From Rhodospirillaceae bacterium (GTDB lineage: Bacteria > Pseudomonadota > Alphaproteobacteria > Bin65): a DNA stretch of 64,000 bases. This document shows positions 1 through 64,000 of the stretch, in pieces. The stretch's first letter is position 1. Each line of letters begins with the position of its first letter. The notes below the pieces were generated by a model. That model made no database searches. It was given only the letters and a program-made list of their open reading frames with translations, and was not told where the DNA came from. The DNA lies in assembly GCA_026709535.1 (NCBI GenBank), contig JAPOST010000184.1:1-64000 (forward strand). The letters are read 5' to 3'. The position numbers and the translations under genes were made by a program.

Positions 1-487
1 TCAACAGTCCGTAGACAATCAGGTTGATCGACGGCGGAATGAGAATACCGAGCGTGCCACCGGCCGCCAGCGTACCCAGGAAGAGACGTTCGTTGTAGCC
101 GCGTCTGTCGACCTCCGGCAGCGCCACAGTGCTCACGGTTGCGGCCGTAGCCACGCTGGAGCCGGATGTCGCGGAGAACAGCGCGCACGCACCGATATTG
201 GAATGCATCAACCCGCCGGGCAACCACGACAGCCACTTCGCCAGCGCATCGTACATGCGCTGGGCAATGCCGGAGCGCAGCAGAATTTCACCCAGCAGGA
301 TGAACATCGGGATGGCGATCAGGATGAACTCGCGGCCAGTCTGCCAAAGATTTTCGGCGATCGCCCGGACCAGCGGCATGGGCGAATAGACCTCGCCGAC
401 GAAGATCGCGAGCACGCCGATCGCGGCGGCGACCGGCACGCTGGTGGCCAACAGGACAAGCAGCAGGAAAAGGGTGTTTGTTGCCAT
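1..487 (-). CDS. dctM: TRAP transporter large permease (DctM family), C-terminus beyond window edge
   Basis: Minus-strand translation from ATG at 487: MATNTLFLLLVLLATSVPVAAAIGVLAIFVGEVYSPMPLVRAIAENLWQTGREFILIAIPMFILLGEILLRSG..., typical DctM N-terminus; adjacent to DctQ and DctP genes. Confidence 0.9.
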   Translation of the reverse strand, partial: MATNTLFLLLVLLATSVPVAAAIGVLAIFVGEVYSPMPLVRAIAENLWQTGREFILIAIPMFILLGEILLRSGIAQRMYDALAKWLSWLPGGLMHSNIGACALFSATSGSSVATAATVSTVALPEVDRRGYNERLFLGTLAAGGTLGILIPPSINLIVYGLL

Positions 488-488
488 G

Positions 489-1160
489 TCACTCGCCCCT
501 GCGACCGTCGGAGCGGGCCCCGTTGCCGCTCTCATCCAGAAAAGCGGTCTCGCTGGCGATCTCTTCCGCGCTGCTGCGGCTGCCGATCAGGCCAGTGACG
601 CGGTCGTGCCGCCACACGACCAGAGCGGCGATGGCAAGTACGAACAGGATCGCGCCGGTCAGCAAGAACAGGGCCATGCCGAGGATCCACAGACCTTGCC
701 AGATCCACACCTTGGCCTGAAGCGGCGTGATCGACCGGGTGTCGTTGGCCCGGTTCTCCAGGAACAGGTTCACCGAGTGCCAGAACACGACAGCGACAAA
801 GCCGACGAGGAGGACTAGGCCGAAAACGTCCAGGAAAGATCGCAGCCAGACCGGCAGCCGCAAGTAAACGACATCGACGCGGACATTCGCGCGGTTCAGC
901 AGCGCGAACGGCAGCGCCCACATGGTGCTGACCGCGAAGATGTAGCCCGAAACTTCATCTGCGCCGCCGAGGCTCATGCTGAAAAACTTGCGGACCGTGA
1001 TTTCGACGGTCACAAGCCCAGCCGAGAACAGAATTCCGGCGCCCCCGATCCAGATGGCAGACCGGGAAATCCAGATCAGCAGCCGGACAATCCCTGCGCC
1101 CGGGACACGGTCGCCGGGCACGGGGTCCAGACCGCTGCCGGGTGAGGCGACAGAAGACAA
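489..1160 (-). CDS. dctQ: TRAP transporter small permease (DctQ family)
   Basis: 223-aa ORF, 4 hydrophobic segments, lies between DctM and DctP genes. Confidence 0.85.
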   Translation of the reverse strand: MSSVASPGSGLDPVPGDRVPGAGIVRLLIWISRSAIWIGGAGILFSAGLVTVEITVRKFFSMSLGGADEVSGYIFAVSTMWALPFALLNRANVRVDVVYLRLPVWLRSFLDVFGLVLLVGFVAVVFWHSVNLFLENRANDTRSITPLQAKVWIWQGLWILGMALFLLTGAILFVLAIAALVVWRHDRVTGLIGSRSSAEEIASETAFLDESGNGARSDGRRGE

Positions 1161-1229
1161 GGCCTTCCGGGCACGCCGGGAAACGGGCCGGCGGCTGTGG
1201 GAGTGCCGGCGCCGGTTACCCGATTGCGA

Positions 1230-2315
1230 TCAGCGTGCCTGGCTGGCGATGGTGATATTGAGGGCCTTGCCGATCGTGGCGTTCCAGTCCTTCACGCAAT
1301 TCGGCCTCTTCTTCAGGCAGCGTTCACCCCAGCGCTTCAGCACATGACTCTGCAGGATTTCGGTCCGCTTGGCGAGATCGGCCTTGCTCGGTATCACGAG
1401 TTTCATCCCGCCCGGCTTGCCCATCGTACACTCGCCGCCGGTATTGCAGGACAGGCCCATGGCATCTTCGGCGCCCGTCATCTTCCACATGCGGTCTTCC
1501 AGCATCCGGAATTGCGCGGTGAAGAAAGCCTTGGTGGCGGCGTCGAGCTTGTTCCAGCGCTTCAGGTTGAAGGCGCCGAAGGAGATGCCCCAGCCCACCC
1601 GCATGGCATAGGCATGCGTCGCAACCTGGTGCCATTTGGCATTGTAGGCCGGCGTCGTGCCGGTGATGCCGCAGTCGGCGAGCTTCTTTTCCAGCGCCTG
1701 CACCACTTCCCCGAACGCGATGGTGGTGGAGATGCCGCCGACGCCTTCCACGAAGTCGCCCAAGGTGGCGCTGTAGACGCGGATCTTCTTGCCCTTCAGG
1801 TCTTCGATTTTCCTGATTTCGGCATTACACCAGAACATCTGGCTCGGAAACGGGTAGAGGACCATGAGCTTGGCTTCGAAAACTTCCTCGAACGCCTTCT
1901 CCATGATCGGACGGTAGGCATTCACGATGGCGCGCGCCGTGCCGATGTCCTGGGCGACAGCCGACAGGTCCGGCCCCTCGAAGACCGGATCTTCGCCGGC
2001 CACATAGCCGATGACGCCAAACGCCATATCGAATACGCCCAGCTTCAGGAGCCGGGTCATCTCAAAACCTTTCAGGCCGACCTCGGTAATCGGCTGGATC
2101 TTGGCCGTGATCTTGCCGCCCGATGCCTTCGGTATGACATCGCGCCAGAACGGGCCTTCATGTTTCTTGAAGTTGTTCAGATTGCCCCAGGTGCCGACGG
2201 CATTGAACGTCTGGGGCTTCAGGTCCTGTGCGTGTGCGGCGGTGACCGCCATGGCGCTGGCGATCAATGCAGCGCCGGCTGCCAGGCGCACCCCCTTGGT
2301 CATCATTCTCGGCAT
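1230..2315 (-). CDS. dctP: TRAP transporter substrate-binding protein (DctP family)
   Basis: Start at MPRMMTKGVRLAAGAALIASAMAVTAAHAQ (signal peptide); body has the DctP-like pattern ...WCNAEIRKIEDLKGKKIRVYSATLGDFVEGVGG. Confidence 0.88.
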   Translation of the reverse strand: MPRMMTKGVRLAAGAALIASAMAVTAAHAQDLKPQTFNAVGTWGNLNNFKKHEGPFWRDVIPKASGGKITAKIQPITEVGLKGFEMTRLLKLGVFDMAFGVIGYVAGEDPVFEGPDLSAVAQDIGTARAIVNAYRPIMEKAFEEVFEAKLMVLYPFPSQMFWCNAEIRKIEDLKGKKIRVYSATLGDFVEGVGGISTTIAFGEVVQALEKKLADCGITGTTPAYNAKWHQVATHAYAMRVGWGISFGAFNLKRWNKLDAATKAFFTAQFRMLEDRMWKMTGAEDAMGLSCNTGGECTMGKPGGMKLVIPSKADLAKRTEILQSHVLKRWGERCLKKRPNCVKDWNATIGKALNITIASQAR

Positions 2316-2412
2316 GATAATCTCCCCTAGATTCTCGACAGGAAACCCGGTTGGGAGAGTCGGCTGGCGCCTGCGCCCAAACTGGATCTTTTGCTGCCGC
2401 CTGAAAGTCAAG

Positions 2413-2448
2413 CGTACGTGCAGTACGAAAATCAGTCAAATTGATTTT
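2413..2448. promoter_or_regulatory. Two adjoining inverted repeats upstream of the TRAP operon (candidate operator)
   Basis: CGTAC-GTGCA-GTACG at 2413-2427 immediately followed by AAAATCA-N7-TGATTTT at 2428-2448, about 100 bp 5' of the dctP start. Confidence 0.4.
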
Positions 2449-3168
2449 TCATTGTGTTCGGCGTCCGGCGACAAATGCATCCTGCATCAGGCCAAGTATG
2501 CCAGCCCGGCTTTCAACACCTTCGTCAAGACTTCTCTAGTCGGCGCGACGGCCTGCTCAATGACTTCATCAGCAATTCCCAAGCTCAAACAGAAACGTAT
2601 GGCGCAAGTCGACCACGCGATCGGACCACGGAACCCGCGCCGACCGCCCGCTCTTTCAATCCTCGTTCTGTCTGGATACGTTCGTATCGCTAGATATCAG
2701 ATCCGCCCTTGGACCTGGAAAACGCGCTTGCCTTCTTCTCGTCGCCTGCCCAACGGCCGAAGACACGAATTTTCGGTCTCGGGTCCGGGCCCCGATCACC
2801 TCACGACTTTCGAGCAGTCATGCCGCAAAGCGGGTGCCATGGGGTCGCTGTTGCCGAAGCCCGACACGCGGTAATCGCGGTGAAGCATGGCCGCACCCGG
2901 GTCTCCGCTGCCTCCGACTTCAGCCGGTTCGCCGGAATTCGACGGCGTCACCCGATGCGCCCGGAGGGTACCCAGGTACGGCGGCCTGGAAGACAGGCAG
3001 CAATCACTGCTCGACTGCCCCGCAACCCATGCGGCCGCTTGCCTTCTGGTGGCAAGGCGTCTGTGCATCTGCTTCGACGAATGAAAGCAGCGAGAACGGT
3101 TCTCGCAGAGAGGTGCGGTCCGGCCGGCAACCTGCACAGCTCACCCGACAGGCTGCGAAGTCCGGCAA

Positions 3169-3702
3169 TCATGTGCCGCGTCTTCGACGACGGAGGGCGC
3201 GAACGACACTACGGGCAATCGCCACCAGCAACAGCCCTGCTCCAAGTATCTGGTAGATTGTACCAATCCAGCCCTTCGCCGCCGTGAAAGCCGACGCCCA
3301 GGCCACCTGCGTGGCGCCTATATCTGGATACTGAACCAACATGGCCATGATCTGAGCGTTCTCTGCCAGATCGCAGAGTCCCGCGACAACCGGAATGAAC
3401 GCCAGCCACCAAGTTCCCTCGGTCAGTCGGAAGCGGTAGATCAGACCGGCGAAGAACGTCACATATGCGATCGGGAACAGCGTGTCCAGCAGGGCGCTCG
3501 ACCAAATGTACGTAGTCCTTCCTTCCGGCCCGTACTGTTCCAGCGATGCCAGGGCCTCATCGTACGTGTAGCCCGATCTCGAGTCGAGCGACTGGCCGTC
3601 GATCGGAATATTCGGGAACACCAAGATCAGGAACACCGCCGTGGCGGCAAAGGTCACAGCCAGCGTAGGGGTTCGACCAGCGAAGGAAAAATACGTTCGC
3701 AC
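3169..3702 (-). CDS. Uncharacterised membrane protein
   Basis: 177-aa ORF with about 4 hydrophobic segments, clean start and Arg-rich C-terminus (VVRALRRRRRGT). Confidence 0.65.
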   Translation of the reverse strand: MRTYFSFAGRTPTLAVTFAATAVFLILVFPNIPIDGQSLDSRSGYTYDEALASLEQYGPEGRTTYIWSSALLDTLFPIAYVTFFAGLIYRFRLTEGTWWLAFIPVVAGLCDLAENAQIMAMLVQYPDIGATQVAWASAFTAAKGWIGTIYQILGAGLLLVAIARSVVRALRRRRRGT

Positions 3703-4356
3703 GGGAGCGTCTCCTGAAGGTGGTCTCCGGTATCGCGAAAATAGATGCTAACGGGATGTCAAGCAACGAAACCGTTGCATGATGATCGCAACGTCTTCGA
3801 TCAAGGCCGAAAATGCGAAGATCCCGCACCGGGAACACCCACGCGATCGCAGGCGTGCGTTCGGGTGGCCAACCGGACGAAATCCACGTCGGCACCTCTC
3901 GTCCGGGCCGGACCTGGAGCAGGCAGCCCCCAGGCTGGACAATCTGTGCCCGATCACCGGGGAGACGCTGCTGCTGGTGCTGAAGGATCAGGTCAAGGAG
4001 GCTCGCGACACGCACCCTGAGGAAGTCCCAGAGGGTGTCCGCGGTCTTGAGGGGGAGACAAAGGCTACATGCTTGTCGGCGAGGCCTTCTGCCGCACCTG
4101 CGCGGCCGGCAGGCTGTGGCGCGCCGTGATGACCCGGACCGGCTACGCCCGCGTGCTTGACGGCATGGTTGAGCGCGGCCGGCACCGGAGGACGCCGTCC
4201 TTCGTCACGCGCGGCACAATCCGTCATCAGAGCATCGATACCAAAATCCCCAACCCAGCCTCTGCCGTGTCAACTGAGGCCACCGCCCGGAGCGGAACGA
4301 CGGAAGACGGTGCGCCCATCCCTTTGCGCCGGGAGCGTTCCGGAGAAGCCGGAACC

Positions 4357-6255
4357 CTACTCTGCCGCCTGTTTCATTGGCTGCCGGACTTGCATCCACT
4401 TCTGAAAGATCGGTTGTTTGGGTGGCTCCAGATGGGTGTCTGCCATACAACGGGCCTTGAGATCTTCCATGGTGCCGCCGGTATCAAACAGCTTCACCTC
4501 ACCGCGGTTGGTCGCCATGCGGTCGCGCAGACCCGTGGTCGCCCGTTCGTCAACGGACAGGTCTTCGTTCAGCACCACACCATAGCGTTTGGCCCCGTCC
4601 ATGGTCACCAGACCGCGTTTTGTGTCCAGCGCCACCCTTTCGGCATCGCGCTTCAACGGATCACCCCAGCCGCCGCCGCCCCAAGTGTTGAAGTAAAGCG
4701 TGTCGCCCGCTTCGACTTTGATGCGGTCGCACTTGCTTTCCATCCACTCTTGCGTACCGTCGCGCCGGATCATCAACTTGTTGCTGCGCCGGCCGGGCTG
4801 ACCACCGTTGACGCCCCATGGATGGGTAAGCCAGCGGTCGTCATGGATGGAAATTTCTCCAGGTTCCAGGAACTGATAGCCCATGGAGAGGCCGTTGCCG
4901 CCACGATGCAGGCCCGGGCCGCCGCTGTCGGCGATCGTCTCGTACCGGACGATCCTAAGCGGAAAATAAGCTTCCAGGAACTCATTGGGCACGTTGGTGA
5001 AGCTGGGCCACAGCGAATGGCCGTCAGGTCCGTCGCCCGCCGGCCGGCCCGGCACGCCGCCGAAGCCGATCTGGTAGAGTTGATACCACTCGCCCTCCTT
5101 GTCGTAACCCGAATACATGAAATGCGGGCTGTCCGAGAAACCGGCCGCACACAAGGCATCCGGCGATCCCTGACCGAGCAGGCCCGACATGATGTCAAAA
5201 ATCCGCGCCAGCATGTGTGTCCGCGAACTCAGCGCCGCCGGACGGATCGGTTTCAGGATTGTTCCGCGCGGGATTCGGACGTCAACAAGGTCGTAGAAGC
5301 CATCGTTGAACAGGATCTGCGGATCGAAAATGTTGATGAAGAAGGAGCCCAGGAACATCTTGAACATCTCCTCGTTGAGGAGAAAGTTCACCGAACTGAT
5401 GGATTGCGGGTCAGTTCCTTCAAAATCGAAAATGACCCGCTTCCCCTCGCGCCACATCGTACAGGCGATCTTGTACGGCCCCATGCCCAAGCCGTCGTCG
5501 TCGATGAAGTCCTCGAAATACTGCGGCGCTTCCGGGATCACCATCTGCAGGATTTCCTGCATTGCCCGCTTGTTGCGGTCGAGCATTTCCTGCATCGCGT
5601 TGTGCAGAACATCGACGCCGAATCGGTCCGCCATCTCGACGACACGCCGCTCTGCAAGACGCAGCGCCGCCACGATGGCGTTGAAATCCGACCGATTCCA
5701 GTCCGGCAGGCGGCAGTTGCGCAGGATGAGTTCCAGGATCTCCTCGTTCAGCTCACCGTTCCTGTAGATCTTTGTCGGCGGGATCTGGATTCCTTCCTCG
5801 AATATCTGCGCAGCATCGGTAGGCAAACTGCCCGGCACCTTGCCGCCAATATCCGTCATGTGTCCGAACATGGCGGCCCAGGCGACGATCCGGCCGTCGA
5901 TATAGATCGGCATCATGGTCAGCCAGTCGTTCAGGTGACTGATGGCGCCGTTGCAAAAATAGGGATCGTTGGTGAGGAAGATGTCACCTTCCTCAATGTC
6001 GCCATCATAGCCCTGCTGGAATCCATGGAAGAACGAACCGAACTGGCCAACCACCATCTTGCCATCAGCATTCGCGATCATCGGGAACGCGTCGTGTTGT
6101 TCGCGAATGCCCGGCGACATGGCGGTTCGGAACAGGACCGCGTCCATTTCCGTCCTCGCGTTGCGCATGGCGTTCTCAATGATATCGAGGGTGATGAGGT
6201 CCAGATCGACCTTCTTGAAGGGCGTCGGATTGCTCTGGATGACGCGTGCTGGCAT
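4357..6255 (-). CDS. hyuB: Hydantoinase B/oxoprolinase family protein (HyuB-1)
   Basis: 632 aa; LITLDIIENAMRNARTEMDAVLFRTAMSPGIREQHDAFPMI..., NDPY, GAISHLND, HMTDIGG motifs, C-terminal GDTLYFNTWGGGGWGDPLKRD. Confidence 0.93.
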   Translation of the reverse strand: MPARVIQSNPTPFKKVDLDLITLDIIENAMRNARTEMDAVLFRTAMSPGIREQHDAFPMIANADGKMVVGQFGSFFHGFQQGYDGDIEEGDIFLTNDPYFCNGAISHLNDWLTMMPIYIDGRIVAWAAMFGHMTDIGGKVPGSLPTDAAQIFEEGIQIPPTKIYRNGELNEEILELILRNCRLPDWNRSDFNAIVAALRLAERRVVEMADRFGVDVLHNAMQEMLDRNKRAMQEILQMVIPEAPQYFEDFIDDDGLGMGPYKIACTMWREGKRVIFDFEGTDPQSISSVNFLLNEEMFKMFLGSFFINIFDPQILFNDGFYDLVDVRIPRGTILKPIRPAALSSRTHMLARIFDIMSGLLGQGSPDALCAAGFSDSPHFMYSGYDKEGEWYQLYQIGFGGVPGRPAGDGPDGHSLWPSFTNVPNEFLEAYFPLRIVRYETIADSGGPGLHRGGNGLSMGYQFLEPGEISIHDDRWLTHPWGVNGGQPGRRSNKLMIRRDGTQEWMESKCDRIKVEAGDTLYFNTWGGGGWGDPLKRDAERVALDTKRGLVTMDGAKRYGVVLNEDLSVDERATTGLRDRMATNRGEVKLFDTGGTMEDLKARCMADTHLEPPKQPIFQKWMQVRQPMKQAAE

Positions 6256-6270
6256 TGCGCTGCCCCTCCC

Positions 6271-8643
6271 CTAATGGCTGGCCGGCGTGATGAGGATGTT
6301 GCCCACTTCATCCACTTTGCCGATGTGATCGTTGAGAATCATGGTGGTGGAGTCCATCTCGGTAACGACAGCAGGGCCGGTGATCCGATCGCCGGCCTTC
6401 AAGGACAGGCGGTCAAAAATCTTCGCCGTATGCTCCCGGCCGTCGACATACACTCCAGTCTGCTCGTAGGCTGCACCCGAAGGATCGCCAGTGCCGTGGT
6501 CAAGCTGGTGCGCTTTCGCCGAACTCTCCCGGCCCTGGACCAGGGCGCGAAGGTTGTAGCTTTCGTGCATGGCATCAAGCCTGAAGGTGAAAAGCTGTTC
6601 GTGCATCGCATCGAAACGGCGCGAGACTTCCCGGAGGCCGCCTTGCGCAAATTCTTCCGGTGTGATGTCGACAGTCAGCTGCATGCCTTGACCGTGATAG
6701 CGCAGGTCGATCTGATACAGCGTCGTCTGCTCGTTGCGCGGCACGCCCTCTGCATTCAAAGCCTCCGCCGCCTGTCGCATCAGGCCCTCCAGCTCATCGG
6801 CCACCTCGGCATCTGACGTTTCATCGAAACGGCGTACGAATGTTCGCGAAGCCTCGTCCCGCACCCGGGTTGTCGCGTCTCCATAGGCGCACAGCACGCC
6901 CGGACCTGGCGGAATGATCACCGGCCAGGAGTTCATCAGCTTGCCCAGTGCGTTGGCGTGCAGGGGCCCGGCGCCGCCAAAGCCAATCAAGGCAAAGTCA
7001 CGCGGGTCAAAGCCCTTCTCAACTGACACCAGCCTCAGGGCGCCGAACATGTTCTCGTTGACGATGTTGATGATTCCTTCAGCGGTGGCCTTTACAGGCA
7101 GATCCATTGCCTTGGCGATCCTGGACACCGCCGCTTCGGCGGCTTCGACATCCAGCTTCATGTCGCCGCCCAGGCGAGCATTGGCGGGCAGATAACCCAA
7201 GACGACGTTTGCATCCGTGACGGTCGGCTCGCCGCCTCCCTTGCCGTACGCCGCCGGGCCCGGTTCGGCACCGGCGCTCTGGGGACCGACGCGCAGGGCC
7301 CTTGTCAATTCCGGCACATAGGCAATGGAGCCGCCGCCAGCGCCTACGGTGCGAACATCGACGGAGGACGCCCGCACGGTGACATCGGCCACACGGGTCT
7401 CGCGTCGCGTCTGCGCCACGCCGTCCTGGATCAGCGCCACATCCGTCGAGGTACCGCCCATATCGAAGGTCAGCAGTTGGTCAAAGCCGGCTTGCTTGGC
7501 CATCCAGATGGCGCCGGACACACCACCGGCCGGTCCGCTCATCAGCAGGTTGACAGGCGTGGCCTTGGCTGCCTCGGCGCTCGCCAGACCGCCGTCAGAG
7601 CGGAGGATGTGAAGCTGGACGCCATTCATTCGGCGATCCAGCTCGGACTTCAGGTTTTCGATATATTTCGAGACGACCGGCCGGATATAGGAATTTACAA
7701 CCGTTGTTTCCGTCCGTTCGTACTCATACATCTCCGGGACGACTTCGGAGGAGATGGATACCGGTATGCCCGGCAGCATCTCTTCGATGACCCTCCGGAC
7801 CCTTTGTTCGGTGGCCCCGTTGGTATAGGCGTTCAGGAGCGAGACGGTCATCGCCTCGATGCCTTCCCCCTGCAGCTTCCGCAGGTCGCGCCGCAATGTC
7901 TCTTCGTTCAGCGGATCGACAATCTCGCCCCTTGCACCCATGCGCTCGTCGGCTTCAAGCGTCAGTTCCAGCGGCGCGAGCGGATCGGTCTTGTTGAAGA
8001 TCACCCAGCCCCCCAGGCCGCCGGGCACATAGGACCGGGCGATCTGGAGGGTTTGCTTGTAGCCCTTGGTGGTCACCAGACCGACGCGCGCGCCGCTCCC
8101 TGTGAGCACGGTGTTGGTGGCGACCGTGGTGCCGTGCATTACCGATCCGATGGCCGACGGTTCAATTCCGGCGATCGCGCAAATGCGCTCGATTCCATTC
8201 AAGACACCGCGCGAAGAATCGTCGGGCGTCGACGGCACCTTGGCCGTGAAGGTCTGTCCCGTCGCCTCTTCGATCAGCAACAGATCGGTGAAGGTGCCGC
8301 CCACATCGACACCAAGCTGGTAGCCGCCTCCCAAGTCAAGACGCCGTCGGGGCGTCGCCGTCGGGGCGGGGCGACGATGCGCAGCCAGCGCCGATGCGGC
8401 GTTTCTGGCTTCGTGAACGTCGTCGGCCACAGCGCTGCCGTTGCGACCGACCTCCGAGGTTGGCGTGCCGCGGCCCGGCCGGGTCGAGGTCCGGACTGCT
8501 GGGGCTGACGTCGTCTGTACGGCCGTTGCATCAGGTTCTGCGGCTCCAGCTGCGTCGCCCTTTCCAAGCTTGTCGATCTGCTTCTGGAGATCGTCAAGCT
8601 TGCTGTCAAACCAGCTTGTCAGATCATTTTCGGAACTGGTCAT
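6271..8643 (-). CDS. hyuA: Hydantoinase A/oxoprolinase family protein (HyuA-1) with ~105-aa N-terminal extension
   Basis: 790 aa; [58 protein letters not shown] motifs all intact. Confidence 0.93.
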   Translation of the reverse strand: MTSSENDLTSWFDSKLDDLQKQIDKLGKGDAAGAAEPDATAVQTTSAPAVRTSTRPGRGTPTSEVGRNGSAVADDVHEARNAASALAAHRRPAPTATPRRRLDLGGGYQLGVDVGGTFTDLLLIEEATGQTFTAKVPSTPDDSSRGVLNGIERICAIAGIEPSAIGSVMHGTTVATNTVLTGSGARVGLVTTKGYKQTLQIARSYVPGGLGGWVIFNKTDPLAPLELTLEADERMGARGEIVDPLNEETLRRDLRKLQGEGIEAMTVSLLNAYTNGATEQRVRRVIEEMLPGIPVSISSEVVPEMYEYERTETTVVNSYIRPVVSKYIENLKSELDRRMNGVQLHILRSDGGLASAEAAKATPVNLLMSGPAGGVSGAIWMAKQAGFDQLLTFDMGGTSTDVALIQDGVAQTRRETRVADVTVRASSVDVRTVGAGGGSIAYVPELTRALRVGPQSAGAEPGPAAYGKGGGEPTVTDANVVLGYLPANARLGGDMKLDVEAAEAAVSRIAKAMDLPVKATAEGIINIVNENMFGALRLVSVEKGFDPRDFALIGFGGAGPLHANALGKLMNSWPVIIPPGPGVLCAYGDATTRVRDEASRTFVRRFDETSDAEVADELEGLMRQAAEALNAEGVPRNEQTTLYQIDLRYHGQGMQLTVDITPEEFAQGGLREVSRRFDAMHEQLFTFRLDAMHESYNLRALVQGRESSAKAHQLDHGTGDPSGAAYEQTGVYVDGREHTAKIFDRLSLKAGDRITGPAVVTEMDSTTMILNDHIGKVDEVGNILITPASH

Positions 8644-8667
8644 CGATTCTCTCTTGCGGTTGGACGG

Positions 8668-9321
8668 TTAGTGCCGGTTTCGGCCGCGCCAGTGTTCCAG
8701 CCAGTCGATCACGGACTGACAATCGGTTACGTCCGCATAACGCCTCTCGATATCGCGCAGGTTGTCCCGGTGCGGGCGTTCGTGCTGGTCGCCGACGCAA
8801 TCTTCCGGCACGATCGTGCGATACCCCCACTGAAAACTGTCGATGACGGAGGCGCGAATGCACCCGCTGGTGACACACCCGGTCACGATGACAGTGTCAA
8901 CCCGCTCTCTGGAGAAGAATGAGACGAGCGGAGTCTGAAAAAATATCGAAGCCCCGGATTTGCAGAACGCAACGTCATAACCGGCATCGTGGATACGAGG
9001 GTCGATTTCCGTTGACGGATGACCATGAACCAACTCCTCCGTCACCGCCCTGATCTTCCAATAGGGAGTATCTCGCCCGGTCCCGGAATAAGCGGTATAG
9101 CATGTGGCGACCGGGACGTCTGCAGGCCGCGCAACATCCAGCAATCGCGCCGTATTGCGTACCGCGCGATGAATCAGAGGCGCCCCGCCGAGCGGGTATT
9201 GCGAATCGGTAAATCCGGTCTGGAAATCTACGACGATGATGCCCGGCTTGTCGCCAAAGCCGATATCAGACGCGCCGTAAGTGCGCTCGTCATAGACATG
9301 CGTCGAGGTATCAACGGTCAT
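8668..9321 (-). CDS. Isochorismatase-family cysteine hydrolase (N-carbamoylsarcosine amidase / maleamate amidase-like)
   Basis: IIVVDFQTGFTD (catalytic Asp region), FCKSGAS, VIVTGCVTSGCIRASVID with catalytic Cys context, IVPEDCVGDQHERPHRDNL; start at MTVDTSTHVYDERTYG. Confidence 0.88.
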   Translation of the reverse strand: MTVDTSTHVYDERTYGASDIGFGDKPGIIVVDFQTGFTDSQYPLGGAPLIHRAVRNTARLLDVARPADVPVATCYTAYSGTGRDTPYWKIRAVTEELVHGHPSTEIDPRIHDAGYDVAFCKSGASIFFQTPLVSFFSRERVDTVIVTGCVTSGCIRASVIDSFQWGYRTIVPEDCVGDQHERPHRDNLRDIERRYADVTDCQSVIDWLEHWRGRNRH

Positions 9322-9475
9322 GATCACTCCCACAGGGCCCATCCGGGGCCGGTCAGCAGAAAACCAGATTGCGCCGGTTGAGTCCAAGCCATTTGGCAAT
9401 CGCGACGGAAACCGCTAACTTTCGGCGGCCCGCTGGTCCGGGCGCTTACTTGCCAACAACCGTCTTCCGGGATTC

Positions 9476-10534
9476 ATGGACAACAGGTCTGCAGCCTTTC
9501 TTGAAGTCATGATCGGCATCGCCGTCGTCGGTGTGCTGGCATTTGCAGTCTTTCTGCTCGCTGGCCGTATCCGCATGGCCACTTCCGCCGGAACGCGGTC
9601 TCTCAACATTCGCTGGCCGCAGATTGTTCTGGCGGTCATTCTGCTGGTTGTGGTTGTACTGGCGTTGTTGTGGCAGTTTCCGCCGCTTGATGGAAGCAGC
9701 GGCCTTGCTGCTGGCGGCAGTTGGCGCGTCGATCCGGACGCGTGGACCTATTTCACCATCATGCTGGTCGTCGCCGGCGCGGCTGTACTGATCTTTCTGG
9801 CGGCACTGATGATCCGGTCGAATCCCCGGCTGGCAAAGGACCTGGCAGAAGAAGATGCCGAGGTCGCCGTGCCGGTCGCGGTTGAAACGCCGTCGTCGGC
9901 GCGTCTGCTCGGTCTGGTGCTGCTCGTCATCGCCATCCTGTTGTTGACGTGGATCTACCTGACGCCTGATCTTCAATTCGTCCTGATGCAGCAGGTGCTG
10001 TACCCTGTGTCGCTGGCCGTGGCCGTCGTCATGCTGTTCGACAAGGCAACACGGACCTGGAGCGCCAAGAACGGCGGCGAGACGTTCCGGGAATGGCTAC
10101 TGTGCGACCTCATGGTCTTTTTGCTCATCCTCGGCTTCCTGAACCTTCACGAATTGAAGGCTGGGGCAGAGTACGAAGCCTTCCTGTGGGATATGATCCA
10201 CCTGATCGCGTTTTTCCTGGTGTTTTGGCTACTGGACCGCAAGCTGACGCGGGTCCGTTTCCTGATTGCATATCTGTACCTCACGCTGCTACCGGTCCTG
10301 CTCCTGATCTGGCGGGCCGCCCAAAATGTCGAGACACCTGAAGATGCCGAATGGTGGAGGACGATCTGGCCGATGTTCTTCCTCGGCGTGATCTTCTTCG
10401 TGCTCGAGTTGATCGCCGCGATCACCTCAAGCGACCGGAAAAAGCAGGCCATCCCGTCGATCAAGGACGCGCTGTATGTGATCCTGGCAGCCATTACGCT
10501 GATTGCCGCTGTGCCGACCACGGCGGCATCGTAG
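9476..10534 (+). CDS. Multi-pass membrane protein of unknown function
   Basis: 352 aa, about 9-10 hydrophobic segments, intact ORF, 6 bp ahead of the amidase gene; no family recognised. Confidence 0.7.
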   Translation: MDNRSAAFLEVMIGIAVVGVLAFAVFLLAGRIRMATSAGTRSLNIRWPQIVLAVILLVVVVLALLWQFPPLDGSSGLAAGGSWRVDPDAWTYFTIMLVVAGAAVLIFLAALMIRSNPRLAKDLAEEDAEVAVPVAVETPSSARLLGLVLLVIAILLLTWIYLTPDLQFVLMQQVLYPVSLAVAVVMLFDKATRTWSAKNGGETFREWLLCDLMVFLLILGFLNLHELKAGAEYEAFLWDMIHLIAFFLVFWLLDRKLTRVRFLIAYLYLTLLPVLLLIWRAAQNVETPEDAEWWRTIWPMFFLGVIFFVLELIAAITSSDRKKQAIPSIKDALYVILAAITLIAAVPTTAAS

Positions 10535-10540
10535 GCGGCA

Positions 10541-11914
10541 ATGAGCGATTTCCCCTGGATGTCCGCCGCTGCGATGGCAGAAGCCATTCGATCAAGGCGC
10601 CTTGGCCCCGTTGAAATCACCCAAGCCTATCTCGACAGGATCGACCGGCTGAATCCGCAGTTTCATGCCTATGTGTCTGTCTATCCGGACCAGGCGCTGC
10701 AGGCCGCCCGGGTTGCGGAAGCGGCCGTGGCCCGTGGCGACAGCCTCGGGCCCCTGCACGGCGTGCCACTTGCGATCAAGGACCTTTTTCTCGTCACCGG
10801 GATGATGCGCACCTGCGGTTCGAAACTGGTTCGGGAGAAGGTCAGCCCTGTGGATGCGGCGTCGGTCGCGGCGCTGCGCGAGGCTGGCGCGATCTTTCTG
10901 GGCATGGCCAATCTGCACGAGTTTGCCTTCGGTCCCACCGGCATCAATCCGCATTTCGGTACGGCTCTGAACCCATGGGACGCCACGAAAGTATGCGGCG
11001 GATCGAGCAGTGGCTCGGGTTGCGCTGTCGCAGCCGGACTCGGAGCGGGTGCGATGGGAACCGACACGGGCGGCTCCGTGCGCCTGCCGGCGGCATTGTG
11101 CGGCATCGTTGGACTGAAACCGACCCATTTGCGGATCAGCCAGGACGGCATCTATCCCCTGGTCGGTGAATTCGACACCGGCGGCCCCATGGCGCGCTGC
11201 GTAGAAGACATTGCGGTGATGATGGCCGCCCTCGACCCGGCTGGTGGATTTGACCACTACGCTCCCGCTGTCAGCCTGGCCAAGGTCCGGATCGGCGTTC
11301 CCGAAGCACTGTTCGAATCAGACGTCCACCCGGAAATCTGCGCGGCCATGCGCGGCGCACTGGACGCGATGGAGACGCTGGGCGCCAGCGTCGAGTTCGT
11401 TACACTTGATTTTGCAGACAATGCCCTGCGCGCTTGGAACACGATTGCGTTGGGCCGGGTCTACGCCCTGCATGGCGAGCGAGCAAGCGCCGTCAACAGC
11501 AAACTGTCACCGGATGTGCGCGATCGCATCAGAGCCGGACGCCACATTACCCGCGACCAGATCAATGAGGCATTGACAGTCCGCAAGACCGTTCATGTCG
11601 AAATGACTGACGTCATGGAAATGTATGACGTGCTTGCCCTGCCCACCGTCCCGTTGCCGGCGGTCAACGCCGCCGACGGGCGCGGTGATCTGGATGGAAG
11701 AAGGATTGATGGCGCTGCCGTGCTCGGGCGCCTGACTCGTCTGGCGTCGTTCACCGGCCAGCCGGCTCTCTCGCTTCCTTGGGCTCAGACAGCGATGAGG
11801 CTGCCGATCGGCCTGCAGATGATCGGGCGATGGAACGCCGACGAACAACTTCTGGAACTTGCCGGAGCCCTTGAAGCCGCTGGCGGCTGGAAGTTCCTGC
11901 ACCCGGAGATTTGA
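10541..11914 (+). CDS. Amidase (amidase-signature family)
   Basis: 457 aa; GVPLAIKDLFLVTGM, GGSSSGSGCAVAAGLGAGAMGTDTGGSVRLPAALCGIVGLKPT (Ser-cisSer-Lys signature). Confidence 0.93.
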   Translation: MSDFPWMSAAAMAEAIRSRRLGPVEITQAYLDRIDRLNPQFHAYVSVYPDQALQAARVAEAAVARGDSLGPLHGVPLAIKDLFLVTGMMRTCGSKLVREKVSPVDAASVAALREAGAIFLGMANLHEFAFGPTGINPHFGTALNPWDATKVCGGSSSGSGCAVAAGLGAGAMGTDTGGSVRLPAALCGIVGLKPTHLRISQDGIYPLVGEFDTGGPMARCVEDIAVMMAALDPAGGFDHYAPAVSLAKVRIGVPEALFESDVHPEICAAMRGALDAMETLGASVEFVTLDFADNALRAWNTIALGRVYALHGERASAVNSKLSPDVRDRIRAGRHITRDQINEALTVRKTVHVEMTDVMEMYDVLALPTVPLPAVNAADGRGDLDGRRIDGAAVLGRLTRLASFTGQPALSLPWAQTAMRLPIGLQMIGRWNADEQLLELAGALEAAGGWKFLHPEI

Positions 11915-12537
11915 TGGCGACGCTAGACGCCAAAGCGAGCTGCTGGTCCCGAAAGGGCCGTGAGCAGCTATCTCCACATCTGGATTGGCAGTTGGTCGAA
12001 AGCCGTGCGACAATACGGCGCAGCTCCGAGATCGCCCAGCCGTCACAACCGATGATCAGCGCAAGACTTCGGTCGATGCGCCGCGATTGAGTTGGTACCG
12101 GGGCGAATACTTCCCCTGAGCGCCGTGTTTTGCCTTTCTCATGGGGCGGTGCTGTGGTGGAGACTATCCAGTAGGCCCAACAGACGCTCCGGCGCGGTTC
12201 GGCAGGCAGCAGCCGAAAGCGCCGCGTTGCGTTTTCCATGCGCCTCTGCCGGTTCCATGCGGCAGCAATTCAATAATTCTCCGTGGTCGCAGTGTTTGAG
12301 CTAGGCAAGCCGGATGGATCAACAGGATGCAGGGCATGAAGTGGGCCATCAGGCTGATCGAAGCGCGATCGCCGAAGCCCCAACTCGACATCCTGGGTTG
12401 AAGTCGGGATTTTCAAATTGACCCGCTGACGAAAAATCGGCTGATTTGCCTTTTTGGGGCAGGTTCATTTAAGTACGCGCAGCGGATGGATGGCAGTCGG
12501 TCAGGATGCCGGGCTGTTTGGCAAGGGAGAGACACTA

Positions 12538-13005
12538 ATGAGCGGTTGGGGGTGGTTTTGGACGCTCGTCGGCTTTCTGGTCTACATTGTCGTTCTCATC
12601 TTCCTTTTCTTCTACAAGCCGTTTGAAGAACTGTTTAGTTTCGTCATCAAGAATACGACTTATGACAATGTCTTGTTCTGGGCCGCGATCCTGACCGGTA
12701 TTGTCGGCTTCTGCGGCTATCACTGGCGCGCCTACAGGCTGTTCATAGTCGACCAGCGCAACATGGAAGGCATGGTGCTCAGTTCGCTGCGCGGCTCCAC
12801 CTTCATTGCCATCATGATAAGCGCCGGTGCCGCGCTGCAATCAGTCCAGACTCTCATCGTCTATCTGGTGCGCGAAGAGGTCGTGCTGGGGCCAGATCTG
12901 GGCAGACGTCTGGCGGCGATCCTCGCCCTGATCGTCCTGACCGGAGTTTTTGCCATTATTTTCTGGTTGCTGCGGCTGGTTCGCCTGCATGCCGAACGAA
13001 ATTGA
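12538..13005 (+). CDS. Small multi-TM membrane protein, paralogue of the 26124-26645 product
   Basis: MSGWGWFWTLVGFLVYIVVLIFLFFYKPFEELFSF...; aligns along its length to MAQNSQGIGSLQYWTIVVGLILLGVFVYFYPPFEKLISD... encoded at 26124. Confidence 0.75.
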   Translation: MSGWGWFWTLVGFLVYIVVLIFLFFYKPFEELFSFVIKNTTYDNVLFWAAILTGIVGFCGYHWRAYRLFIVDQRNMEGMVLSSLRGSTFIAIMISAGAALQSVQTLIVYLVREEVVLGPDLGRRLAAILALIVLTGVFAIIFWLLRLVRLHAERN

Positions 13006-13060
13006 TCATCGCGGCACGGAATTTCCGAAGGGCGCGGCTTTTCTATTCCCTGTGTCATTG

Positions 13061-13089
13061 TTGACAGCTATGGTGAGATCAGGTTGCAT
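13061..13089 (+). promoter_or_regulatory. Candidate sigma70-like promoter for the ABC SBP gene
   Basis: TTGACA (13061-13066) with 17-nt spacer and TTGCAT (13084-13089), about 120 bp upstream of the SBP start. Confidence 0.3.
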
Positions 13090-13211
13090 CGGTTGTAGCG
13101 CAGCCAAAGTTGTTTTCCGGCTCCGTCCCCGGGTCCTCACTTAGATGACCCGGCTCCAAGACGGGCCGTGGAGTGACGAAAACGAACGACGGAAACGGGA
13201 GATACCAGAGG

Positions 13212-14495
13212 ATGACCACACTGACCAAACCTACAATGCACGAAACCAGAACTGGCTTGTCGCGACGCCGTTTCGTGCTTACCGCTGCAGGCTCGGCCGC
13301 CGCGGGCGCCACGCTGGGCGCACCGGCTATTGTATATGCTGCCGAAACCATCCGGACGATCGGCCTAGGTGTTTCGATCATCAATGAAATCCAGAGCAGG
13401 GCGTCAAAGGACACCAAGCTCCGCGTCCGCGGCCAGGCTTTGGGTTACGGCGCATTGTTCGGAAAGATGCTGAACCAGAACAGCACCTACGAGATCACCG
13501 AAGGCTACTTCAACGACATGGATGTCATGATTCCGTCAAAGGCCTGGCAACCGATCGACACCAAACGGATCAAGAATTGGGACAAGATCTCGAACCTGTG
13601 CAAGACCGGTGCCCTGACCCCAGGATCCAGCAAGGGCCAAGGCGATGCGCCGTTCCGCCACCTGTGGCTCAACAAGGACGGCTCCCGAGCAAGTGGGCCT
13701 TCCCAGTATGTGTCCATGGTCCCGACGTTCCACAACGCCGATTCCCTAGGCTACAACCCGGAGGAAACCAAACGGAAGATCGAAAGCTGGGCCGAGTTGT
13801 TCAGTGCCGATTTCAAGGGCAGGGTTGCTCTGCTGAACGTGCCGCAGATCGGCACCATGGATGCTGCCATGGGCGTCGAAGCCATGGGCCTCATGAAGTT
13901 CGGCGACAAGGGCGATATGACCAAGGCCGAGATCGACAAGCTGGTGGGCTTTCTGATCCAGAAGAAGAAGGAAGGTCACTTCCGCGCCTTCTGGGAAACC
14001 TTCGGACAGTCGGTCAACCTGATGGTCTCCGGCGAAGTCGCGCTGCAGAGCATGTGGTCGCCGGCCGTGACGGCCGTGAAGGCCGAAGGCGTGCCCTGCG
14101 TCTATGCGGCGCCAAAGGAAGGCATGCGCGGCTGGCATGGCGGGATGGCCATTTCGTCGAAAGTCACCGGCAAGAAGCTGGATGCCGCCTACGAATACAT
14201 CAACTGGTGGCTGAATGGCTGGGCCGGCGCGTTTGTCGCGCGTCAGGGTTATTACATGTCCAACTTCAACGAGGTAAAACCGCACCTCTCCGGTGAGGAA
14301 TGGGACTTCTGGTATGGCGGCAAGGCTGCGGCGAAAGAGTTGAGCGATCCATTCGGCACGCCGATCGTCAGGAAGGGCGAAGTTCGCGATGGCGGCTCGT
14401 ACGAGCAGCGCTTCAAGAATATCGCCGTCTGGAACTCCCTCATGAAGGAAAACAATTACCTCGTGAAACGGTGGACAGAATTCCTGAGCGCCTGA
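13212..14495 (+). CDS. ABC transporter extracellular solute-binding protein (spermidine/putrescine-type), Tat signal
   Basis: MTTLTKPTMHETRTGLSRRRFVLTAAGSAAAGATLGAPAIVYA (twin-Arg signal); PotD-like body; followed by two PotB/PotC-type permeases. Confidence 0.88.
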   Translation: MTTLTKPTMHETRTGLSRRRFVLTAAGSAAAGATLGAPAIVYAAETIRTIGLGVSIINEIQSRASKDTKLRVRGQALGYGALFGKMLNQNSTYEITEGYFNDMDVMIPSKAWQPIDTKRIKNWDKISNLCKTGALTPGSSKGQGDAPFRHLWLNKDGSRASGPSQYVSMVPTFHNADSLGYNPEETKRKIESWAELFSADFKGRVALLNVPQIGTMDAAMGVEAMGLMKFGDKGDMTKAEIDKLVGFLIQKKKEGHFRAFWETFGQSVNLMVSGEVALQSMWSPAVTAVKAEGVPCVYAAPKEGMRGWHGGMAISSKVTGKKLDAAYEYINWWLNGWAGAFVARQGYYMSNFNEVKPHLSGEEWDFWYGGKAAAKELSDPFGTPIVRKGEVRDGGSYEQRFKNIAVWNSLMKENNYLVKRWTEFLSA

Positions 14496-14533
14496 CCTGC
14501 GCTGGAGCCCTCTTTCGGGTCCTTACACAAAAA

Positions 14534-14566
14534 CGAGGGCGGGGCATTGTCCCGCCCTCGTCTTTC
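14534..14566 (+). terminator. GC-rich hairpin between SBP and permease genes (attenuator / 3' stabiliser)
   Basis: CGAGGGCGGG-GCATTGT-CCCGCCCTCG, perfect 10-bp stem, followed by TCTTT. Confidence 0.65.
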
Positions 14567-14626
14567 TGGTCAATTGGTCCGGTCGAAATCCCGAGACCTG
14601 ATCGCTGACGATCCAATCACGCTGAC

Positions 14627-15634
14627 ATGCTTGAAACGGCGCCACCGCATGCAAAGGAACATCAGACCGACCGATTCCATGGCGGCCTGATCGGCCGTCA
14701 GCCAACACCACCACAAGACGTCTCCAGGCTCAAGAAGTCAAAGCGGGATCAGGGCTTCCATCCCGGGTGGCTGGTTGCGCCCGCCACGACCTGGTTGATC
14801 GTATTCCTTGTGGTACCGCTGATCGGCATTGTTGTCTTCAGTTTCTGGACTCCGAAGAGCGGCGGCATGACGCCAGATTTTTCGGTGGCGAACTACGTCA
14901 ACTTCTTTGCGCAGGAAGGCTTCCTGGACACCGACCACCGGAACTTCCTGAAGCCCAGTATCTTCGTGACGACCCTGTGGACAACCTTTCGCTTTACCTT
15001 CACGGTAATGATCATCTGCCTGATAATCGGGTATCCGATCGCCTACTTCCTGGCGATGCAGGTGAAGAATTTCAAATGGCAACTCGCGCTGTTCCTGCTG
15101 GCGATGGTGCCGTTCTGGACCAGCTATCTGATCCGCGCAGTCGCTTGGTTGCCCATGCTCGGGCGCCGCGGTCTGTTCAACAAAATGCTGCAGAGTCTGG
15201 GAATCATCGACAAACCCAGCAGCTTCTTCCTATATTCCGAGTTCGGCTACACAATGGCGCTGACGCAGTTGTATGTCGTACTGTGCATAGGCCCGATCTT
15301 CTTTTCGCTGGCCAAGATCGACAAGGCGATCATCGAGGCCGCGAAGGACATGGGCGCCACGAATTTCCAGGTTTTCCGCGAGATCATCCTGCCGTTGTCG
15401 CTGCCGGGCGTTGCCATCGGCATGATCTTCTTGTTTGTGATGCTGATGGGCGAATTTGCGACCGCCGTTGTCGTCTATGGCGGCAAGACATCGACCACCG
15501 GCACGGTGATCCTGAACTATTACGCCATCGCAAATTACCCGTTCTCGGCCGTGAACGCGATCATGCTGATGCTCGCCATGATGATTGGCGTCGTCTTCAT
15601 TCTGCGCATCGTCGATATCCGGAAGGAGTTGTAG
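14627..15634 (+). CDS. ABC transporter permease (PotB-like)
   Basis: Multi-TM; EAAKDMGATNFQVFREIILPLSLPGVAIG EAA-loop motif. Confidence 0.9.
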   Translation: MLETAPPHAKEHQTDRFHGGLIGRQPTPPQDVSRLKKSKRDQGFHPGWLVAPATTWLIVFLVVPLIGIVVFSFWTPKSGGMTPDFSVANYVNFFAQEGFLDTDHRNFLKPSIFVTTLWTTFRFTFTVMIICLIIGYPIAYFLAMQVKNFKWQLALFLLAMVPFWTSYLIRAVAWLPMLGRRGLFNKMLQSLGIIDKPSSFFLYSEFGYTMALTQLYVVLCIGPIFFSLAKIDKAIIEAAKDMGATNFQVFREIILPLSLPGVAIGMIFLFVMLMGEFATAVVVYGGKTSTTGTVILNYYAIANYPFSAVNAIMLMLAMMIGVVFILRIVDIRKEL

Positions 15635-16462
15635 ATGGCGCGATGGACAAGGCGGCGGGCGCAAGCCTTGGCGGTAAAGACCGGCTTCAGCTTCTATTAC
15701 ATCGTCTTCATCATCTTCATCTTCGGCCCGATGATCGCGATGTTCGTTCTGTCTTTCCAAGGTCGGCGCGGTGGGTCGAGCTTCCCGATGCGGGGGTTCA
15801 GTTTCTACTGGTGGGAGCGGCTGTTGCAGCCCTCGACGATCGGCGACCTTCAGGGCGCGCTCGGCCGGTCACTGATTCTGGCGCTGGTCGTGATGGCAAT
15901 TACCGCTCTTTTTGCGACCATGCTCGCCATGGCCTTCCGCAGGAAATTCTGGGGCTCCAACATCCTTTTCTACACGGTCATGCTGGGCCTCATGGTGCCC
16001 GGGGTGCTCCTCAGCCTCGGCCTTGCAACCCTGATGCGCCAGCTGGGAATTCCGCCCGCCTGGTGGTCGTCCGGCCTGGGAGTGCATGTGGTTTGGACAC
16101 TGCCCTTCGGCTTCCTCGTCATGATGGCGGTCTTCAACCGATTCGATTCAAGACTGGAGGAGGCGGCCCGCGATATGGGCGCCAGTGAATGGACAGTATT
16201 CCGCGAGGTAACGCTGCCGTTGATCTTGCCCGGAATAGTGGCCGCAGGCCTTTTTGGATTTACGCTGTCCTACGACGAGTTTGCTCGGACGACCCTGCTT
16301 TCCGGCGAGTTCAATACGCTGCCGCTGGACATCAATGCTCAAATGACCCAACGCGTCCGGCCGACCCTGTTCGCGCTCGGCACCGCATCGACGATCTTTT
16401 CGCTTTGCCTGATCGGCCTGTTCGTCGTGGTGTATACAATACTGTACCGTCGATCGCGCTGA
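15635..16462 (+). CDS. ABC transporter permease (PotC-like)
   Basis: Multi-TM; EEAARDMGASEWTVFREVTLPLILPGIVAA EAA-loop; starts directly after the preceding stop. Confidence 0.9.
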   Translation: MARWTRRRAQALAVKTGFSFYYIVFIIFIFGPMIAMFVLSFQGRRGGSSFPMRGFSFYWWERLLQPSTIGDLQGALGRSLILALVVMAITALFATMLAMAFRRKFWGSNILFYTVMLGLMVPGVLLSLGLATLMRQLGIPPAWWSSGLGVHVVWTLPFGFLVMMAVFNRFDSRLEEAARDMGASEWTVFREVTLPLILPGIVAAGLFGFTLSYDEFARTTLLSGEFNTLPLDINAQMTQRVRPTLFALGTASTIFSLCLIGLFVVVYTILYRRSR

Positions 16463-16491
16463 ACCGGTCATTTGATGAAGGGCCGAAGGTT

Positions 16492-17673
16492 TTGGGGGGA
16501 GCAGAAGGCAAAGATCCGCCCGGGGGGCGCCGGGTCCATCTGACCCACCCAGCGGCGCTGGCGGTTGCCGGGTGCCTGGCGCTGGCGGTTGCCATCGGGA
16601 TCGGACGCTTCGTCTATACACCGATCCTGCCTTATATGACGACGGCGCTCGGGTTCGGCAAATCCGAGGCGGGGCTGATCGCATCCGCCAACTTCCTAGG
16701 CTATCTTCTAGGCGCGTTGGCGGCAGCGTGGCGGCCGGCACCGGGCGATGCGCGGCTATGGCTGTCAGTCGCGCTGGCGGTGAGCGCGGCGACGACCGGC
16801 GCCATGGGACTGACGGCGAACCTCAACGCCTACCTCGCCCTGCGCTTCGCCAGCGGGGCCGCAGCAGCACTGGTGATGGTGCTCGCCTCCTCGCTTACCA
16901 TGGACCGGCTGGCCGCCGCCGGGCGGACGGTCTGGGCTGCGGCAGTCTATGCAGGCGTCGGCGTCGGTATCGCGATCTCGTCGCTGGCCGTACCGGCCGC
17001 GGCGATGGGGTACGGGGACTGGCAGGGTCCCTGGCTCGTCTGCGGCGCAATCTCGCTGATGCTCGCTGTCCCGGTCGGATTGCTGCTGCGAGCGCGTCGG
17101 GCGACGACATCTGCAAGGCCCGATGTCGAGGCTGACAGCGGGCGGGCGACAGGCTTCGGTCGGTTCGCTCTCGCCTACGGGCTGTTCGGCTTCGGCTATG
17201 TCATCACCGCAACCTTCATTTCCGATATGGTGCGCTCCGATCCGGCCCTGCGGCCAGCGGAGAACGCTGTCTGGCTTTGCGTCGGACTGGCAGCAGCGCC
17301 ATCGGTTGCGCTCTGGGGTTGGGCCGGACAGCGCTGGAGCCATGAACGGGCGTTCGCCTGCGCTTGTCTGGTCGAGGCACTCGGCGTGTTGCTGAGCGTT
17401 CTCGGCGGCGGCATCTGGCCAGTGCTGACGGCGGCTGCCTTGCTGGGCGGCACCTTCATGGGGCTGACCGCACTGGGCCTCGTCAATGCGCGCCGCCTCT
17501 CACTCGGCGATCCGCGCAGAAATCTTGCGCTGATGACTGCCTCCTTCGGTCTTGGGCAGATGATCGGTCCGACGCTCGCGGGCTTGCTGCATGATGGGAC
17601 TGGCAGCTATCTCACCCCGTCGCTGCTCGCTGCTGCCACCTTGGCTGCCGCGGCGGCGCTTGCCGCGCGCTGA
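16492..17673 (+). CDS. YbfB/YjiJ-type MFS transporter (start uncertain, tentative TTG)
   Basis: AGCLALAVAIGIGRFVYTPILPYMTTALGFGKSEAGLIASANFLGYLLGALAA, typical YbfB/YjiJ MFS N-terminus; no in-frame ATG near the conserved start. Confidence 0.85.
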   Translation: MGGAEGKDPPGGRRVHLTHPAALAVAGCLALAVAIGIGRFVYTPILPYMTTALGFGKSEAGLIASANFLGYLLGALAAAWRPAPGDARLWLSVALAVSAATTGAMGLTANLNAYLALRFASGAAAALVMVLASSLTMDRLAAAGRTVWAAAVYAGVGVGIAISSLAVPAAAMGYGDWQGPWLVCGAISLMLAVPVGLLLRARRATTSARPDVEADSGRATGFGRFALAYGLFGFGYVITATFISDMVRSDPALRPAENAVWLCVGLAAAPSVALWGWAGQRWSHERAFACACLVEALGVLLSVLGGGIWPVLTAAALLGGTFMGLTALGLVNARRLSLGDPRRNLALMTASFGLGQMIGPTLAGLLHDGTGSYLTPSLLAAATLAAAAALAAR

Positions 17674-17935
17674 ATGGCCAGGCGCCCAGCCTACTATAAT
17701 GATGCTTGGGCTGTCGGCTGGTCTGGAGCGGCTGTCCAGCCAAGGCGCCACCCCAATCTCAAAGCAGAGCGCGATCAGCGGCTGGGGGCCGCGCGCGGCC
17801 AGAACCTGCCGTTGATTGAAACGGTCCAGCCAGTCGAGCAACGAGCGCACCGAGGGGAAACAACGCTCCCTCCCGCCCCGTAAAGCGCCCGACGATGGCC
17901 CGCTTCGAAAGCCCGAAAAGATATACTTGTTGTTT

Positions 17936-19027
17936 CTAGGGATTCTGCTCAAGCAGAACACCGGCGTCAGCAGGCCAGCAGACAACCTCGTCCTCGCCCT
18001 CTTCATACATGCGGTCCGATACGCCCCGGTGCTGCTCGACCGAAACGTAGAAATCCGACCCAATTTCGAAAATGTCTGTTTCCAGAGAGCCTTTGAATTC
18101 CGTGGTGACATACTTGCCTTCAATCCGGTTCGCCATGTCAGGGCGCTCACCGGTGTGCATGAGATCTGAGCGGACCGAGAAATACGCTTCGCGGTCGACA
18201 TGAACGGCTGAAATGTAATCCGGTGTGCGTACGTAGAACATTTTCCCGAAGGCCTCGACCAGCACGATGGATCCGGTTCGCGAACGGACGACGCCCTTGA
18301 ACAGATTGTTGTTCCCGATGAAGGAAGCGACGAAGCTGGTGCGCGGTGCCTCGTAGATTTCACGCGATGTGCCGGTCTGCTGGATGAGGGCGTCACTCAT
18401 CACAATAACCTTGTCGGCCATCGACATCGCCTCTTCCTGCGAATGGGTGACCATGACGAAGGTGATGCCCGTGTCCCGCTGGATCTTCTTCAATTCGTAG
18501 ATCATCGATTGGCGCAGGTTATAATCCAGTGCGCCCAGAGGCTCATCAAGCAGAAGCACTGTCGGCTCGCTGATCAGGGCCCGCGCGAGGGCCACGCGCT
18601 GCTGCTGCCCCCCGGAAAGATCATGGGGCTTTCGGTCGGCCAGCGGACCAAGGCCGACCATCTCCACCATCTGCTGGGCGCGCTTGAAGCGCTCCTCCTT
18701 GGGGATGCCTTGCATCTTCAAGCTGAATTCGACGTTCTGCTGAACGTTGCGGTGCGGAAAGAGCGCAAAGCTCTGGAACATCATCGACGTGTTGCGCTGG
18801 GACGGCGGCAGGTCCGTCACGTCCTTGCCAGCGATATAGATCTTGCCCTTTGTCACTTCCTCCAGACCGCCGATCATCCTCAGCGTCGTGGTCTTCCCGC
18901 AGCCGGAGGGGCCCAGCATGGCCACGAATTCGCCGCGCCTGATCTCGCAGTTGAAGTCAATCACTGCCCGAACACCGCCTGGGTAGGTCTTGTCTACAGC
19001 CTGAAGAACCACATCATGATCGGTCAT
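17936..19027 (-). CDS. ABC transporter ATP-binding protein (PotA-like)
   Basis: GPSGCGKTTTLRMIGG (Walker A), LSGGQQQRVALARAL (signature), VLLLDEPLGALD (Walker B), C-terminal TOBE-like region. Confidence 0.95.
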   Translation of the reverse strand: MTDHDVVLQAVDKTYPGGVRAVIDFNCEIRRGEFVAMLGPSGCGKTTTLRMIGGLEEVTKGKIYIAGKDVTDLPPSQRNTSMMFQSFALFPHRNVQQNVEFSLKMQGIPKEERFKRAQQMVEMVGLGPLADRKPHDLSGGQQQRVALARALISEPTVLLLDEPLGALDYNLRQSMIYELKKIQRDTGITFVMVTHSQEEAMSMADKVIVMSDALIQQTGTSREIYEAPRTSFVASFIGNNNLFKGVVRSRTGSIVLVEAFGKMFYVRTPDYISAVHVDREAYFSVRSDLMHTGERPDMANRIEGKYVTTEFKGSLETDIFEIGSDFYVSVEQHRGVSDRMYEEGEDEVVCWPADAGVLLEQNP

Positions 19028-19057
19028 CGCACAAGCCCGATGCAGTTGCCGGTCCGG

Positions 19058-21616
19058 CTAGTCCGACTTCTCCGTCAAGGCAGACAACAATGACCAGATG
19101 GTGGCGAACGGCACATCCTCGAAGCCGCCCCGGGCGACCAACTCCTTCAGCACGCCAACCGCGCGCTGCCGGGCCGGATCGTTGCCGGCGGCTTGGTCCA
19201 GCGTCTTGATGGCTTCGCTCAGCGGCGCTTCCTGCGCCTTCTTGGAGCCGAACTCCTTGTCCACCAAAACCTTGAGTTGCGAATGCGTCTGCAACAGCAG
19301 GCCGCTGTCCGCCGGACGCCCGAACAGGCCGCGCAAGCCGTTAGCGTTGAACCGATCGCGCAAGCCTTCCGGCATTGAATGAGCCAAGCCATCCATGGCT
19401 TCTCCCAAGCCGAAACCAGAATTGAACAGCCCGCGAATGGTATCCATCGTGCCATCGTTGCTGCCGCCGTACATGCGGATATGTGCGCCTTCCAAGGCGT
19501 TGCCCATGGCCCTGGCTTGGTCGATGTGAACATCGCGCTCGGCCTCGATGAACAGTCTGGACAGCTCGAGGAACATGGCTGCTTCGTTGTATTTCTTGAG
19601 GGCGTCGGCCTTGGCTTCCATCCCCGCCGCCTCGGCCTTGAGCTTTTCTTCGACCCGCCGTACTCGCAGGGCCTCGACCGCCATTTCCGCCCGGCCGCGC
19701 GCGCCAGCCTCTTTTTCGATGCCCTCGGCCGAGATTTTCTGGGCCTCGCTTTGCGCGCCGGCGCGCGAAAGCGTGGCCGCCGCCTCGTTCTCGGCTGCCT
19801 TCTGACGGGCCTCCGACTGGCTCAGCATATGCATGCTGGCGATCTCAGCCTTGGCATGCTCAGCAATCCGCTCGGCTTCGGCCAGCTTCTCGGCATCAAT
19901 CCGGCGCACCTCTTTCTCGCGCTCTGCATCCGCCAGGATGCCGGCGGCATTGGCCGCATGGGACGCGCGAACCTTGTCGGCAGTGACCGCCAGGCGTTCG
20001 GCTTCGGCTGCCTCCAGTTCTCGCGTCTTCTGCTGCAGGGCGATCTCGCGAACCCGCTCTTCCTGCTCGCGTGCCTGGAAGCGGCGGATATCCGCAATCT
20101 CGCGCTCCTGCTCCTTCTCAATCAGCGCAATCTCGCGAACCCGCTCCTCGACCTCGATCGTCAGGGCCCGCTTGATTTCAGCAGCTTCCTTCCTGGTGCC
20201 TTCCTCGATAATCGCCACATCTTTCTCGATCTGAGCGGCTTCAAGGGCTTGCGCCTTTTCCAGTTCCTCCTGTTGCACCGACCAGCGCTGCTCGATGATG
20301 AAGCGCTGGGTTTCGCTCATCGCCTTCGCCTTCTCGTTCGAGACCTCGCGCTCCTGCGCGGTGGCGGCAAATTCCTCTTCCTTGTCGAGATCGAGCAGGC
20401 TCAGCTTGGTCGCCAGACTGAGCTTGCGGGTCTCCAGTGCGGCGTTCTCCGCCGCCTTGTGGCGGGTGACCCGAGCCAGCTCTTCCTCAGCAGAGATGAC
20501 GGTGGTCTGGCCGATGTCGGCTTTCTGACGCTCGACCTCCTTCTCCACCAGAGCTATCTGCTTGTCCTTTTCAGCCCGTTCGCGCGCCAGCGTCCGATCA
20601 ATCTCTGCCAGTTCCTCTTCCTTGGCCTTGGCAATAATCGCGATTTCCTTGTCCCGGCGCTCCTGCTCGATCTTAAGGGTTTTCTGGATTTCGGAGGCTT
20701 CGCGCTTCTCGGCTTCTTGCGTTACTGCCAGTTCGCGGTCAGTGCGTAACTTTTCCAGTTCAACATCGTTGGAAAGTTCCTGCTCTTCCACAGCCTTGCG
20801 CTGGTTCAGTATGAAAACCTGTTTTTCGCGCATCTGCAGGGCTTGTTCGTTCGATATCGCCTTGTCCTGATTGGCTCGGGCCGTGGCTTCCTGGCGTTCG
20901 ATTTCCAGAAGTTCCAGTTGAGTATCGAGGTCCTTCTGGCGGATGGCAACGGTTGTTCGCTTTTCGGTGTCGTGGACCTTGCGTTTTGCATCACTGGTGA
21001 TCTCGGTGATGATCTTCAAACCTTCAGCGTCAAAGACATTGTCGGTCTTGAAATGCTCCTTGCCGGTCTGCTCCAGCGTCGCAATCGTCACTTCTTCCAA
21101 GGTCAGGCCGTTGGCGCTGAAGCTCTCGGTGACATTCGACTTGATGGCCTCGGCCAGTATTTCGCGGTTTTCGTGGAGTTCCTTCAGCGATTTCGTGGCG
21201 GCATAGCTGCGCAGCGCGCCGACGACCTTGGCCTCCAGCAGGTTGCGGACCTTTTCGGGATCAAAGGTTTTTTCGCCCAGGCTGCGGCCAGCGATGAGCA
21301 GCTCCTGCTCGGTACGGCCGACATGCGTATAGAGTTCGGCAGAAACGTCGATTCGGACGTTGTCGTGGGTCAGCACGGCCTGGTCGCGTGAACGGGCGAC
21401 GATCAACTTTATCGTTTCCAAGGAGACCCAGGTAACTTCGTGAAAGACCGGCAATACAACGGCGCCGCGTCCTAGGCATACCTTGGTGCCCAGGAAACCG
21501 GTTCGGATAAATCCCATGTTGGAGGGTGCTCGCTTGTACACCCAGATCGACAGGATGTAGATGATCGCAATGATAATGATCGCCAGCACAATTCCGACGA
21601 TAATGCTCTCAATCAT
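19058..21616 (-). CDS. Flotillin/SPFH-domain protein with a very long coiled-coil region
   Basis: 852 aa; N-terminal TM (IIVGIVLAIIIIAIIYILSIWVY), SPFH region, ~400-aa Glu/Lys/Ala-rich helical repeats, C-terminal flotillin-like tail. Confidence 0.88.
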   Translation of the reverse strand: MIESIIVGIVLAIIIIAIIYILSIWVYKRAPSNMGFIRTGFLGTKVCLGRGAVVLPVFHEVTWVSLETIKLIVARSRDQAVLTHDNVRIDVSAELYTHVGRTEQELLIAGRSLGEKTFDPEKVRNLLEAKVVGALRSYAATKSLKELHENREILAEAIKSNVTESFSANGLTLEEVTIATLEQTGKEHFKTDNVFDAEGLKIITEITSDAKRKVHDTEKRTTVAIRQKDLDTQLELLEIERQEATARANQDKAISNEQALQMREKQVFILNQRKAVEEQELSNDVELEKLRTDRELAVTQEAEKREASEIQKTLKIEQERRDKEIAIIAKAKEEELAEIDRTLARERAEKDKQIALVEKEVERQKADIGQTTVISAEEELARVTRHKAAENAALETRKLSLATKLSLLDLDKEEEFAATAQEREVSNEKAKAMSETQRFIIEQRWSVQQEELEKAQALEAAQIEKDVAIIEEGTRKEAAEIKRALTIEVEERVREIALIEKEQEREIADIRRFQAREQEERVREIALQQKTRELEAAEAERLAVTADKVRASHAANAAGILADAEREKEVRRIDAEKLAEAERIAEHAKAEIASMHMLSQSEARQKAAENEAAATLSRAGAQSEAQKISAEGIEKEAGARGRAEMAVEALRVRRVEEKLKAEAAGMEAKADALKKYNEAAMFLELSRLFIEAERDVHIDQARAMGNALEGAHIRMYGGSNDGTMDTIRGLFNSGFGLGEAMDGLAHSMPEGLRDRFNANGLRGLFGRPADSGLLLQTHSQLKVLVDKEFGSKKAQEAPLSEAIKTLDQAAGNDPARQRAVGVLKELVARGGFEDVPFATIWSLLSALTEKSD

Positions 21617-21702
21617 GGATCCACTCCCCCCAAATTACACCGCTGGCAAGAACCGAACCGCCGTCGGCCTTGCGATCAAAATCCCGGTTTCCCGAGCGCT
21701 TG

Positions 21703-23937
21703 TCATGTCTGGTTCCGGCGTCCGGCGCCGCGGGACCGCCTCAGGGTTTCCCGCAGATCCTGCGTTGCCTTCCTGTCTACTTGGCAAGTTTCCGGCAGTC
21801 CCGTCAAAACCACGCCATACTGATCCTTTGCCGCCGCCGTCGAGACGAGACCGCGACGCACATCATTTCGCACGGCATCTGCAGTGCGGTCCAGCGGGTG
21901 GCCCCACCCGCCGCCCCCGGCTGTCCGGAAGATCAGCCGGTCACCCGGTGCCACCAGAACATTGTCTACCTTGGACGGCATGACTTCCCGGGTTCCGTCC
22001 GCACGAGCCATGATCTTGGCCGACGATTGTCCTGCATCGCCGCCAGCGGCGCCCCAAGGCCGTGATTTGTCGCGGTCATCCCGCCAATTAACCACACCAG
22101 GCACTCGGAAACAGTAGGTCTTCTCGACGCCGCTGCCTCCCCGGTGTGCGCCGGGGCCGGCACTGTCCGAAACCGCCATCACCTTCTCGACCACCACCGG
22201 CGCATCCAACTCTACCTGCTCCGTCGGTCGGCTCTTGGCATCAGCGGAAAGCGACCGGCCATCCGCCCCGTCACCCCCAGCCCAAGCGGGCGTTCCGCCA
22301 AACACCCGATCAGCCATGTGGAACGGTCGGCCGCTAGTGTCTTTTCCCAGATATCTGACATTTGGACTGGAGCCATATCCGGCAGCAGACTGAATGTCCG
22401 TCGCAAATTGTCCGATCACCCCATTCAGAACGTCATGGACCCGCGCCAACGTGTGGGCCTGATTAGCCTGTGGGGCGGGAAAGGTCGGACGCAGAAGGCT
22501 GCCGTCAGGCACAGTCACCCTGAACAAGTCGGTCAACCCGTGATTGATGGCGATCTCTGGATCGCACGCCTTGATCAGCAAACCGCCGAACAGAAGCGCC
22601 AAGCCGACATTGTCCAGATTGAGATTGATCGGACCGGGGGCTTGTGCGGATGTGCCAGTCCAGTCGACGAAAGCCCGGTTCCCTTCGCGCCAGATGGCAA
22701 CTTTCAGTGTGAACGGGCCGTTACCGCAACCGTCGTCGTCAACAACATCCTCAAAAGACTTCGGCTCCTTCGGGATGCGCGCGGCGATCAGCTTACGGAC
22801 CGCCCGATTGGTGCGCTCGATGGTTGCGGCGCAAGCCCGGCGATAACCCTCAATACCGAAGCGGGCACACAGATCGGCAACCCCGTGAGCGCCAGTCTGC
22901 GCCGCCGCCGTCAATGCGCGCAGGTCGGCATGACTGACGTTTGGATGGCGCGTGTTCTTCAGGATCAAGGTCAGCGCATTGCCGTCGGCAACGCCATCCT
23001 CGTAAATCCGCATCAGTGGAATCTGCAGGCTCTCGGCAAAAACGGAATCGGCCGTGACGGGGGCGCTACCCGGCGTCTGGCCGCCGCTATCCACCATCGG
23101 TGCAGACGCGGCGCAAAACCCGACCAGATCGCCTTGCGGTCCGTTGCTGAAGATTGGCGCAATGACTGTCCAGGATCCAGGCGTTCCTCCACCATAGGGG
23201 TCGCTGACCAAATACACATCGCTGGCGCGGGGCCGTGCATCCTGCCTGCTGACAAGGGTTTCGACGGCAGGGGAATGCCCTCCGACGAGGACAGCGCCAC
23301 GGCTGTCGGTGATCGACAAGGCGTTGTTGGCCTTCCGGCGCGCCGATTCGGCGACGGCCATCTGTCCGAGCACAAGGCCAGCCTCTTTCCGGATCTGGCG
23401 CCAGGCTGCTTCGATGCGATCCAGCACCAGTGAATCCTGCGTTGACGCGGCGCTTGATCCGGTCCGCGCCACTGGCCCCGGTGATGGCGCCGAAATGGTT
23501 GATGACCGCGCGGTCTTGGACGGACGCGCGCCATGCGCCAAGGCCTCCGCCGCCTTGGTCAGGGCCTTCTGACGCGCCGCATCCAGCGCGGCCTGCTCGC
23601 CGTCGCGAAGGAGCGCGTCGCCAAATTCCAGCACCGACCGGTCGTCAACCGTCAGGCGATACAGGGCTGACAACTGACCGCCAGTGATCTTGGTTTCCAC
23701 CAGTTCGGCAAACCAATTATTGCCAAAGCGCTTATTTAGTACCGCGTCGACATCAGGATCATCTGGTTGCGCAGACCCGACAGGCGATGGCGAGTTGTCG
23801 ATGCGTCGTTCCGAGCGACCGCGCAAACCTGCGGCATTCGCCTCACGAAGCCGGTCTTCAAAGGCACGTTCAAACTGATCGCGACTGGATTTTAGCAGAT
23901 CGTCGAGAGCAGACGGGGAAGCAAGGGTATCGCTCAT
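21703..23937 (-). CDS. HyuB-like protein, motif-degenerate (HyuB-2), with ~170-aa N-terminal extension
   Basis: 744 aa; HyuB scaffold recognisable (LVSDPYGGG..., DSGGQTPGSAPVTADSVFAESLQIPLMRIYEDG, C-terminal GDRLIFRTAGGGGWGHPLDR) but His motif residues are substituted. Confidence 0.85.
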   Translation of the reverse strand: MSDTLASPSALDDLLKSSRDQFERAFEDRLREANAAGLRGRSERRIDNSPSPVGSAQPDDPDVDAVLNKRFGNNWFAELVETKITGGQLSALYRLTVDDRSVLEFGDALLRDGEQAALDAARQKALTKAAEALAHGARPSKTARSSTISAPSPGPVARTGSSAASTQDSLVLDRIEAAWRQIRKEAGLVLGQMAVAESARRKANNALSITDSRGAVLVGGHSPAVETLVSRQDARPRASDVYLVSDPYGGGTPGSWTVIAPIFSNGPQGDLVGFCAASAPMVDSGGQTPGSAPVTADSVFAESLQIPLMRIYEDGVADGNALTLILKNTRHPNVSHADLRALTAAAQTGAHGVADLCARFGIEGYRRACAATIERTNRAVRKLIAARIPKEPKSFEDVVDDDGCGNGPFTLKVAIWREGNRAFVDWTGTSAQAPGPINLNLDNVGLALLFGGLLIKACDPEIAINHGLTDLFRVTVPDGSLLRPTFPAPQANQAHTLARVHDVLNGVIGQFATDIQSAAGYGSSPNVRYLGKDTSGRPFHMADRVFGGTPAWAGGDGADGRSLSADAKSRPTEQVELDAPVVVEKVMAVSDSAGPGAHRGGSGVEKTYCFRVPGVVNWRDDRDKSRPWGAAGGDAGQSSAKIMARADGTREVMPSKVDNVLVAPGDRLIFRTAGGGGWGHPLDRTADAVRNDVRRGLVSTAAAKDQYGVVLTGLPETCQVDRKATQDLRETLRRSRGAGRRNQT

Positions 23938-25940
23938 GGACGCCGCCTTGCTTCGTCAGGCGTCAGGATGAGGGAGCCAGCTGCATCCACGGTCGCATCA
24001 TAGTCGCCCTGAACAACCGCCGTTGACCCTTCGGACGTCACGAGTGCGGGGCCGGGCACGACATCACCGGCCTTCAGCAGGGCCGCGCGATAGACCATGA
24101 AGTTCCGGAAGCCATTATCCAGAAAAACCCGCTGCTCGCCGACGCGGGCTGCAGACGGATCACCCCCACCTGATCGCTGCGGCGCGCCAGCACCGTTTCG
24201 GGTGAGCCGGTTGCGGTCGGTGGCAACAGCCCGCACCCGCGCCATCTCCACCGGTCGGTTCAGCCGGACTCCATGCGCTGATTCAAACGCAATCTCGAAC
24301 CGGTTCGAAAGTTCTTTCAGACCCCAGTTCGGCAGATCATCGGGTCGGAAGTCGAGAGTGATGTCCTTTCCCCGGCCGCGGTAGCGCAGGTCGGCCTGGA
24401 AGGCGACATGTCGGTCAGTCTCGCCGACATCCTCCTCTTCAAGCCACTGGGTGGCCTCGGTCGCCAGTGTGTCGACCAGATCGACCATTGAGACGGCCTT
24501 CATGTCATCCACCAAGGCGCGGCAACTGCGCCCGAATTCCCGACGGGCACGGCCTTCCAGAAATCCCCTAACCGTCATCATCGCGGGCATTGCCGGGATG
24601 ATGACCGACGCGCTGGCGCACAGAGCGCCCAGCGCATTGCCGTGCAGCGGACCAGCCCCACCATAAGCAATGATCGGCAATCCGGCAACATTCAGGCCAT
24701 GCACCACTGCCGTCTGGCGCAGGGCGCCGTAGAGCTTCTCGTTCGCCACGTCACGAATGCCTTGTGCTGCCCTGTGAAGAGTTACCCCCAAATCACCCGC
24801 TATTTGACCGATGGAGTCCTCCGCAGCAGCCAGATTCGGGCTGTTGCCGTCACTGCTCGCCGGGATCAGGCCCAGGACAACATTGGCGTCTGTCAGGGTC
24901 GGCGACCCGCCGCCGAAGCTGGCAGGGCCGCTGGCGGCACGCTCCGGCCCGATTCGGATGGCACCGTGATCGGTCACGCGCACCAAGGCGCTGCCTCCGA
25001 TAGCCGTCACCATCATATCGACGGACGGCAGCATCAGGTTGACGCCGCCAACAGCGGTCTTCCGCGCGATTGCCGCCGCGCCGTCCACGATGGCGCCGAT
25101 GGCAGCCTCGGCACTGCCCATATCGAGCGCTAGGGCATCGCGACGGCCGGTGCGCGCCGCGACAGCGGCGGCGGCCGTAACGCCAGCTGCAAATCCGGCG
25201 TTTAGCGCCTCGACAGGGCGTTCGGCGGCATGCGCCACGGTCATGGAGCCACCATCCGACCGCGCAACGCGAATGCCAGTGGACAGATCCATCCTGTGGA
25301 AGGCTTTGGCAAGAGCATCGAAATGCGCGACAAGGACTGGTCGGTGCGCCGCGTCGAGAACCGCAGCTACCGTCCGCTCATATTCCGCCGCCTCCGAAAC
25401 AACGTCACTGGACAGTGTAACGGGGAGAGTATCGGCGATATCTTTGACCAGCCTTCGCAGATTACGCTCGTGTTCCGGATTAGCCGTCGCATTGAGTAAG
25501 GACACCGCAATCGCCGTCGCGCCGCTGTCAAGCAGCGACCGGATCGCCATTGATGCAAGGTTTTCGTCGACAGGCTGCCGAATCTGTCCGTCAGCACCAA
25601 CGCGTTCCGGCACGCCAAGCGTTGCCACCACCCATCCGTCGGCAGCGGCGCCGCGTTGCCCTCGCGCCAAGTGGAGAACATGTTCAAACCCGGCGGTAAC
25701 CAAGAGGCCGACTAAAGGAGCCGATCCGGTGATCGGCGCAGGCGCCGCGTGGAAGACAGCATCAATGTCACCGGGAGCAATGCCGGCATCGGAGGAAATC
25801 TGGCGGATGCCGTCAGCAATGCCGGCAACCGGATCACCATCGCGATTCGGCGATTTCAAGGGATGCGGCGCGCCGGTCTCGTCAATGAGCAGCAGGTCCG
25901 TGAAGGTCGCTCCAATATCAATACCCAATTGGCTGGTCAT
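23934..25940 (-). CDS. HyuA-like protein, motif-degenerate (HyuA-2)
   Basis: Start MTSQLGIDIGATFTDLLLIDE; full-length HyuA scaffold ([28 protein letters not shown]); ATGA overlap with HyuB-2. Confidence 0.85.
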   Translation of the reverse strand: MTSQLGIDIGATFTDLLLIDETGAPHPLKSPNRDGDPVAGIADGIRQISSDAGIAPGDIDAVFHAAPAPITGSAPLVGLLVTAGFEHVLHLARGQRGAAADGWVVATLGVPERVGADGQIRQPVDENLASMAIRSLLDSGATAIAVSLLNATANPEHERNLRRLVKDIADTLPVTLSSDVVSEAAEYERTVAAVLDAAHRPVLVAHFDALAKAFHRMDLSTGIRVARSDGGSMTVAHAAERPVEALNAGFAAGVTAAAAVAARTGRRDALALDMGSAEAAIGAIVDGAAAIARKTAVGGVNLMLPSVDMMVTAIGGSALVRVTDHGAIRIGPERAASGPASFGGGSPTLTDANVVLGLIPASSDGNSPNLAAAEDSIGQIAGDLGVTLHRAAQGIRDVANEKLYGALRQTAVVHGLNVAGLPIIAYGGAGPLHGNALGALCASASVIIPAMPAMMTVRGFLEGRARREFGRSCRALVDDMKAVSMVDLVDTLATEATQWLEEEDVGETDRHVAFQADLRYRGRGKDITLDFRPDDLPNWGLKELSNRFEIAFESAHGVRLNRPVEMARVRAVATDRNRLTRNGAGAPQRSGGGDPSAARVGEQRVFLDNGFRNFMVYRAALLKAGDVVPGPALVTSEGSTAVVQGDYDATVDAAGSLILTPDEARRRP

Positions 25941-26123
25941 TCGATTTACCGCCACTCCATCCTCAAGCGCAGTACGCTGCCGGATATTTCCCAAGCCGAC
26001 AACGCTCGTCAACCGACGCACCGCAAATTGTATCATTCGCCGAACACTCGGCGTCGGTACTTTTTTTCCTGAAGCTTGTATGCTCTAGTGTTGTCGCTTC
26101 AGCAACTGAAACCCGGTCACACC

Positions 26124-26645
26124 ATGGCGCAAAACTCCCAAGGCATTGGTTCCCTGCAATACTGGACCATCGTCGTTGGTCTCATCCTTCTGGGCGTATT
26201 TGTCTATTTCTATCCGCCCTTCGAGAAACTGATAAGCGACAGCCTGCGAGGGCTTGCGTCGTCAACCATCGTCTTCTGGTTCGCAGCCTTTGTCGGCGTG
26301 ATGGCCTACGTGATTGCGCATTGGCAATCGTTCAGGCAACACTTCTTCCAGCGCGTCAGCGACCTGGATGCCGAAGGGCTGGTCTTTGATACGCTGCAGG
26401 TGGCGCTACTGGTAGCGCTGATCTTGTGCGCAGGGGGCATCCTGCAGGTCATCGAGATGCTGAGCGGGCACCTGATCGACGAAGGTGCGATCCTGGACCC
26501 GATCTTCGGCCGCAAGCTGCTGGCCATGATCATCCTGGTACTCCTGGCGATCGGTTTCTATCTGTTACACAGGATGGTTCGAGCGTTCCGCCTGGGACGT
26601 CATCCGGGCCGGACGCCGCCGCGCCGCGGACCGAACGCCGGTTGA
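26124..26645 (+). CDS. Small multi-TM membrane protein, paralogue of the 12538-13005 product
   Basis: YFYPPFEKLISDSLRGLASSTIVFWFAAFVGVMAYVIAHWQSFRQHF..., collinear similarity with the 12538 product; divergent from hyuA-2. Confidence 0.75.
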   Translation: MAQNSQGIGSLQYWTIVVGLILLGVFVYFYPPFEKLISDSLRGLASSTIVFWFAAFVGVMAYVIAHWQSFRQHFFQRVSDLDAEGLVFDTLQVALLVALILCAGGILQVIEMLSGHLIDEGAILDPIFGRKLLAMIILVLLAIGFYLLHRMVRAFRLGRHPGRTPPRRGPNAG

Positions 26646-26651
26646 ACGCCG

Positions 26652-27701
26652 TCAACCCATCGCAGCATCCGCGGCGCATTCCGTTGTGTCCGTCAAGCGC
26701 CGAAAGGCGGTCAGCGATGCCTCGATCCTGGCCTGATCCATGTGCTGAATGATAAATACGATGCGTGACCGGCGATCGTCGTCGGGCCAATCGGTCATGT
26801 GGGTTGGCGGATGAACGATGTGCTGGACACCGTTGATCAGCACGGGGTCGGCAACACCAGCCACATTGAGCAGGCCCTTGATCCGCAAGATGCGGTCGCC
26901 ATGCCGATTCAGCAGCATGCTCATCCAGATGCCGAAGGCGGTCCAGTCCATGGGTCCCTCGAACCACAGGCAGAAGGATGTCACGCCGTGACTGTGGTCG
27001 TGGTTATGCGGCGATGACCCGGTTTCTGCGACGCCGGCCATCCAGCCGGCAATCTCGCGCTGTTTCCCGGACTGGTCGTACAGGTCACCGGTCAACAGCG
27101 TGTCCCAGTCCAGACGCCCGGCGTCCAGGTCGACAATCGGCGCCGCGGTGTTGAGGCGACGTAACGAGGCGCGGAGAGCCGCGATTTCACGGTCGTCGGC
27201 CATGGCCGACTTGGAGATCGCCAGACGATCGGCGATAGCCGCCTGTTTCACCGATTCGGGGTGATGCTCAAGTTGCGCCGCGCCATTTACGGCGTCGACG
27301 ACGCCGATGACATTGCCGAGCCGGAAATGGTGCTGGAGAATTGGGTCGGCGAGAATAGTGTAGGCGATAGGGGTTGGGTCGGCGAGGCCGGAAGTCTCGA
27401 TCACCAGACGGCGGAACGCCGGGATTTCACCGCGCTCCCGTTGGGAAAACAATTCCTGCAGCGCACCCTGCAGATCGCCGCGAATTGCGCAGCACAGGCA
27501 ACCATTCTCCATCAGGAGGGTGCTCTCCTGCGCATGCTCAATCAGATGATGGTCGAGGCCAACCTCGCCAAACTCGTTGATCAGGACAGCGCTATCCTGA
27601 AGGTCAGGCGATTTCAGCAGCTGCGACAGCAAGGTAGTCTTCCCGCTGCCCAGGAAGCCGGTAACGACGTTGACCGGGATCAGTGTGTCGTAGGCGGTCA
27701 T
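26652..27701 (-). CDS. CobW/COG0523-family GTPase (putative metallochaperone)
   Basis: MTAYDTLIPVNVVTGFLGSGKTTLLSQLLK (Walker A), ENGCLCCAIRGDL (CxCC), ETSGLADP. Confidence 0.93.
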   Translation of the reverse strand: MTAYDTLIPVNVVTGFLGSGKTTLLSQLLKSPDLQDSAVLINEFGEVGLDHHLIEHAQESTLLMENGCLCCAIRGDLQGALQELFSQRERGEIPAFRRLVIETSGLADPTPIAYTILADPILQHHFRLGNVIGVVDAVNGAAQLEHHPESVKQAAIADRLAISKSAMADDREIAALRASLRRLNTAAPIVDLDAGRLDWDTLLTGDLYDQSGKQREIAGWMAGVAETGSSPHNHDHSHGVTSFCLWFEGPMDWTAFGIWMSMLLNRHGDRILRIKGLLNVAGVADPVLINGVQHIVHPPTHMTDWPDDDRRSRIVFIIQHMDQARIEASLTAFRRLTDTTECAADAAMG

Positions 27702-28021
27702 CGGCTGGACAAGGACGAGACAAGCACCGGATCCAGCGGATCGCACTCCTTGCGTGTCATATCTTCTGCGGCCATCCAGACCTCCGAGATATTGCCGACA
27801 ATCCTGGATCGCCCGGTACGACTGGACAGCACGTACGAGTTGCCGCCAAAGTCCGAAAGTTTCAGTCCGTAGTGCTGCAAGATACGGTTGGCGAGGCGCG
27901 TACGCTCCTGTCGTTCGCGGCGTCGGGTCACTTGATCATGCCTGCTGACGAAGGCGTCCGGCGAACTATGGCTCTCTGTCCAATGGCCGCGACCTCCCAA
28001 GACACCACATAGAGAGCACAT
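27698..28021 (-). CDS. Small conserved-looking protein with N-terminal MCSLCG motif; ATGA overlap with the COG0523 GTPase
   Basis: 107 aa: MCSLCGVLGGRGHWTESH...RTRLANRILQHYGLKLSDFGGNSYVLSSRTGRSRIVGNISEVWMAAEDMTRKECDPLDPVL; 18 bp downstream of the deacetylase-like gene. Confidence 0.7.
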   Translation of the reverse strand: MCSLCGVLGGRGHWTESHSSPDAFVSRHDQVTRRRERQERTRLANRILQHYGLKLSDFGGNSYVLSSRTGRSRIVGNISEVWMAAEDMTRKECDPLDPVLVSSLSSR

Positions 28022-28039
28022 GATGCCGAGCTCTCAGCG

Positions 28040-29110
28040 CTAGTCAGCCATCTGGGTGACTGGCCGGGCGGCCCCGTCGCGGGGATAACGCTGCAGGAAA
28101 TCTTCTGCAATTTGGTCGAAGGTAACCCAGCGAACGCCGGTATGCCGACTGATATACTCGAACACTCGTTCCAGCATCATCAGCACCTGCGGACGCCCTG
28201 AGACGTCCGGATGAATCGTTAGAGTGAACACGGCGTAGTCGTATTCGCGATAGACCCAGTCGAACTGCTGGAGCCAAAGGTCTTCGATATCCCGCGGATT
28301 GACGAATCCGTGGCTGTTGGGAGAACTCTTGATGAACATCATCGGCGGCAGGTCGTCCAGATACCAACTGCCCGGGATGTCGACGAGATCGGTTTCGTGC
28401 CCGCGCACCAACGGCTTCATCCATTCTTCGGCCTTCTTGGAGTAGTCGATCTTGGTCCAGCGATCCCCAACTCTGGCGTAGAAAGGATGGAAGTCGTTGT
28501 TCATCAGGCTGTGATCGTATTTGATGCCTTTTTTCAGTAACAACTCGTTCGTGATCGGGCTGAATTCCCACCACGGTGCGACGTAACCGGTCGGCCGCCG
28601 GCCAGACAGCCGCTCAATCAGTTCGATGCACTTGTCCATCACCGTCTCCTCCTGCTCGGGAGTCATGGAGATGGGGTTTTCGTGCGAATAACCGTGCATG
28701 CCGATCTCATGCCCGGCGTCCACAACCATTTTCATTTCTCTCGGGAAGGTTTCGATCGAGTGGCCAGGGATGAACCACGAGGTACGAATGCCAAACTTGT
28801 CGAACAGTTTGACCAGGCGCGGAGAACCGACTTCACCGGAAAACAGGCCGCGGGAGATATCGCAGGGCGAATCCTCGCCTCCGTAAGAACCCAGCCAACC
28901 GGCAACAGCATCGACGTCTATGCCGAAGGCGCAGAAGATTTCTTTCTTGCCGACGCCAGTTGCCGGTTGCGGCAGTACGGAGCGAGTGCCGGGGGCGGCG
29001 CCGGATGGCGGCGCGCCAACCTGGTCGAGCAACGAACGAGGCCGATATCGCGGGCCAATGCCGCCAGACTGACGCGCCGTGCGGTAGCTCTGGTTGTTTT
29101 CGTCGCTCAT
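28040..29110 (-). CDS. Polysaccharide deacetylase-fold hydrolase (PgdA / cyclic imidase / PuuE-allantoinase-like)
   Basis: [23 protein letters not shown] (D-D region), [18 protein letters not shown] (HxxxH metal motif), [24 protein letters not shown]; start at [17 protein letters not shown]. Confidence 0.85.
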
Positions 29111-29242
29111 CTTCTGGTCCCCGAATTCGACTGATTTCAGCAAAGAGTGGCCATTTTTGCAGCGCAGTGCAATGGCTGGATGCACAGTTGAGGCGTGATG
29201 TCGGCCATAACCGCCTTTTCAGCGCCGCTTTTGTCGTTTTGT

Positions 29243-30403
29243 TCACTTCGGGGTCGCGCCGATCAACAGTCGTCCGTAGAGCAACAGGAAGCCGACAAAG
29301 CTACAGCACCACAATAGACCGGCAAGTGTCCACAATGCCATGGCATGCTGCGGGAGCATGCCGCCAGCGAGTCTTGCGAGGACCGAAATAACGATCATTA
29401 GATAGAGCGCCGCCGTCCCCACACCCGCCGTCAGCGCTCGGCCGCTATGACCAAGCGTTGCGCGGGTCATTACGGCGAGTGTCATGACTCCGACGGCGCC
29501 CGCCATCCACAGATGCTGCGCCGAGGTGGCTGTCATAGCCCCAGGCCACAAGGTTGCTGCACCCACGCATAGCATGCCGAGCGGCACAAAGGCGTATGCC
29601 ACGTGCAGGACCCATACTAGGGGTTCGGAGGTGGTATCCCGTCCCCGCCAACGCGCCAGCCGAGCCGCTTGAGCGAAGCCTGAGACAACGAGCAGATATC
29701 CTGTCTCCTGCGCCTCGGGAAACGCGATCCATGCCGTCAGTGCGAGCATGGTGAGCGCGAGCGCAAGTCCATCGAGACGCCCGAACGGTGCCGGCAGCCC
29801 CGTATGGCCGCGCGACGCCAGCCAGTTGCGTGTAAAGGTGGGCACGATTCGCCCTCCGATCACCGAAATCAGCATGATTGCAGCGGCAAGACCGATACGC
29901 AACCCGTAGCCTGACGCCGCAGACACACCCTCCGCGCTCTCCCGATGAAATAGAGCATTGCCCGATGCCAACACACCGATCATCACGACTACCAAGAGAT
30001 TGCGCCAGTTCCTGCCGGCGATGATCTCGCGCAGCGCCAAGCCGCCGAGGACGATGAAGAAGGATAGGTCAAGCAGCGCTACTTCCAGGGGGGAAAGCCA
30101 TGCCGACATCGCGATTGCCATTCTTCCAATGGCCCAAAGAGCGAGGAGGCTGGCCAGAGGCCATCCTGTAATCGGGGATTGTCCGGTCCAATTCGGCAAG
30201 GCAGTAAGCAGGAACCCTGCGAGCACCGCGCCCAAATAGCCGAACAGCGCCTCATGGGCGTGCCACGACACCGGATCCAAGGCACTCGGCAGTTCCAGTC
30301 TGCCGGTGAACATGAGGAGCCAGAGCGCCATGGCAACCAGCGCCCATAGCGCTGCGGACAGGAAGAATGGCCGAAAGCCGCGGGACAGGAACCCCGCCGT
30401 CAT
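29243..30403 (-). CDS. nnrS: NnrS family protein
   Basis: GFRPFFLSAALWALVAMALWLL...LDPVSWHAHEALFGYLGAVLAGFLLTALPNWTGQSPITGWPLASLLALWAIGR, diagnostic NnrS motifs. Confidence 0.92.
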   Translation of the reverse strand: MTAGFLSRGFRPFFLSAALWALVAMALWLLMFTGRLELPSALDPVSWHAHEALFGYLGAVLAGFLLTALPNWTGQSPITGWPLASLLALWAIGRMAIAMSAWLSPLEVALLDLSFFIVLGGLALREIIAGRNWRNLLVVVMIGVLASGNALFHRESAEGVSAASGYGLRIGLAAAIMLISVIGGRIVPTFTRNWLASRGHTGLPAPFGRLDGLALALTMLALTAWIAFPEAQETGYLLVVSGFAQAARLARWRGRDTTSEPLVWVLHVAYAFVPLGMLCVGAATLWPGAMTATSAQHLWMAGAVGVMTLAVMTRATLGHSGRALTAGVGTAALYLMIVISVLARLAGGMLPQHAMALWTLAGLLWCCSFVGFLLLYGRLLIGATPK

Positions 30404-31040
30404 GGTCGCCGTTTTAGGGGTTGCACAATCGTCACGCTGGCTCTCTTCCGATTATCGACGCCAACATTACTGCTCGTTTTCACTACAACAGGAACCAAGC
30501 TTGCTGGAGCCCTCATCCAGATTTCTCGCCACAGCATCAACAGTTGTCAAATTGACCCTGACTGATGCTCGCACAAGCGTTTTCCATTCAAGATCTCTTG
30601 ATGTCGCCGGACGACCTTTCGCAATCGCAAGCTTCGGTGCACGCATCCTGGTCACGCATCGTCGCCTACCATCGGATCGCAGCGAAACATGTCATGCGCG
30701 GAAACGGCTACACCGACTGCGGTCCGCAGTCTTTCTGACGTGCGAGCAGCAAAACTGCACCACGAAATACCAATGCCAAAAGGGGCGCGACAATCAAAAA
30801 AACTTTTGCAATGGGATCGCTGTACTCGAAAGCATTCATCTAGTTGTTGTAGAGAAAGCCAAGGCCGGGCGTTGATCCGCTGGCGTACCAGAAGAGCGCG
30901 CAGGCCGAACAGCATGCCCCGGGCCTGATACGCAGGGTCGCTCGAGGACCAAGGGCTTGGTCCACAAGAACATCATCATGGCAAGGACTTGTGATTCAGG
31001 CTCTAAAGAATAGTTCCCAAAAAAACTCGCCGATCAGCAA

Positions 31041-32834
31041 CTAATGCAATTGGGACAGCGCCTGTCCCCGCTGCGCAGCCGTCGCCGGCTCATCGACAGT
31101 CATCTCGGTTGTGATCACCACGCCATAGTCGCGCTCTGCCGTTTCCGCGGTAATGAAATCGTCCAGCACGTCGGAAAGTACTCGGTGGGGATCACGCTTT
31201 CTGGGATCGCCATAGCCGCCACCGGCCGGACCTATGCAAATAAAACGATCCCCGGCCTTCACGGTCGTATGTGGAACCTTGGAAGGTAGCTCCCCGCCCG
31301 TGCTGTCCCTCCGATCCAGCCGCAGACCAGCGTAGGCGCCATCGTTGCCGCCACGAAAGCCCCAGGGCGCAAACTTGTGCCCCTCGCCTTCGACCGACGC
31401 GGCGCCATCATTCAGGTAAACGAACTCCCGGACGGATCCCAGACCGCCGCGCCATTGTCCGGCACCGCAGACATTCTCGCGCAATTCGTACCTGTCCACG
31501 CGCAACGGCAAATGGGTTTCGATATCCTCGATCGGATTGTTTCGCGTATTGGCATACAGTGTATCGACAGCATCCATGCCATCCTTGCCGTCTCTGCCGC
31601 CATAGCTGCCTTCGAAGATCTCCATGTGAACCCAGTGGTCGCTGCCCTGCAGACCTGAGAAGGCAATGACGCGCAGATTGCCAATACCCGCAGATACCTG
31701 GCCGGGCGCGACTTCGGACAAGGCTTTCATCACCGTGTCCGCGAGCTGGTTGCCCGGGCAGAAACGGGCAATGGTTGGCGCCGGGAAGGTCGGGTTGGCC
31801 AAGCAGCCTTCCGGTGCGACGATCTTGATCGGACGAACCAGCCCGTCATTCACAGGAATGTGCCCGTGAACTGCCGTGTCCAACAGCACAGAACGCACTG
31901 TGAGCCATATGGCAATATCGACAGTGCCGTGAAGTGGCATGTTGATGGGCTTGTCAGGAATCTGTGGGGCGGTTCCCGTCAGATCGACAACCATCTCGCT
32001 GCCCTTGACCGTGATCGACACGCACAAAGGAAGCTCCCGATAGGCTGGATCGCCGTGATCCAGATAGCCGTCGATGTGCGTCGTCGCCTTGTAGACGCCG
32101 TCTGGCAGCGCGGCGATGGCTTGGCGCATCAGACGCTCGGCATGGTCCATGACGGTATCGCAGGCAGCCTGAAAGGTCTCCTTGCCGTATCGGTCTACCA
32201 GTTCGACCAGCCGGTCAGCCCCGATACGGGCCGCCGCGATCTGGGCTTCCATATCTCCGACAACCAAGTCAGATACGCGGATGTTGTCGCGCAAGATATG
32301 CCAGACCGGCTCCACCTTCTCGCCTTCGCTGTAAACATGGATGGCCTTGAACTGCAGTCCTTCGGCATAGGCGTCGATGGCGTCAACGATTCCGCAACTG
32401 CCGGGGGTCAGGGCGCCAATATCGAGATGATGTGCCGTCGTCGCCGAAAAAGCGATCAGTTCATCCTCGTAGAAGACCGGCACGATGAATCCTACATCAG
32501 GCCCATGGGATGCGCCGGCGTAGGCGTCATTGTGCATGATCGCATCACCGGGCTTCAGCTCTTGACCCCGCTCGGCCAGGATCTTTTGCATACCACGGAT
32601 GTATCCGGGAATCGGGCCGGACTGCAGCGGCGTGGATTGGGCCGATTCCGCCAGACCACGGCCGTGTACATCCACGAGGCCCGCGCCGAAATCCTCAGAT
32701 TCGCGGATGATCGAGGAGTAGGACATGCGCATGAGCTTGTAGCCCATCTCGACCGCGATATTTTCAAGCGCGCCCTGGATGACAGAGGCTGTAACCTGGT
32801 CGACTGCGGGAGCACTCCGGGATTGAGCGTTCAT
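31041..32834 (-). CDS. hyuB: Hydantoinase B/oxoprolinase family protein (HyuB-3)
   Basis: 597 aa; [51 protein letters not shown]. Confidence 0.93.
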
Positions 32835-34909
32835 GAACGGAACCCTGTCTTGATGATGAGATTGCCAACGGCTTCGCTCCGTGCGTTGGCGCCGGGTGGA
32901 ATAACTATGGTCGTATCTTTCTGAACAATGATAGTCGGCCCGTTGATCACCTGATCCACCGGCAGACGGTCTCTGACGAAGAGCGGTACAGATAGCGCCT
33001 TCAGTTTACCCCCCACGTGAAAATGGGCCGACAATTCGTCGATCTGGGCGTCGGCAACATCGTTGTCGGCGTTGCTGGTCGGCAGTTCAATCTTGGGCAT
33101 TTTGCCAACACCAGTCACCCGAATGTTCACGATCTCGATCGGGTTGTCTTCGAAGACATGGCCGTATTCCGTATTGTGGATATCCTGAAAGGCCTTGAAG
33201 ATGGCTGCCAGGTTCGCTTCATCGACCGGTCCGTCGGCCACCGGCACGCGCAGTTCGTAGCCCTGCCCGACATAACGCAGGTCGCCGCTGCGTTGGTAAT
33301 TCACCTGGTCGGTTGACAGCCCATCGGCCCCGAATTGAGCGGCCAAGATCTCCTGCATCGCTTCAAAGTCACGAGTCAGGCGGTTTCGGTCCACGTCGCC
33401 GCTCACCTGAAACTCGGTCCTTACGGCATCGTATTTGAGGTCCGTGGTCAGCAGACCGGCAGCGGATGTAATCCCCGGATATGGCGGAATGATAACTTCG
33501 GGAATCCCTAGATCCCTGGCGACGTCAACCGCGTGCAACGGCCCTGCGCCGCCGAAGGCGACCAACGAAAATTCGCGGGGGTCGTGACCTTTCTGGACGG
33601 TCCTGGACCGGATGGCGTTTGCCATGTTGGCGTTGATAATGGTGAGAACGCCGTCTGCCGCCGCCTCCGGGGTCATTCCCAGGCGTTCCGCCAAGTCGCC
33701 CATCACCTTGTGCGCAGACCCACGGTCCAGAACCATTTCACCGCCCAGGAAGTTGCCAGGCTGTAGCCGGCCCAGAACCACGTTGGCGTCTGTTACAGTC
33801 GGCAGCGTCCCGCCGCGGGAATAGGCTGCGGGTCCCGGCGCAGCGCCGGCAGACTGCGGGCCCACACGGAATGCCTCGCCGGAGTCCAGATAAGCGATCG
33901 AACCGCCGCCAGCCCCGATCGTGTGAATGTCAATCATCGGCGCAAGAACCGGATAACCGCCGATCCAGGTATCCCGCGCCGTTGCCTCGGCGAACTGGCC
34001 GTCGATGATCAGGCCAATATCAGCCGATGTGCCGCCGACGTCAAAGGTGATCAGTCGATTGCGGCCGCAGCGCGCGCCACACGCAGCGCCGCCCAGAACA
34101 CCGGCCGCCGGCCCGGAAAGCAGGGTCAGAACCGGTCGCTCAGAGACCATCGCGCCCGTGGCCACGCCACCGTTGGATCCCATGACGTGCAGATCCGCCC
34201 TGAAACCGCTGTCGGAAATGGCGCGTTCCAGATTCGTCACGTAATCCCGCACCTTGGGACCGATGAACGCGTTCATGGCGGCAGTTGTAAACCGCTCGAA
34301 CTCGCGGAACTGCGGAGAGATCGCTGACGATGTGGTGACAAAGCATTCGGGGTATTCCTCGCGAACAATCTCGGCGGCTCGATCTTCGTGGGCGGAATTG
34401 ATGTATGAGAACAGGAAACAGACCGAGATGGCCTCGACACCGGCTTCCTTCAGTTCTCGCGCAGCCTGCCGAACCGCGTCTTCGTCCAGAGGTATCAGCA
34501 CGGCTCCATCGGGCGGACCAAGCCTTTCGTCAACTACCTTGCGATGACGTCGCTGGACCAGGGGGCGGTCCTGCCAGGGTATGTCCTGCATGATGGAATA
34601 GTGCTGGGGTCGCTGATGGCGGCCGATATGCAGGATGTCCCGATAGCCCGCTGTCGTGATCATGCCGGTCGCGGCGCCATCAAATTCCAGCACCGCATTT
34701 GTTGCAATCGTTGTGCCATGCAGTACGTGATCAATCTCGGCGCGGTCGATTTTCGATCGTTCGCAGATCTCGATCATGCCCTGCAGGACACCGCGACCCG
34801 GATCGTCCGGCGTCGTGGGCACCTTGTGTATGGCAACGGACTGGCTTTCGGTGTTTCCCAAAATGACATCCGTGAAGGTTCCGCCTACATCGACGCCGAT
34901 CAATTTCAT
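32831..34909 (-). CDS. hyuA: Hydantoinase A/oxoprolinase family protein (HyuA-3)
   Basis: 692 aa; [63 protein letters not shown]. Confidence 0.93.
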
Positions 34910-35059
34910 GTTGCGCTTCTCTTGATTCGGTCGTGCTTCAGCCCGAGCCTTCGGATTGCTTCTTGCGTCATTGGCTGTCTTTGATTTCTGACGGGAATAC
35001 GTAAGGTATCAGGACTTCCTGCTGTCATGAACAAACGCGCCAAACTTCAAACTGACGCA

Positions 35060-36016
35060 CTACTCCTGATCCCTGCGGCCGGAGGAGCCTGCTGTTTCGG
35101 TTATGAGTCCGTACTTGTCGGGCTGACGGTGCTCGACAAAATTGAACACTGTGCTTTTGTAGTGATTGCAAGCATCAAGATCGCAATCAGCGACGATCAA
35201 TTCGTCGTCCAGCGTGCGAGCCTGAGCCACGATCTCGCCGGTGGGTGCAATGATGGCACTGCCCCCAAGCATGTCGCAACCCTCTTCGCGACCGGCCTTG
35301 GCGACGCCAACCACCCATGTGGCGTTCTGGTAAGCGCCGGATTGCATGGAAAGGTTGTTGTGCAGCGCCGCCAGATGCGTCGGCTCAAAACCCCAGGGCG
35401 GCTCCGTCGCTGGCGTGTTATAGCCCAGTACAATCAGCTCCACACCCTGCAGTCCCATCATCCGGTAGGTTTCCGGCCAGCGCCGGTCATTGCAGATGCA
35501 CATGCCCACAATGCCGTCGAACGCACGCCAGACCGGAAAACCTAGGTCGCCGACGTCAAAATATGCCTTTTCCAGATGCTGCCATTTTCGCGCCGGCTTG
35601 TAGTCCGCGTGGCCTGGCAGGTGGACTTTACGATATCTGCCAATCTCGACCCCTGTCTTGTCGACCAAGATGCTGGTGTTGAAACGCTTGGCACCATCGG
35701 CATCATCCACCATCTCGGCAAACCCCAGGCAAAAGCCGATTCCCAATTCGGCGGCGCGCTCGAATAATAACCGGGTTTCCGGCCCGGGCATCGATTTTTC
35801 GAAGAAGCGATCAATATCCTCCGCCTTGTCAAAATGCCAACGCGGAAAGAAACTCGTCAGCGCCAGTTCCGGAAACACGACAAGATCGCACCGCCGCTCG
35901 TGAGCGCGTGTCATCATGTGGAGCAGTCGGTTTACCACCTGAGCGCGTGTTTCCGACAGCGCAATGGGTCCCAATTGGGCCGCGCCCACGGTCAGCACGC
36001 GGTTCGGCTCGACCAT
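35060..36016 (-). CDS. Carbon-nitrogen hydrolase (nitrilase superfamily; N-carbamoyl-D-amino acid hydrolase-like)
   Basis: LVVFPELALTSFFPRW (Glu), RYRKVHLPGHADYKPARKWQHLEKAYFDVGD (Lys), GMCICNDRRWPETYRMMGLQG (Cys). Confidence 0.9.
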   Translation of the reverse strand: MVEPNRVLTVGAAQLGPIALSETRAQVVNRLLHMMTRAHERRCDLVVFPELALTSFFPRWHFDKAEDIDRFFEKSMPGPETRLLFERAAELGIGFCLGFAEMVDDADGAKRFNTSILVDKTGVEIGRYRKVHLPGHADYKPARKWQHLEKAYFDVGDLGFPVWRAFDGIVGMCICNDRRWPETYRMMGLQGVELIVLGYNTPATEPPWGFEPTHLAALHNNLSMQSGAYQNATWVVGVAKAGREEGCDMLGGSAIIAPTGEIVAQARTLDDELIVADCDLDACNHYKSTVFNFVEHRQPDKYGLITETAGSSGRRDQE

Positions 36017-36197
36017 CTCTTGTCCCGTCCTGCCTGGCTGCGGTGCAGCAGTCTCTCGATCAGCCCGACGATCTTGAGTGGAGCATCAGTTGTCAAGCGC
36101 CCCCAGCAACTAATTTAATCGACTAAAGGATGACAGACCAGCAAGGAAGACCTAGGTCATTTCCATCAGCCGGTTTCCTGCCGATTTGGAGCGTCTC

Positions 36198-36422
36198 ATG
36201 GCCGCCGAAGTCCTCGACACCAAAGGATTGAATTGCCCTCTGCCGATCCTGAAGGCGCGCAAGGCGCTCAGCGTCCTGCAGGCAGGACAGGTTCTGGAGG
36301 TCTTGGCGACCGACCCAGGGTCTATGGCGGATTTCGAAGCCTTTTGTCGACAGACGGGCTGCGAATTGATGGAGTCCGGCGAGGACGACGGCGTCTATCG
36401 TTTTGTAATCAAAAACGTCTGA
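36198..36422 (+). CDS. TusA-family sulfurtransferase
   Basis: MAAEVLDTKGLNCPLPILKARKAL (CPxP motif). Confidence 0.92.
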   Translation: MAAEVLDTKGLNCPLPILKARKALSVLQAGQVLEVLATDPGSMADFEAFCRQTGCELMESGEDDGVYRFVIKNV

Positions 36423-36459
36423 TTGTTCTGCAGCTGGATGGCCAGGTAGCGGAGACGAC

Positions 36460-36963
36460 ATGAGTGCTCAAACGGATCTCGCCAATGCGAAATCAATGTC
36501 CATCATCGTGACCAAGGGAACGCTCGATTGGGCCTACCCGCCCTTCATACTGGCAACGACGGCGGCGGCGATGGACGTCAAGGTGTCCATGTATTTCACC
36601 TTCTACGGGTTGCCGCTGCTCTTGAAGAAACTGGATCTGAAGGTATCGCCCTTGGGAAATGCAGCGATGAAGATGCCGATGGGCGGCGGCCACGTCGGCA
36701 TGCCGAACATGCTGGCCATGCTGCCGGGCGCCACGGCCGGAACATCGAAAATGATGAAAAATCTGATGAAGCAAAAGGGCGTTGCCCCCCTTGAAGATTT
36801 GCGTGACGCCGCAGTCGACCTGAAGGTAGACATGATCGCCTGCCAGATGACGATGGATCTGTTCGAATATTCGCTGGATGACATGATCGCAGGACCACGC
36901 TTGGGCGGGGCCGCGACCTACATGGAATCGGCGCTGGCCGCCGACATCAATCTCTTCATATAA
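36460..36963 (+). CDS. DsrE2-like (DsrE/DsrF/DrsH family) protein
   Basis: MSIIVTKGTLDWAYPPFILATTAAAMDVKVSMYFTFYGLPLLLK...VDMIACQMTMDLF. Confidence 0.88.
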   Translation: MSAQTDLANAKSMSIIVTKGTLDWAYPPFILATTAAAMDVKVSMYFTFYGLPLLLKKLDLKVSPLGNAAMKMPMGGGHVGMPNMLAMLPGATAGTSKMMKNLMKQKGVAPLEDLRDAAVDLKVDMIACQMTMDLFEYSLDDMIAGPRLGGAATYMESALAADINLFI

Positions 36964-37222
36964 CGCGCTTCCAGGTGACCAGAAGGGCCAGGAAAATTCC
37001 CGACAATCGATAGTTCCCTTGAGGCGGGCCGTATCTGATCACCGACTGCGGATGCGACAAGGAGCGACAGAAGGCCGTGGTCTGATGGAATTGGGAATAT
37101 TACATTTCGTGAAGTCAAACGACGCTTGATCGTGTCATACGACTTTGCGGCACGCGGCGCGGCCGGAAGGGCTTCATTGGCGTTGACGCGCCGCTACCTT
37201 CGCTCGACGGAGATCAAACCCA

Positions 37223-39154
37223 GTGCCGACCGATTCCCAGACAGACCGCCCGGCGCCACGACCGGTCACAAACCATTCCGCACCCGTGCGCGTCGCCATC
37301 GCGGGCGTCGGCAATTGCGCCAGTTCGCTGGTTCAGGGTCTTGAATATTACCGAACCGCCAGTGCCGAAACGATTCCGGGACTGATGCATGCAGAAATCG
37401 GCGGCTGGAGGGTCCGCGACATCAACATCGTTGCAGCCTTCGATATTGACGCCCGCAAGGTCGGTCAACCGTTGGAAAAAGCGATCTTTGCCCCGCCGAA
37501 TTGCACAAAGGTATTCCAGGCGGCGTTGCCGATATCTGACGTCATTGTCCGGATGGGGCCGGTTTTGGACGGAGTTGCCGACCATATGCAAGACTACGAT
37601 GAGACGGAAGCCTTTCGTGTCGCTGCTGCCGAACCGGAGAATATCGCTGCTGTCCTGCGCGACGCGAAGGCGGACGTATTATTGTGTTACCTCCCGGTCG
37701 GCTCGGAGAAGGCTGTCAAGCACTATGCACAGGCCTGCCTTGATACCGGAGTGGCGATGGTCAACTGCGTGCCGGTATTCCTTGCCTCGGATCCGACATG
37801 GGCCATGAAATTCCGGAGGGCGGGCGTTGCCATCGTCGGCGACGACATCAAGAGCCAGGTTGGCGCGACGATCGTGCATCGCTCTCTCGCCCGACTGTTC
37901 AACGACCGCGGCGTCTCCGTCGACCGTACCTACCAGTTGAACACCGGGGGAAATACCGACTTCCTCAACATGATGCAGTCATCGCGGCTGAGATCGAAGA
38001 AAAAATCGAAAACCCAATCCGTGCAATCCCAACTGGACAACGAGTTGGAGGCGGGAAACATTCATATCGGCCCATCTGATTATGTGCCGTGGCAGAAAGA
38101 CAACAAGGTTGCCTTCATTCGTATGGAAGGCCGGGGTTTCGGTGACGCGCCAATGGATTTGGAATTGCGCCTGTCGGTAGAGGATTCGCCGAACAGCGCC
38201 GGCGTGGTCATCGACGCCCTGCGTTGTGCTGCGTTGGCCAAGGCCCGCGAGATTGGCGGCCCGATTGATGCGCCGTCATCTTACTTCATGAAGAGCCCAC
38301 GGCGACAGCTTCGAGACAGCGAAGCGCGCGAAGCGCTGGATGCCTTTATCGGCGCTCAAAATGTCGACCGAGCGATAGCCCAGCCGGTATCGATTGGCGG
38401 GGTCGTGTCGAGCAGTCCGTCTTGCGCGCTTATCTTGGCGGCCGGAATGGGATCCCGTCTTTTTCCTAACGCCAGCCTGCCCAAGCCTTTGGCGCCCGTG
38501 CACGGTCTGACAATGGCGGAATGGGTCGTTCGCACCCTGAAAGAAGCTGTGGGCATTAATCACTTCGTGGTCTCGGTCGGGCACGAAGCAGATACCGTGG
38601 AGAGCCATTTCAGATCAGTTTGCAGACGTAATGCCGTCAATCTGAATTGTGTTCATGCTGCAAACTGGGAATCGGGCAATGGCGCGAGTGCCTTGGCTGG
38701 CCGAAAATATCTTGATTCGGACGCGCCTTTTTTGTTGACCATGTGCGATCACCTTTATGAACACGCTCTCCCCGCCCGACTGGCTGAAACGCCCCTAGAT
38801 GCAGGCGCCATGCTCGTCGCTGTCGATTTCGCAAAAGATAATCTGTTCGATGTTGCCGACGTCATGAAAGTGAAGCGCGATGGCGCGTCGATAACTGCCA
38901 TCTCCAAGACCTTGACCGACTGGGACGGTGGCGATACCGGCGTGATGTATTGCACGGCCGGCTTGTTCGACGCCCTGGAAGACGCCGAGGCTGAAGACCA
39001 ACATGGCCTTGCAGATGCCGTTCGCGTCCTGGCTGAAAAGGACCGAGCAAGAGCTGTCGATGTCAGCGGCGTCTGGTGGCTGGATGTAGATACGCCTGCG
39101 GCTCTTCGTGTGGCCGAGACTCGACTCTCCGGAGATATTCGATGGACAGGCTGA
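37223..39154 (+). CDS. Fusion: inositol-3-phosphate synthase (MIPS) + inositol-1-phosphate cytidylyltransferase-like nucleotidyltransferase (IPCT)
   Basis: GTG start. N-terminus VRVAIAGVGNCASSLVQGLEYY...PGLMHAEIGGWRVRDINIVAAFDID...VGDDIKSQVGATIVHR...NTGGNTDFLNM (Ino1-like); C-terminus CALILAAGMGSRLF....LPKPLAPVHG...ESGNGASALAGRKYL...FLLTMCDHLYEHAL...GDTGVMY...VWWLDVDTPAALR. Confidence 0.9.
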   Translation: MPTDSQTDRPAPRPVTNHSAPVRVAIAGVGNCASSLVQGLEYYRTASAETIPGLMHAEIGGWRVRDINIVAAFDIDARKVGQPLEKAIFAPPNCTKVFQAALPISDVIVRMGPVLDGVADHMQDYDETEAFRVAAAEPENIAAVLRDAKADVLLCYLPVGSEKAVKHYAQACLDTGVAMVNCVPVFLASDPTWAMKFRRAGVAIVGDDIKSQVGATIVHRSLARLFNDRGVSVDRTYQLNTGGNTDFLNMMQSSRLRSKKKSKTQSVQSQLDNELEAGNIHIGPSDYVPWQKDNKVAFIRMEGRGFGDAPMDLELRLSVEDSPNSAGVVIDALRCAALAKAREIGGPIDAPSSYFMKSPRRQLRDSEAREALDAFIGAQNVDRAIAQPVSIGGVVSSSPSCALILAAGMGSRLFPNASLPKPLAPVHGLTMAEWVVRTLKEAVGINHFVVSVGHEADTVESHFRSVCRRNAVNLNCVHAANWESGNGASALAGRKYLDSDAPFLLTMCDHLYEHALPARLAETPLDAGAMLVAVDFAKDNLFDVADVMKVKRDGASITAISKTLTDWDGGDTGVMYCTAGLFDALEDAEAEDQHGLADAVRVLAEKDRARAVDVSGVWWLDVDTPAALRVAETRLSGDIRWTG

Positions 39155-39593
39155 AGACTCGCCGGTCCAGTTTCCGTTGGACATTTCCCCACGGAGAATC
39201 TCGGCCGGCATCCTGCGCTCGTGCAGGCGCGTCAAGACCGAGTGCAGGAAACGGCAGTCGATGATCTTCACACGACCGATTCAGCCAATGGTACATGAAC
39301 TGATCGTGGTTGTTTCATGACGTCTGTGGCCAATTTGGCACCTATCATGACGAGTCACCGTTACAGGTAACAGGAATCCGCGGACATGACGGGCTTGTTA
39401 GCCCGGCAAAATGCCCCTGCCACGGCGCTTTAGGCCATTGCCAATCTCACACATTCTGGTAGAGAGGGGTGAATTCTGGTCTTCGTGCTGACCGTTTCGT
39501 ATGGATGGACAATAGCGCATCAAGAAAACAAAATGTCAGCATTAGTCATTGCTGGCGTCTATCCTTCAGAACCAAAAAGAGAGTGGTGTCGAA

Positions 39594-40694
39594 ATGACTC
39601 GGATGAAAATCTTGTTTGCAGCTGCAGCGACTGCATTGGTGCTGGCGGCCACGACTGTCAGGGCAGAAATATTGATTGCCACCGTCGGGCCGATGACTGG
39701 CCAGTACGCCTCGTTCGGTGAGCAGATGCGCCGCGGCGCTGAGCAGGCCGTCAAGGACATCAACGCGGCGGGCGGCGTCCTTGGCCAGAAAATCAAGCTG
39801 ATTGTTGGAGACGATGCGTGTGATCCCAAACAGGCAGTTGCTGTCGCCAAGAAGCTGGTCAGCCAGAACGTCATCTTCGTGGGCGGCCACTTCTGCTCCG
39901 GCTCTTCAATCCCGGCTTCCAAAGTGTATACCACAGGCCGTATCCTGCAGATTTCGCCGGCCTCCACCAACCCGAAGCTGACCGACGAAGGCGGGCCCAA
40001 CGTCTTCCGCGTCTGCGGTCGTGATGACCAGCAAGGCGTCGTGGCGGGCAACTTCCTGGCCGAGACCTATGCCGGAAAGAAGGTCGCCTTCCTGCATGAC
40101 AAGACAGCCTATGGTAAGGGTCTGATGGACGCTGCGCTGGAAAACTACAAAAAGGCGGGCGGTACGCCGGCCATGGTCGAAGCCTATACAGCCGGTGAAA
40201 AGGACTACACTGCACTCGTTTCCAAGATGAAGGCCGCAGGGGTCGAAGTCTTCTATCTTGGCGGCTACCATACCGAAGCCGCCTTGATGATTCGTCAGGC
40301 GCACGAGATGAGCTACAAGCCGCAGTTGGTTTCTGGTGACGCGCTCGTGACTGACGAGTTCTGGAAGATCGCAGGAAAGGCGGGTGAAGGCGTCCTGATG
40401 ACGTTCTCCCCGGACCCGCGCAAGAATGCCTCGGCTGCTCCGGTAGTTGGGAAGTTCAAGGCCCAGAAGTACGATCCGGAAGGTTACACACTCTACACCT
40501 ATGGGGCGATTCAGGTTTGGGCACAAGCGGTCAAGAAGGCCGGATCGACCGACCTTGCCAAAACAGTAAAGGCAATGCGCACGGAGAAATTCGATACAGT
40601 GCTTGGCAGTATCGGATTTGACAAGAAGGGTGACGTCACTGCACCCGGATATGTCTGGTACAAGTGGAGTAAAGGGAGCTACGACTACAGGTAG
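39594..40694 (+). CDS. Branched-chain amino acid-type ABC transporter substrate-binding protein (LivJ/LivK-like)
   Basis: MTRMKILFAAAATALVLAATTVRAEILIATVGPMTGQYASFGEQMRRGAEQAVKDINAAGGVLGQKIKLIVGDDACDPKQAV. Confidence 0.92.
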   Translation: MTRMKILFAAAATALVLAATTVRAEILIATVGPMTGQYASFGEQMRRGAEQAVKDINAAGGVLGQKIKLIVGDDACDPKQAVAVAKKLVSQNVIFVGGHFCSGSSIPASKVYTTGRILQISPASTNPKLTDEGGPNVFRVCGRDDQQGVVAGNFLAETYAGKKVAFLHDKTAYGKGLMDAALENYKKAGGTPAMVEAYTAGEKDYTALVSKMKAAGVEVFYLGGYHTEAALMIRQAHEMSYKPQLVSGDALVTDEFWKIAGKAGEGVLMTFSPDPRKNASAAPVVGKFKAQKYDPEGYTLYTYGAIQVWAQAVKKAGSTDLAKTVKAMRTEKFDTVLGSIGFDKKGDVTAPGYVWYKWSKGSYDYR

Positions 40695-40731
40695 TCCGGT
40701 CTTCCTCCACAAACAGCAACCTGCGAGAAAG

Positions 40732-40763
40732 CTCCGGCAGGAAACTGCCGGAGTTTCTTTTTG
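40732..40763 (+). terminator. Rho-independent terminator
   Basis: CTCCGGCAG-GAAA-CTGCCGGAG perfect 9-bp stem followed by TTTCTTTTT, 37 bp after the SBP stop. Confidence 0.92.
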
Positions 40764-41445
40764 GCTATGGCCAGGGCAGCTAGCTGACGACAGGAATCAG
40801 TTCGTTCACGATTTGCAGGGATATGCCGGCTGGCCGGTCATGTCCACCTTGTCCATCGCTTTCGGGCCTCGACCCAGCTTCCACCTCGTCAAACGCAGTA
40901 TGCGGTTTTCGCGCGCGGCGCTCTCCTGTTGCCCTCATCCCTCATTTTATATGGTGTATTGACTGGGGAGCGCTTTCGACAGCAGGCTGCGGACTCGATG
41001 TTCGGAGAACAATCCGAGCTGCTCAAAGATATACCATCTGCTCCACCCGCTTCTTGATGTGACTGAAGCATAAGCTCGTCATTCCTGTGCGGAAATAGTT
41101 GACCCGCCCGCACAATTGGGCTCGCGACCCTCTCTGCAGGTTGCGAACTGTGGCGCTGGAATACTTCCTTGAGTCGGCGCAGAAGTTTGGTCAGCGCCTT
41201 GATCGTTGACGCACAGCTGTCCCCGCTTGCCCCGACGTGTTTCATCACGGCTACGTTCGACTCCGAACTTGGCCAGTTCGTTCAGAAGCCTCTTGCCTGC
41301 GGCTTGTATCGACGCCTTCCGGTGCATAAGGACCGATTGGGACCTGATGGCATGGCCAGATTGCAGCCTTATGTCCGGCTTTCGGACCAGATCATGTCAC
41401 CTGCATCCAATCTGTCATCAGATTGCCTTCAAGCCGATTGAAGCT

Positions 41446-41880
41446 TCAGTGCGAAACCCGAGTCTTTGGGCGCCCCCGTCGACCGAGACCGATTTTCTTT
41501 GCGAATTCCGAACGCTGCTTGGCGTAGTTCGGAGCAACCATAGGATAGTCGACAGGCAGCCCCCATTTCTGCCGGTATTCCTCCGGCGAAATGTCGTAGG
41601 TCGTCCGCAGGTGGCGTTTCAGCATTTTCAACTTCTTGCCGTCTTCCAGACAAATCAGATATTCCGGCGTCACGGAACGGCGGATGGGAACGGCCGGCTT
41701 CGGTGGCGCCTCGGCGGGGCGCGCTGCACCCAGCACATTCAGCGAACTGTGAACTGTCTTGATTAGGTCCGGAATTTGCGTCGCCTCGGTCGCATTATTG
41801 CCAACATATGCCGAAACGACATCAGTAGTCATTCGGAGCATCCCCTCTTCGGAGATACGCTCCATGCTATCATTACTCAT
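41446..41880 (-). CDS. MucR/Ros-family transcriptional regulator
   Basis: EYLICLEDGKKLKMLKRHLRTTYDISPEEYRQKWGLPVDYPMVAPNYAKQRSEFAKKIGLG. Confidence 0.93.
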   Translation of the reverse strand: MSNDSMERISEEGMLRMTTDVVSAYVGNNATEATQIPDLIKTVHSSLNVLGAARPAEAPPKPAVPIRRSVTPEYLICLEDGKKLKMLKRHLRTTYDISPEEYRQKWGLPVDYPMVAPNYAKQRSEFAKKIGLGRRGRPKTRVSH

Positions 41881-42411
41881 TCCCCGCATCCTTTTTCGTT
41901 TTGATGTTCTGACAGTTCACTCTTTATTGAGTGTTGGTCTGCCAAAACCTTGCCGGGCTATCACACAGGTACACCTGCAAGTCAATTTCAATTGGGTTGA
42001 TTGAATTATTGATAGACCAAATTCTTGTTCTGCAGTCTTGACGTGAAACTTACGCACATCAAAGGAAAGTGCTGCGGCCCGGGCCTTTATCCCAGCGTTT
42101 CGTCTTAACCTTCTTTGGTGCCGCCACATCCCGCATTTTCTACGTCTTGCCACAAGCAAAGCCAATGTCTTGTCAGGATCAATCAGTGGATACGCCGGAA
42201 TTGCCTTCTGTCTGCGAAACTGGTATACGATATTCTGTCATTCTTCAGGTAAGATTCGCGATATCTGGTGTCTTTCCAAGCTATAGAGACTACCGGGACC
42301 AACAGATATGAATTGTCGCTGCAACAACCGGTCGAGGCAACGGACCGCCTGCAACCAGCGAGGCGTTGTCCTGCGGGGGCGCTGGTGATTGATGTGCTGG
42401 ACGAGCGGTAG

Positions 42412-44196
42412 ATGGTATCAAAAGTCGTAGCAATTGCCTCGGATCACGCCGGCTTCACCCTGAAGTCAGTGCTAGCAGAAGACCTGGGCACCATGGGTCA
42501 CGCAGTTGTTGATCTCGGACCGGCTGCCGCAGAAAATGTGGATTATCCCGATTATGGACACGCCCTGGCACACCGGATTGCCAAGGGTGATGCAGAGGTC
42601 GGCCTTGCAATCTGTGGTTCCGGCATCGGCATCTGCATGACGTTGAATCGCCATGAGGGCGTCCGCGCTGCACTGTGTCACGATGGTCTTTCGGCGCGCC
42701 TCGCACGTCTGCATAATGATGCCAATGTCTTGGCGCTGGGCGAACGACTGATCGGGATCGAGGCCGCGCGGGATGCCCTGCGCACTTTTCTGGAAACCCC
42801 CTTTGAAGGCGGCCGACATGCGCGTCGCGTCGAAAAGATAGACCGCGGCGCCGGACAACCGGCGCGGCTTAATCGGACACCCGCCATGACCAGGTCTTCT
42901 TCTGCTGCTGCCCTTTCCAGTATCGACGGCTTCTTCACCGACACGCTTGGAGAGTCAGACCCGGAACTCCACGAAAGCATTCGGGGCGAACTGCGACGAC
43001 AGCAGGATCAAATCGAACTGATCGCATCCGAAAACATCGTCTCGCGCGCGGTTCTGGAGGCACAAGGCTCGATTCTCACCAACAAGTACGCCGAAGGTTA
43101 TCCAAACCGCCGCTATTATGCGGGTTGCGATTATGTCGACGTCGCCGAGCAGTTGGCAATCGACCGGGCGAAGCAACTCTTCGGCTGTGATTTTGCGAAC
43201 GTCCAGCCCCACTCCGGAGCGCAGGCCAACCTAGCGGTCATGCTGGCCCTGATCAAGCCGGGGGATACCATCATGGGGCTGTCGCTGGCAGCCGGGGGAC
43301 ATCTGACCCATGGCGCAGCGCCGGCGGTTTCGGGCAAATGGTTTGATTCTGTCCAGTACGGCGTGCGCGAAAGCGATCATCAAATCGACTACGACCAAGT
43401 GGCTGTCCTGGCGACGGAGCACAAGCCACGGCTTATCATCACCGGCGGCTCCGCCTACCCGCGCTTCATCGACTTCGCCCGGTTCCGCGATATTGCTGAT
43501 TCGGTTGGCGCCTTCTTGATGGTGGATATGGCACATTTTGCTGGGCTGGTCGCCGCTGGCGTTCATCCATCGCCAGTACCCTTTGCCGACGTGACAACGA
43601 CAACCACGCACAAGACGTTGCGCGGCGGCAGAGGCGGCATGATCCTGACCAGCGATCCGGACTTGGCCAAAAGGATTGATTCGGCGGTATTCCCGGGATC
43701 GCAGGGGGGGCCGCTGGCGCACCAGATCGCCAGCAAGGCAGCGGCATTCAAGGAAGCACTGAAGCCGGAATTCAGGCAATATTGTCAGGCCATGATCGAC
43801 AACGCTCAAGTCCTGTGTGGCAAACTGCTTGACCGCGGGTTCGACATGGTTGCCGGCGGCACCGATACGCATTTGATGCTTGTCGATCTGCGCCCGAAAA
43901 AGGTGACGGGTAACATTGCAGATGAAAGCTTGGAGCGGGCAGGAATTACCTGCAACAAGAATGCTATTCCCTTCGACCCGGAGAAACCGATGATAACGTC
44001 CGGGATTCGCTTGGGGACGCCCGCAGGAACCACGCGCGGGTTCGGATTGGCCGAGTTTGAAATGGTGGGCGACCTGATAGCCGATGTGCTGGAAGGCCTC
44101 GCCGAAAATCGCGATTGCAATGCGGCTGCCGAAACAGCCGCCCGGGAGCAGGTGCTGGCCCTGTGTAGGCACTTCCCGGTTTATCCTGAACTGTAG
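42412..44196 (+). CDS. RpiB (ribose-5-phosphate isomerase B) and GlyA (serine hydroxymethyltransferase) in one continuous ORF
   Basis: 594 aa; RpiB residues 1-~143 ([11 protein letters not shown]...[22 protein letters not shown]...[15 protein letters not shown]), GlyA from ~165 ([49 protein letters not shown]...[11 protein letters not shown]); no stop between. Confidence 0.88.
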
Positions 44197-44242
44197 CGGG
44201 CAGACTGCGCCGCGCTGCATGCGGCCGAGGTAGGGAGGGATC

Positions 44243-44719
44243 ATGCGCTGTCCGTTCTGTGGAAACGAAGACACACAGGTCAAGGATTCGCGACCGACAG
44301 AAGACGGATCGTCAATTCGCCGCCGCCGCTTCTGTCCGTCCTGCGGATCCCGATTCACGACGTTCGAAAGGGTGCAGCTTCGCGACTTGGTGGTCATCAA
44401 GAAGAATGGCCAGCGGGCGCCGTTCGAACGGGACAAGTTGTTTCGCTCACTTTCCATAGCGCTGCGCAAGCGACCAATCCGAGAAGATCGCATCGACAGG
44501 ATCGTGAGTTCCATAACCCGTCGCTTGGAAAGTTCGGGTGAATCAGATATTCCAGCACAGCATATCGGCGAACTGGTAATGGAAGCCCTCGAAGGGTTGG
44601 ACCAAGTTGCTTACGTGCGCTTTGCCTCTGTCTACAAGAACTTCCGCGAAGCGAGGGATTTCGAGCAGTTTCTGGGGAGCCTGAGCAAGTCGCAAGAGGA
44701 AGAGAAGGTCGAGGATTGA
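44243..44719 (+). CDS. nrdR: Transcriptional repressor NrdR
   Basis: [46 protein letters not shown]. Confidence 0.97.
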
Positions 44720-45819
44720 CTGCCGAAATCGCCGATGCGCGATGGATGGCCGTCGCCCTTGATCTGGGGCGGCGCGGCTTGGGAACGACGGCGCCAAATC
44801 CCTCTGTCGGTTGCGTGATCATCAAGGAGGACCGGGTTGTTGGACGCGGCTGGACCCAACCGGGCGGGCGCCCTCACGCGGAAACCGAGGCGCTGGCCCG
44901 GGCCGGTGACGCCGCCCGCGGCGCAACGGCCTACGTTACTCTCGAACCCTGCGCGCATCACGGACGTACGCCGCCTTGCGCCGCATCGCTGGTTGCCGCT
45001 GGCATATCTCGGGTCGTGGTCGCGACCACCGATCCCGATCCGCGAACCAACGGCGCCGGATTGAAGATGCTTCAGGACGCCGGGATCAGGACAACAGTCG
45101 GACTAGGCGCTGTCGAGGCATTGTCGGATCTGGGAGGGTTCCTGACGTGTCAGCAATCCGGACGACCGCGGGTGACGCTGAAACTCGCCACGAGCCTTGA
45201 TGGCCGGATCGCGACAGCTGGTGGCGACAGTCAATGGATTACCGGCTTGATAGCGCGCCTCCGGAATCAAGCTCTGAGAGCGCAGCATGACGCCGTCCTT
45301 GTCGGCATTGAGACAGCCCTCATCGACAACCCGCAACTGACCTGCCGGTTGCCCGGCTGGCGACTCCCGACGACGCGCATCGTACTCGACTCGCGGGCAC
45401 GACTGCCTGTGGAGACAAGGCTTGTATCCGAGGCCAACGAACATCCGTTGATCCAGATAGTCGGGGATCATATCCGATCGGCGCTCTCAGATTGCCCGGG
45501 CGTGACCGTCAGCACCTGCCCGACCGACAAGGCCGGGCGCCTGCGTATGGAGCACGTGCTGGCCGTTCTGGCAAAACAGGAGGTCAACGACTTGTTGGTA
45601 GAAGGCGGCGGGCAGGTTGCGGCAAGTTTGCTGCGCAGTGATCTGGTCGACCGGCTCTGCTGGTTGCACGCCGGAATGGTTCTGGGCGGCGATGCTCGCC
45701 CCAGCGTCGCAAGTCTGGAACTGGCTCGTATCTCCGAGGCCGCAAAATGGCAACTGCATTCTCGAGAGCCCTGTGGCGACGATCTGCTGGAAACCTGGCA
45801 TCGACTGACGGACAAGTAA
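44716..45819 (+). CDS. ribD: Bifunctional diaminohydroxyphosphoribosylaminopyrimidine deaminase / reductase
   Basis: [34 protein letters not shown]...[19 protein letters not shown] start overlapping the nrdR stop. Confidence 0.95.
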
Positions 45820-45820
45820 C

Positions 45821-46450
45821 ATGTTTACCGGAATTGTCACCGATGTCGGCCGACTGCGCCGGTTGATGCCGCCATCAGGCGGCGGCGATACGCGCCTCGA
45901 GATCAAAACCCGTTACGAAACAGCCGGCATCGATATCGGGGCCTCGATTGCTTGCAGCGGCGTCTGCCTGACAGTCGTCGACCGGGGAATGGACTGGTTT
46001 GCTGTCGAGGCGTCTGATGAAACCCTTTCCTGCACGACACTTGGCGGCTGGCGTGAAGGTCGGCGAATCAACCTGGAACGGGCTCTGCGCGCCCAAGACG
46101 AATTGGGCGGCCATGTCGTTTCGGGTCATGTCGATACCGTAGGGGTGGTTGTATCCCACGCGGCGGCGGCCAGTAGCTCGGTATGCTGGTTCTCCGTTGA
46201 CCGCGCCTTTGGTCGGTACATCGCACCCAAGGGTTCCGTGACAATCGACGGCGTTTCGTTGACGGTAAACCACGTTGAAGACGGCGCGGACACACGATTC
46301 TCGGTCAACCTGATTCCCCACACCCAAGCCGTTACCACGCTGGGCGATTTGCAGCAGGGCACGTTGATCAATCTGGAAGTGGATATGATGGCGCGTTACG
46401 TTCACCGGATTCTGGCGTTCGATCGGAATCATGACGAGGCCGATCCTTGA
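45821..46450 (+). CDS. ribE: Riboflavin synthase alpha chain
   Basis: MFTGIVTDVGRL...GASIACSGVCLTVVD...GGHVVSGHVDTVG duplicated-domain architecture. Confidence 0.95.
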   Translation: MFTGIVTDVGRLRRLMPPSGGGDTRLEIKTRYETAGIDIGASIACSGVCLTVVDRGMDWFAVEASDETLSCTTLGGWREGRRINLERALRAQDELGGHVVSGHVDTVGVVVSHAAAASSSVCWFSVDRAFGRYIAPKGSVTIDGVSLTVNHVEDGADTRFSVNLIPHTQAVTTLGDLQQGTLINLEVDMMARYVHRILAFDRNHDEADP

Positions 46451-47622
46451 GCAACCGCGATCATCTCAAAGTCGTTTCCAAAGGAGATATCCGCCGGGTC
46501 GTGGACGATCTTGCCTTCCTGTCGCCGATCGAAGAGATCATCGAGGAAGCCCGGCGAGGCAAGATGTTCGTTCTGGTTGACGACGAGGACAGGGAAAACG
46601 AAGGAGATTTGATCATCCCGGCGGACAAGGCTACGCCGGAAGCCATCAACTTCATGGCCAAATACGGTCGCGGCCTCATTTGCCTGGCCATGACAGGCGA
46701 GCGGGCGGCGCATCTGGGCCTGCAGTTGATGCCCCAAAAGAACAACAACCGGTTTTCCACGGCCTTTACGGTATCGATCGAGGCGCGGGAGGGCGTCACG
46801 ACCGGCATCTCCGCCCACGATCGCGCAAAAACGATTGAAGTTGCAATCAACGAGGAGTCCGATGCCAGTGCGATCACCACGCCGGGCCACGTGTTTCCGC
46901 TGGTGGCGCGCGATGGCGGCGTGCTGGTCCGCACTGGCCATACCGAAGCGGCAGTCGATATTTCACGACTTGCCGGTCTGAATCCTTCAGGCGTGATCTG
47001 CGAAATCATGGATGAAGACGGCTCGATGGCCCGACTGCCGCAACTGGTGGCCTTCGCCCAGTTTCACGGTCTGAAGATCGGTGCGATCGATGATCTGATC
47101 GCTCACCGCCGTCGCTTCGACAAGCTTGTCGAGCGAGTCGAAGAAGGTGATTTCAATTCCGAGTTTGGCGGTGCGTTTCGGGCGGTCATTTATCGAAACA
47201 AGATTTCCGGCGCCGAGCATATAGCATTGGTAAAGGGCGACGTTTCCGACAATGCCCCGGTGATGATCCGAATGCACGCCCTGAACGTGTTCAGCGATCT
47301 GCTCTACGAGGCAGGCACAGGCAAATCCGGCGAACTGCAACAGGCCATGCGGATGATCGGCGATGCCGGCCGGGGCGCAATCGTCCTGATTCGCGAGCCC
47401 CTGTCGCTGACAACGTCGCGCCATTTGGGCAATCGCGAACCCTCCGGTGATGATGCCGCCGGACCTCAGGGAGAATTGCGCAATTATGGAGTCGGTGCCC
47501 AGATTCTCACTGATCTGGGCGTTCGCGACATGATCCTGCTGACCAACAGTAACCGCACGGTGATCGGCCTGGATGGGCATGACCTGTCGATCAGCGACCG
47601 CTTGCCGATCAAGACCAAATAG
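46447..47622 (+). CDS. ribB: 3,4-dihydroxy-2-butanone-4-phosphate synthase fused to a degenerate GTP cyclohydrolase II domain (RibBX-type)
   Basis: VLVDDEDRENEGDLIIPADKATPEAINFMAKYGRGLICLA; C-terminal GCHII-like part lacks the Cys cluster. Confidence 0.93.
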   Translation: MSNRDHLKVVSKGDIRRVVDDLAFLSPIEEIIEEARRGKMFVLVDDEDRENEGDLIIPADKATPEAINFMAKYGRGLICLAMTGERAAHLGLQLMPQKNNNRFSTAFTVSIEAREGVTTGISAHDRAKTIEVAINEESDASAITTPGHVFPLVARDGGVLVRTGHTEAAVDISRLAGLNPSGVICEIMDEDGSMARLPQLVAFAQFHGLKIGAIDDLIAHRRRFDKLVERVEEGDFNSEFGGAFRAVIYRNKISGAEHIALVKGDVSDNAPVMIRMHALNVFSDLLYEAGTGKSGELQQAMRMIGDAGRGAIVLIREPLSLTTSRHLGNREPSGDDAAGPQGELRNYGVGAQILTDLGVRDMILLTNSNRTVIGLDGHDLSISDRLPIKTK

Positions 47623-47636
47623 GAAAGCAGGCCCGC

Positions 47637-48071
47637 ATGACATCCAGGCCGCCCCACATCCTGATCGTCGAGGCCCGCTTCTATGCGGAAATCGCTGATA
47701 TGCTGGTCGAAGGCGCTGAAGCAGCGCTTAACGAGATCGGCGCAACTTGGGAGAGAATCGAAGTCCCCGGCGCATTCGAGATCCCGGCGACCATCAGCTT
47801 CGCCCTTGATCGGTTCGACGGCTTTGTAGCGCTTGGATGCGTCATCCGGGGCGAGACGACCCACTACGACTATGTCTGTAGCGAGAGCGCCAGAGGCCTT
47901 CAGGAACTGGCGCTGCACAAACGGGCGCCAATCGGCTACGGAATTCTGACGACCGAAAATCTGGAGCAAGCTGCCGTCCGGGCCGATCCGAAACGGAAGG
48001 ACAAGGGCCGGAGCGCCGTCGTCGCCTGCCTCCAGATGATCGCAGTGAAGCGTCGCTTCACCGGTGCCTGA
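47637..48071 (+). CDS. ribH: 6,7-dimethyl-8-ribityllumazine synthase
   Basis: VPGAFEIPATISFALDRFDGFVALGCVIRGETTHYDYVCSESARGLQEL. Confidence 0.95.
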   Translation: MTSRPPHILIVEARFYAEIADMLVEGAEAALNEIGATWERIEVPGAFEIPATISFALDRFDGFVALGCVIRGETTHYDYVCSESARGLQELALHKRAPIGYGILTTENLEQAAVRADPKRKDKGRSAVVACLQMIAVKRRFTGA

Positions 48072-48579
48072 ACAGATGTCAACGGGTTCCCGCACTCCTC
48101 GCGTCGCCAAGGTTCGTCGACCGGACCGACGCACTCAAGCCCGCATCGCGACCGTTCAGGCGCTGTATCAGCTGGGCGCAACCAATGCGGCGCCCGACGA
48201 CATATTGGACGAATTCCGCACCCACCGCATGAGCGAAGCCGGACCGGCGGCCATCGCCGACAAGGCGCTGTTTGGCGAGGTATTCCGGGGTGCTTGCGGC
48301 AACCGATCGGTGTTGAACGACATGATCCAGGGCTCGCTGTCCGACGACTGGACGCTGGAAAGAATGGATCGTGTTCTGGTGGCGCTCCTGAACGCCGCTG
48401 CGTGGGAGCTGCTCGGACGGGCAGAAACGCCAGCTCGTGTAATCATTACCGAATATGTCGATGTCGCTCGGCTATTCTTCGACAATCGCGAGCCCGCCTT
48501 CGTCAACGGCGTACTGGATCGGTTGGCCCGAAAGATCCGACCGGACGAATTTGCGCCGGAAACTGCTCAGAAAGCGTAG
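48064..48579 (+). CDS. nusB: Transcription antitermination factor NusB
   Basis: RRTQARIATVQALYQL...LVALLNAAAWELL...VIITEYVDVARLF...PAFVNGVLDRLAR. Confidence 0.93.
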   Translation: MPEQMSTGSRTPRVAKVRRPDRRTQARIATVQALYQLGATNAAPDDILDEFRTHRMSEAGPAAIADKALFGEVFRGACGNRSVLNDMIQGSLSDDWTLERMDRVLVALLNAAAWELLGRAETPARVIITEYVDVARLFFDNREPAFVNGVLDRLARKIRPDEFAPETAQKA

Positions 48580-48588
48580 GCGCCAACA

Positions 48589-49563
48589 ATGAGTCAGTCG
48601 GGCGAATTCGATTTGATTGCCCGCTTTTTTGCACCCCTGGCCTCGGGCTACCCCGGCGCTTACGACCTGACCGACGACGCGGCGCTTCTGGACGTATCTG
48701 ACGGAAACCCTCGCGTGGTGGCGACCGACATGCTGGTTGAGGGAGTGCATTTCCTGCCAGATGATCCGGCCGACCGGATCGCACAGAAAGCGCTTCGGGT
48801 GAATCTCTCCGACATCGCGGCCATGGGTGCTGAACCGGAAGGCTACACACTGGCCATGTCTCTGTCGACGCTCTGGGACGATGCCTGGCTGGAAGCAGCT
48901 GCTGCGGGTCTGAGGGTTGATCAGGATCGCTTCGGCGTCCATCTGCTTGGAGGCGACACCGTCTCTTCCGGGGGCGTTGCCTCATTGTCGATTACTGTCA
49001 TCGGGTCGGTCCCGAACAATCAGATCCTGCGCCGGTCCGGCGCCGTGTCGGGCGATGATCTTTATGTGTCGGGGACGATTGGCGATGCCGGCCTCGGACT
49101 ACGCCTTCTGCAGGAGAATGACGATTCCGGTATCGATCCGGCGCTGCGCGCAGCAGCTATCAGCAGATACCAGCTGCCGGAACCGCGCCTGCGGCTCGGT
49201 CTGGCGCTTCGCAGTCTGGTCAATGCGTGCATTGACGTGTCCGACGGGCTGGTGGCTGACCTGACTCATCTCGCCGAGAGTTCGGACGTGGCGGCGATCC
49301 TCGATTTGGCGGCTGTTCCCTGGTCTGCAGCTGTAGAGGCTTGCGCTGACTATGCCGTTGCGAGACGGATTACGGCAGGGGACGATTACGAGCTTTTGTT
49401 TGCGGCGCCCGCGTCGCGCCGATCAGCCGTCGAAGCGGCAGCCGAAACCAGTGGAACCGTAGTGACGCGGATTGGATCCTTCGCCTCCGGTGCCGGCATC
49501 CGGATCCTGGATCCCGCGGGCGATGAAATAGAGGTGGACGATACGGGGTATCGCCACCGGTAA
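48589..49563 (+). CDS. thiL: Thiamine-phosphate kinase
   Basis: GEFDLIARFFAPLA...LTDDAALLD...VATDMLVEGVHFLPDD...KALRVNLSDIAAMGAEP; DVSDGLVADL; GDDYELLF. Confidence 0.96.
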   Translation: MSQSGEFDLIARFFAPLASGYPGAYDLTDDAALLDVSDGNPRVVATDMLVEGVHFLPDDPADRIAQKALRVNLSDIAAMGAEPEGYTLAMSLSTLWDDAWLEAAAAGLRVDQDRFGVHLLGGDTVSSGGVASLSITVIGSVPNNQILRRSGAVSGDDLYVSGTIGDAGLGLRLLQENDDSGIDPALRAAAISRYQLPEPRLRLGLALRSLVNACIDVSDGLVADLTHLAESSDVAAILDLAAVPWSAAVEACADYAVARRITAGDDYELLFAAPASRRSAVEAAAETSGTVVTRIGSFASGAGIRILDPAGDEIEVDDTGYRHR

Positions 49564-49853
49564 GCCCGCCGGACCTGTCTCTGTCTATCTGGTGTGGCCT
49601 GACAGCGCGCACCCGCCGCCGCAAAGTTGTCACATTGAATGGTTGACCGCTGTTAGGCATTTTTCGCCGCAACGTCGGGCTTGCCCGTCGTATGGATGCG
49701 AATTCGCAAACTGGTCGTGACCAACTTGGCGGAGAGTCCCGGTCACTCCGAATAAATGCACGTCTGAACTGCAACGGTCGCCGCCGTGCGCCATTGATAC
49801 GGTTTCGGTTCAGTCTCCTCGACGAAAAACCTTGGGAAAGGGGCAGTCGTAAA

Positions 49854-51941
49854 ATGGAATGGGTACCGTATTTTGCGCTGGTCTGCGCGTTGCTTGCGGT
49901 CGCGTATGGAGTCGTCACCAGTCGTTTGGTGCTGTCGGCAAGCGCGGGCAATGACCGGATGCAGGAGATTGCCGCCGCTGTTCAAGAGGGCGCACGCGCC
50001 TATTTGAATCGCCAGTACATGACGATTGCCATCGTGGGTGTTGTCATTGCGATCATCGTGGCCTTCCTGCTAGGCATCTGGGTAGCGATCGGCTTCGTGA
50101 TCGGCGCAATCCTGTCAGGTGCAGCTGGCTATATCGGCATGAACGTGTCGGTTCGCTCGAATGTCAGGACCGCCGAAGCCGCTCGTCAGGGATTGGCGCA
50201 AGGTCTGAAGATCGCTTTCCAGGCAGGCGCGGTCACCGGCATGCTGGTAGCTGGCTTGGCCTTGCTGGCTGTCTCGGGTTACCTGATTTTTCTCGGCCAG
50301 ATCGGCGTGGGGCAGCGTGTCCTCATTGATGCGCTGGTGGCGCTGGGCTTCGGCGCATCGCTGATTTCGATCTTCGCCCGCTTGGGCGGTGGCATCTTCA
50401 CCAAGGGCGCCGATGTCGGCGCTGACCTGGTGGGCAAGGTTGAAGCAGGCATCCCGGAAGATGATCCGCGCAACCCGGCCGTGATTGCCGATAACGTGGG
50501 CGACAACGTCGGAGATTGTGCTGGCATGGCGGCGGACTTGTTTGAAACCTATGCCGTAACGATCGTGGCCACGATGGTTCTGGCTCTGATCTTCGGCATG
50601 ACGGTTGGCGTTTTCTATCCGCTGGCGATTGGCGGCGTCTGTATCATCGCGTCGATTATCGGTAGTTATTTCGTCCGACTTGGTGCGTCAAACAACATCA
50701 TGGGGGCGCTCTACAAGGGATTTATTGCGTCGGCGATCCTGTCTCTGATCGGCATCGCCGTTATGACAGAAATGGTCGTCGGTTTCAGCGTCAGGTTTAC
50801 AGCGGGCGGCGCCAGCTTTTCCGGCTTGGATTTGTTCATCTGCGCCATCATCGGCTTGGTGGTGACCGGCCTGATCATCTGGGTTACGGAATATTACACT
50901 GGTACAGAATATCGCCCGGTGCGCTCGGTCGCCAAATCGTCTGAGACCGGTCACGGCACGAATGTGATTCAGGGCCTGGCCATATCGATGGAATCAACAG
51001 CGCTGCCGGCGATCATCATCTGTGTCGCGATCCTGGCCACATATCTGCTTGCAGGCTTGTTCGGCATTGCCATTGCCGTGACGGCGATGCTGGCGCTGGC
51101 TGGCATGGTTGTCGCACTCGACGCCTATGGTCCGGTAACCGACAACGCTGGTGGCATCGCAGAAATGGCGGAACTTGACGAAGACGTACGCAACACAACG
51201 GACGCCCTGGACGCCGTCGGCAACACCACCAAGGCGGTGACCAAGGGTTACGCCATCGGGTCTGCCGGTCTCGGTGCCTTGGTATTGTTCGCTGCCTATA
51301 CTCAGGATATCGCCTTCTTCAAGAGGACCAACGTCGAGTTCTTCCAAGACGTCACCGTCGACTTTTCGCTTTCCAATCCGTATGTCGTGGTGGGACTCAT
51401 CATTGGCGGTTTGCTGCCGTATCTGTTTGGAGCAATGGGCATGACCGCGGTGGGCCGCGCGGCTGGTTCGGTCGTGGTGGAAGTCCGACGTCAGTTCAAG
51501 GAGATCGAGGGGATCATGGACGGGTCGGGCAAACCGGAATACGGCCGCTGTGTCGACCTTCTGACCAAAGCGGCCATCAAGGAAATGATTGTCCCCTCGA
51601 TGCTGCCGGTCCTGTCCCCGATCACGTTGTTCCTGGTCATCTGGGCTGTCGGTGGCAAATCGGCAGCTCTGTCTTGCGTCGGCGCCATGCTGCTGGGGGT
51701 AATCGCGACCGGCCTGTTCGTCGCACTGTCGATGACAGCTGGCGGCGGTGCTTGGGACAACGCCAAGAAGTATATCGAAGACGGCAACCACGGCGGCAAG
51801 GGTAGTGAAGCGCACAAGGCGGCCGTGACGGGCGATACCGTCGGTGACCCCTACAAGGACACCGCCGGTCCGGCCGTAAACCCGATGATCAAGATCACGA
51901 ACATTGTCGCATTGTTGATGCTGGCGGTGTTGGCGCACTGA
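49854..51941 (+). CDS. hppA: Membrane-bound proton-translocating pyrophosphatase (K+-independent type by motif)
   Basis: [72 protein letters not shown]. Confidence 0.97.
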
Positions 51942-52004
51942 CGCCTGCGCCTTTGTTCGTATCTGAATCCCCGAAGTACGTCTTAAGGGCTTCTCAAGGA
52001 CGGT

Positions 52005-52550
52005 TCACAGACCGAAGGTATTTTGCGTGTTGCGCATCACACTGCCACGCCGGACGATCATGTCGACAAGACTGCGGAAAATGCCCGGCTCGCCGCCATC
52101 AGCCTTTGTTACCCGCGAAACGCGCGCCACTTCCCGGGCATCCTTCAAACTGTAAGTCCGGATATCCTGGACAATTTCGGCATTGTCAAATCGCAACTCG
52201 ATTACCCGATGCTGCGTGGTCGTTGGCCGGAAGAAGGCCAAGGCCTCCTCTCGCTTGCTGACATAGTACCAGGTCTTGCTGTCGAATGCTGAAACGGTCG
52301 ACGGTGATCCAAGTACCTTCCTTACTTCCGAAGCCTTGGTGACGCCCTGGCGGATCCTGATCATGTCTTCGTTTTCGGCGACATTGCCCCGGACATCCAC
52401 CCGCGGCGTACAGGCCGTCGTCGCGATCAGGGCGCCAAGGCCGACAGCCAGTGCGACGCCCCGTATCGTCCGGCCGGCGGCGCCCTGCCGTGCAGCCCTT
52501 TCTTGACTTTCACCGATGCCCATGTCTGCCATCATCATCCGATTTCGCAC
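52005..52550 (-). CDS. bamE: Outer membrane protein assembly factor BamE (SmpA/OmlA)
   Basis: ENEDMIRIRQGVTKASEVRKVLGSPSTVSAFDSKTWYYVSKREE. Confidence 0.9.
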   Translation of the reverse strand: MRNRMMMADMGIGESQERAARQGAAGRTIRGVALAVGLGALIATTACTPRVDVRGNVAENEDMIRIRQGVTKASEVRKVLGSPSTVSAFDSKTWYYVSKREEALAFFRPTTTQHRVIELRFDNAEIVQDIRTYSLKDAREVARVSRVTKADGGEPGIFRSLVDMIVRRGSVMRNTQNTFGL

Positions 52551-52690
52551 TATTCCGTCTTCGCAAGATGCCGCGACCTTGGATCGGTTGACGCCTTGTC
52601 AGAGCCGACTGCGGAAATATCTGTCGAGTAGCCCCAAGACCGTCAACGGAGCCTACCGCCGCAGTGCTCTTTCGATGATGCAAAAGGACG

Positions 52691-53251
52691 ATGAAACTTC
52701 TTACCCACCTGGAGGAGGCACTTGACCGAGAACGGCGCGTCGCGCGCAAGTCGGCGCGGGCCTTGTATGCAAGGATTATCGAGGCTTCTCGGAAGGAGTA
52801 CTTCTATCGCAATCGAGGTGTCCCGGACACGTTGGATGGCCGTTTCGAACTCCTGATGCTCCATACGGTTCTGGTTTGTCGGCGCTTGGCAGCCGCCGCT
52901 GAGCAGGGCATTGGCCTGTCTCAGAACGTGTTCGACGCTATGATTGATGACCTGGATGTCAACCTGCGGGAACTGGGCGTCAACGAGCCGTCGCTTGGAA
53001 TGCGGATCAAGGAAATGGCTCGGGCATTCTACGGTCGGCTTGATGCCTATGCCGCAGCGTTGGATGGCGGGCATCGGCGCGCTCTGGAGGAGGCGGTAAT
53101 CCGGAATCTGTATGGTACCGTCGAAAAGCCAGTTCCTGAAAACGTGGCTTGGGCCGCCGATTACATCGAGCGAACCGCAGCCCTTTTTCATGACCAGGAC
53201 ATGGAAGCTGCCCGGAAAGGCGCCCTGCGCTTCGCGGATCCCGCCGCGTGA
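52691..53251 (+). CDS. Ubiquinol-cytochrome c chaperone family protein
   Basis: ASRKEYFYRNRGVPDTLDGRFELLMLHTVLVCRRLAAA...FDAMIDDLDVNLRELGV. Confidence 0.92.
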   Translation: MKLLTHLEEALDRERRVARKSARALYARIIEASRKEYFYRNRGVPDTLDGRFELLMLHTVLVCRRLAAAAEQGIGLSQNVFDAMIDDLDVNLRELGVNEPSLGMRIKEMARAFYGRLDAYAAALDGGHRRALEEAVIRNLYGTVEKPVPENVAWAADYIERTAALFHDQDMEAARKGALRFADPAA

Positions 53252-53796
53252 CAAGGGAACTCTCATGGCGGGACGCGGTGGTCGATGCCGCATCGGTTCC
53301 GGCCAACGGCTGGCATTTCAGGCTGGAAGCCGGCGAGGCGGACAGGATCGAGATTGCAAGGAGGTACGATGTTCCAGCCGTTCTGTCCTGCGCGGCGTCC
53401 TGCGTGATCCTGCCGAAAGATGGTGCTCTGGCGGAGGTTCGGATTGATCTGGGCGTCCGGCTGGAACGACGCTGCGTCGTGACTTGCGAGCCGATGGAAG
53501 AGCAGATTTTCGAGGCTTTTGAGACCACCGTCCTTGGCGCAGATACTTTTCTGACGTCCGATGAAAATGCTGGCGATGAAGATTTCGAGATTGCGCTGAA
53601 CGGCAAAATCGATCTCGCTGACTTGGTTGTCCAGCACCTTGCCGTGGCGATGACGCCGTATCCGCGGTCGGCCGATGCCGACACCCATCTTGCCGAAATC
53701 ATGCCTCAAGGAAAGGCCGCGGCAGAACTGAAAAACCCGTTCGCCGATCTGGCTGACCGGTTATACAACTCGGACAGTGATCCCAAGGCGCAGTGA
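53248..53796 (+). CDS. yceD: YceD/DUF177 family protein
   Basis: Position immediately upstream of rpmF-plsX-fabH; RRCVVTCEPMEEQIFEAFETTV...PYPRSADADT. Confidence 0.88.
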   Translation: MTRELSWRDAVVDAASVPANGWHFRLEAGEADRIEIARRYDVPAVLSCAASCVILPKDGALAEVRIDLGVRLERRCVVTCEPMEEQIFEAFETTVLGADTFLTSDENAGDEDFEIALNGKIDLADLVVQHLAVAMTPYPRSADADTHLAEIMPQGKAAAELKNPFADLADRLYNSDSDPKAQ

Positions 53797-53919
53797 TTGC
53801 CGCACAGCGCGGCCATGCGACCGTTGGTCCTTGTCGCCTGTTGCGAAAATCGCTAGGTAATTCAATCATTCGATAGCGTTCCAGCGGTTGTGGCGCGGGC
53901 ATATTGTGCGAGTAAGATC

Positions 53920-54102
53920 ATGGCTGTACCCAAAACAAAAATATCAAGGTCTCGCCGCAACATGCGACGATCGCATGATGCCCTCAAGGCGGTCAATCTT
54001 GTCGAGTGCCCGAACTGCGGTGAAATCAAACGCCCGCATCATGTCTGTGACGCTTGCGGCTATTACGATGGCCGGGAAGTGACCGAGCCGGCGGACGCTT
54101 AA
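53920..54102 (+). CDS. rpmF: 50S ribosomal protein L32
   Basis: [54 protein letters not shown]. Confidence 0.97.
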
Positions 54103-54198
54103 GGCATTGTCATAACGCTTGTGGTAAAGCATGGTCGCTGGCTCGGCCGTAATGCCAGCCGGGCCTGTGGTTTTGCATGAGCGGAAACGGGCAAGACA

Positions 54199-55281
54199 TT
54201 GGGTAATCGGGTCCTTATAGCGCTGGATGCCATGGGAGGCGATAACGCTCCCAAGAGCGTGCTGCGCGGCGCCACGATTGCCAAACGCCGGTACCCTGAT
54301 CTCGAGTATCTGATCTTCGGGGACGAATCGCGTTTGGGACCGCTAATGAAGCGTATGATCCGGTTGCGCAAGGCCTGCACCATCATCCACACGCCGGACA
54401 TCGTATCGCCGAAAGAGAAGGCTGCCACCGCGCTGCGTAACGGTCGCAACTCCAGCATGCGCAAGGCGATTGACGCGGTTCGCGACGAGGAGGCCGCCGG
54501 CGTGGTGTCTGCCGGCAACACCGGCGCTCTGATGGCGATGTCGAAGTTCGTGCTGAAGACCGTGCCCGGGATCGACCGGCCAGCCATGGCATCGTTCTTT
54601 CCGACATTCAAGGGCGAGACCGCGATGCTTGATCTGGGCGCCAATATCGAGTGTACCGCCCGACATCTGGTCCAGTTCGCCATCATGGGTGAGATGTTCT
54701 CGCGCACAGTTCTCGGCTCCCTCTGTCCCACGGTCGGATTGCTTAATGTCGGCTCGGAGGAGATGAAGGGGCATGACGAACTGCGCGACGCGCATGCGAT
54801 CCTGAAGGAAAGCGCGATCGCCTATCGCGGCTTCATCGAGGGCGACGACATCGCGGCGGGAACCGTCGACGTGGTGGTGGCCGACGGATTCAGCGGCAAC
54901 GTAGCTCTCAAGTCCGCGGAGGGCACGGCAAAGCTGATCAATGAGTTCGTTCGCCAGACCTTCAAGAGTTCGCTGCTCGCAGCCATCGGCTATCTGTTTG
55001 CCAGAAGTGCGTTGATGAAACTGCGGTCTCGGGTCGATCCGCGACGCTACAACGGCGCCACGTTCCTAGGCTTGAACGGCATTGTTGTCAAAAGCCACGG
55101 AGGATCGGATGCTTTGGGCTTCGCGACTGCTATCGGAGTTGCCCGCGACATGATCAGCAACGGATTTATTGACAAGATGGCCAAGGAATTCAAAACGCCG
55201 AGGGCGCTCGAACAGCACGATGTCGACGACATCGGAGAAGTCGTGTCGATTAAAGAGACGAATACAGTGTCGACAACATGA
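54199..55281 (+). CDS. plsX: Phosphate acyltransferase PlsX
   Basis: [21 protein letters not shown]...[27 protein letters not shown]. Confidence 0.97.
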
Positions 55282-56255
55282 AAGTAGGTTGGAACGCCAT
55301 CGTAACCGGCATTGGCGCTTACTTGCCGGACAAGGTGCTGTCAAACGCAGCACTTGAGATCAAGATCGAGACCTCTGATGCGTGGATTCAAGCGCGCACA
55401 GGGATAAAGCAGAGACATTTGGCGGCTGATGGGGAACTGACGTCCGATCTTGCCCTTGCTGCATCACGCAATGCACTGGCGGACGCCGGTGTTAGCGGTA
55501 AAGACTTGGATTTGATTGTTTTGGCCACAACAACGCCGGATTCGACGTTCCCTGCGACGGCGACAAAGGTCCAGGCAGCACTTGGCATGACCCAAGGGGC
55601 CGCCTTCGATGTTCAGGCCGTGTGCGCTGGATTCATTTACGCTCTCAGCGTGGCGACGAATGCCATCACCACGGGTCAGACTCAAAAAGCGCTCGTTATC
55701 GGGGCAGAAACCTTTACCCGTCTCCTGGACTGGAGCGACAGGTCAACGTGCGTGCTGTTCGGCGATGGCGCGGGTGCCATGGTTCTTGAGAATAATGCGA
55801 TCAACAGCGCCGAAAGATCAGGCGTTCTCTCCAGCCATCTTCATTCCGATGGTCGATTTCATGACCTCCTATATGTCGATGGCGGCCCGTCGTCAACCGG
55901 CACGACGGGTCATGTGCGTATGCAAGGCCCGGAGGTATTCAAGCATGCAGTAAACAAGCTTTCCGAGGCCGTGTTGGAAGCTCTGGATGCGAACGACCTT
56001 GATATCAAGGACGTTGACTGGTTCGTGCCGCATCAGGCCAACAAGAGAATAATTGACCGTACAGCCGACAAACTGGGCATCGATCCAGCCAAGGTGATTG
56101 TGACAGTCGATCAACATGCCAATACCTCGGCGGCTTCCATTCCCCTGGCCCTGCATCAAGGTGTAGAGGACGGCAGGATCAAGAAGGGAGACCTTGTCGT
56201 TCTGGAAGCAATCGGCGGCGGCCTGTCGTGGGGGGCTAGCGTCATTCGCTGGTAG
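55278..56255 (+). CDS. fabH: Beta-ketoacyl-ACP synthase III
   Basis: [17 protein letters not shown]...[17 protein letters not shown]...[15 protein letters not shown] overlap with plsX. Confidence 0.97.
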
Positions 56256-56341
56256 TAACGACAGAAGAAAATTCACATCAGGATTTTATTGACGCTACAA
56301 TGGCTTGCTGGCTAAATCTGTTTCCCGATGGGGAGATGTCC

Positions 56342-56686
56342 ATGCCTGCTAACACGATAACTCGGGCCGACCTTTGCGAAGCGATCTACGAAGAAATCGG
56401 CCTGTCGCGTAACGATTCAGCCAAGCTCGTCGAATCCGTTCTTGCGGAAATCTGCGACGCGCTGGTTGGTGGCGAAAATGTGAAGATTTCTTCATTCGGC
56501 AGTTTGATGCTGCGTAGCAAGGGCGAACGAACCGGCCGCAACCCGAAGACGGGCGAAGCAGTGCCGATTTCGCCGCGGCGAGTGCTTGTCTTTCGGCCGT
56601 CGAACATACTCAAGGATCGCCTGAACCAGCCGGACGCCAGCCCAGCCGAACCTCGGCCCAGCCGAACCTCGTATTCGCCGGGTTGA
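56342..56686 (+). CDS. ihfA: Integration host factor subunit alpha
   Basis: [87 protein letters not shown]. Confidence 0.95.
56640..56671. repeat. 16-bp perfect tandem duplication in the 3' end of ihfA
   Basis: (GCCCAGCCGAACCTCG)x2 at 56640-56655 and 56656-56671. Confidence 0.95.
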
Positions 56687-56710
56687 CGCGAATGGCCAGA
56701 CGGAGAAACC

Positions 56711-57439
56711 ATGGCATTGCCAAATGATCGCCGCAGAAAGTCGGTTGACGCTTTTCGGACCATCAGCGAGGCCTCGGAAGAAGTCGGCGTTTCTGCGACT
56801 GTATTGAGGTTTTGGGAAACCAAATTCTTGCAGATCAAGCCGCTTAGGCGCGGCGGCAAACGGCGCTTCTACCGACCCGAGGATATTGCGCTACTGCAGC
56901 GGATTCGAGGCTGGCTTCATGATGACGGCTATTCCATCAAGGGGGTTCAGAAACTCTTGCAAGAAAATTGTGATCGGCAGTCGACGCGCCAGAACGAAGA
57001 TGCAGAGCACGCCGATGTCGTTTCTTGGAAGTCATCGGGCGAACTTCCCCAGCCCGTCGCGTCGGTCGGGTCGCTGGATTTGCAATCGCTTGGTCTGGCT
57101 GGCGATGAGATTGATGTCGCCAAAGCCACTGCTGGTTCTGAAGGAGTCGACCAGGATCCAGTATCGGGTGTCGACGAAGGAACAGGGAACAGCGATGCTG
57201 AGGGGATCATGGATACCAATCCGGACCTGAGTCAGGACGACCCGGCGCAGGGGTTGCGCGGGTCTGCTGAGCACGCCGAACCAGACCAGGGTTCCGTTGG
57301 CGATTTGATTGATCACGTGTCGCTGACCGAGAGACCGGTGCGAGATTTTGACGATAGTAAGCTGGCTGATTTGAGAAACATGATCGGAAGTCTGGAGGAA
57401 ATCCGAGACCGGCTACGGGGCCCTCCGCCGGGGGCCTGA
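56711..57439 (+). CDS. MerR-family transcriptional regulator downstream of ihfA
   Basis: RTISEASEEVGVSATVLRFWETKFLQIKPLRRGGKRRFYRPEDIALLQRIRGWLHDDGYSIKGVQKLL. Confidence 0.93.
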   Translation: MALPNDRRRKSVDAFRTISEASEEVGVSATVLRFWETKFLQIKPLRRGGKRRFYRPEDIALLQRIRGWLHDDGYSIKGVQKLLQENCDRQSTRQNEDAEHADVVSWKSSGELPQPVASVGSLDLQSLGLAGDEIDVAKATAGSEGVDQDPVSGVDEGTGNSDAEGIMDTNPDLSQDDPAQGLRGSAEHAEPDQGSVGDLIDHVSLTERPVRDFDDSKLADLRNMIGSLEEIRDRLRGPPPGA

Positions 57440-57548
57440 GCAGTCACGGACGGGGCTTTCATGGGACGGGAACGCGCTGATTTGGTGCGTTACGGAGTGA
57501 GAGCCTTGTTGTCATGGCCTTGCCGATATCTTAAGCTAAGCTCAGCTT

Positions 57549-57625
57549 CGGAGCGTGGCGCAGCCTGGTAGCGCGTCTGACTGGGGGTCAGAAGGTCGTG
57601 GGTTCGAGTCCCGCCGCTCCGACCA
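57549..57625 (+). tRNA. tRNA-Pro (anticodon GGG)
   Basis: CGGAGCG..GCGCAGCCTGGTAGCGC..TCTGACTGGGGGTCAGA..GTGGGTTCGAGTCCCGC CGCTCCG ACCA: complete cloverleaf with encoded CCA, anticodon loop CTGGGGG. Confidence 0.97.
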
Positions 57626-57776
57626 CAAGAAGCAGCGATATTCCCGCAGGTTAGCGGTGATACTATTTTCGGAAGACCTTGCCCGAAACAGGTTCGGAAC
57701 GCTTTCGTGCCGGAAAAGGCTGGAATACAGGAGCACTCTGGACGGCTCGTCTCTAAAATCCGCTTTGCCGAGTCAG

Positions 57777-57795
57777 CCAAACCACTTTGGTTTGG
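57777..57795. repeat. Perfect hairpin CCAAACCA-CTT-TGGTTTGG
   Basis: 8-bp inverted repeat with 3-nt loop in the tRNA-Pro 3' flank. Confidence 0.6.
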
Positions 57796-57827
57796 TCACG
57801 CGGTGATGCAGGCGGTTTTTCATTCGG

Positions 57828-58245
57828 TTACGCGTTGACACAGGCGAATAATATCACCTCGGGTCGCCGCCAGCCTCGCCTGAATGGCAGCCAGATGTCT
57901 TTCCCGGGCCGGGCTCCCTTCATGTGCGTCTTGTAGCGTCCTCTCCCTTGGGTGGCTCCGCTGCGCATCCAGGTGGGCACCTTGTAGAGCGCGCTGGTAA
58001 AGCGTGAGGTTTCGACGAAGGTCTTGATGAGCACGGATGTTACATTGTAGCGCTCGGTCAAGTCATCGGGCAGTTGCCGCCGCACAAGCGAGAGGATGTG
58101 CGAGCCCAGATTCGGGATGGCGCTTCAAGGCAGGACCGGCAACCGCAAATTGTCGACTACAAACGCGAGGCTCTTCGCGGCGTTCATCTGATGATGCGAT
58201 CGCGGGGGTGCGAGCTTTCGCGCCGCGGTACTGAACCCGATCATA
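57828..58245 (-). pseudogene. DUF4338 (DruA-like) protein remnant with in-frame stop
   Basis: MIGFSTAARKLAPPRSHHQMNAAKSLAFVVDNLRLPVLP*SAIPNLGSHILSLVRRQLPDDLTERYNVTSVLIKTFVETSRFTSALYKVPTWMRSGATQGRGRYKTHMKGARPGKDIWLPFRRGWRR; TGA at 58127-58125 in frame where an LPW motif Trp is expected. Confidence 0.75.
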
Positions 58246-58423
58246 GCGCAACGAGAGAGCGCCGCTGTCGCTGGTCACAAACCCGGCGCACCGAGGCCTT
58301 GCCGGGCCGACGGTCGAGCCCGCGCCGGAAGCGGGGCGCCGACATCCCCGGCAACGCTGCCGCGTCTCTCGCTGATAGACGCTTCGTCTCAAAGCGTTCC
58401 GGCACATCCTCCAGTGTCTTCAT
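58240..58423 (-). pseudogene. ISNCY-type transposase N-terminal fragment
   Basis: MKTLEDVPERFETKRLSARDAAALPGMSAPRFRRGLDRRPGKASVRRV resembles the HTH N-terminus of ISNCY-group transposases; no downstream catalytic domain. Confidence 0.6.
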
Positions 58424-58878
58424 CCTGCGTTCCTGGGGCCACGGTGTCCGGTTCATCGGGGCACCTCTTCATGGAGGCACCAGATGCGACAACGCACGGG
58501 TTGCCTGAACCGGACACATCAGCGACTGGCGACAGTACGCATAGCGCGCCGTGGTCTGGACCTGCACGCGACTGACCATGCCGAGCTCGCGGCGACAGGC
58601 ATCAGCTGCATTGCACTTCATGGCGACCGGATCGCCGAGGTAGTGCACAGTCGCTCAAAGGGGTAAAAGGCACACAGTCCGACAATCGAGTGAAAACCGC
58701 TTAAGTCAGGAATTTGGCCGCAACTTGACCGATGTCTCCGGCGGTCATGGCGCTGGTTACTTTCCGAAACACCAAAAGCCTCCGCGCTCTTTCAACTTGG
58801 CTTTGCCCTTGACAAGCGGGTTCCTCGGAACACACCAATTCATGATCCCATCCTTGGCGACGAAATACCGGACTGCCC

Positions 58879-60408
58879 TCAGCCTTTGCTCCGCGGCCTT
58901 GTCGCCTTGTAAGCGTGGTTGGCAAGGCTGCGACCGGCCTGGCGCATTGTCAGATAAGTCCGGTCAGCGCCTGCTTCCTTGATTTTTTCGACATGGTCCT
59001 CATAGAGAGCATGACTGACAATCGGACCCGAGAAGCCCTTCGAGCGCAACGTTCGCGCTGCGATCAGCTTGGCTTCCAGATCGTCCATCGCGAGCACCGC
59101 TGCCTTGATCGCGCCAAGATCGACACCACTCCAGAAATTGCTGTCTTCAGCATCCGCAAAGACAACGTTACGCCCTGCCGTCGCGTGGGCCTTTGCCTTA
59201 TAGGTATCGGCATCCAGCCCTACAGGACGGCAACCGCGATCAGCCAGCAGTTCATAGGCGGCAGACCCCGTACGTCCCATGCCGAAGATCAGGACATCAG
59301 CGTCGCCAAGATCCGTCGGCTGCTCGTCGGGATGGCGCATCTCTCGCTCGAAGCGTCGCAGGCGTTTTTCCAATCGCTCGTAGAGCGGGTGGGCATAGCG
59401 ATTGAGCGGCGCCGCGATCAGGAATGAAACAGAAACTGCAATGGCCAGCGGCACAAGGAAGCCCTCGGCAGCCGGAATGCCAGCTGCAACGATGAGGCCG
59501 AATTCACTGTAGGCAGTCAGCGACAACGCCGAGAGGAAGGCAGTTCGGGCCCTCAGGCGAAACGCCACGAGAAAAAAATAGAACAGAATACACTTCAGGG
59601 GAAGCAATGCCCCCATCAAAGCAGCGAACATGATCGCATCCCAATCGGGCAGGCCCGACATGCCGATCGACAGGAAGAAGCCGACGAGAAAGACCTCCTT
59701 GAGCGCCCAGAGAGACTTCGACAGTTCGCCTGCTCGCGGGTGGTTCGATAGCAGGAGACCCATGACTAATGCGCCAATTTCTCCTTTCAATCCGATGATC
59801 TCGAAGCCGTAGCCGCCAATCACGAAAGCCAGCGCCATGCCCGCGAGCACCAAGACCTCATCGTGACCGGCCATGTCCAGCAACCAGTAGAGTACTGGTC
59901 GCAGAAGCGGAGTCCCGAAGATCAGAAGCGCCCAGGGCTCCAGCGCCTTGCCTGAGAAGACGGCCAAGACTACCAGCGCAATGATATCCTGAACGATCAG
60001 GATCCCGATGGCGGCGCGGCCATGGAAATTGCCCAGCTCTCGCTTTGCTTCAAGCATCTTGGCAGCCAGGACCGTTGAGGAGAACGCCAGCGCAATTCCC
60101 ACAATCAAGGCAATGGTCCAATCGTTCGCGAACAGGAAACGTGCCATCGGGGTGAAAATGGCGGCGGAAAGGACAAAGTGCAGGAGCGCCCCTCCAACGA
60201 CATGCAGTTCGCCGATCTGCCTGAGCTTCAGCTTCAGCCCAACTGTGAACAGCAGCAACAGGACGCCCAGATTGGCGAGATGATTCAGGATCGGTCCGGT
60301 CGTAGTCGGCATTCCCAATTTCGGGCCGATCACATTGATGAAGAAACCGGCAGCAAGGAAGCCCACAAGTGGCGGAAGACCCAACGGCTTCGCCGCGAGT
60401 CCGAACAC
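58879..60408 (-). CDS. Kef-type monovalent cation:proton antiporter with TrkA-N (RCK) domain; 5' end uncertain
   Basis: PLGLPPLVGFLAAGFFINVIG..., GIALAFSSTVLAAKML, VLIFGMGRTGSAAYELLADRG (Rossmann). Confidence 0.9.
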   Translation of the reverse strand: MFGLAAKPLGLPPLVGFLAAGFFINVIGPKLGMPTTTGPILNHLANLGVLLLLFTVGLKLKLRQIGELHVVGGALLHFVLSAAIFTPMARFLFANDWTIALIVGIALAFSSTVLAAKMLEAKRELGNFHGRAAIGILIVQDIIALVVLAVFSGKALEPWALLIFGTPLLRPVLYWLLDMAGHDEVLVLAGMALAFVIGGYGFEIIGLKGEIGALVMGLLLSNHPRAGELSKSLWALKEVFLVGFFLSIGMSGLPDWDAIMFAALMGALLPLKCILFYFFLVAFRLRARTAFLSALSLTAYSEFGLIVAAGIPAAEGFLVPLAIAVSVSFLIAAPLNRYAHPLYERLEKRLRRFEREMRHPDEQPTDLGDADVLIFGMGRTGSAAYELLADRGCRPVGLDADTYKAKAHATAGRNVVFADAEDSNFWSGVDLGAIKAAVLAMDDLEAKLIAARTLRSKGFSGPIVSHALYEDHVEKIKEAGADRTYLTMRQAGRSLANHAYKATRPRSKG

Positions 60409-60636
60409 GAATGCTGCGCCAACGGCAAAGACTTCAAAAAAGATAGCGCGCCACCAAATTCGTTGCCGGTCGCCCCGTGCGATCCCGTGACAATATTGGT
60501 ATTACATGAAATCGTGCTGGCGTCACTCGCTGCATGTACGCTGTTCTCGCGTACAATATGACACCGTAAAGGATGCAGATCCTGTTGATTTCGGCGCAGG
60601 CAAAATCCGGCAATCCGGCTGTGCTTCCATGAGGTT

Positions 60637-61824
60637 TCAGATGGTACCGCGGCTGCGAAGTGTCGCAATCTTTCCTTCGGAATAGCCGATCCTCTTCAGG
60701 ACATCGTCGGTATCGGCGCCTAGTTCCGGCGCCGGGCGGGCGGGCGCTGGCTCGCCTGTCTGCACCGGCGGAGCAACGATGCGGTATGGCCCGTCCCTGG
60801 GATGTTCGATGATCTGGAGCCGGTCGTTCTCCACCACGAACGGATTGTCGAGCGCTGAGGCGATATCGTTGACCGGCGCGGCCGGGACCGTTCCCGCGAA
60901 TTGTTCCAGCCAGTCAGCCGTCGTACAGGCCTGAAGCGCCTCGTCAAGCAGACCGGTTATCAGATCGCGGTTCTCAAGACGGTTCTTGAAGCGCAGGAAA
61001 CGCGGATCATCTGCCCATTCCGTTCGGTTGATCGCCTTGCACAGAGCCGGCCAGAATTTCTCCTTGTTGCACATCAGGAAGATCCAGCCATCCTGGGTCT
61101 TGTAGAGCTGACAAGGGGTAAGCGAGGGATGGGCCGAGCGTGGCAGGCGTGGCTGGTTGATGCCTTCGTTCAGGTACCACGTCGCCAGATAGCTGGTGTT
61201 GTGCAGGGCAATATCAAACAGGCTGACGTCGATGTCTCGCCCTCGCCCGGTCGCCCGGGCGGCCACGAGCGCCGCGAGCAGGGCATACGCCAACCCAAGT
61301 CCGGTCATCATGTCGACAACGGAAAGACCGAAGCGCGCCGGGGCGCCGTCAGGTTCGCCAGTCACGGCAAAATACCCTGCCTCTGCCTGCATGATATAGT
61401 CGTATCCTGGCCATGTTGCTCGCGGTCCTTCACGACCATATGCTGAAAGATGCGCACAGACTATTTTGTCGTTACACGCCTTAAGAGCGTCATATGTCAG
61501 ACCAAGCTTGTCGGGGACATCGCCGCGCAGATTGCTGGCGACGGCATCGGCCGAAGCCACGAGATCGTGGAACACGACCTTGCCGTCCGGTTTTGTCAAG
61601 TCGAGGGTCAGGCTCTTCTTGTTGCGGTTGAAGCTATGAAAAAACTGGCTGTCGCCAGATGCAAAGAAGTAAGGGCCAACGGCCCGCGCCATATCCCCGC
61701 CATCATGCGGATTTTCGATCTTGATCACTTCTGCGCCCTGGTCCGCCAGGAACATGGTGCCAAACGGGCCGGCGCCATATTGCTCGACGGCAAGAACACG
61801 GATGCCCTCAAGCGGCAACATCAC
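60637..61824 (-). CDS. CoA transferase, CaiB/BaiF family (family III)
   Basis: LPLEGIRVLAVEQYGAGPFGTMFLADQGAEVIKIENPHDGGDMARAVGP...KKSLTLDLTKPDG. Confidence 0.95.
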   Translation of the reverse strand: MMLPLEGIRVLAVEQYGAGPFGTMFLADQGAEVIKIENPHDGGDMARAVGPYFFASGDSQFFHSFNRNKKSLTLDLTKPDGKVVFHDLVASADAVASNLRGDVPDKLGLTYDALKACNDKIVCAHLSAYGREGPRATWPGYDYIMQAEAGYFAVTGEPDGAPARFGLSVVDMMTGLGLAYALLAALVAARATGRGRDIDVSLFDIALHNTSYLATWYLNEGINQPRLPRSAHPSLTPCQLYKTQDGWIFLMCNKEKFWPALCKAINRTEWADDPRFLRFKNRLENRDLITGLLDEALQACTTADWLEQFAGTVPAAPVNDIASALDNPFVVENDRLQIIEHPRDGPYRIVAPPVQTGEPAPARPAPELGADTDDVLKRIGYSEGKIATLRSRGTI

Positions 61825-61826
61825 GA

Positions 61827-62978
61827 CTAGACCGGGTTTCGCTCAATCAGCTGCTTGGCGATGATCAGCCGTTGCAGTTCATTGGTACCTTCGCCGATCG
61901 CAAGCAGGGGGGCGTCGCGGTAATAGCGTTCGATATCGAACTCTGTCGAATAACCGTAGGCACCGTGGATCCGCATCGAATCGAGGCTGTTTTCCAATGC
62001 CGCCTCCGTGGCAAATAGCTTGGCCATGCCGGCTTCCATATCACAGCGTCCGCCGCCGTCATAAGCTTCCGCCGCTGCTTTGGTGAGCAGGCGCGCTGCC
62101 TGAAGCCGCGTTGCCATATCGGCCAGTTTCAACTGGATGGCCTGATGTTCCGCAATAGGCTTGCCGAAGGTCTTGCGAATCTGGGCGTATTCCACGGCCT
62201 TGTCCAGCGATGCCTTGGCGATTCCGACGCCTCGCGCCGCCACGTTGATCCGGCCGAGCTCCAGCCCGCTCAGAATCTGCTGAAAGCCGCGCCCCTCCTT
62301 GCCGCCAACCAGATTGTCAATGGGAACCTGAACATCTTCCAGCACCATATGGCCGGTATCGATCCCGCGATAGCCCAGCTTCTTCAATCTTGTCGCTTCT
62401 ACGCCTTCCTGCTTTTCGACAAGAAGCAGACTCATGCCCTTGTACCGAGGTCTGGCGCTTGGATCGGTCTTGACCAAAACCGCCAGGATATCGCCTTCGA
62501 CGCTATTGGTGATCCATGTCTTGGTCCCGTTGACGAGATAGGCGTTTAATTTTCGCTCTGCCCGCGTCCGCACTGCCTGAAGGTCGGTGCCACAGTCTGG
62601 TTCGGTCAGCGCAATGCCGCCGCGAATTTCACCGGTCGCGAAACGAGGTAGAAAGCGTTCCTTCTGCTGTTCGGTGCCAAACCGCTGGACTGCCTCGGCC
62701 ATGATCAGATGGGAGTTGAAGATGCCGGAAATCGACATCCATCCCGCAGTCACCCGCTCGACAATCGCGGAATAGGTCTTTGCGGACAGGCCGAGGCCGC
62801 CGTATTTCGGTGCAATGGTTGCGCCGAAAAGCCCCAGCTTCTTCATGTCTTCGACAATCTGGCGCGGGTATTCGTCTTTCTGCTCCAGATCATGAGCGAC
62901 CGGCAGAATGCTACGTTCGACGAAACGGTCAACGGCATCAAGGATGGCGGCGTCATTGCCGACGTCAATCGCGACCAT
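61827..62978 (-). CDS. Acyl-CoA dehydrogenase
   Basis: GGIALTEPDCGTDLQAVRTRAERKLNAYLVNGTKTWITNSVEGD...QIRKTFGKPIAEHQAIQLKLADM...IHGAYGYSTEFDIERYYRDAPLLAIGEGTNEL. Confidence 0.96.
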   Translation of the reverse strand: MVAIDVGNDAAILDAVDRFVERSILPVAHDLEQKDEYPRQIVEDMKKLGLFGATIAPKYGGLGLSAKTYSAIVERVTAGWMSISGIFNSHLIMAEAVQRFGTEQQKERFLPRFATGEIRGGIALTEPDCGTDLQAVRTRAERKLNAYLVNGTKTWITNSVEGDILAVLVKTDPSARPRYKGMSLLLVEKQEGVEATRLKKLGYRGIDTGHMVLEDVQVPIDNLVGGKEGRGFQQILSGLELGRINVAARGVGIAKASLDKAVEYAQIRKTFGKPIAEHQAIQLKLADMATRLQAARLLTKAAAEAYDGGGRCDMEAGMAKLFATEAALENSLDSMRIHGAYGYSTEFDIERYYRDAPLLAIGEGTNELQRLIIAKQLIERNPV

Positions 62979-62984
62979 CGCACT

Positions 62985-63500
62985 TCAGGCCATCTTGTCG
63001 TCGACGCCGTGCCCACGCTTCGGCACCAGCATCGAACGCTGATAGGTCATGAAGATCGTTCCGTCAGCTTTGGTCCCGGCCGTTCTGGCAGTTACAATCC
63101 CCTGAGTCGGACGGGATTTCGATTCACGCTTGCTCAGCACTTCCGAATAGGCATAGACCGTATCGCCGACGAATACCGGCGCGGTCAGTTTAATGTCCGT
63201 CCAGCCCAGATTGGCGACGGCTTTCTGGCTCAGGTCGCTGACGCTCATCCCGGCGACAATGGACAGGGTGAGGGCACTGTTGACGAGCAGCTTGCCGAAT
63301 TCGCTGTGCTTTGCGTATTCGGCATCGAAATGAATCGGGTGGGTATTCATGGTCAATAGCGTAAACCAAGAGTTGTCGGTCTCATTGATCGTCCGTCCGG
63401 GGCGATGCTCATAGATGTCTCCGATGGTAAAATCCTCAAAGTAACGCCCGCCAGCTTTCCGGAGCCGGCGTGGACCCGTTTCGATCATCTCCGCAACCAT
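62985..63500 (-). CDS. MaoC-family dehydratase
   Basis: GRYFEDFTIGDIYEHRPGRTINETDNSWFTLLTMNTHPIHFDAEYAKHSEFGKLLVNSALTLSIVAGMSVSD. Confidence 0.93.
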   Translation of the reverse strand: MVAEMIETGPRRLRKAGGRYFEDFTIGDIYEHRPGRTINETDNSWFTLLTMNTHPIHFDAEYAKHSEFGKLLVNSALTLSIVAGMSVSDLSQKAVANLGWTDIKLTAPVFVGDTVYAYSEVLSKRESKSRPTQGIVTARTAGTKADGTIFMTYQRSMLVPKRGHGVDDKMA

Positions 63501-63505
63501 GCCTC

Positions 63506-64000
63506 CTATGCCCCCGCCAGGGCGCACACTGGTGACTGCCCGGCGGACATGATTAACAGGGCGCGAATGTCTTCTGCCTCCTCAAGGCTCAACATGCCGT
63601 CGGCAAAGGCCGCCATCGTGTGCGTGTCCAGGAAAGGCGATACCAGACCTTCAAACTTCCACCGCAACTCATCTTCCGTCATGAAGTTGTCGGGCTCTCC
63701 TCTGGGGGACTGGATGTATTTCTCGAACACGCCGTCTTTCGTGGCAACCTGCACCCTAGCCGCCATGTTATCCGGAAATTCTGCCTCGACCTCCGGGTCA
63801 ACAACGGCTTCTACCTTGGGCCACAGCGCCTTGTGATTATCGTTGGCAAGCAGCGTTTCGTAATCGTCCCAGCCCAGGCCGCCTTCGATCAGTGCGGCGG
63901 CGGCAACGAAAGGCAGCGAGAACTGTCCGTCCACGATGGATATCGGCTTCTGCTTGTCGGCCAATGGTTCGCCGATAATGTCCAAACCGGTTTTGGACAG
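63506..64000 (-). CDS. MmgE/PrpD family protein, C-terminal part (N-terminus beyond window)
   Basis: KQKPISIVDGQFSLPFVAAAALIEGGLGWDDYE...VEAEFPDNMAARVQVATKDGVFEKYIQSPRGEPDNFMTEDELRWKF. Confidence 0.85.
   Translation of the reverse strand: MSKTGLDIIGEPLADKQKPISIVDGQFSLPFVAAAALIEGGLGWDDYETLLANDNHKALWPKVEAVVDPEVEAEFPDNMAARVQVATKDGVFEKYIQSPRGEPDNFMTEDELRWKFEGLVSPFLDTHTMAAFADGMLSLEEAEDIRALLIMSAGQSPVCALAGA

Follow-up and report, generated by a model that had tools for sequence, protein, structure and literature searches.

Three two-gene HyuAB pairs are present in the window, a stretch of 64,000 nucleotides from an alphaproteobacterial (Rhodospirillaceae) genome, and the second of these, HyuAB-2, raises the question of what a pair with intact reading frames and altered catalytic motifs is retained for. 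Pfam assigns Hydant_A_N, Hydantoinase_A and Hydant_A_C to HyuA-2 and Hydantoinase_B to HyuB-2, and since Hydant_A_N, Hydantoinase_A and Hydantoinase_B all score above the gathering score, both proteins belong to the HyuA/HyuB (hydantoinase/oxoprolinase) superfamily. The HyuA-2 open reading frame extends from 26036 to 23934 on the minus strand (700 aa), with M33 (25940) favoured as the start by the orthologues. HyuA-2 and HyuB-2, joined by an ATGA overlap, are followed on the same strand by the SPFH and ABC ATPase genes, the successive gaps being -4, 86 and 30 bp (Table 1).

Table 1. Features of the HyuAB-2 locus and of the intact HyuAB-1 pair in the window
Feature	Position	Strand	Remarks
HyuB-1, metal-site motifs intact	4357..6255	-	88-90% identity across the genus
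HyuA-1, motifs intact	6271..8643	-	N-terminal tail plus linker, ~100 aa
PotA-like ABC importer ATPase	17936..19027	-	Follows SPFH
SPFH (band-7) protein, long helical region	19058..21616	-	Follows HyuB-2; cluster marker
HyuB-2, HyuB-type subunit, metal-dead, with N-terminal extension	21703..23937	-	744 aa
Former metal-site region, aa 176-310	23008..23412	-	Changed at CapB ligand positions
dsRBD-like alpha-beta-beta-beta-alpha domain, aa 60-137	23527..23760	-	Predicted; most constrained part of HyuB-2 in the genus
N-terminal amphipathic helix, aa 8-35, SLDDLLxANKxQFDxxFxxQM-type	23833..23916	-	Conserved wherever the HyuB-2 N-terminus is seen
HyuA-2, ASKHA-type ATPase-like subunit, motifs damaged	23934..25940	-	Pfam; motif comparison; start inferred from orthologues
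ADENOSINE motif GxxPGP gone, 2-residue deletion	24912..24938	-	7/7 species of the genus
GAGGGSIA to AIGGSALV	24981..25004	-	Motif comparison
PHOSPHATE-2 loop, DMGGTSTD to DMGSAEAA	25101..25124	-	Asp kept
SGPAGG motif to NAGFAAG	25182..25202	-	Motif comparison
HGTTVxTN motif to HAAPAPIT	25728..25757	-	Motif comparison
PHOSPHATE-1 loop, GIDIGATFTD (differs from the canonical 10 residues)	25896..25925	-	Congeners GIDIGKTFTD/E; Asp kept

All the HyuA-2 substitutions listed in the initial annotation were found in the motif alignment. The DxGGT signatures of PHOSPHATE-1 and PHOSPHATE-2 and the ADENOSINE GxxPGP motif are no longer recognisable, while the two phosphate-loop Asp residues are retained (D40 and D305, equivalent to CapA D11 and D295). 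The description of HyuA-2 as motif-dead thus holds for the adenosine motif and, in part, for the two phosphate loops, and is too strong for the subunit as a whole; HyuA-2 could, on account of the two Asp residues, still bind or slowly hydrolyse nucleotide. In HyuB-2, none of the four ligands of the Asp-His-Asp-His metal site is left, CapB D41, H99, D102 and H124 being aligned with N204, a deletion, S255 and P280, respectively. The reported loss of SHLND is explained by a deletion of four residues and that of HMTDIGG by the change of GHMTD to APMVD. The change of NDPY to SDPY is no lesion, as canonical HyuB-2 orthologues likewise carry SDPY or SDPF, and a fourth ligand loss had been overlooked, namely that of REQHD (whose Asp is CapB Asp41) to RRKAN. 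Alanine at any of the four CapB metal ligands is known to inactivate caprolactamase (PMC8453981). Judged from sequence, the absent metal site and the damaged nucleotide motifs support the earlier proposal that catalysis has been lost. Pairs 1 and 3, said to keep every motif, do keep the catalytic ones, but conservative variants are seen in pair 3. A motif in the HyuA-1 tail is found in seven SPFH-cluster genomes and is missing from most HyuA-1-like proteins elsewhere.

The HyuAB-2 pair was found in all seven sampled species of the genus (the window species and six congeners), with no stop codon across the stretches seen. The metal-ligand lesions of HyuB-2, with all four ligands gone, repeat in every congener. 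The window species carries the most eroded pair of the genus: further glycines of its HyuA-2 are gone (DMGSAEAA, AIGGSALV), whereas the congeners retain DMGGG and GAGGG. HyuAB-2 orthologues at the same place are canonical in about 25 genomes from other families and phyla, with essentially invariant motif columns, which indicates that the ancestor of HyuAB-2 was an active-type enzyme; this invariance, together with the metal-site lesions in every congener, also shows that the motif changes are not due to chance. Canonical orthologues, which had been named beforehand as evidence against retention, do therefore exist, but only outside the genus; since the lesions are fixed within it, such orthologues date the loss rather than refute retention. 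Local decay or assembly error was ruled out, as the same class of lesions occurs in six congeners from separate assemblies.

The dN/dS values of HyuAB-2 in the genus range from 0.17 to 0.28 (bootstrap upper bounds ≤0.51); HyuAB-1 gave 0.06-0.15, and close pairs of canonical HyuAB-2 gave 0.05-0.14. The view that this is not simple decay is upheld by these values, far below 1, and by the occurrence of the pair in every species. HyuAB-2 shows two attributes of a pseudoenzyme, with catalytic residues lost that the orthologues retain and genes kept by purifying selection. In canonical HyuB-2 the metal-site region evolves slowly (0.06) and the N-terminal domain fast (0.33). The pattern is inverted in the genus of the window, where the N-terminal domain evolves slowly (0.10) and constraint on the metal-site region is relaxed (0.32); the permutation p for this inversion is 1e-4. 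In a gammaproteobacterial trio whose HyuA-2 is degenerate, the shift has the same direction. Of the roles suggested earlier, a non-catalytic one is favoured by this movement of constraint to the N-terminal domain, while nothing specific points to regulation or sensing.

HyuB-2 was modelled from a 30-row alignment (pLDDT 80), the single-sequence prediction (pLDDT 36) being useless. The HyuB fold is still predicted, with a TM-score of 0.83 normalised to CapB. In the predicted model, aa 61-136 of the N-terminal domain have the alpha-beta-beta-beta-alpha topology known from dsRBD-like folds, among them Rv1738 and the RNase III dsRBD, with a Foldseek E-value of 0.02 at best. Unlike these, the domain matches no Pfam family up to an E-value of 10, including those of dsRBD sequences, and RNA binding is not indicated.

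The locus belongs to a conserved uptake/catabolic cluster of an ABC importer, the SPFH protein, CobW and a PuuE-like deacetylase, to which an isochorismatase-like hydrolase, an amidase and HyuAB-1 are frequently added. Degenerate HyuA-2 occurs in four places on the tree of the neighbouring SPFH gene, and each genome concerned also encodes an intact HyuAB-1. HyuAB-1 accompanies all 11 degenerate HyuA-2 sequences and is absent from the genomes of 11 of the 24 canonical ones (Fisher p 0.007, ignoring relatedness; not significant in a phylogenetic pair test, which had too few pairs), and this co-occurrence is consistent with physical partnering of the two pairs. In the three other degenerate lineages, the HyuB-2 metal ligands are kept. 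One lineage (L101) combines degenerate HyuA-2 motifs with absence of the dsRBD-like domain, and the domain is present in five genomes that lack HyuAB-1; the domain and the partner are thus not strictly linked. The SPFH tree rejects a single clade of degenerates (p 1.4e-6). The HyuB-2 tree unites all degenerate rows (support 99) but flags long branches, and it does not reject a position of the gammaproteobacterial trio beside its SPFH sister group (p 0.30); row L122_B1, with a branch of 8.2 in this tree and evidently a wrong sequence, was left out of use. On the evidence of these trees, degeneration would have arisen at least once (if the pair was transferred) and at most four times.

As both subunits have lost catalytic residues, the pair persists in all seven species and selection has shifted to the N-terminal domain, HyuAB-2 is probably a maintained pseudoenzyme pair that acts non-catalytically, as a partner or tether within a complex with HyuAB-1 that is linked to SPFH and the ABC importer. 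The pair would have descended from an active-type ATP-dependent cyclic-amide hydrolase of the cluster and, after loss of metal binding by HyuB-2 and of normal ATP handling by HyuA-2 in this genus, would act structurally. The helix and the dsRBD-like domain of HyuB-2 may tether it to the SPFH oligomer, to HyuAB-1 or to both, which would place the chemistry, performed by HyuAB-1, beside the importer. A wider generalisation is offered tentatively, namely an SPFH-anchored import-and-hydrolysis assembly with two HyuAB pairs, one of which might have turned purely structural independently in several bacterial lineages, its dsRBD-like tether coming under stronger selection than in the working enzyme.

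Neofunctionalisation, in which HyuA-2 still uses nucleotide and the pair runs a metal-free reaction or a nucleotide-dependent switch, would account for the retained Asp residues, for GKT in loop 1 and DxGGG (DMGGG) in loop 2 of the congeners with GAGGG kept, and for the loop-2-to-adenosine region remaining among the more constrained parts of HyuA-2 (0.165). However, it appears unlikely, as the adenosine motif is gone throughout the genus, the metal-site region is the fastest part of HyuB-2 and additional glycines are missing in the window species. Slow decay is less likely still: a pseudogene in progress, its frames preserved by polarity or translational coupling because it stands first in an operon with SPFH and ABC genes, would fit the same-strand layout with its short gaps, the greater erosion in the window species and dN/dS values 1.4 to 4.6 times those of HyuAB-1 in the same genome pairs, but the low dN/dS of close pairs and the presence in every species, free of stops in the stretches seen, stand against it, and it does not predict an N-terminal domain slower here than in the canonical enzyme. 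That HyuAB-2 is an ordinary enzyme whose motifs are unusual yet functional, although compatible with the kept length and predicted fold, is highly improbable given the ligands missing from all congeners and the inactivity of the single-alanine equivalents in caprolactamase.

Caprolactamase CapAB (Pseudomonas jessenii, PDB 6YRA) shares with the putative pseudoenzyme pair the two-subunit alpha/beta organisation, the HyuB fold and the phosphate-loop Asp residues, and differs in possessing the four metal ligands and GxxPGP and in lacking the N-terminal helix and dsRBD-like domain. The best sequence and fold match is N-methylhydantoinase (PDB 9H03/7HK5), whose PDB chain, deposited as an enzyme, is a single-chain A-B fusion, whereas HyuAB-2 comprises two genes. 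The acetophenone carboxylase core complex (PDB 5L9W) combines two different HyuA-type subunits, one of which has no contact except with the other alpha subunit (PMC5214803). ATP motifs are retained by both alpha subunits of that complex, whereas HyuAB-2 has no gamma subunit and pairs 1 and 2 are linked by co-occurrence. Pseudoenzymes such as inactive metallopeptidase homologues have lost catalytic and metal residues and retained the fold, with scaffolding proposed (PMC11266112); in HyuAB-2, the losses extend to both subunits of an enzyme encoded by two genes.

The literature searched contained no paper with both 'hydantoinase' and 'pseudoenzyme'. To the pseudoenzymes already known, HyuAB-2 would add a case in which catalytic residues are lost from both subunits of an ATP-driven enzyme, genus-wide and with a measured transfer of constraint from the active site to an accessory domain. 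Canonical and degenerate forms at the same locus with the same neighbours offer a clean comparative system, and HyuAB enzymes as higher-order, membrane-linked assemblies become open to test. Genome annotation would count HyuAB-2 as a working hydantoinase. Sponge symbionts are reported to be enriched in HyuA/HyuB genes (PMC5649159), and the number of working copies thus matters for the interpretation of that enrichment. The genus of the window includes marine-sponge bacteria.

The reading frames of the degenerate pair HyuAB-2 share an ATGA overlap, and the motif substitutions listed in the initial annotation were found in the sequence, except that SDPY, counted there as a change, is normal among HyuB-2 orthologues. 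The metal ligands of caprolactamase are CapB D41, H99, D102 and H124, each alanine mutant being inactive, and its two phosphate loops contain CapA D11 and D295 (PMC8453981). In pairwise alignment, CapB SHILD (H99, D102) falls on HyuB-2 TPGS and GHLTD (H124) on APMVD; CapB D41 aligns with the Asp of REQHD in HyuB-1, of the intact pair HyuAB-1, where HyuB-2 carries N204. Since the alignment register to CapB is fixed at these positions, all four metal ligands are lost from HyuB-2. By the adenosine and phosphate motif definitions of PMC5214803, the GxxPGP adenosine motif of HyuA-2 is gone, as are the surrounding loop residues; both phosphate-loop Asp residues (D40 and D305) are retained. The best-supported reading is that HyuAB-2 is probably a pseudoenzyme pair retained as a structural element or tether; that HyuA-2 acts as a nucleotide switch or carries out new chemistry is considered improbable.

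Features of the HyuAB-2 cluster in the window
Feature	Position	Strand	Remarks
HyuA-1	6271-8643		helix-like N-terminal tail and proline-rich linker
Isochorismatase-like hydrolase	8668-9399		cluster member
Polytopic membrane-protein-like ORF	9476-10534		conserved in cluster across families; no match in Pfam or NCBIfam
SPFH protein, 852 aa	19058-21616		adjoins HyuB-2; 84% identity across the genus; no NCBIfam model
HyuB-2	21703-23937	minus	full-length, HyuA/HyuB superfamily
HyuA-2	26036-23934 (probable start 25940)	minus	full-length, HyuA/HyuB superfamily
PuuE-like deacetylase	28040-29185		cluster member

An orthologue (55-57% identity) occurs in all six same-genus genomes, four of which carry HyuA-2 and HyuB-2 on a single contig with CobW and/or SPFH adjoining; the other two (G004, G005) have the pair divided between two contig ends, the HyuB-2 part adjoining SPFH. 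All four metal ligands and GxxPGP are absent in the seven species of the genus. GKTFTD/E, DMGGG and GAGGG are common to the six congeners, and the window species has the most eroded motifs. HyuAB-1 across the same species is 78-90% identical to that of the window, with motifs intact in the sequences aligned. Pairwise NG86 dN/dS within the genus is 0.17-0.27 for HyuA-2 and 0.25-0.28 for HyuB-2 (bootstrap upper bounds 0.25-0.51), compared with 0.06-0.15 for HyuA-1 and HyuB-1 and 0.04-0.12 for SPFH in the same genomes, and 0.05-0.14 for canonical (motif-retaining) HyuAB-2 in one related group. Purifying selection acts on HyuAB-2 of the genus, less strongly than on the working enzyme. Slow decay of the pair appears distinctly unlikely.

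The SPFH protein adjoining HyuB-2 is a useful cluster marker; a search with it through GTDB species genomes identified 39 loci in alphaproteobacterial, gammaproteobacterial and SAR324 assemblies, including the window's genus (Spongia_Bin9, bin65 and others; bin65 comes from the sponge Aplysina aerophoba). Degenerate HyuA-2 motifs were found in three more lineages: a gammaproteobacterial trio, L095/L105/L106 (NSTSIPS, SSSACA, DWGGSTTE), L103 of the Minwuiaceae (IEVGRTFTD, DMGGTSTV) and L101 (HGARFAAD, DMGGTSTG). Their HyuB-2 retains the metal ligands; they are possibly intermediates or different solutions. Readable orthologues in the remaining lineages carry every motif, and the HyuAB-2 ancestor was therefore of the active type. 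The SPFH tree requires at least four changes of HyuA-2 state and rejects a single clade of degenerates (p 1.4e-6); the HyuB-2 tree unites all degenerates but carries a long-branch warning, and an alternative placement of the trio is not rejected on it (p 0.30). Recurrent degeneration is likely, though not proven.

The HyuB-2 structure predicted from a 30-row alignment (pLDDT 80) comprises a helix (11-35), an alpha-beta-beta-beta-alpha domain (63-134) and the HyuB core. Foldseek matches of the core are HyuB enzymes; those of the N-terminal domain, Rv1738 and dsRBDs, are weak (E from 0.02). The helix motif SLDDLLxANKxQFDxxF is present in the HyuB-2 N-termini listed. At L086, L088, L090, L092, L098, L100 and L104 the helix is present and the dsRBD-like domain absent; HyuAB-1 was not found in these genomes. 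For regions picked after inspecting the per-block table, the metal-site region of canonical HyuB-2 has a dN/dS of 0.06 and its N-terminal domain (aa 60-137) one of 0.33, ratios that are approximate because canonical dS is high (above 1); the genus shows the reverse (0.32 and 0.10). The contrast is also present with dN alone, and the region-by-group interaction in identity gives p 1e-4 in a permutation that takes sites as independent. In the trio the values are 0.096 for the domain, the slower part, and 0.168 for the metal-site region; its sister pair L093/L096 has dN of 0.311 and 0.076, respectively.

As SPFH proteins such as flotillin form membrane-attached cages (PMC11260169), an SPFH-anchored assembly beside the ABC importer would be a reasonable model. 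The HyuA-1 tail (LTxWFDxxLxxxxxxFDxLG type) and linker occur mainly where the SPFH cluster does, namely in seven SPFH-cluster genomes; an eighth (G288) has a long extension whose first residues lie outside the stretch seen, and G004 and G195, with too short a stretch, were left out of the count. Among 20 HyuA-1-like proteins encoded in genomes that lack an SPFH match, most start at the core itself; a short helix of another kind is present in G090 and G373, and a proline-rich stretch in G320. The HyuB-2 and HyuA-1 tails may dock on one partner. HyuB-1 (82-90% identity) is present in 24 of the 39 genomes, one of the copies being incomplete, at a contig end; the 24 include every genome with a degenerate HyuA-2; the association of HyuAB-1 with degeneration is suggestive only. 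Intact HyuAB-2 can stand alone, since the chromosome-level records L088, L100 and L104, in which HyuB-1 is absent, have a canonical pair. The L095 genome (G416) has two HyuB-1 copies with near-equal scores on different contigs. The deacetylase and the isochorismatase-like hydrolase would fit a cyclic ureide or amide as the substrate.
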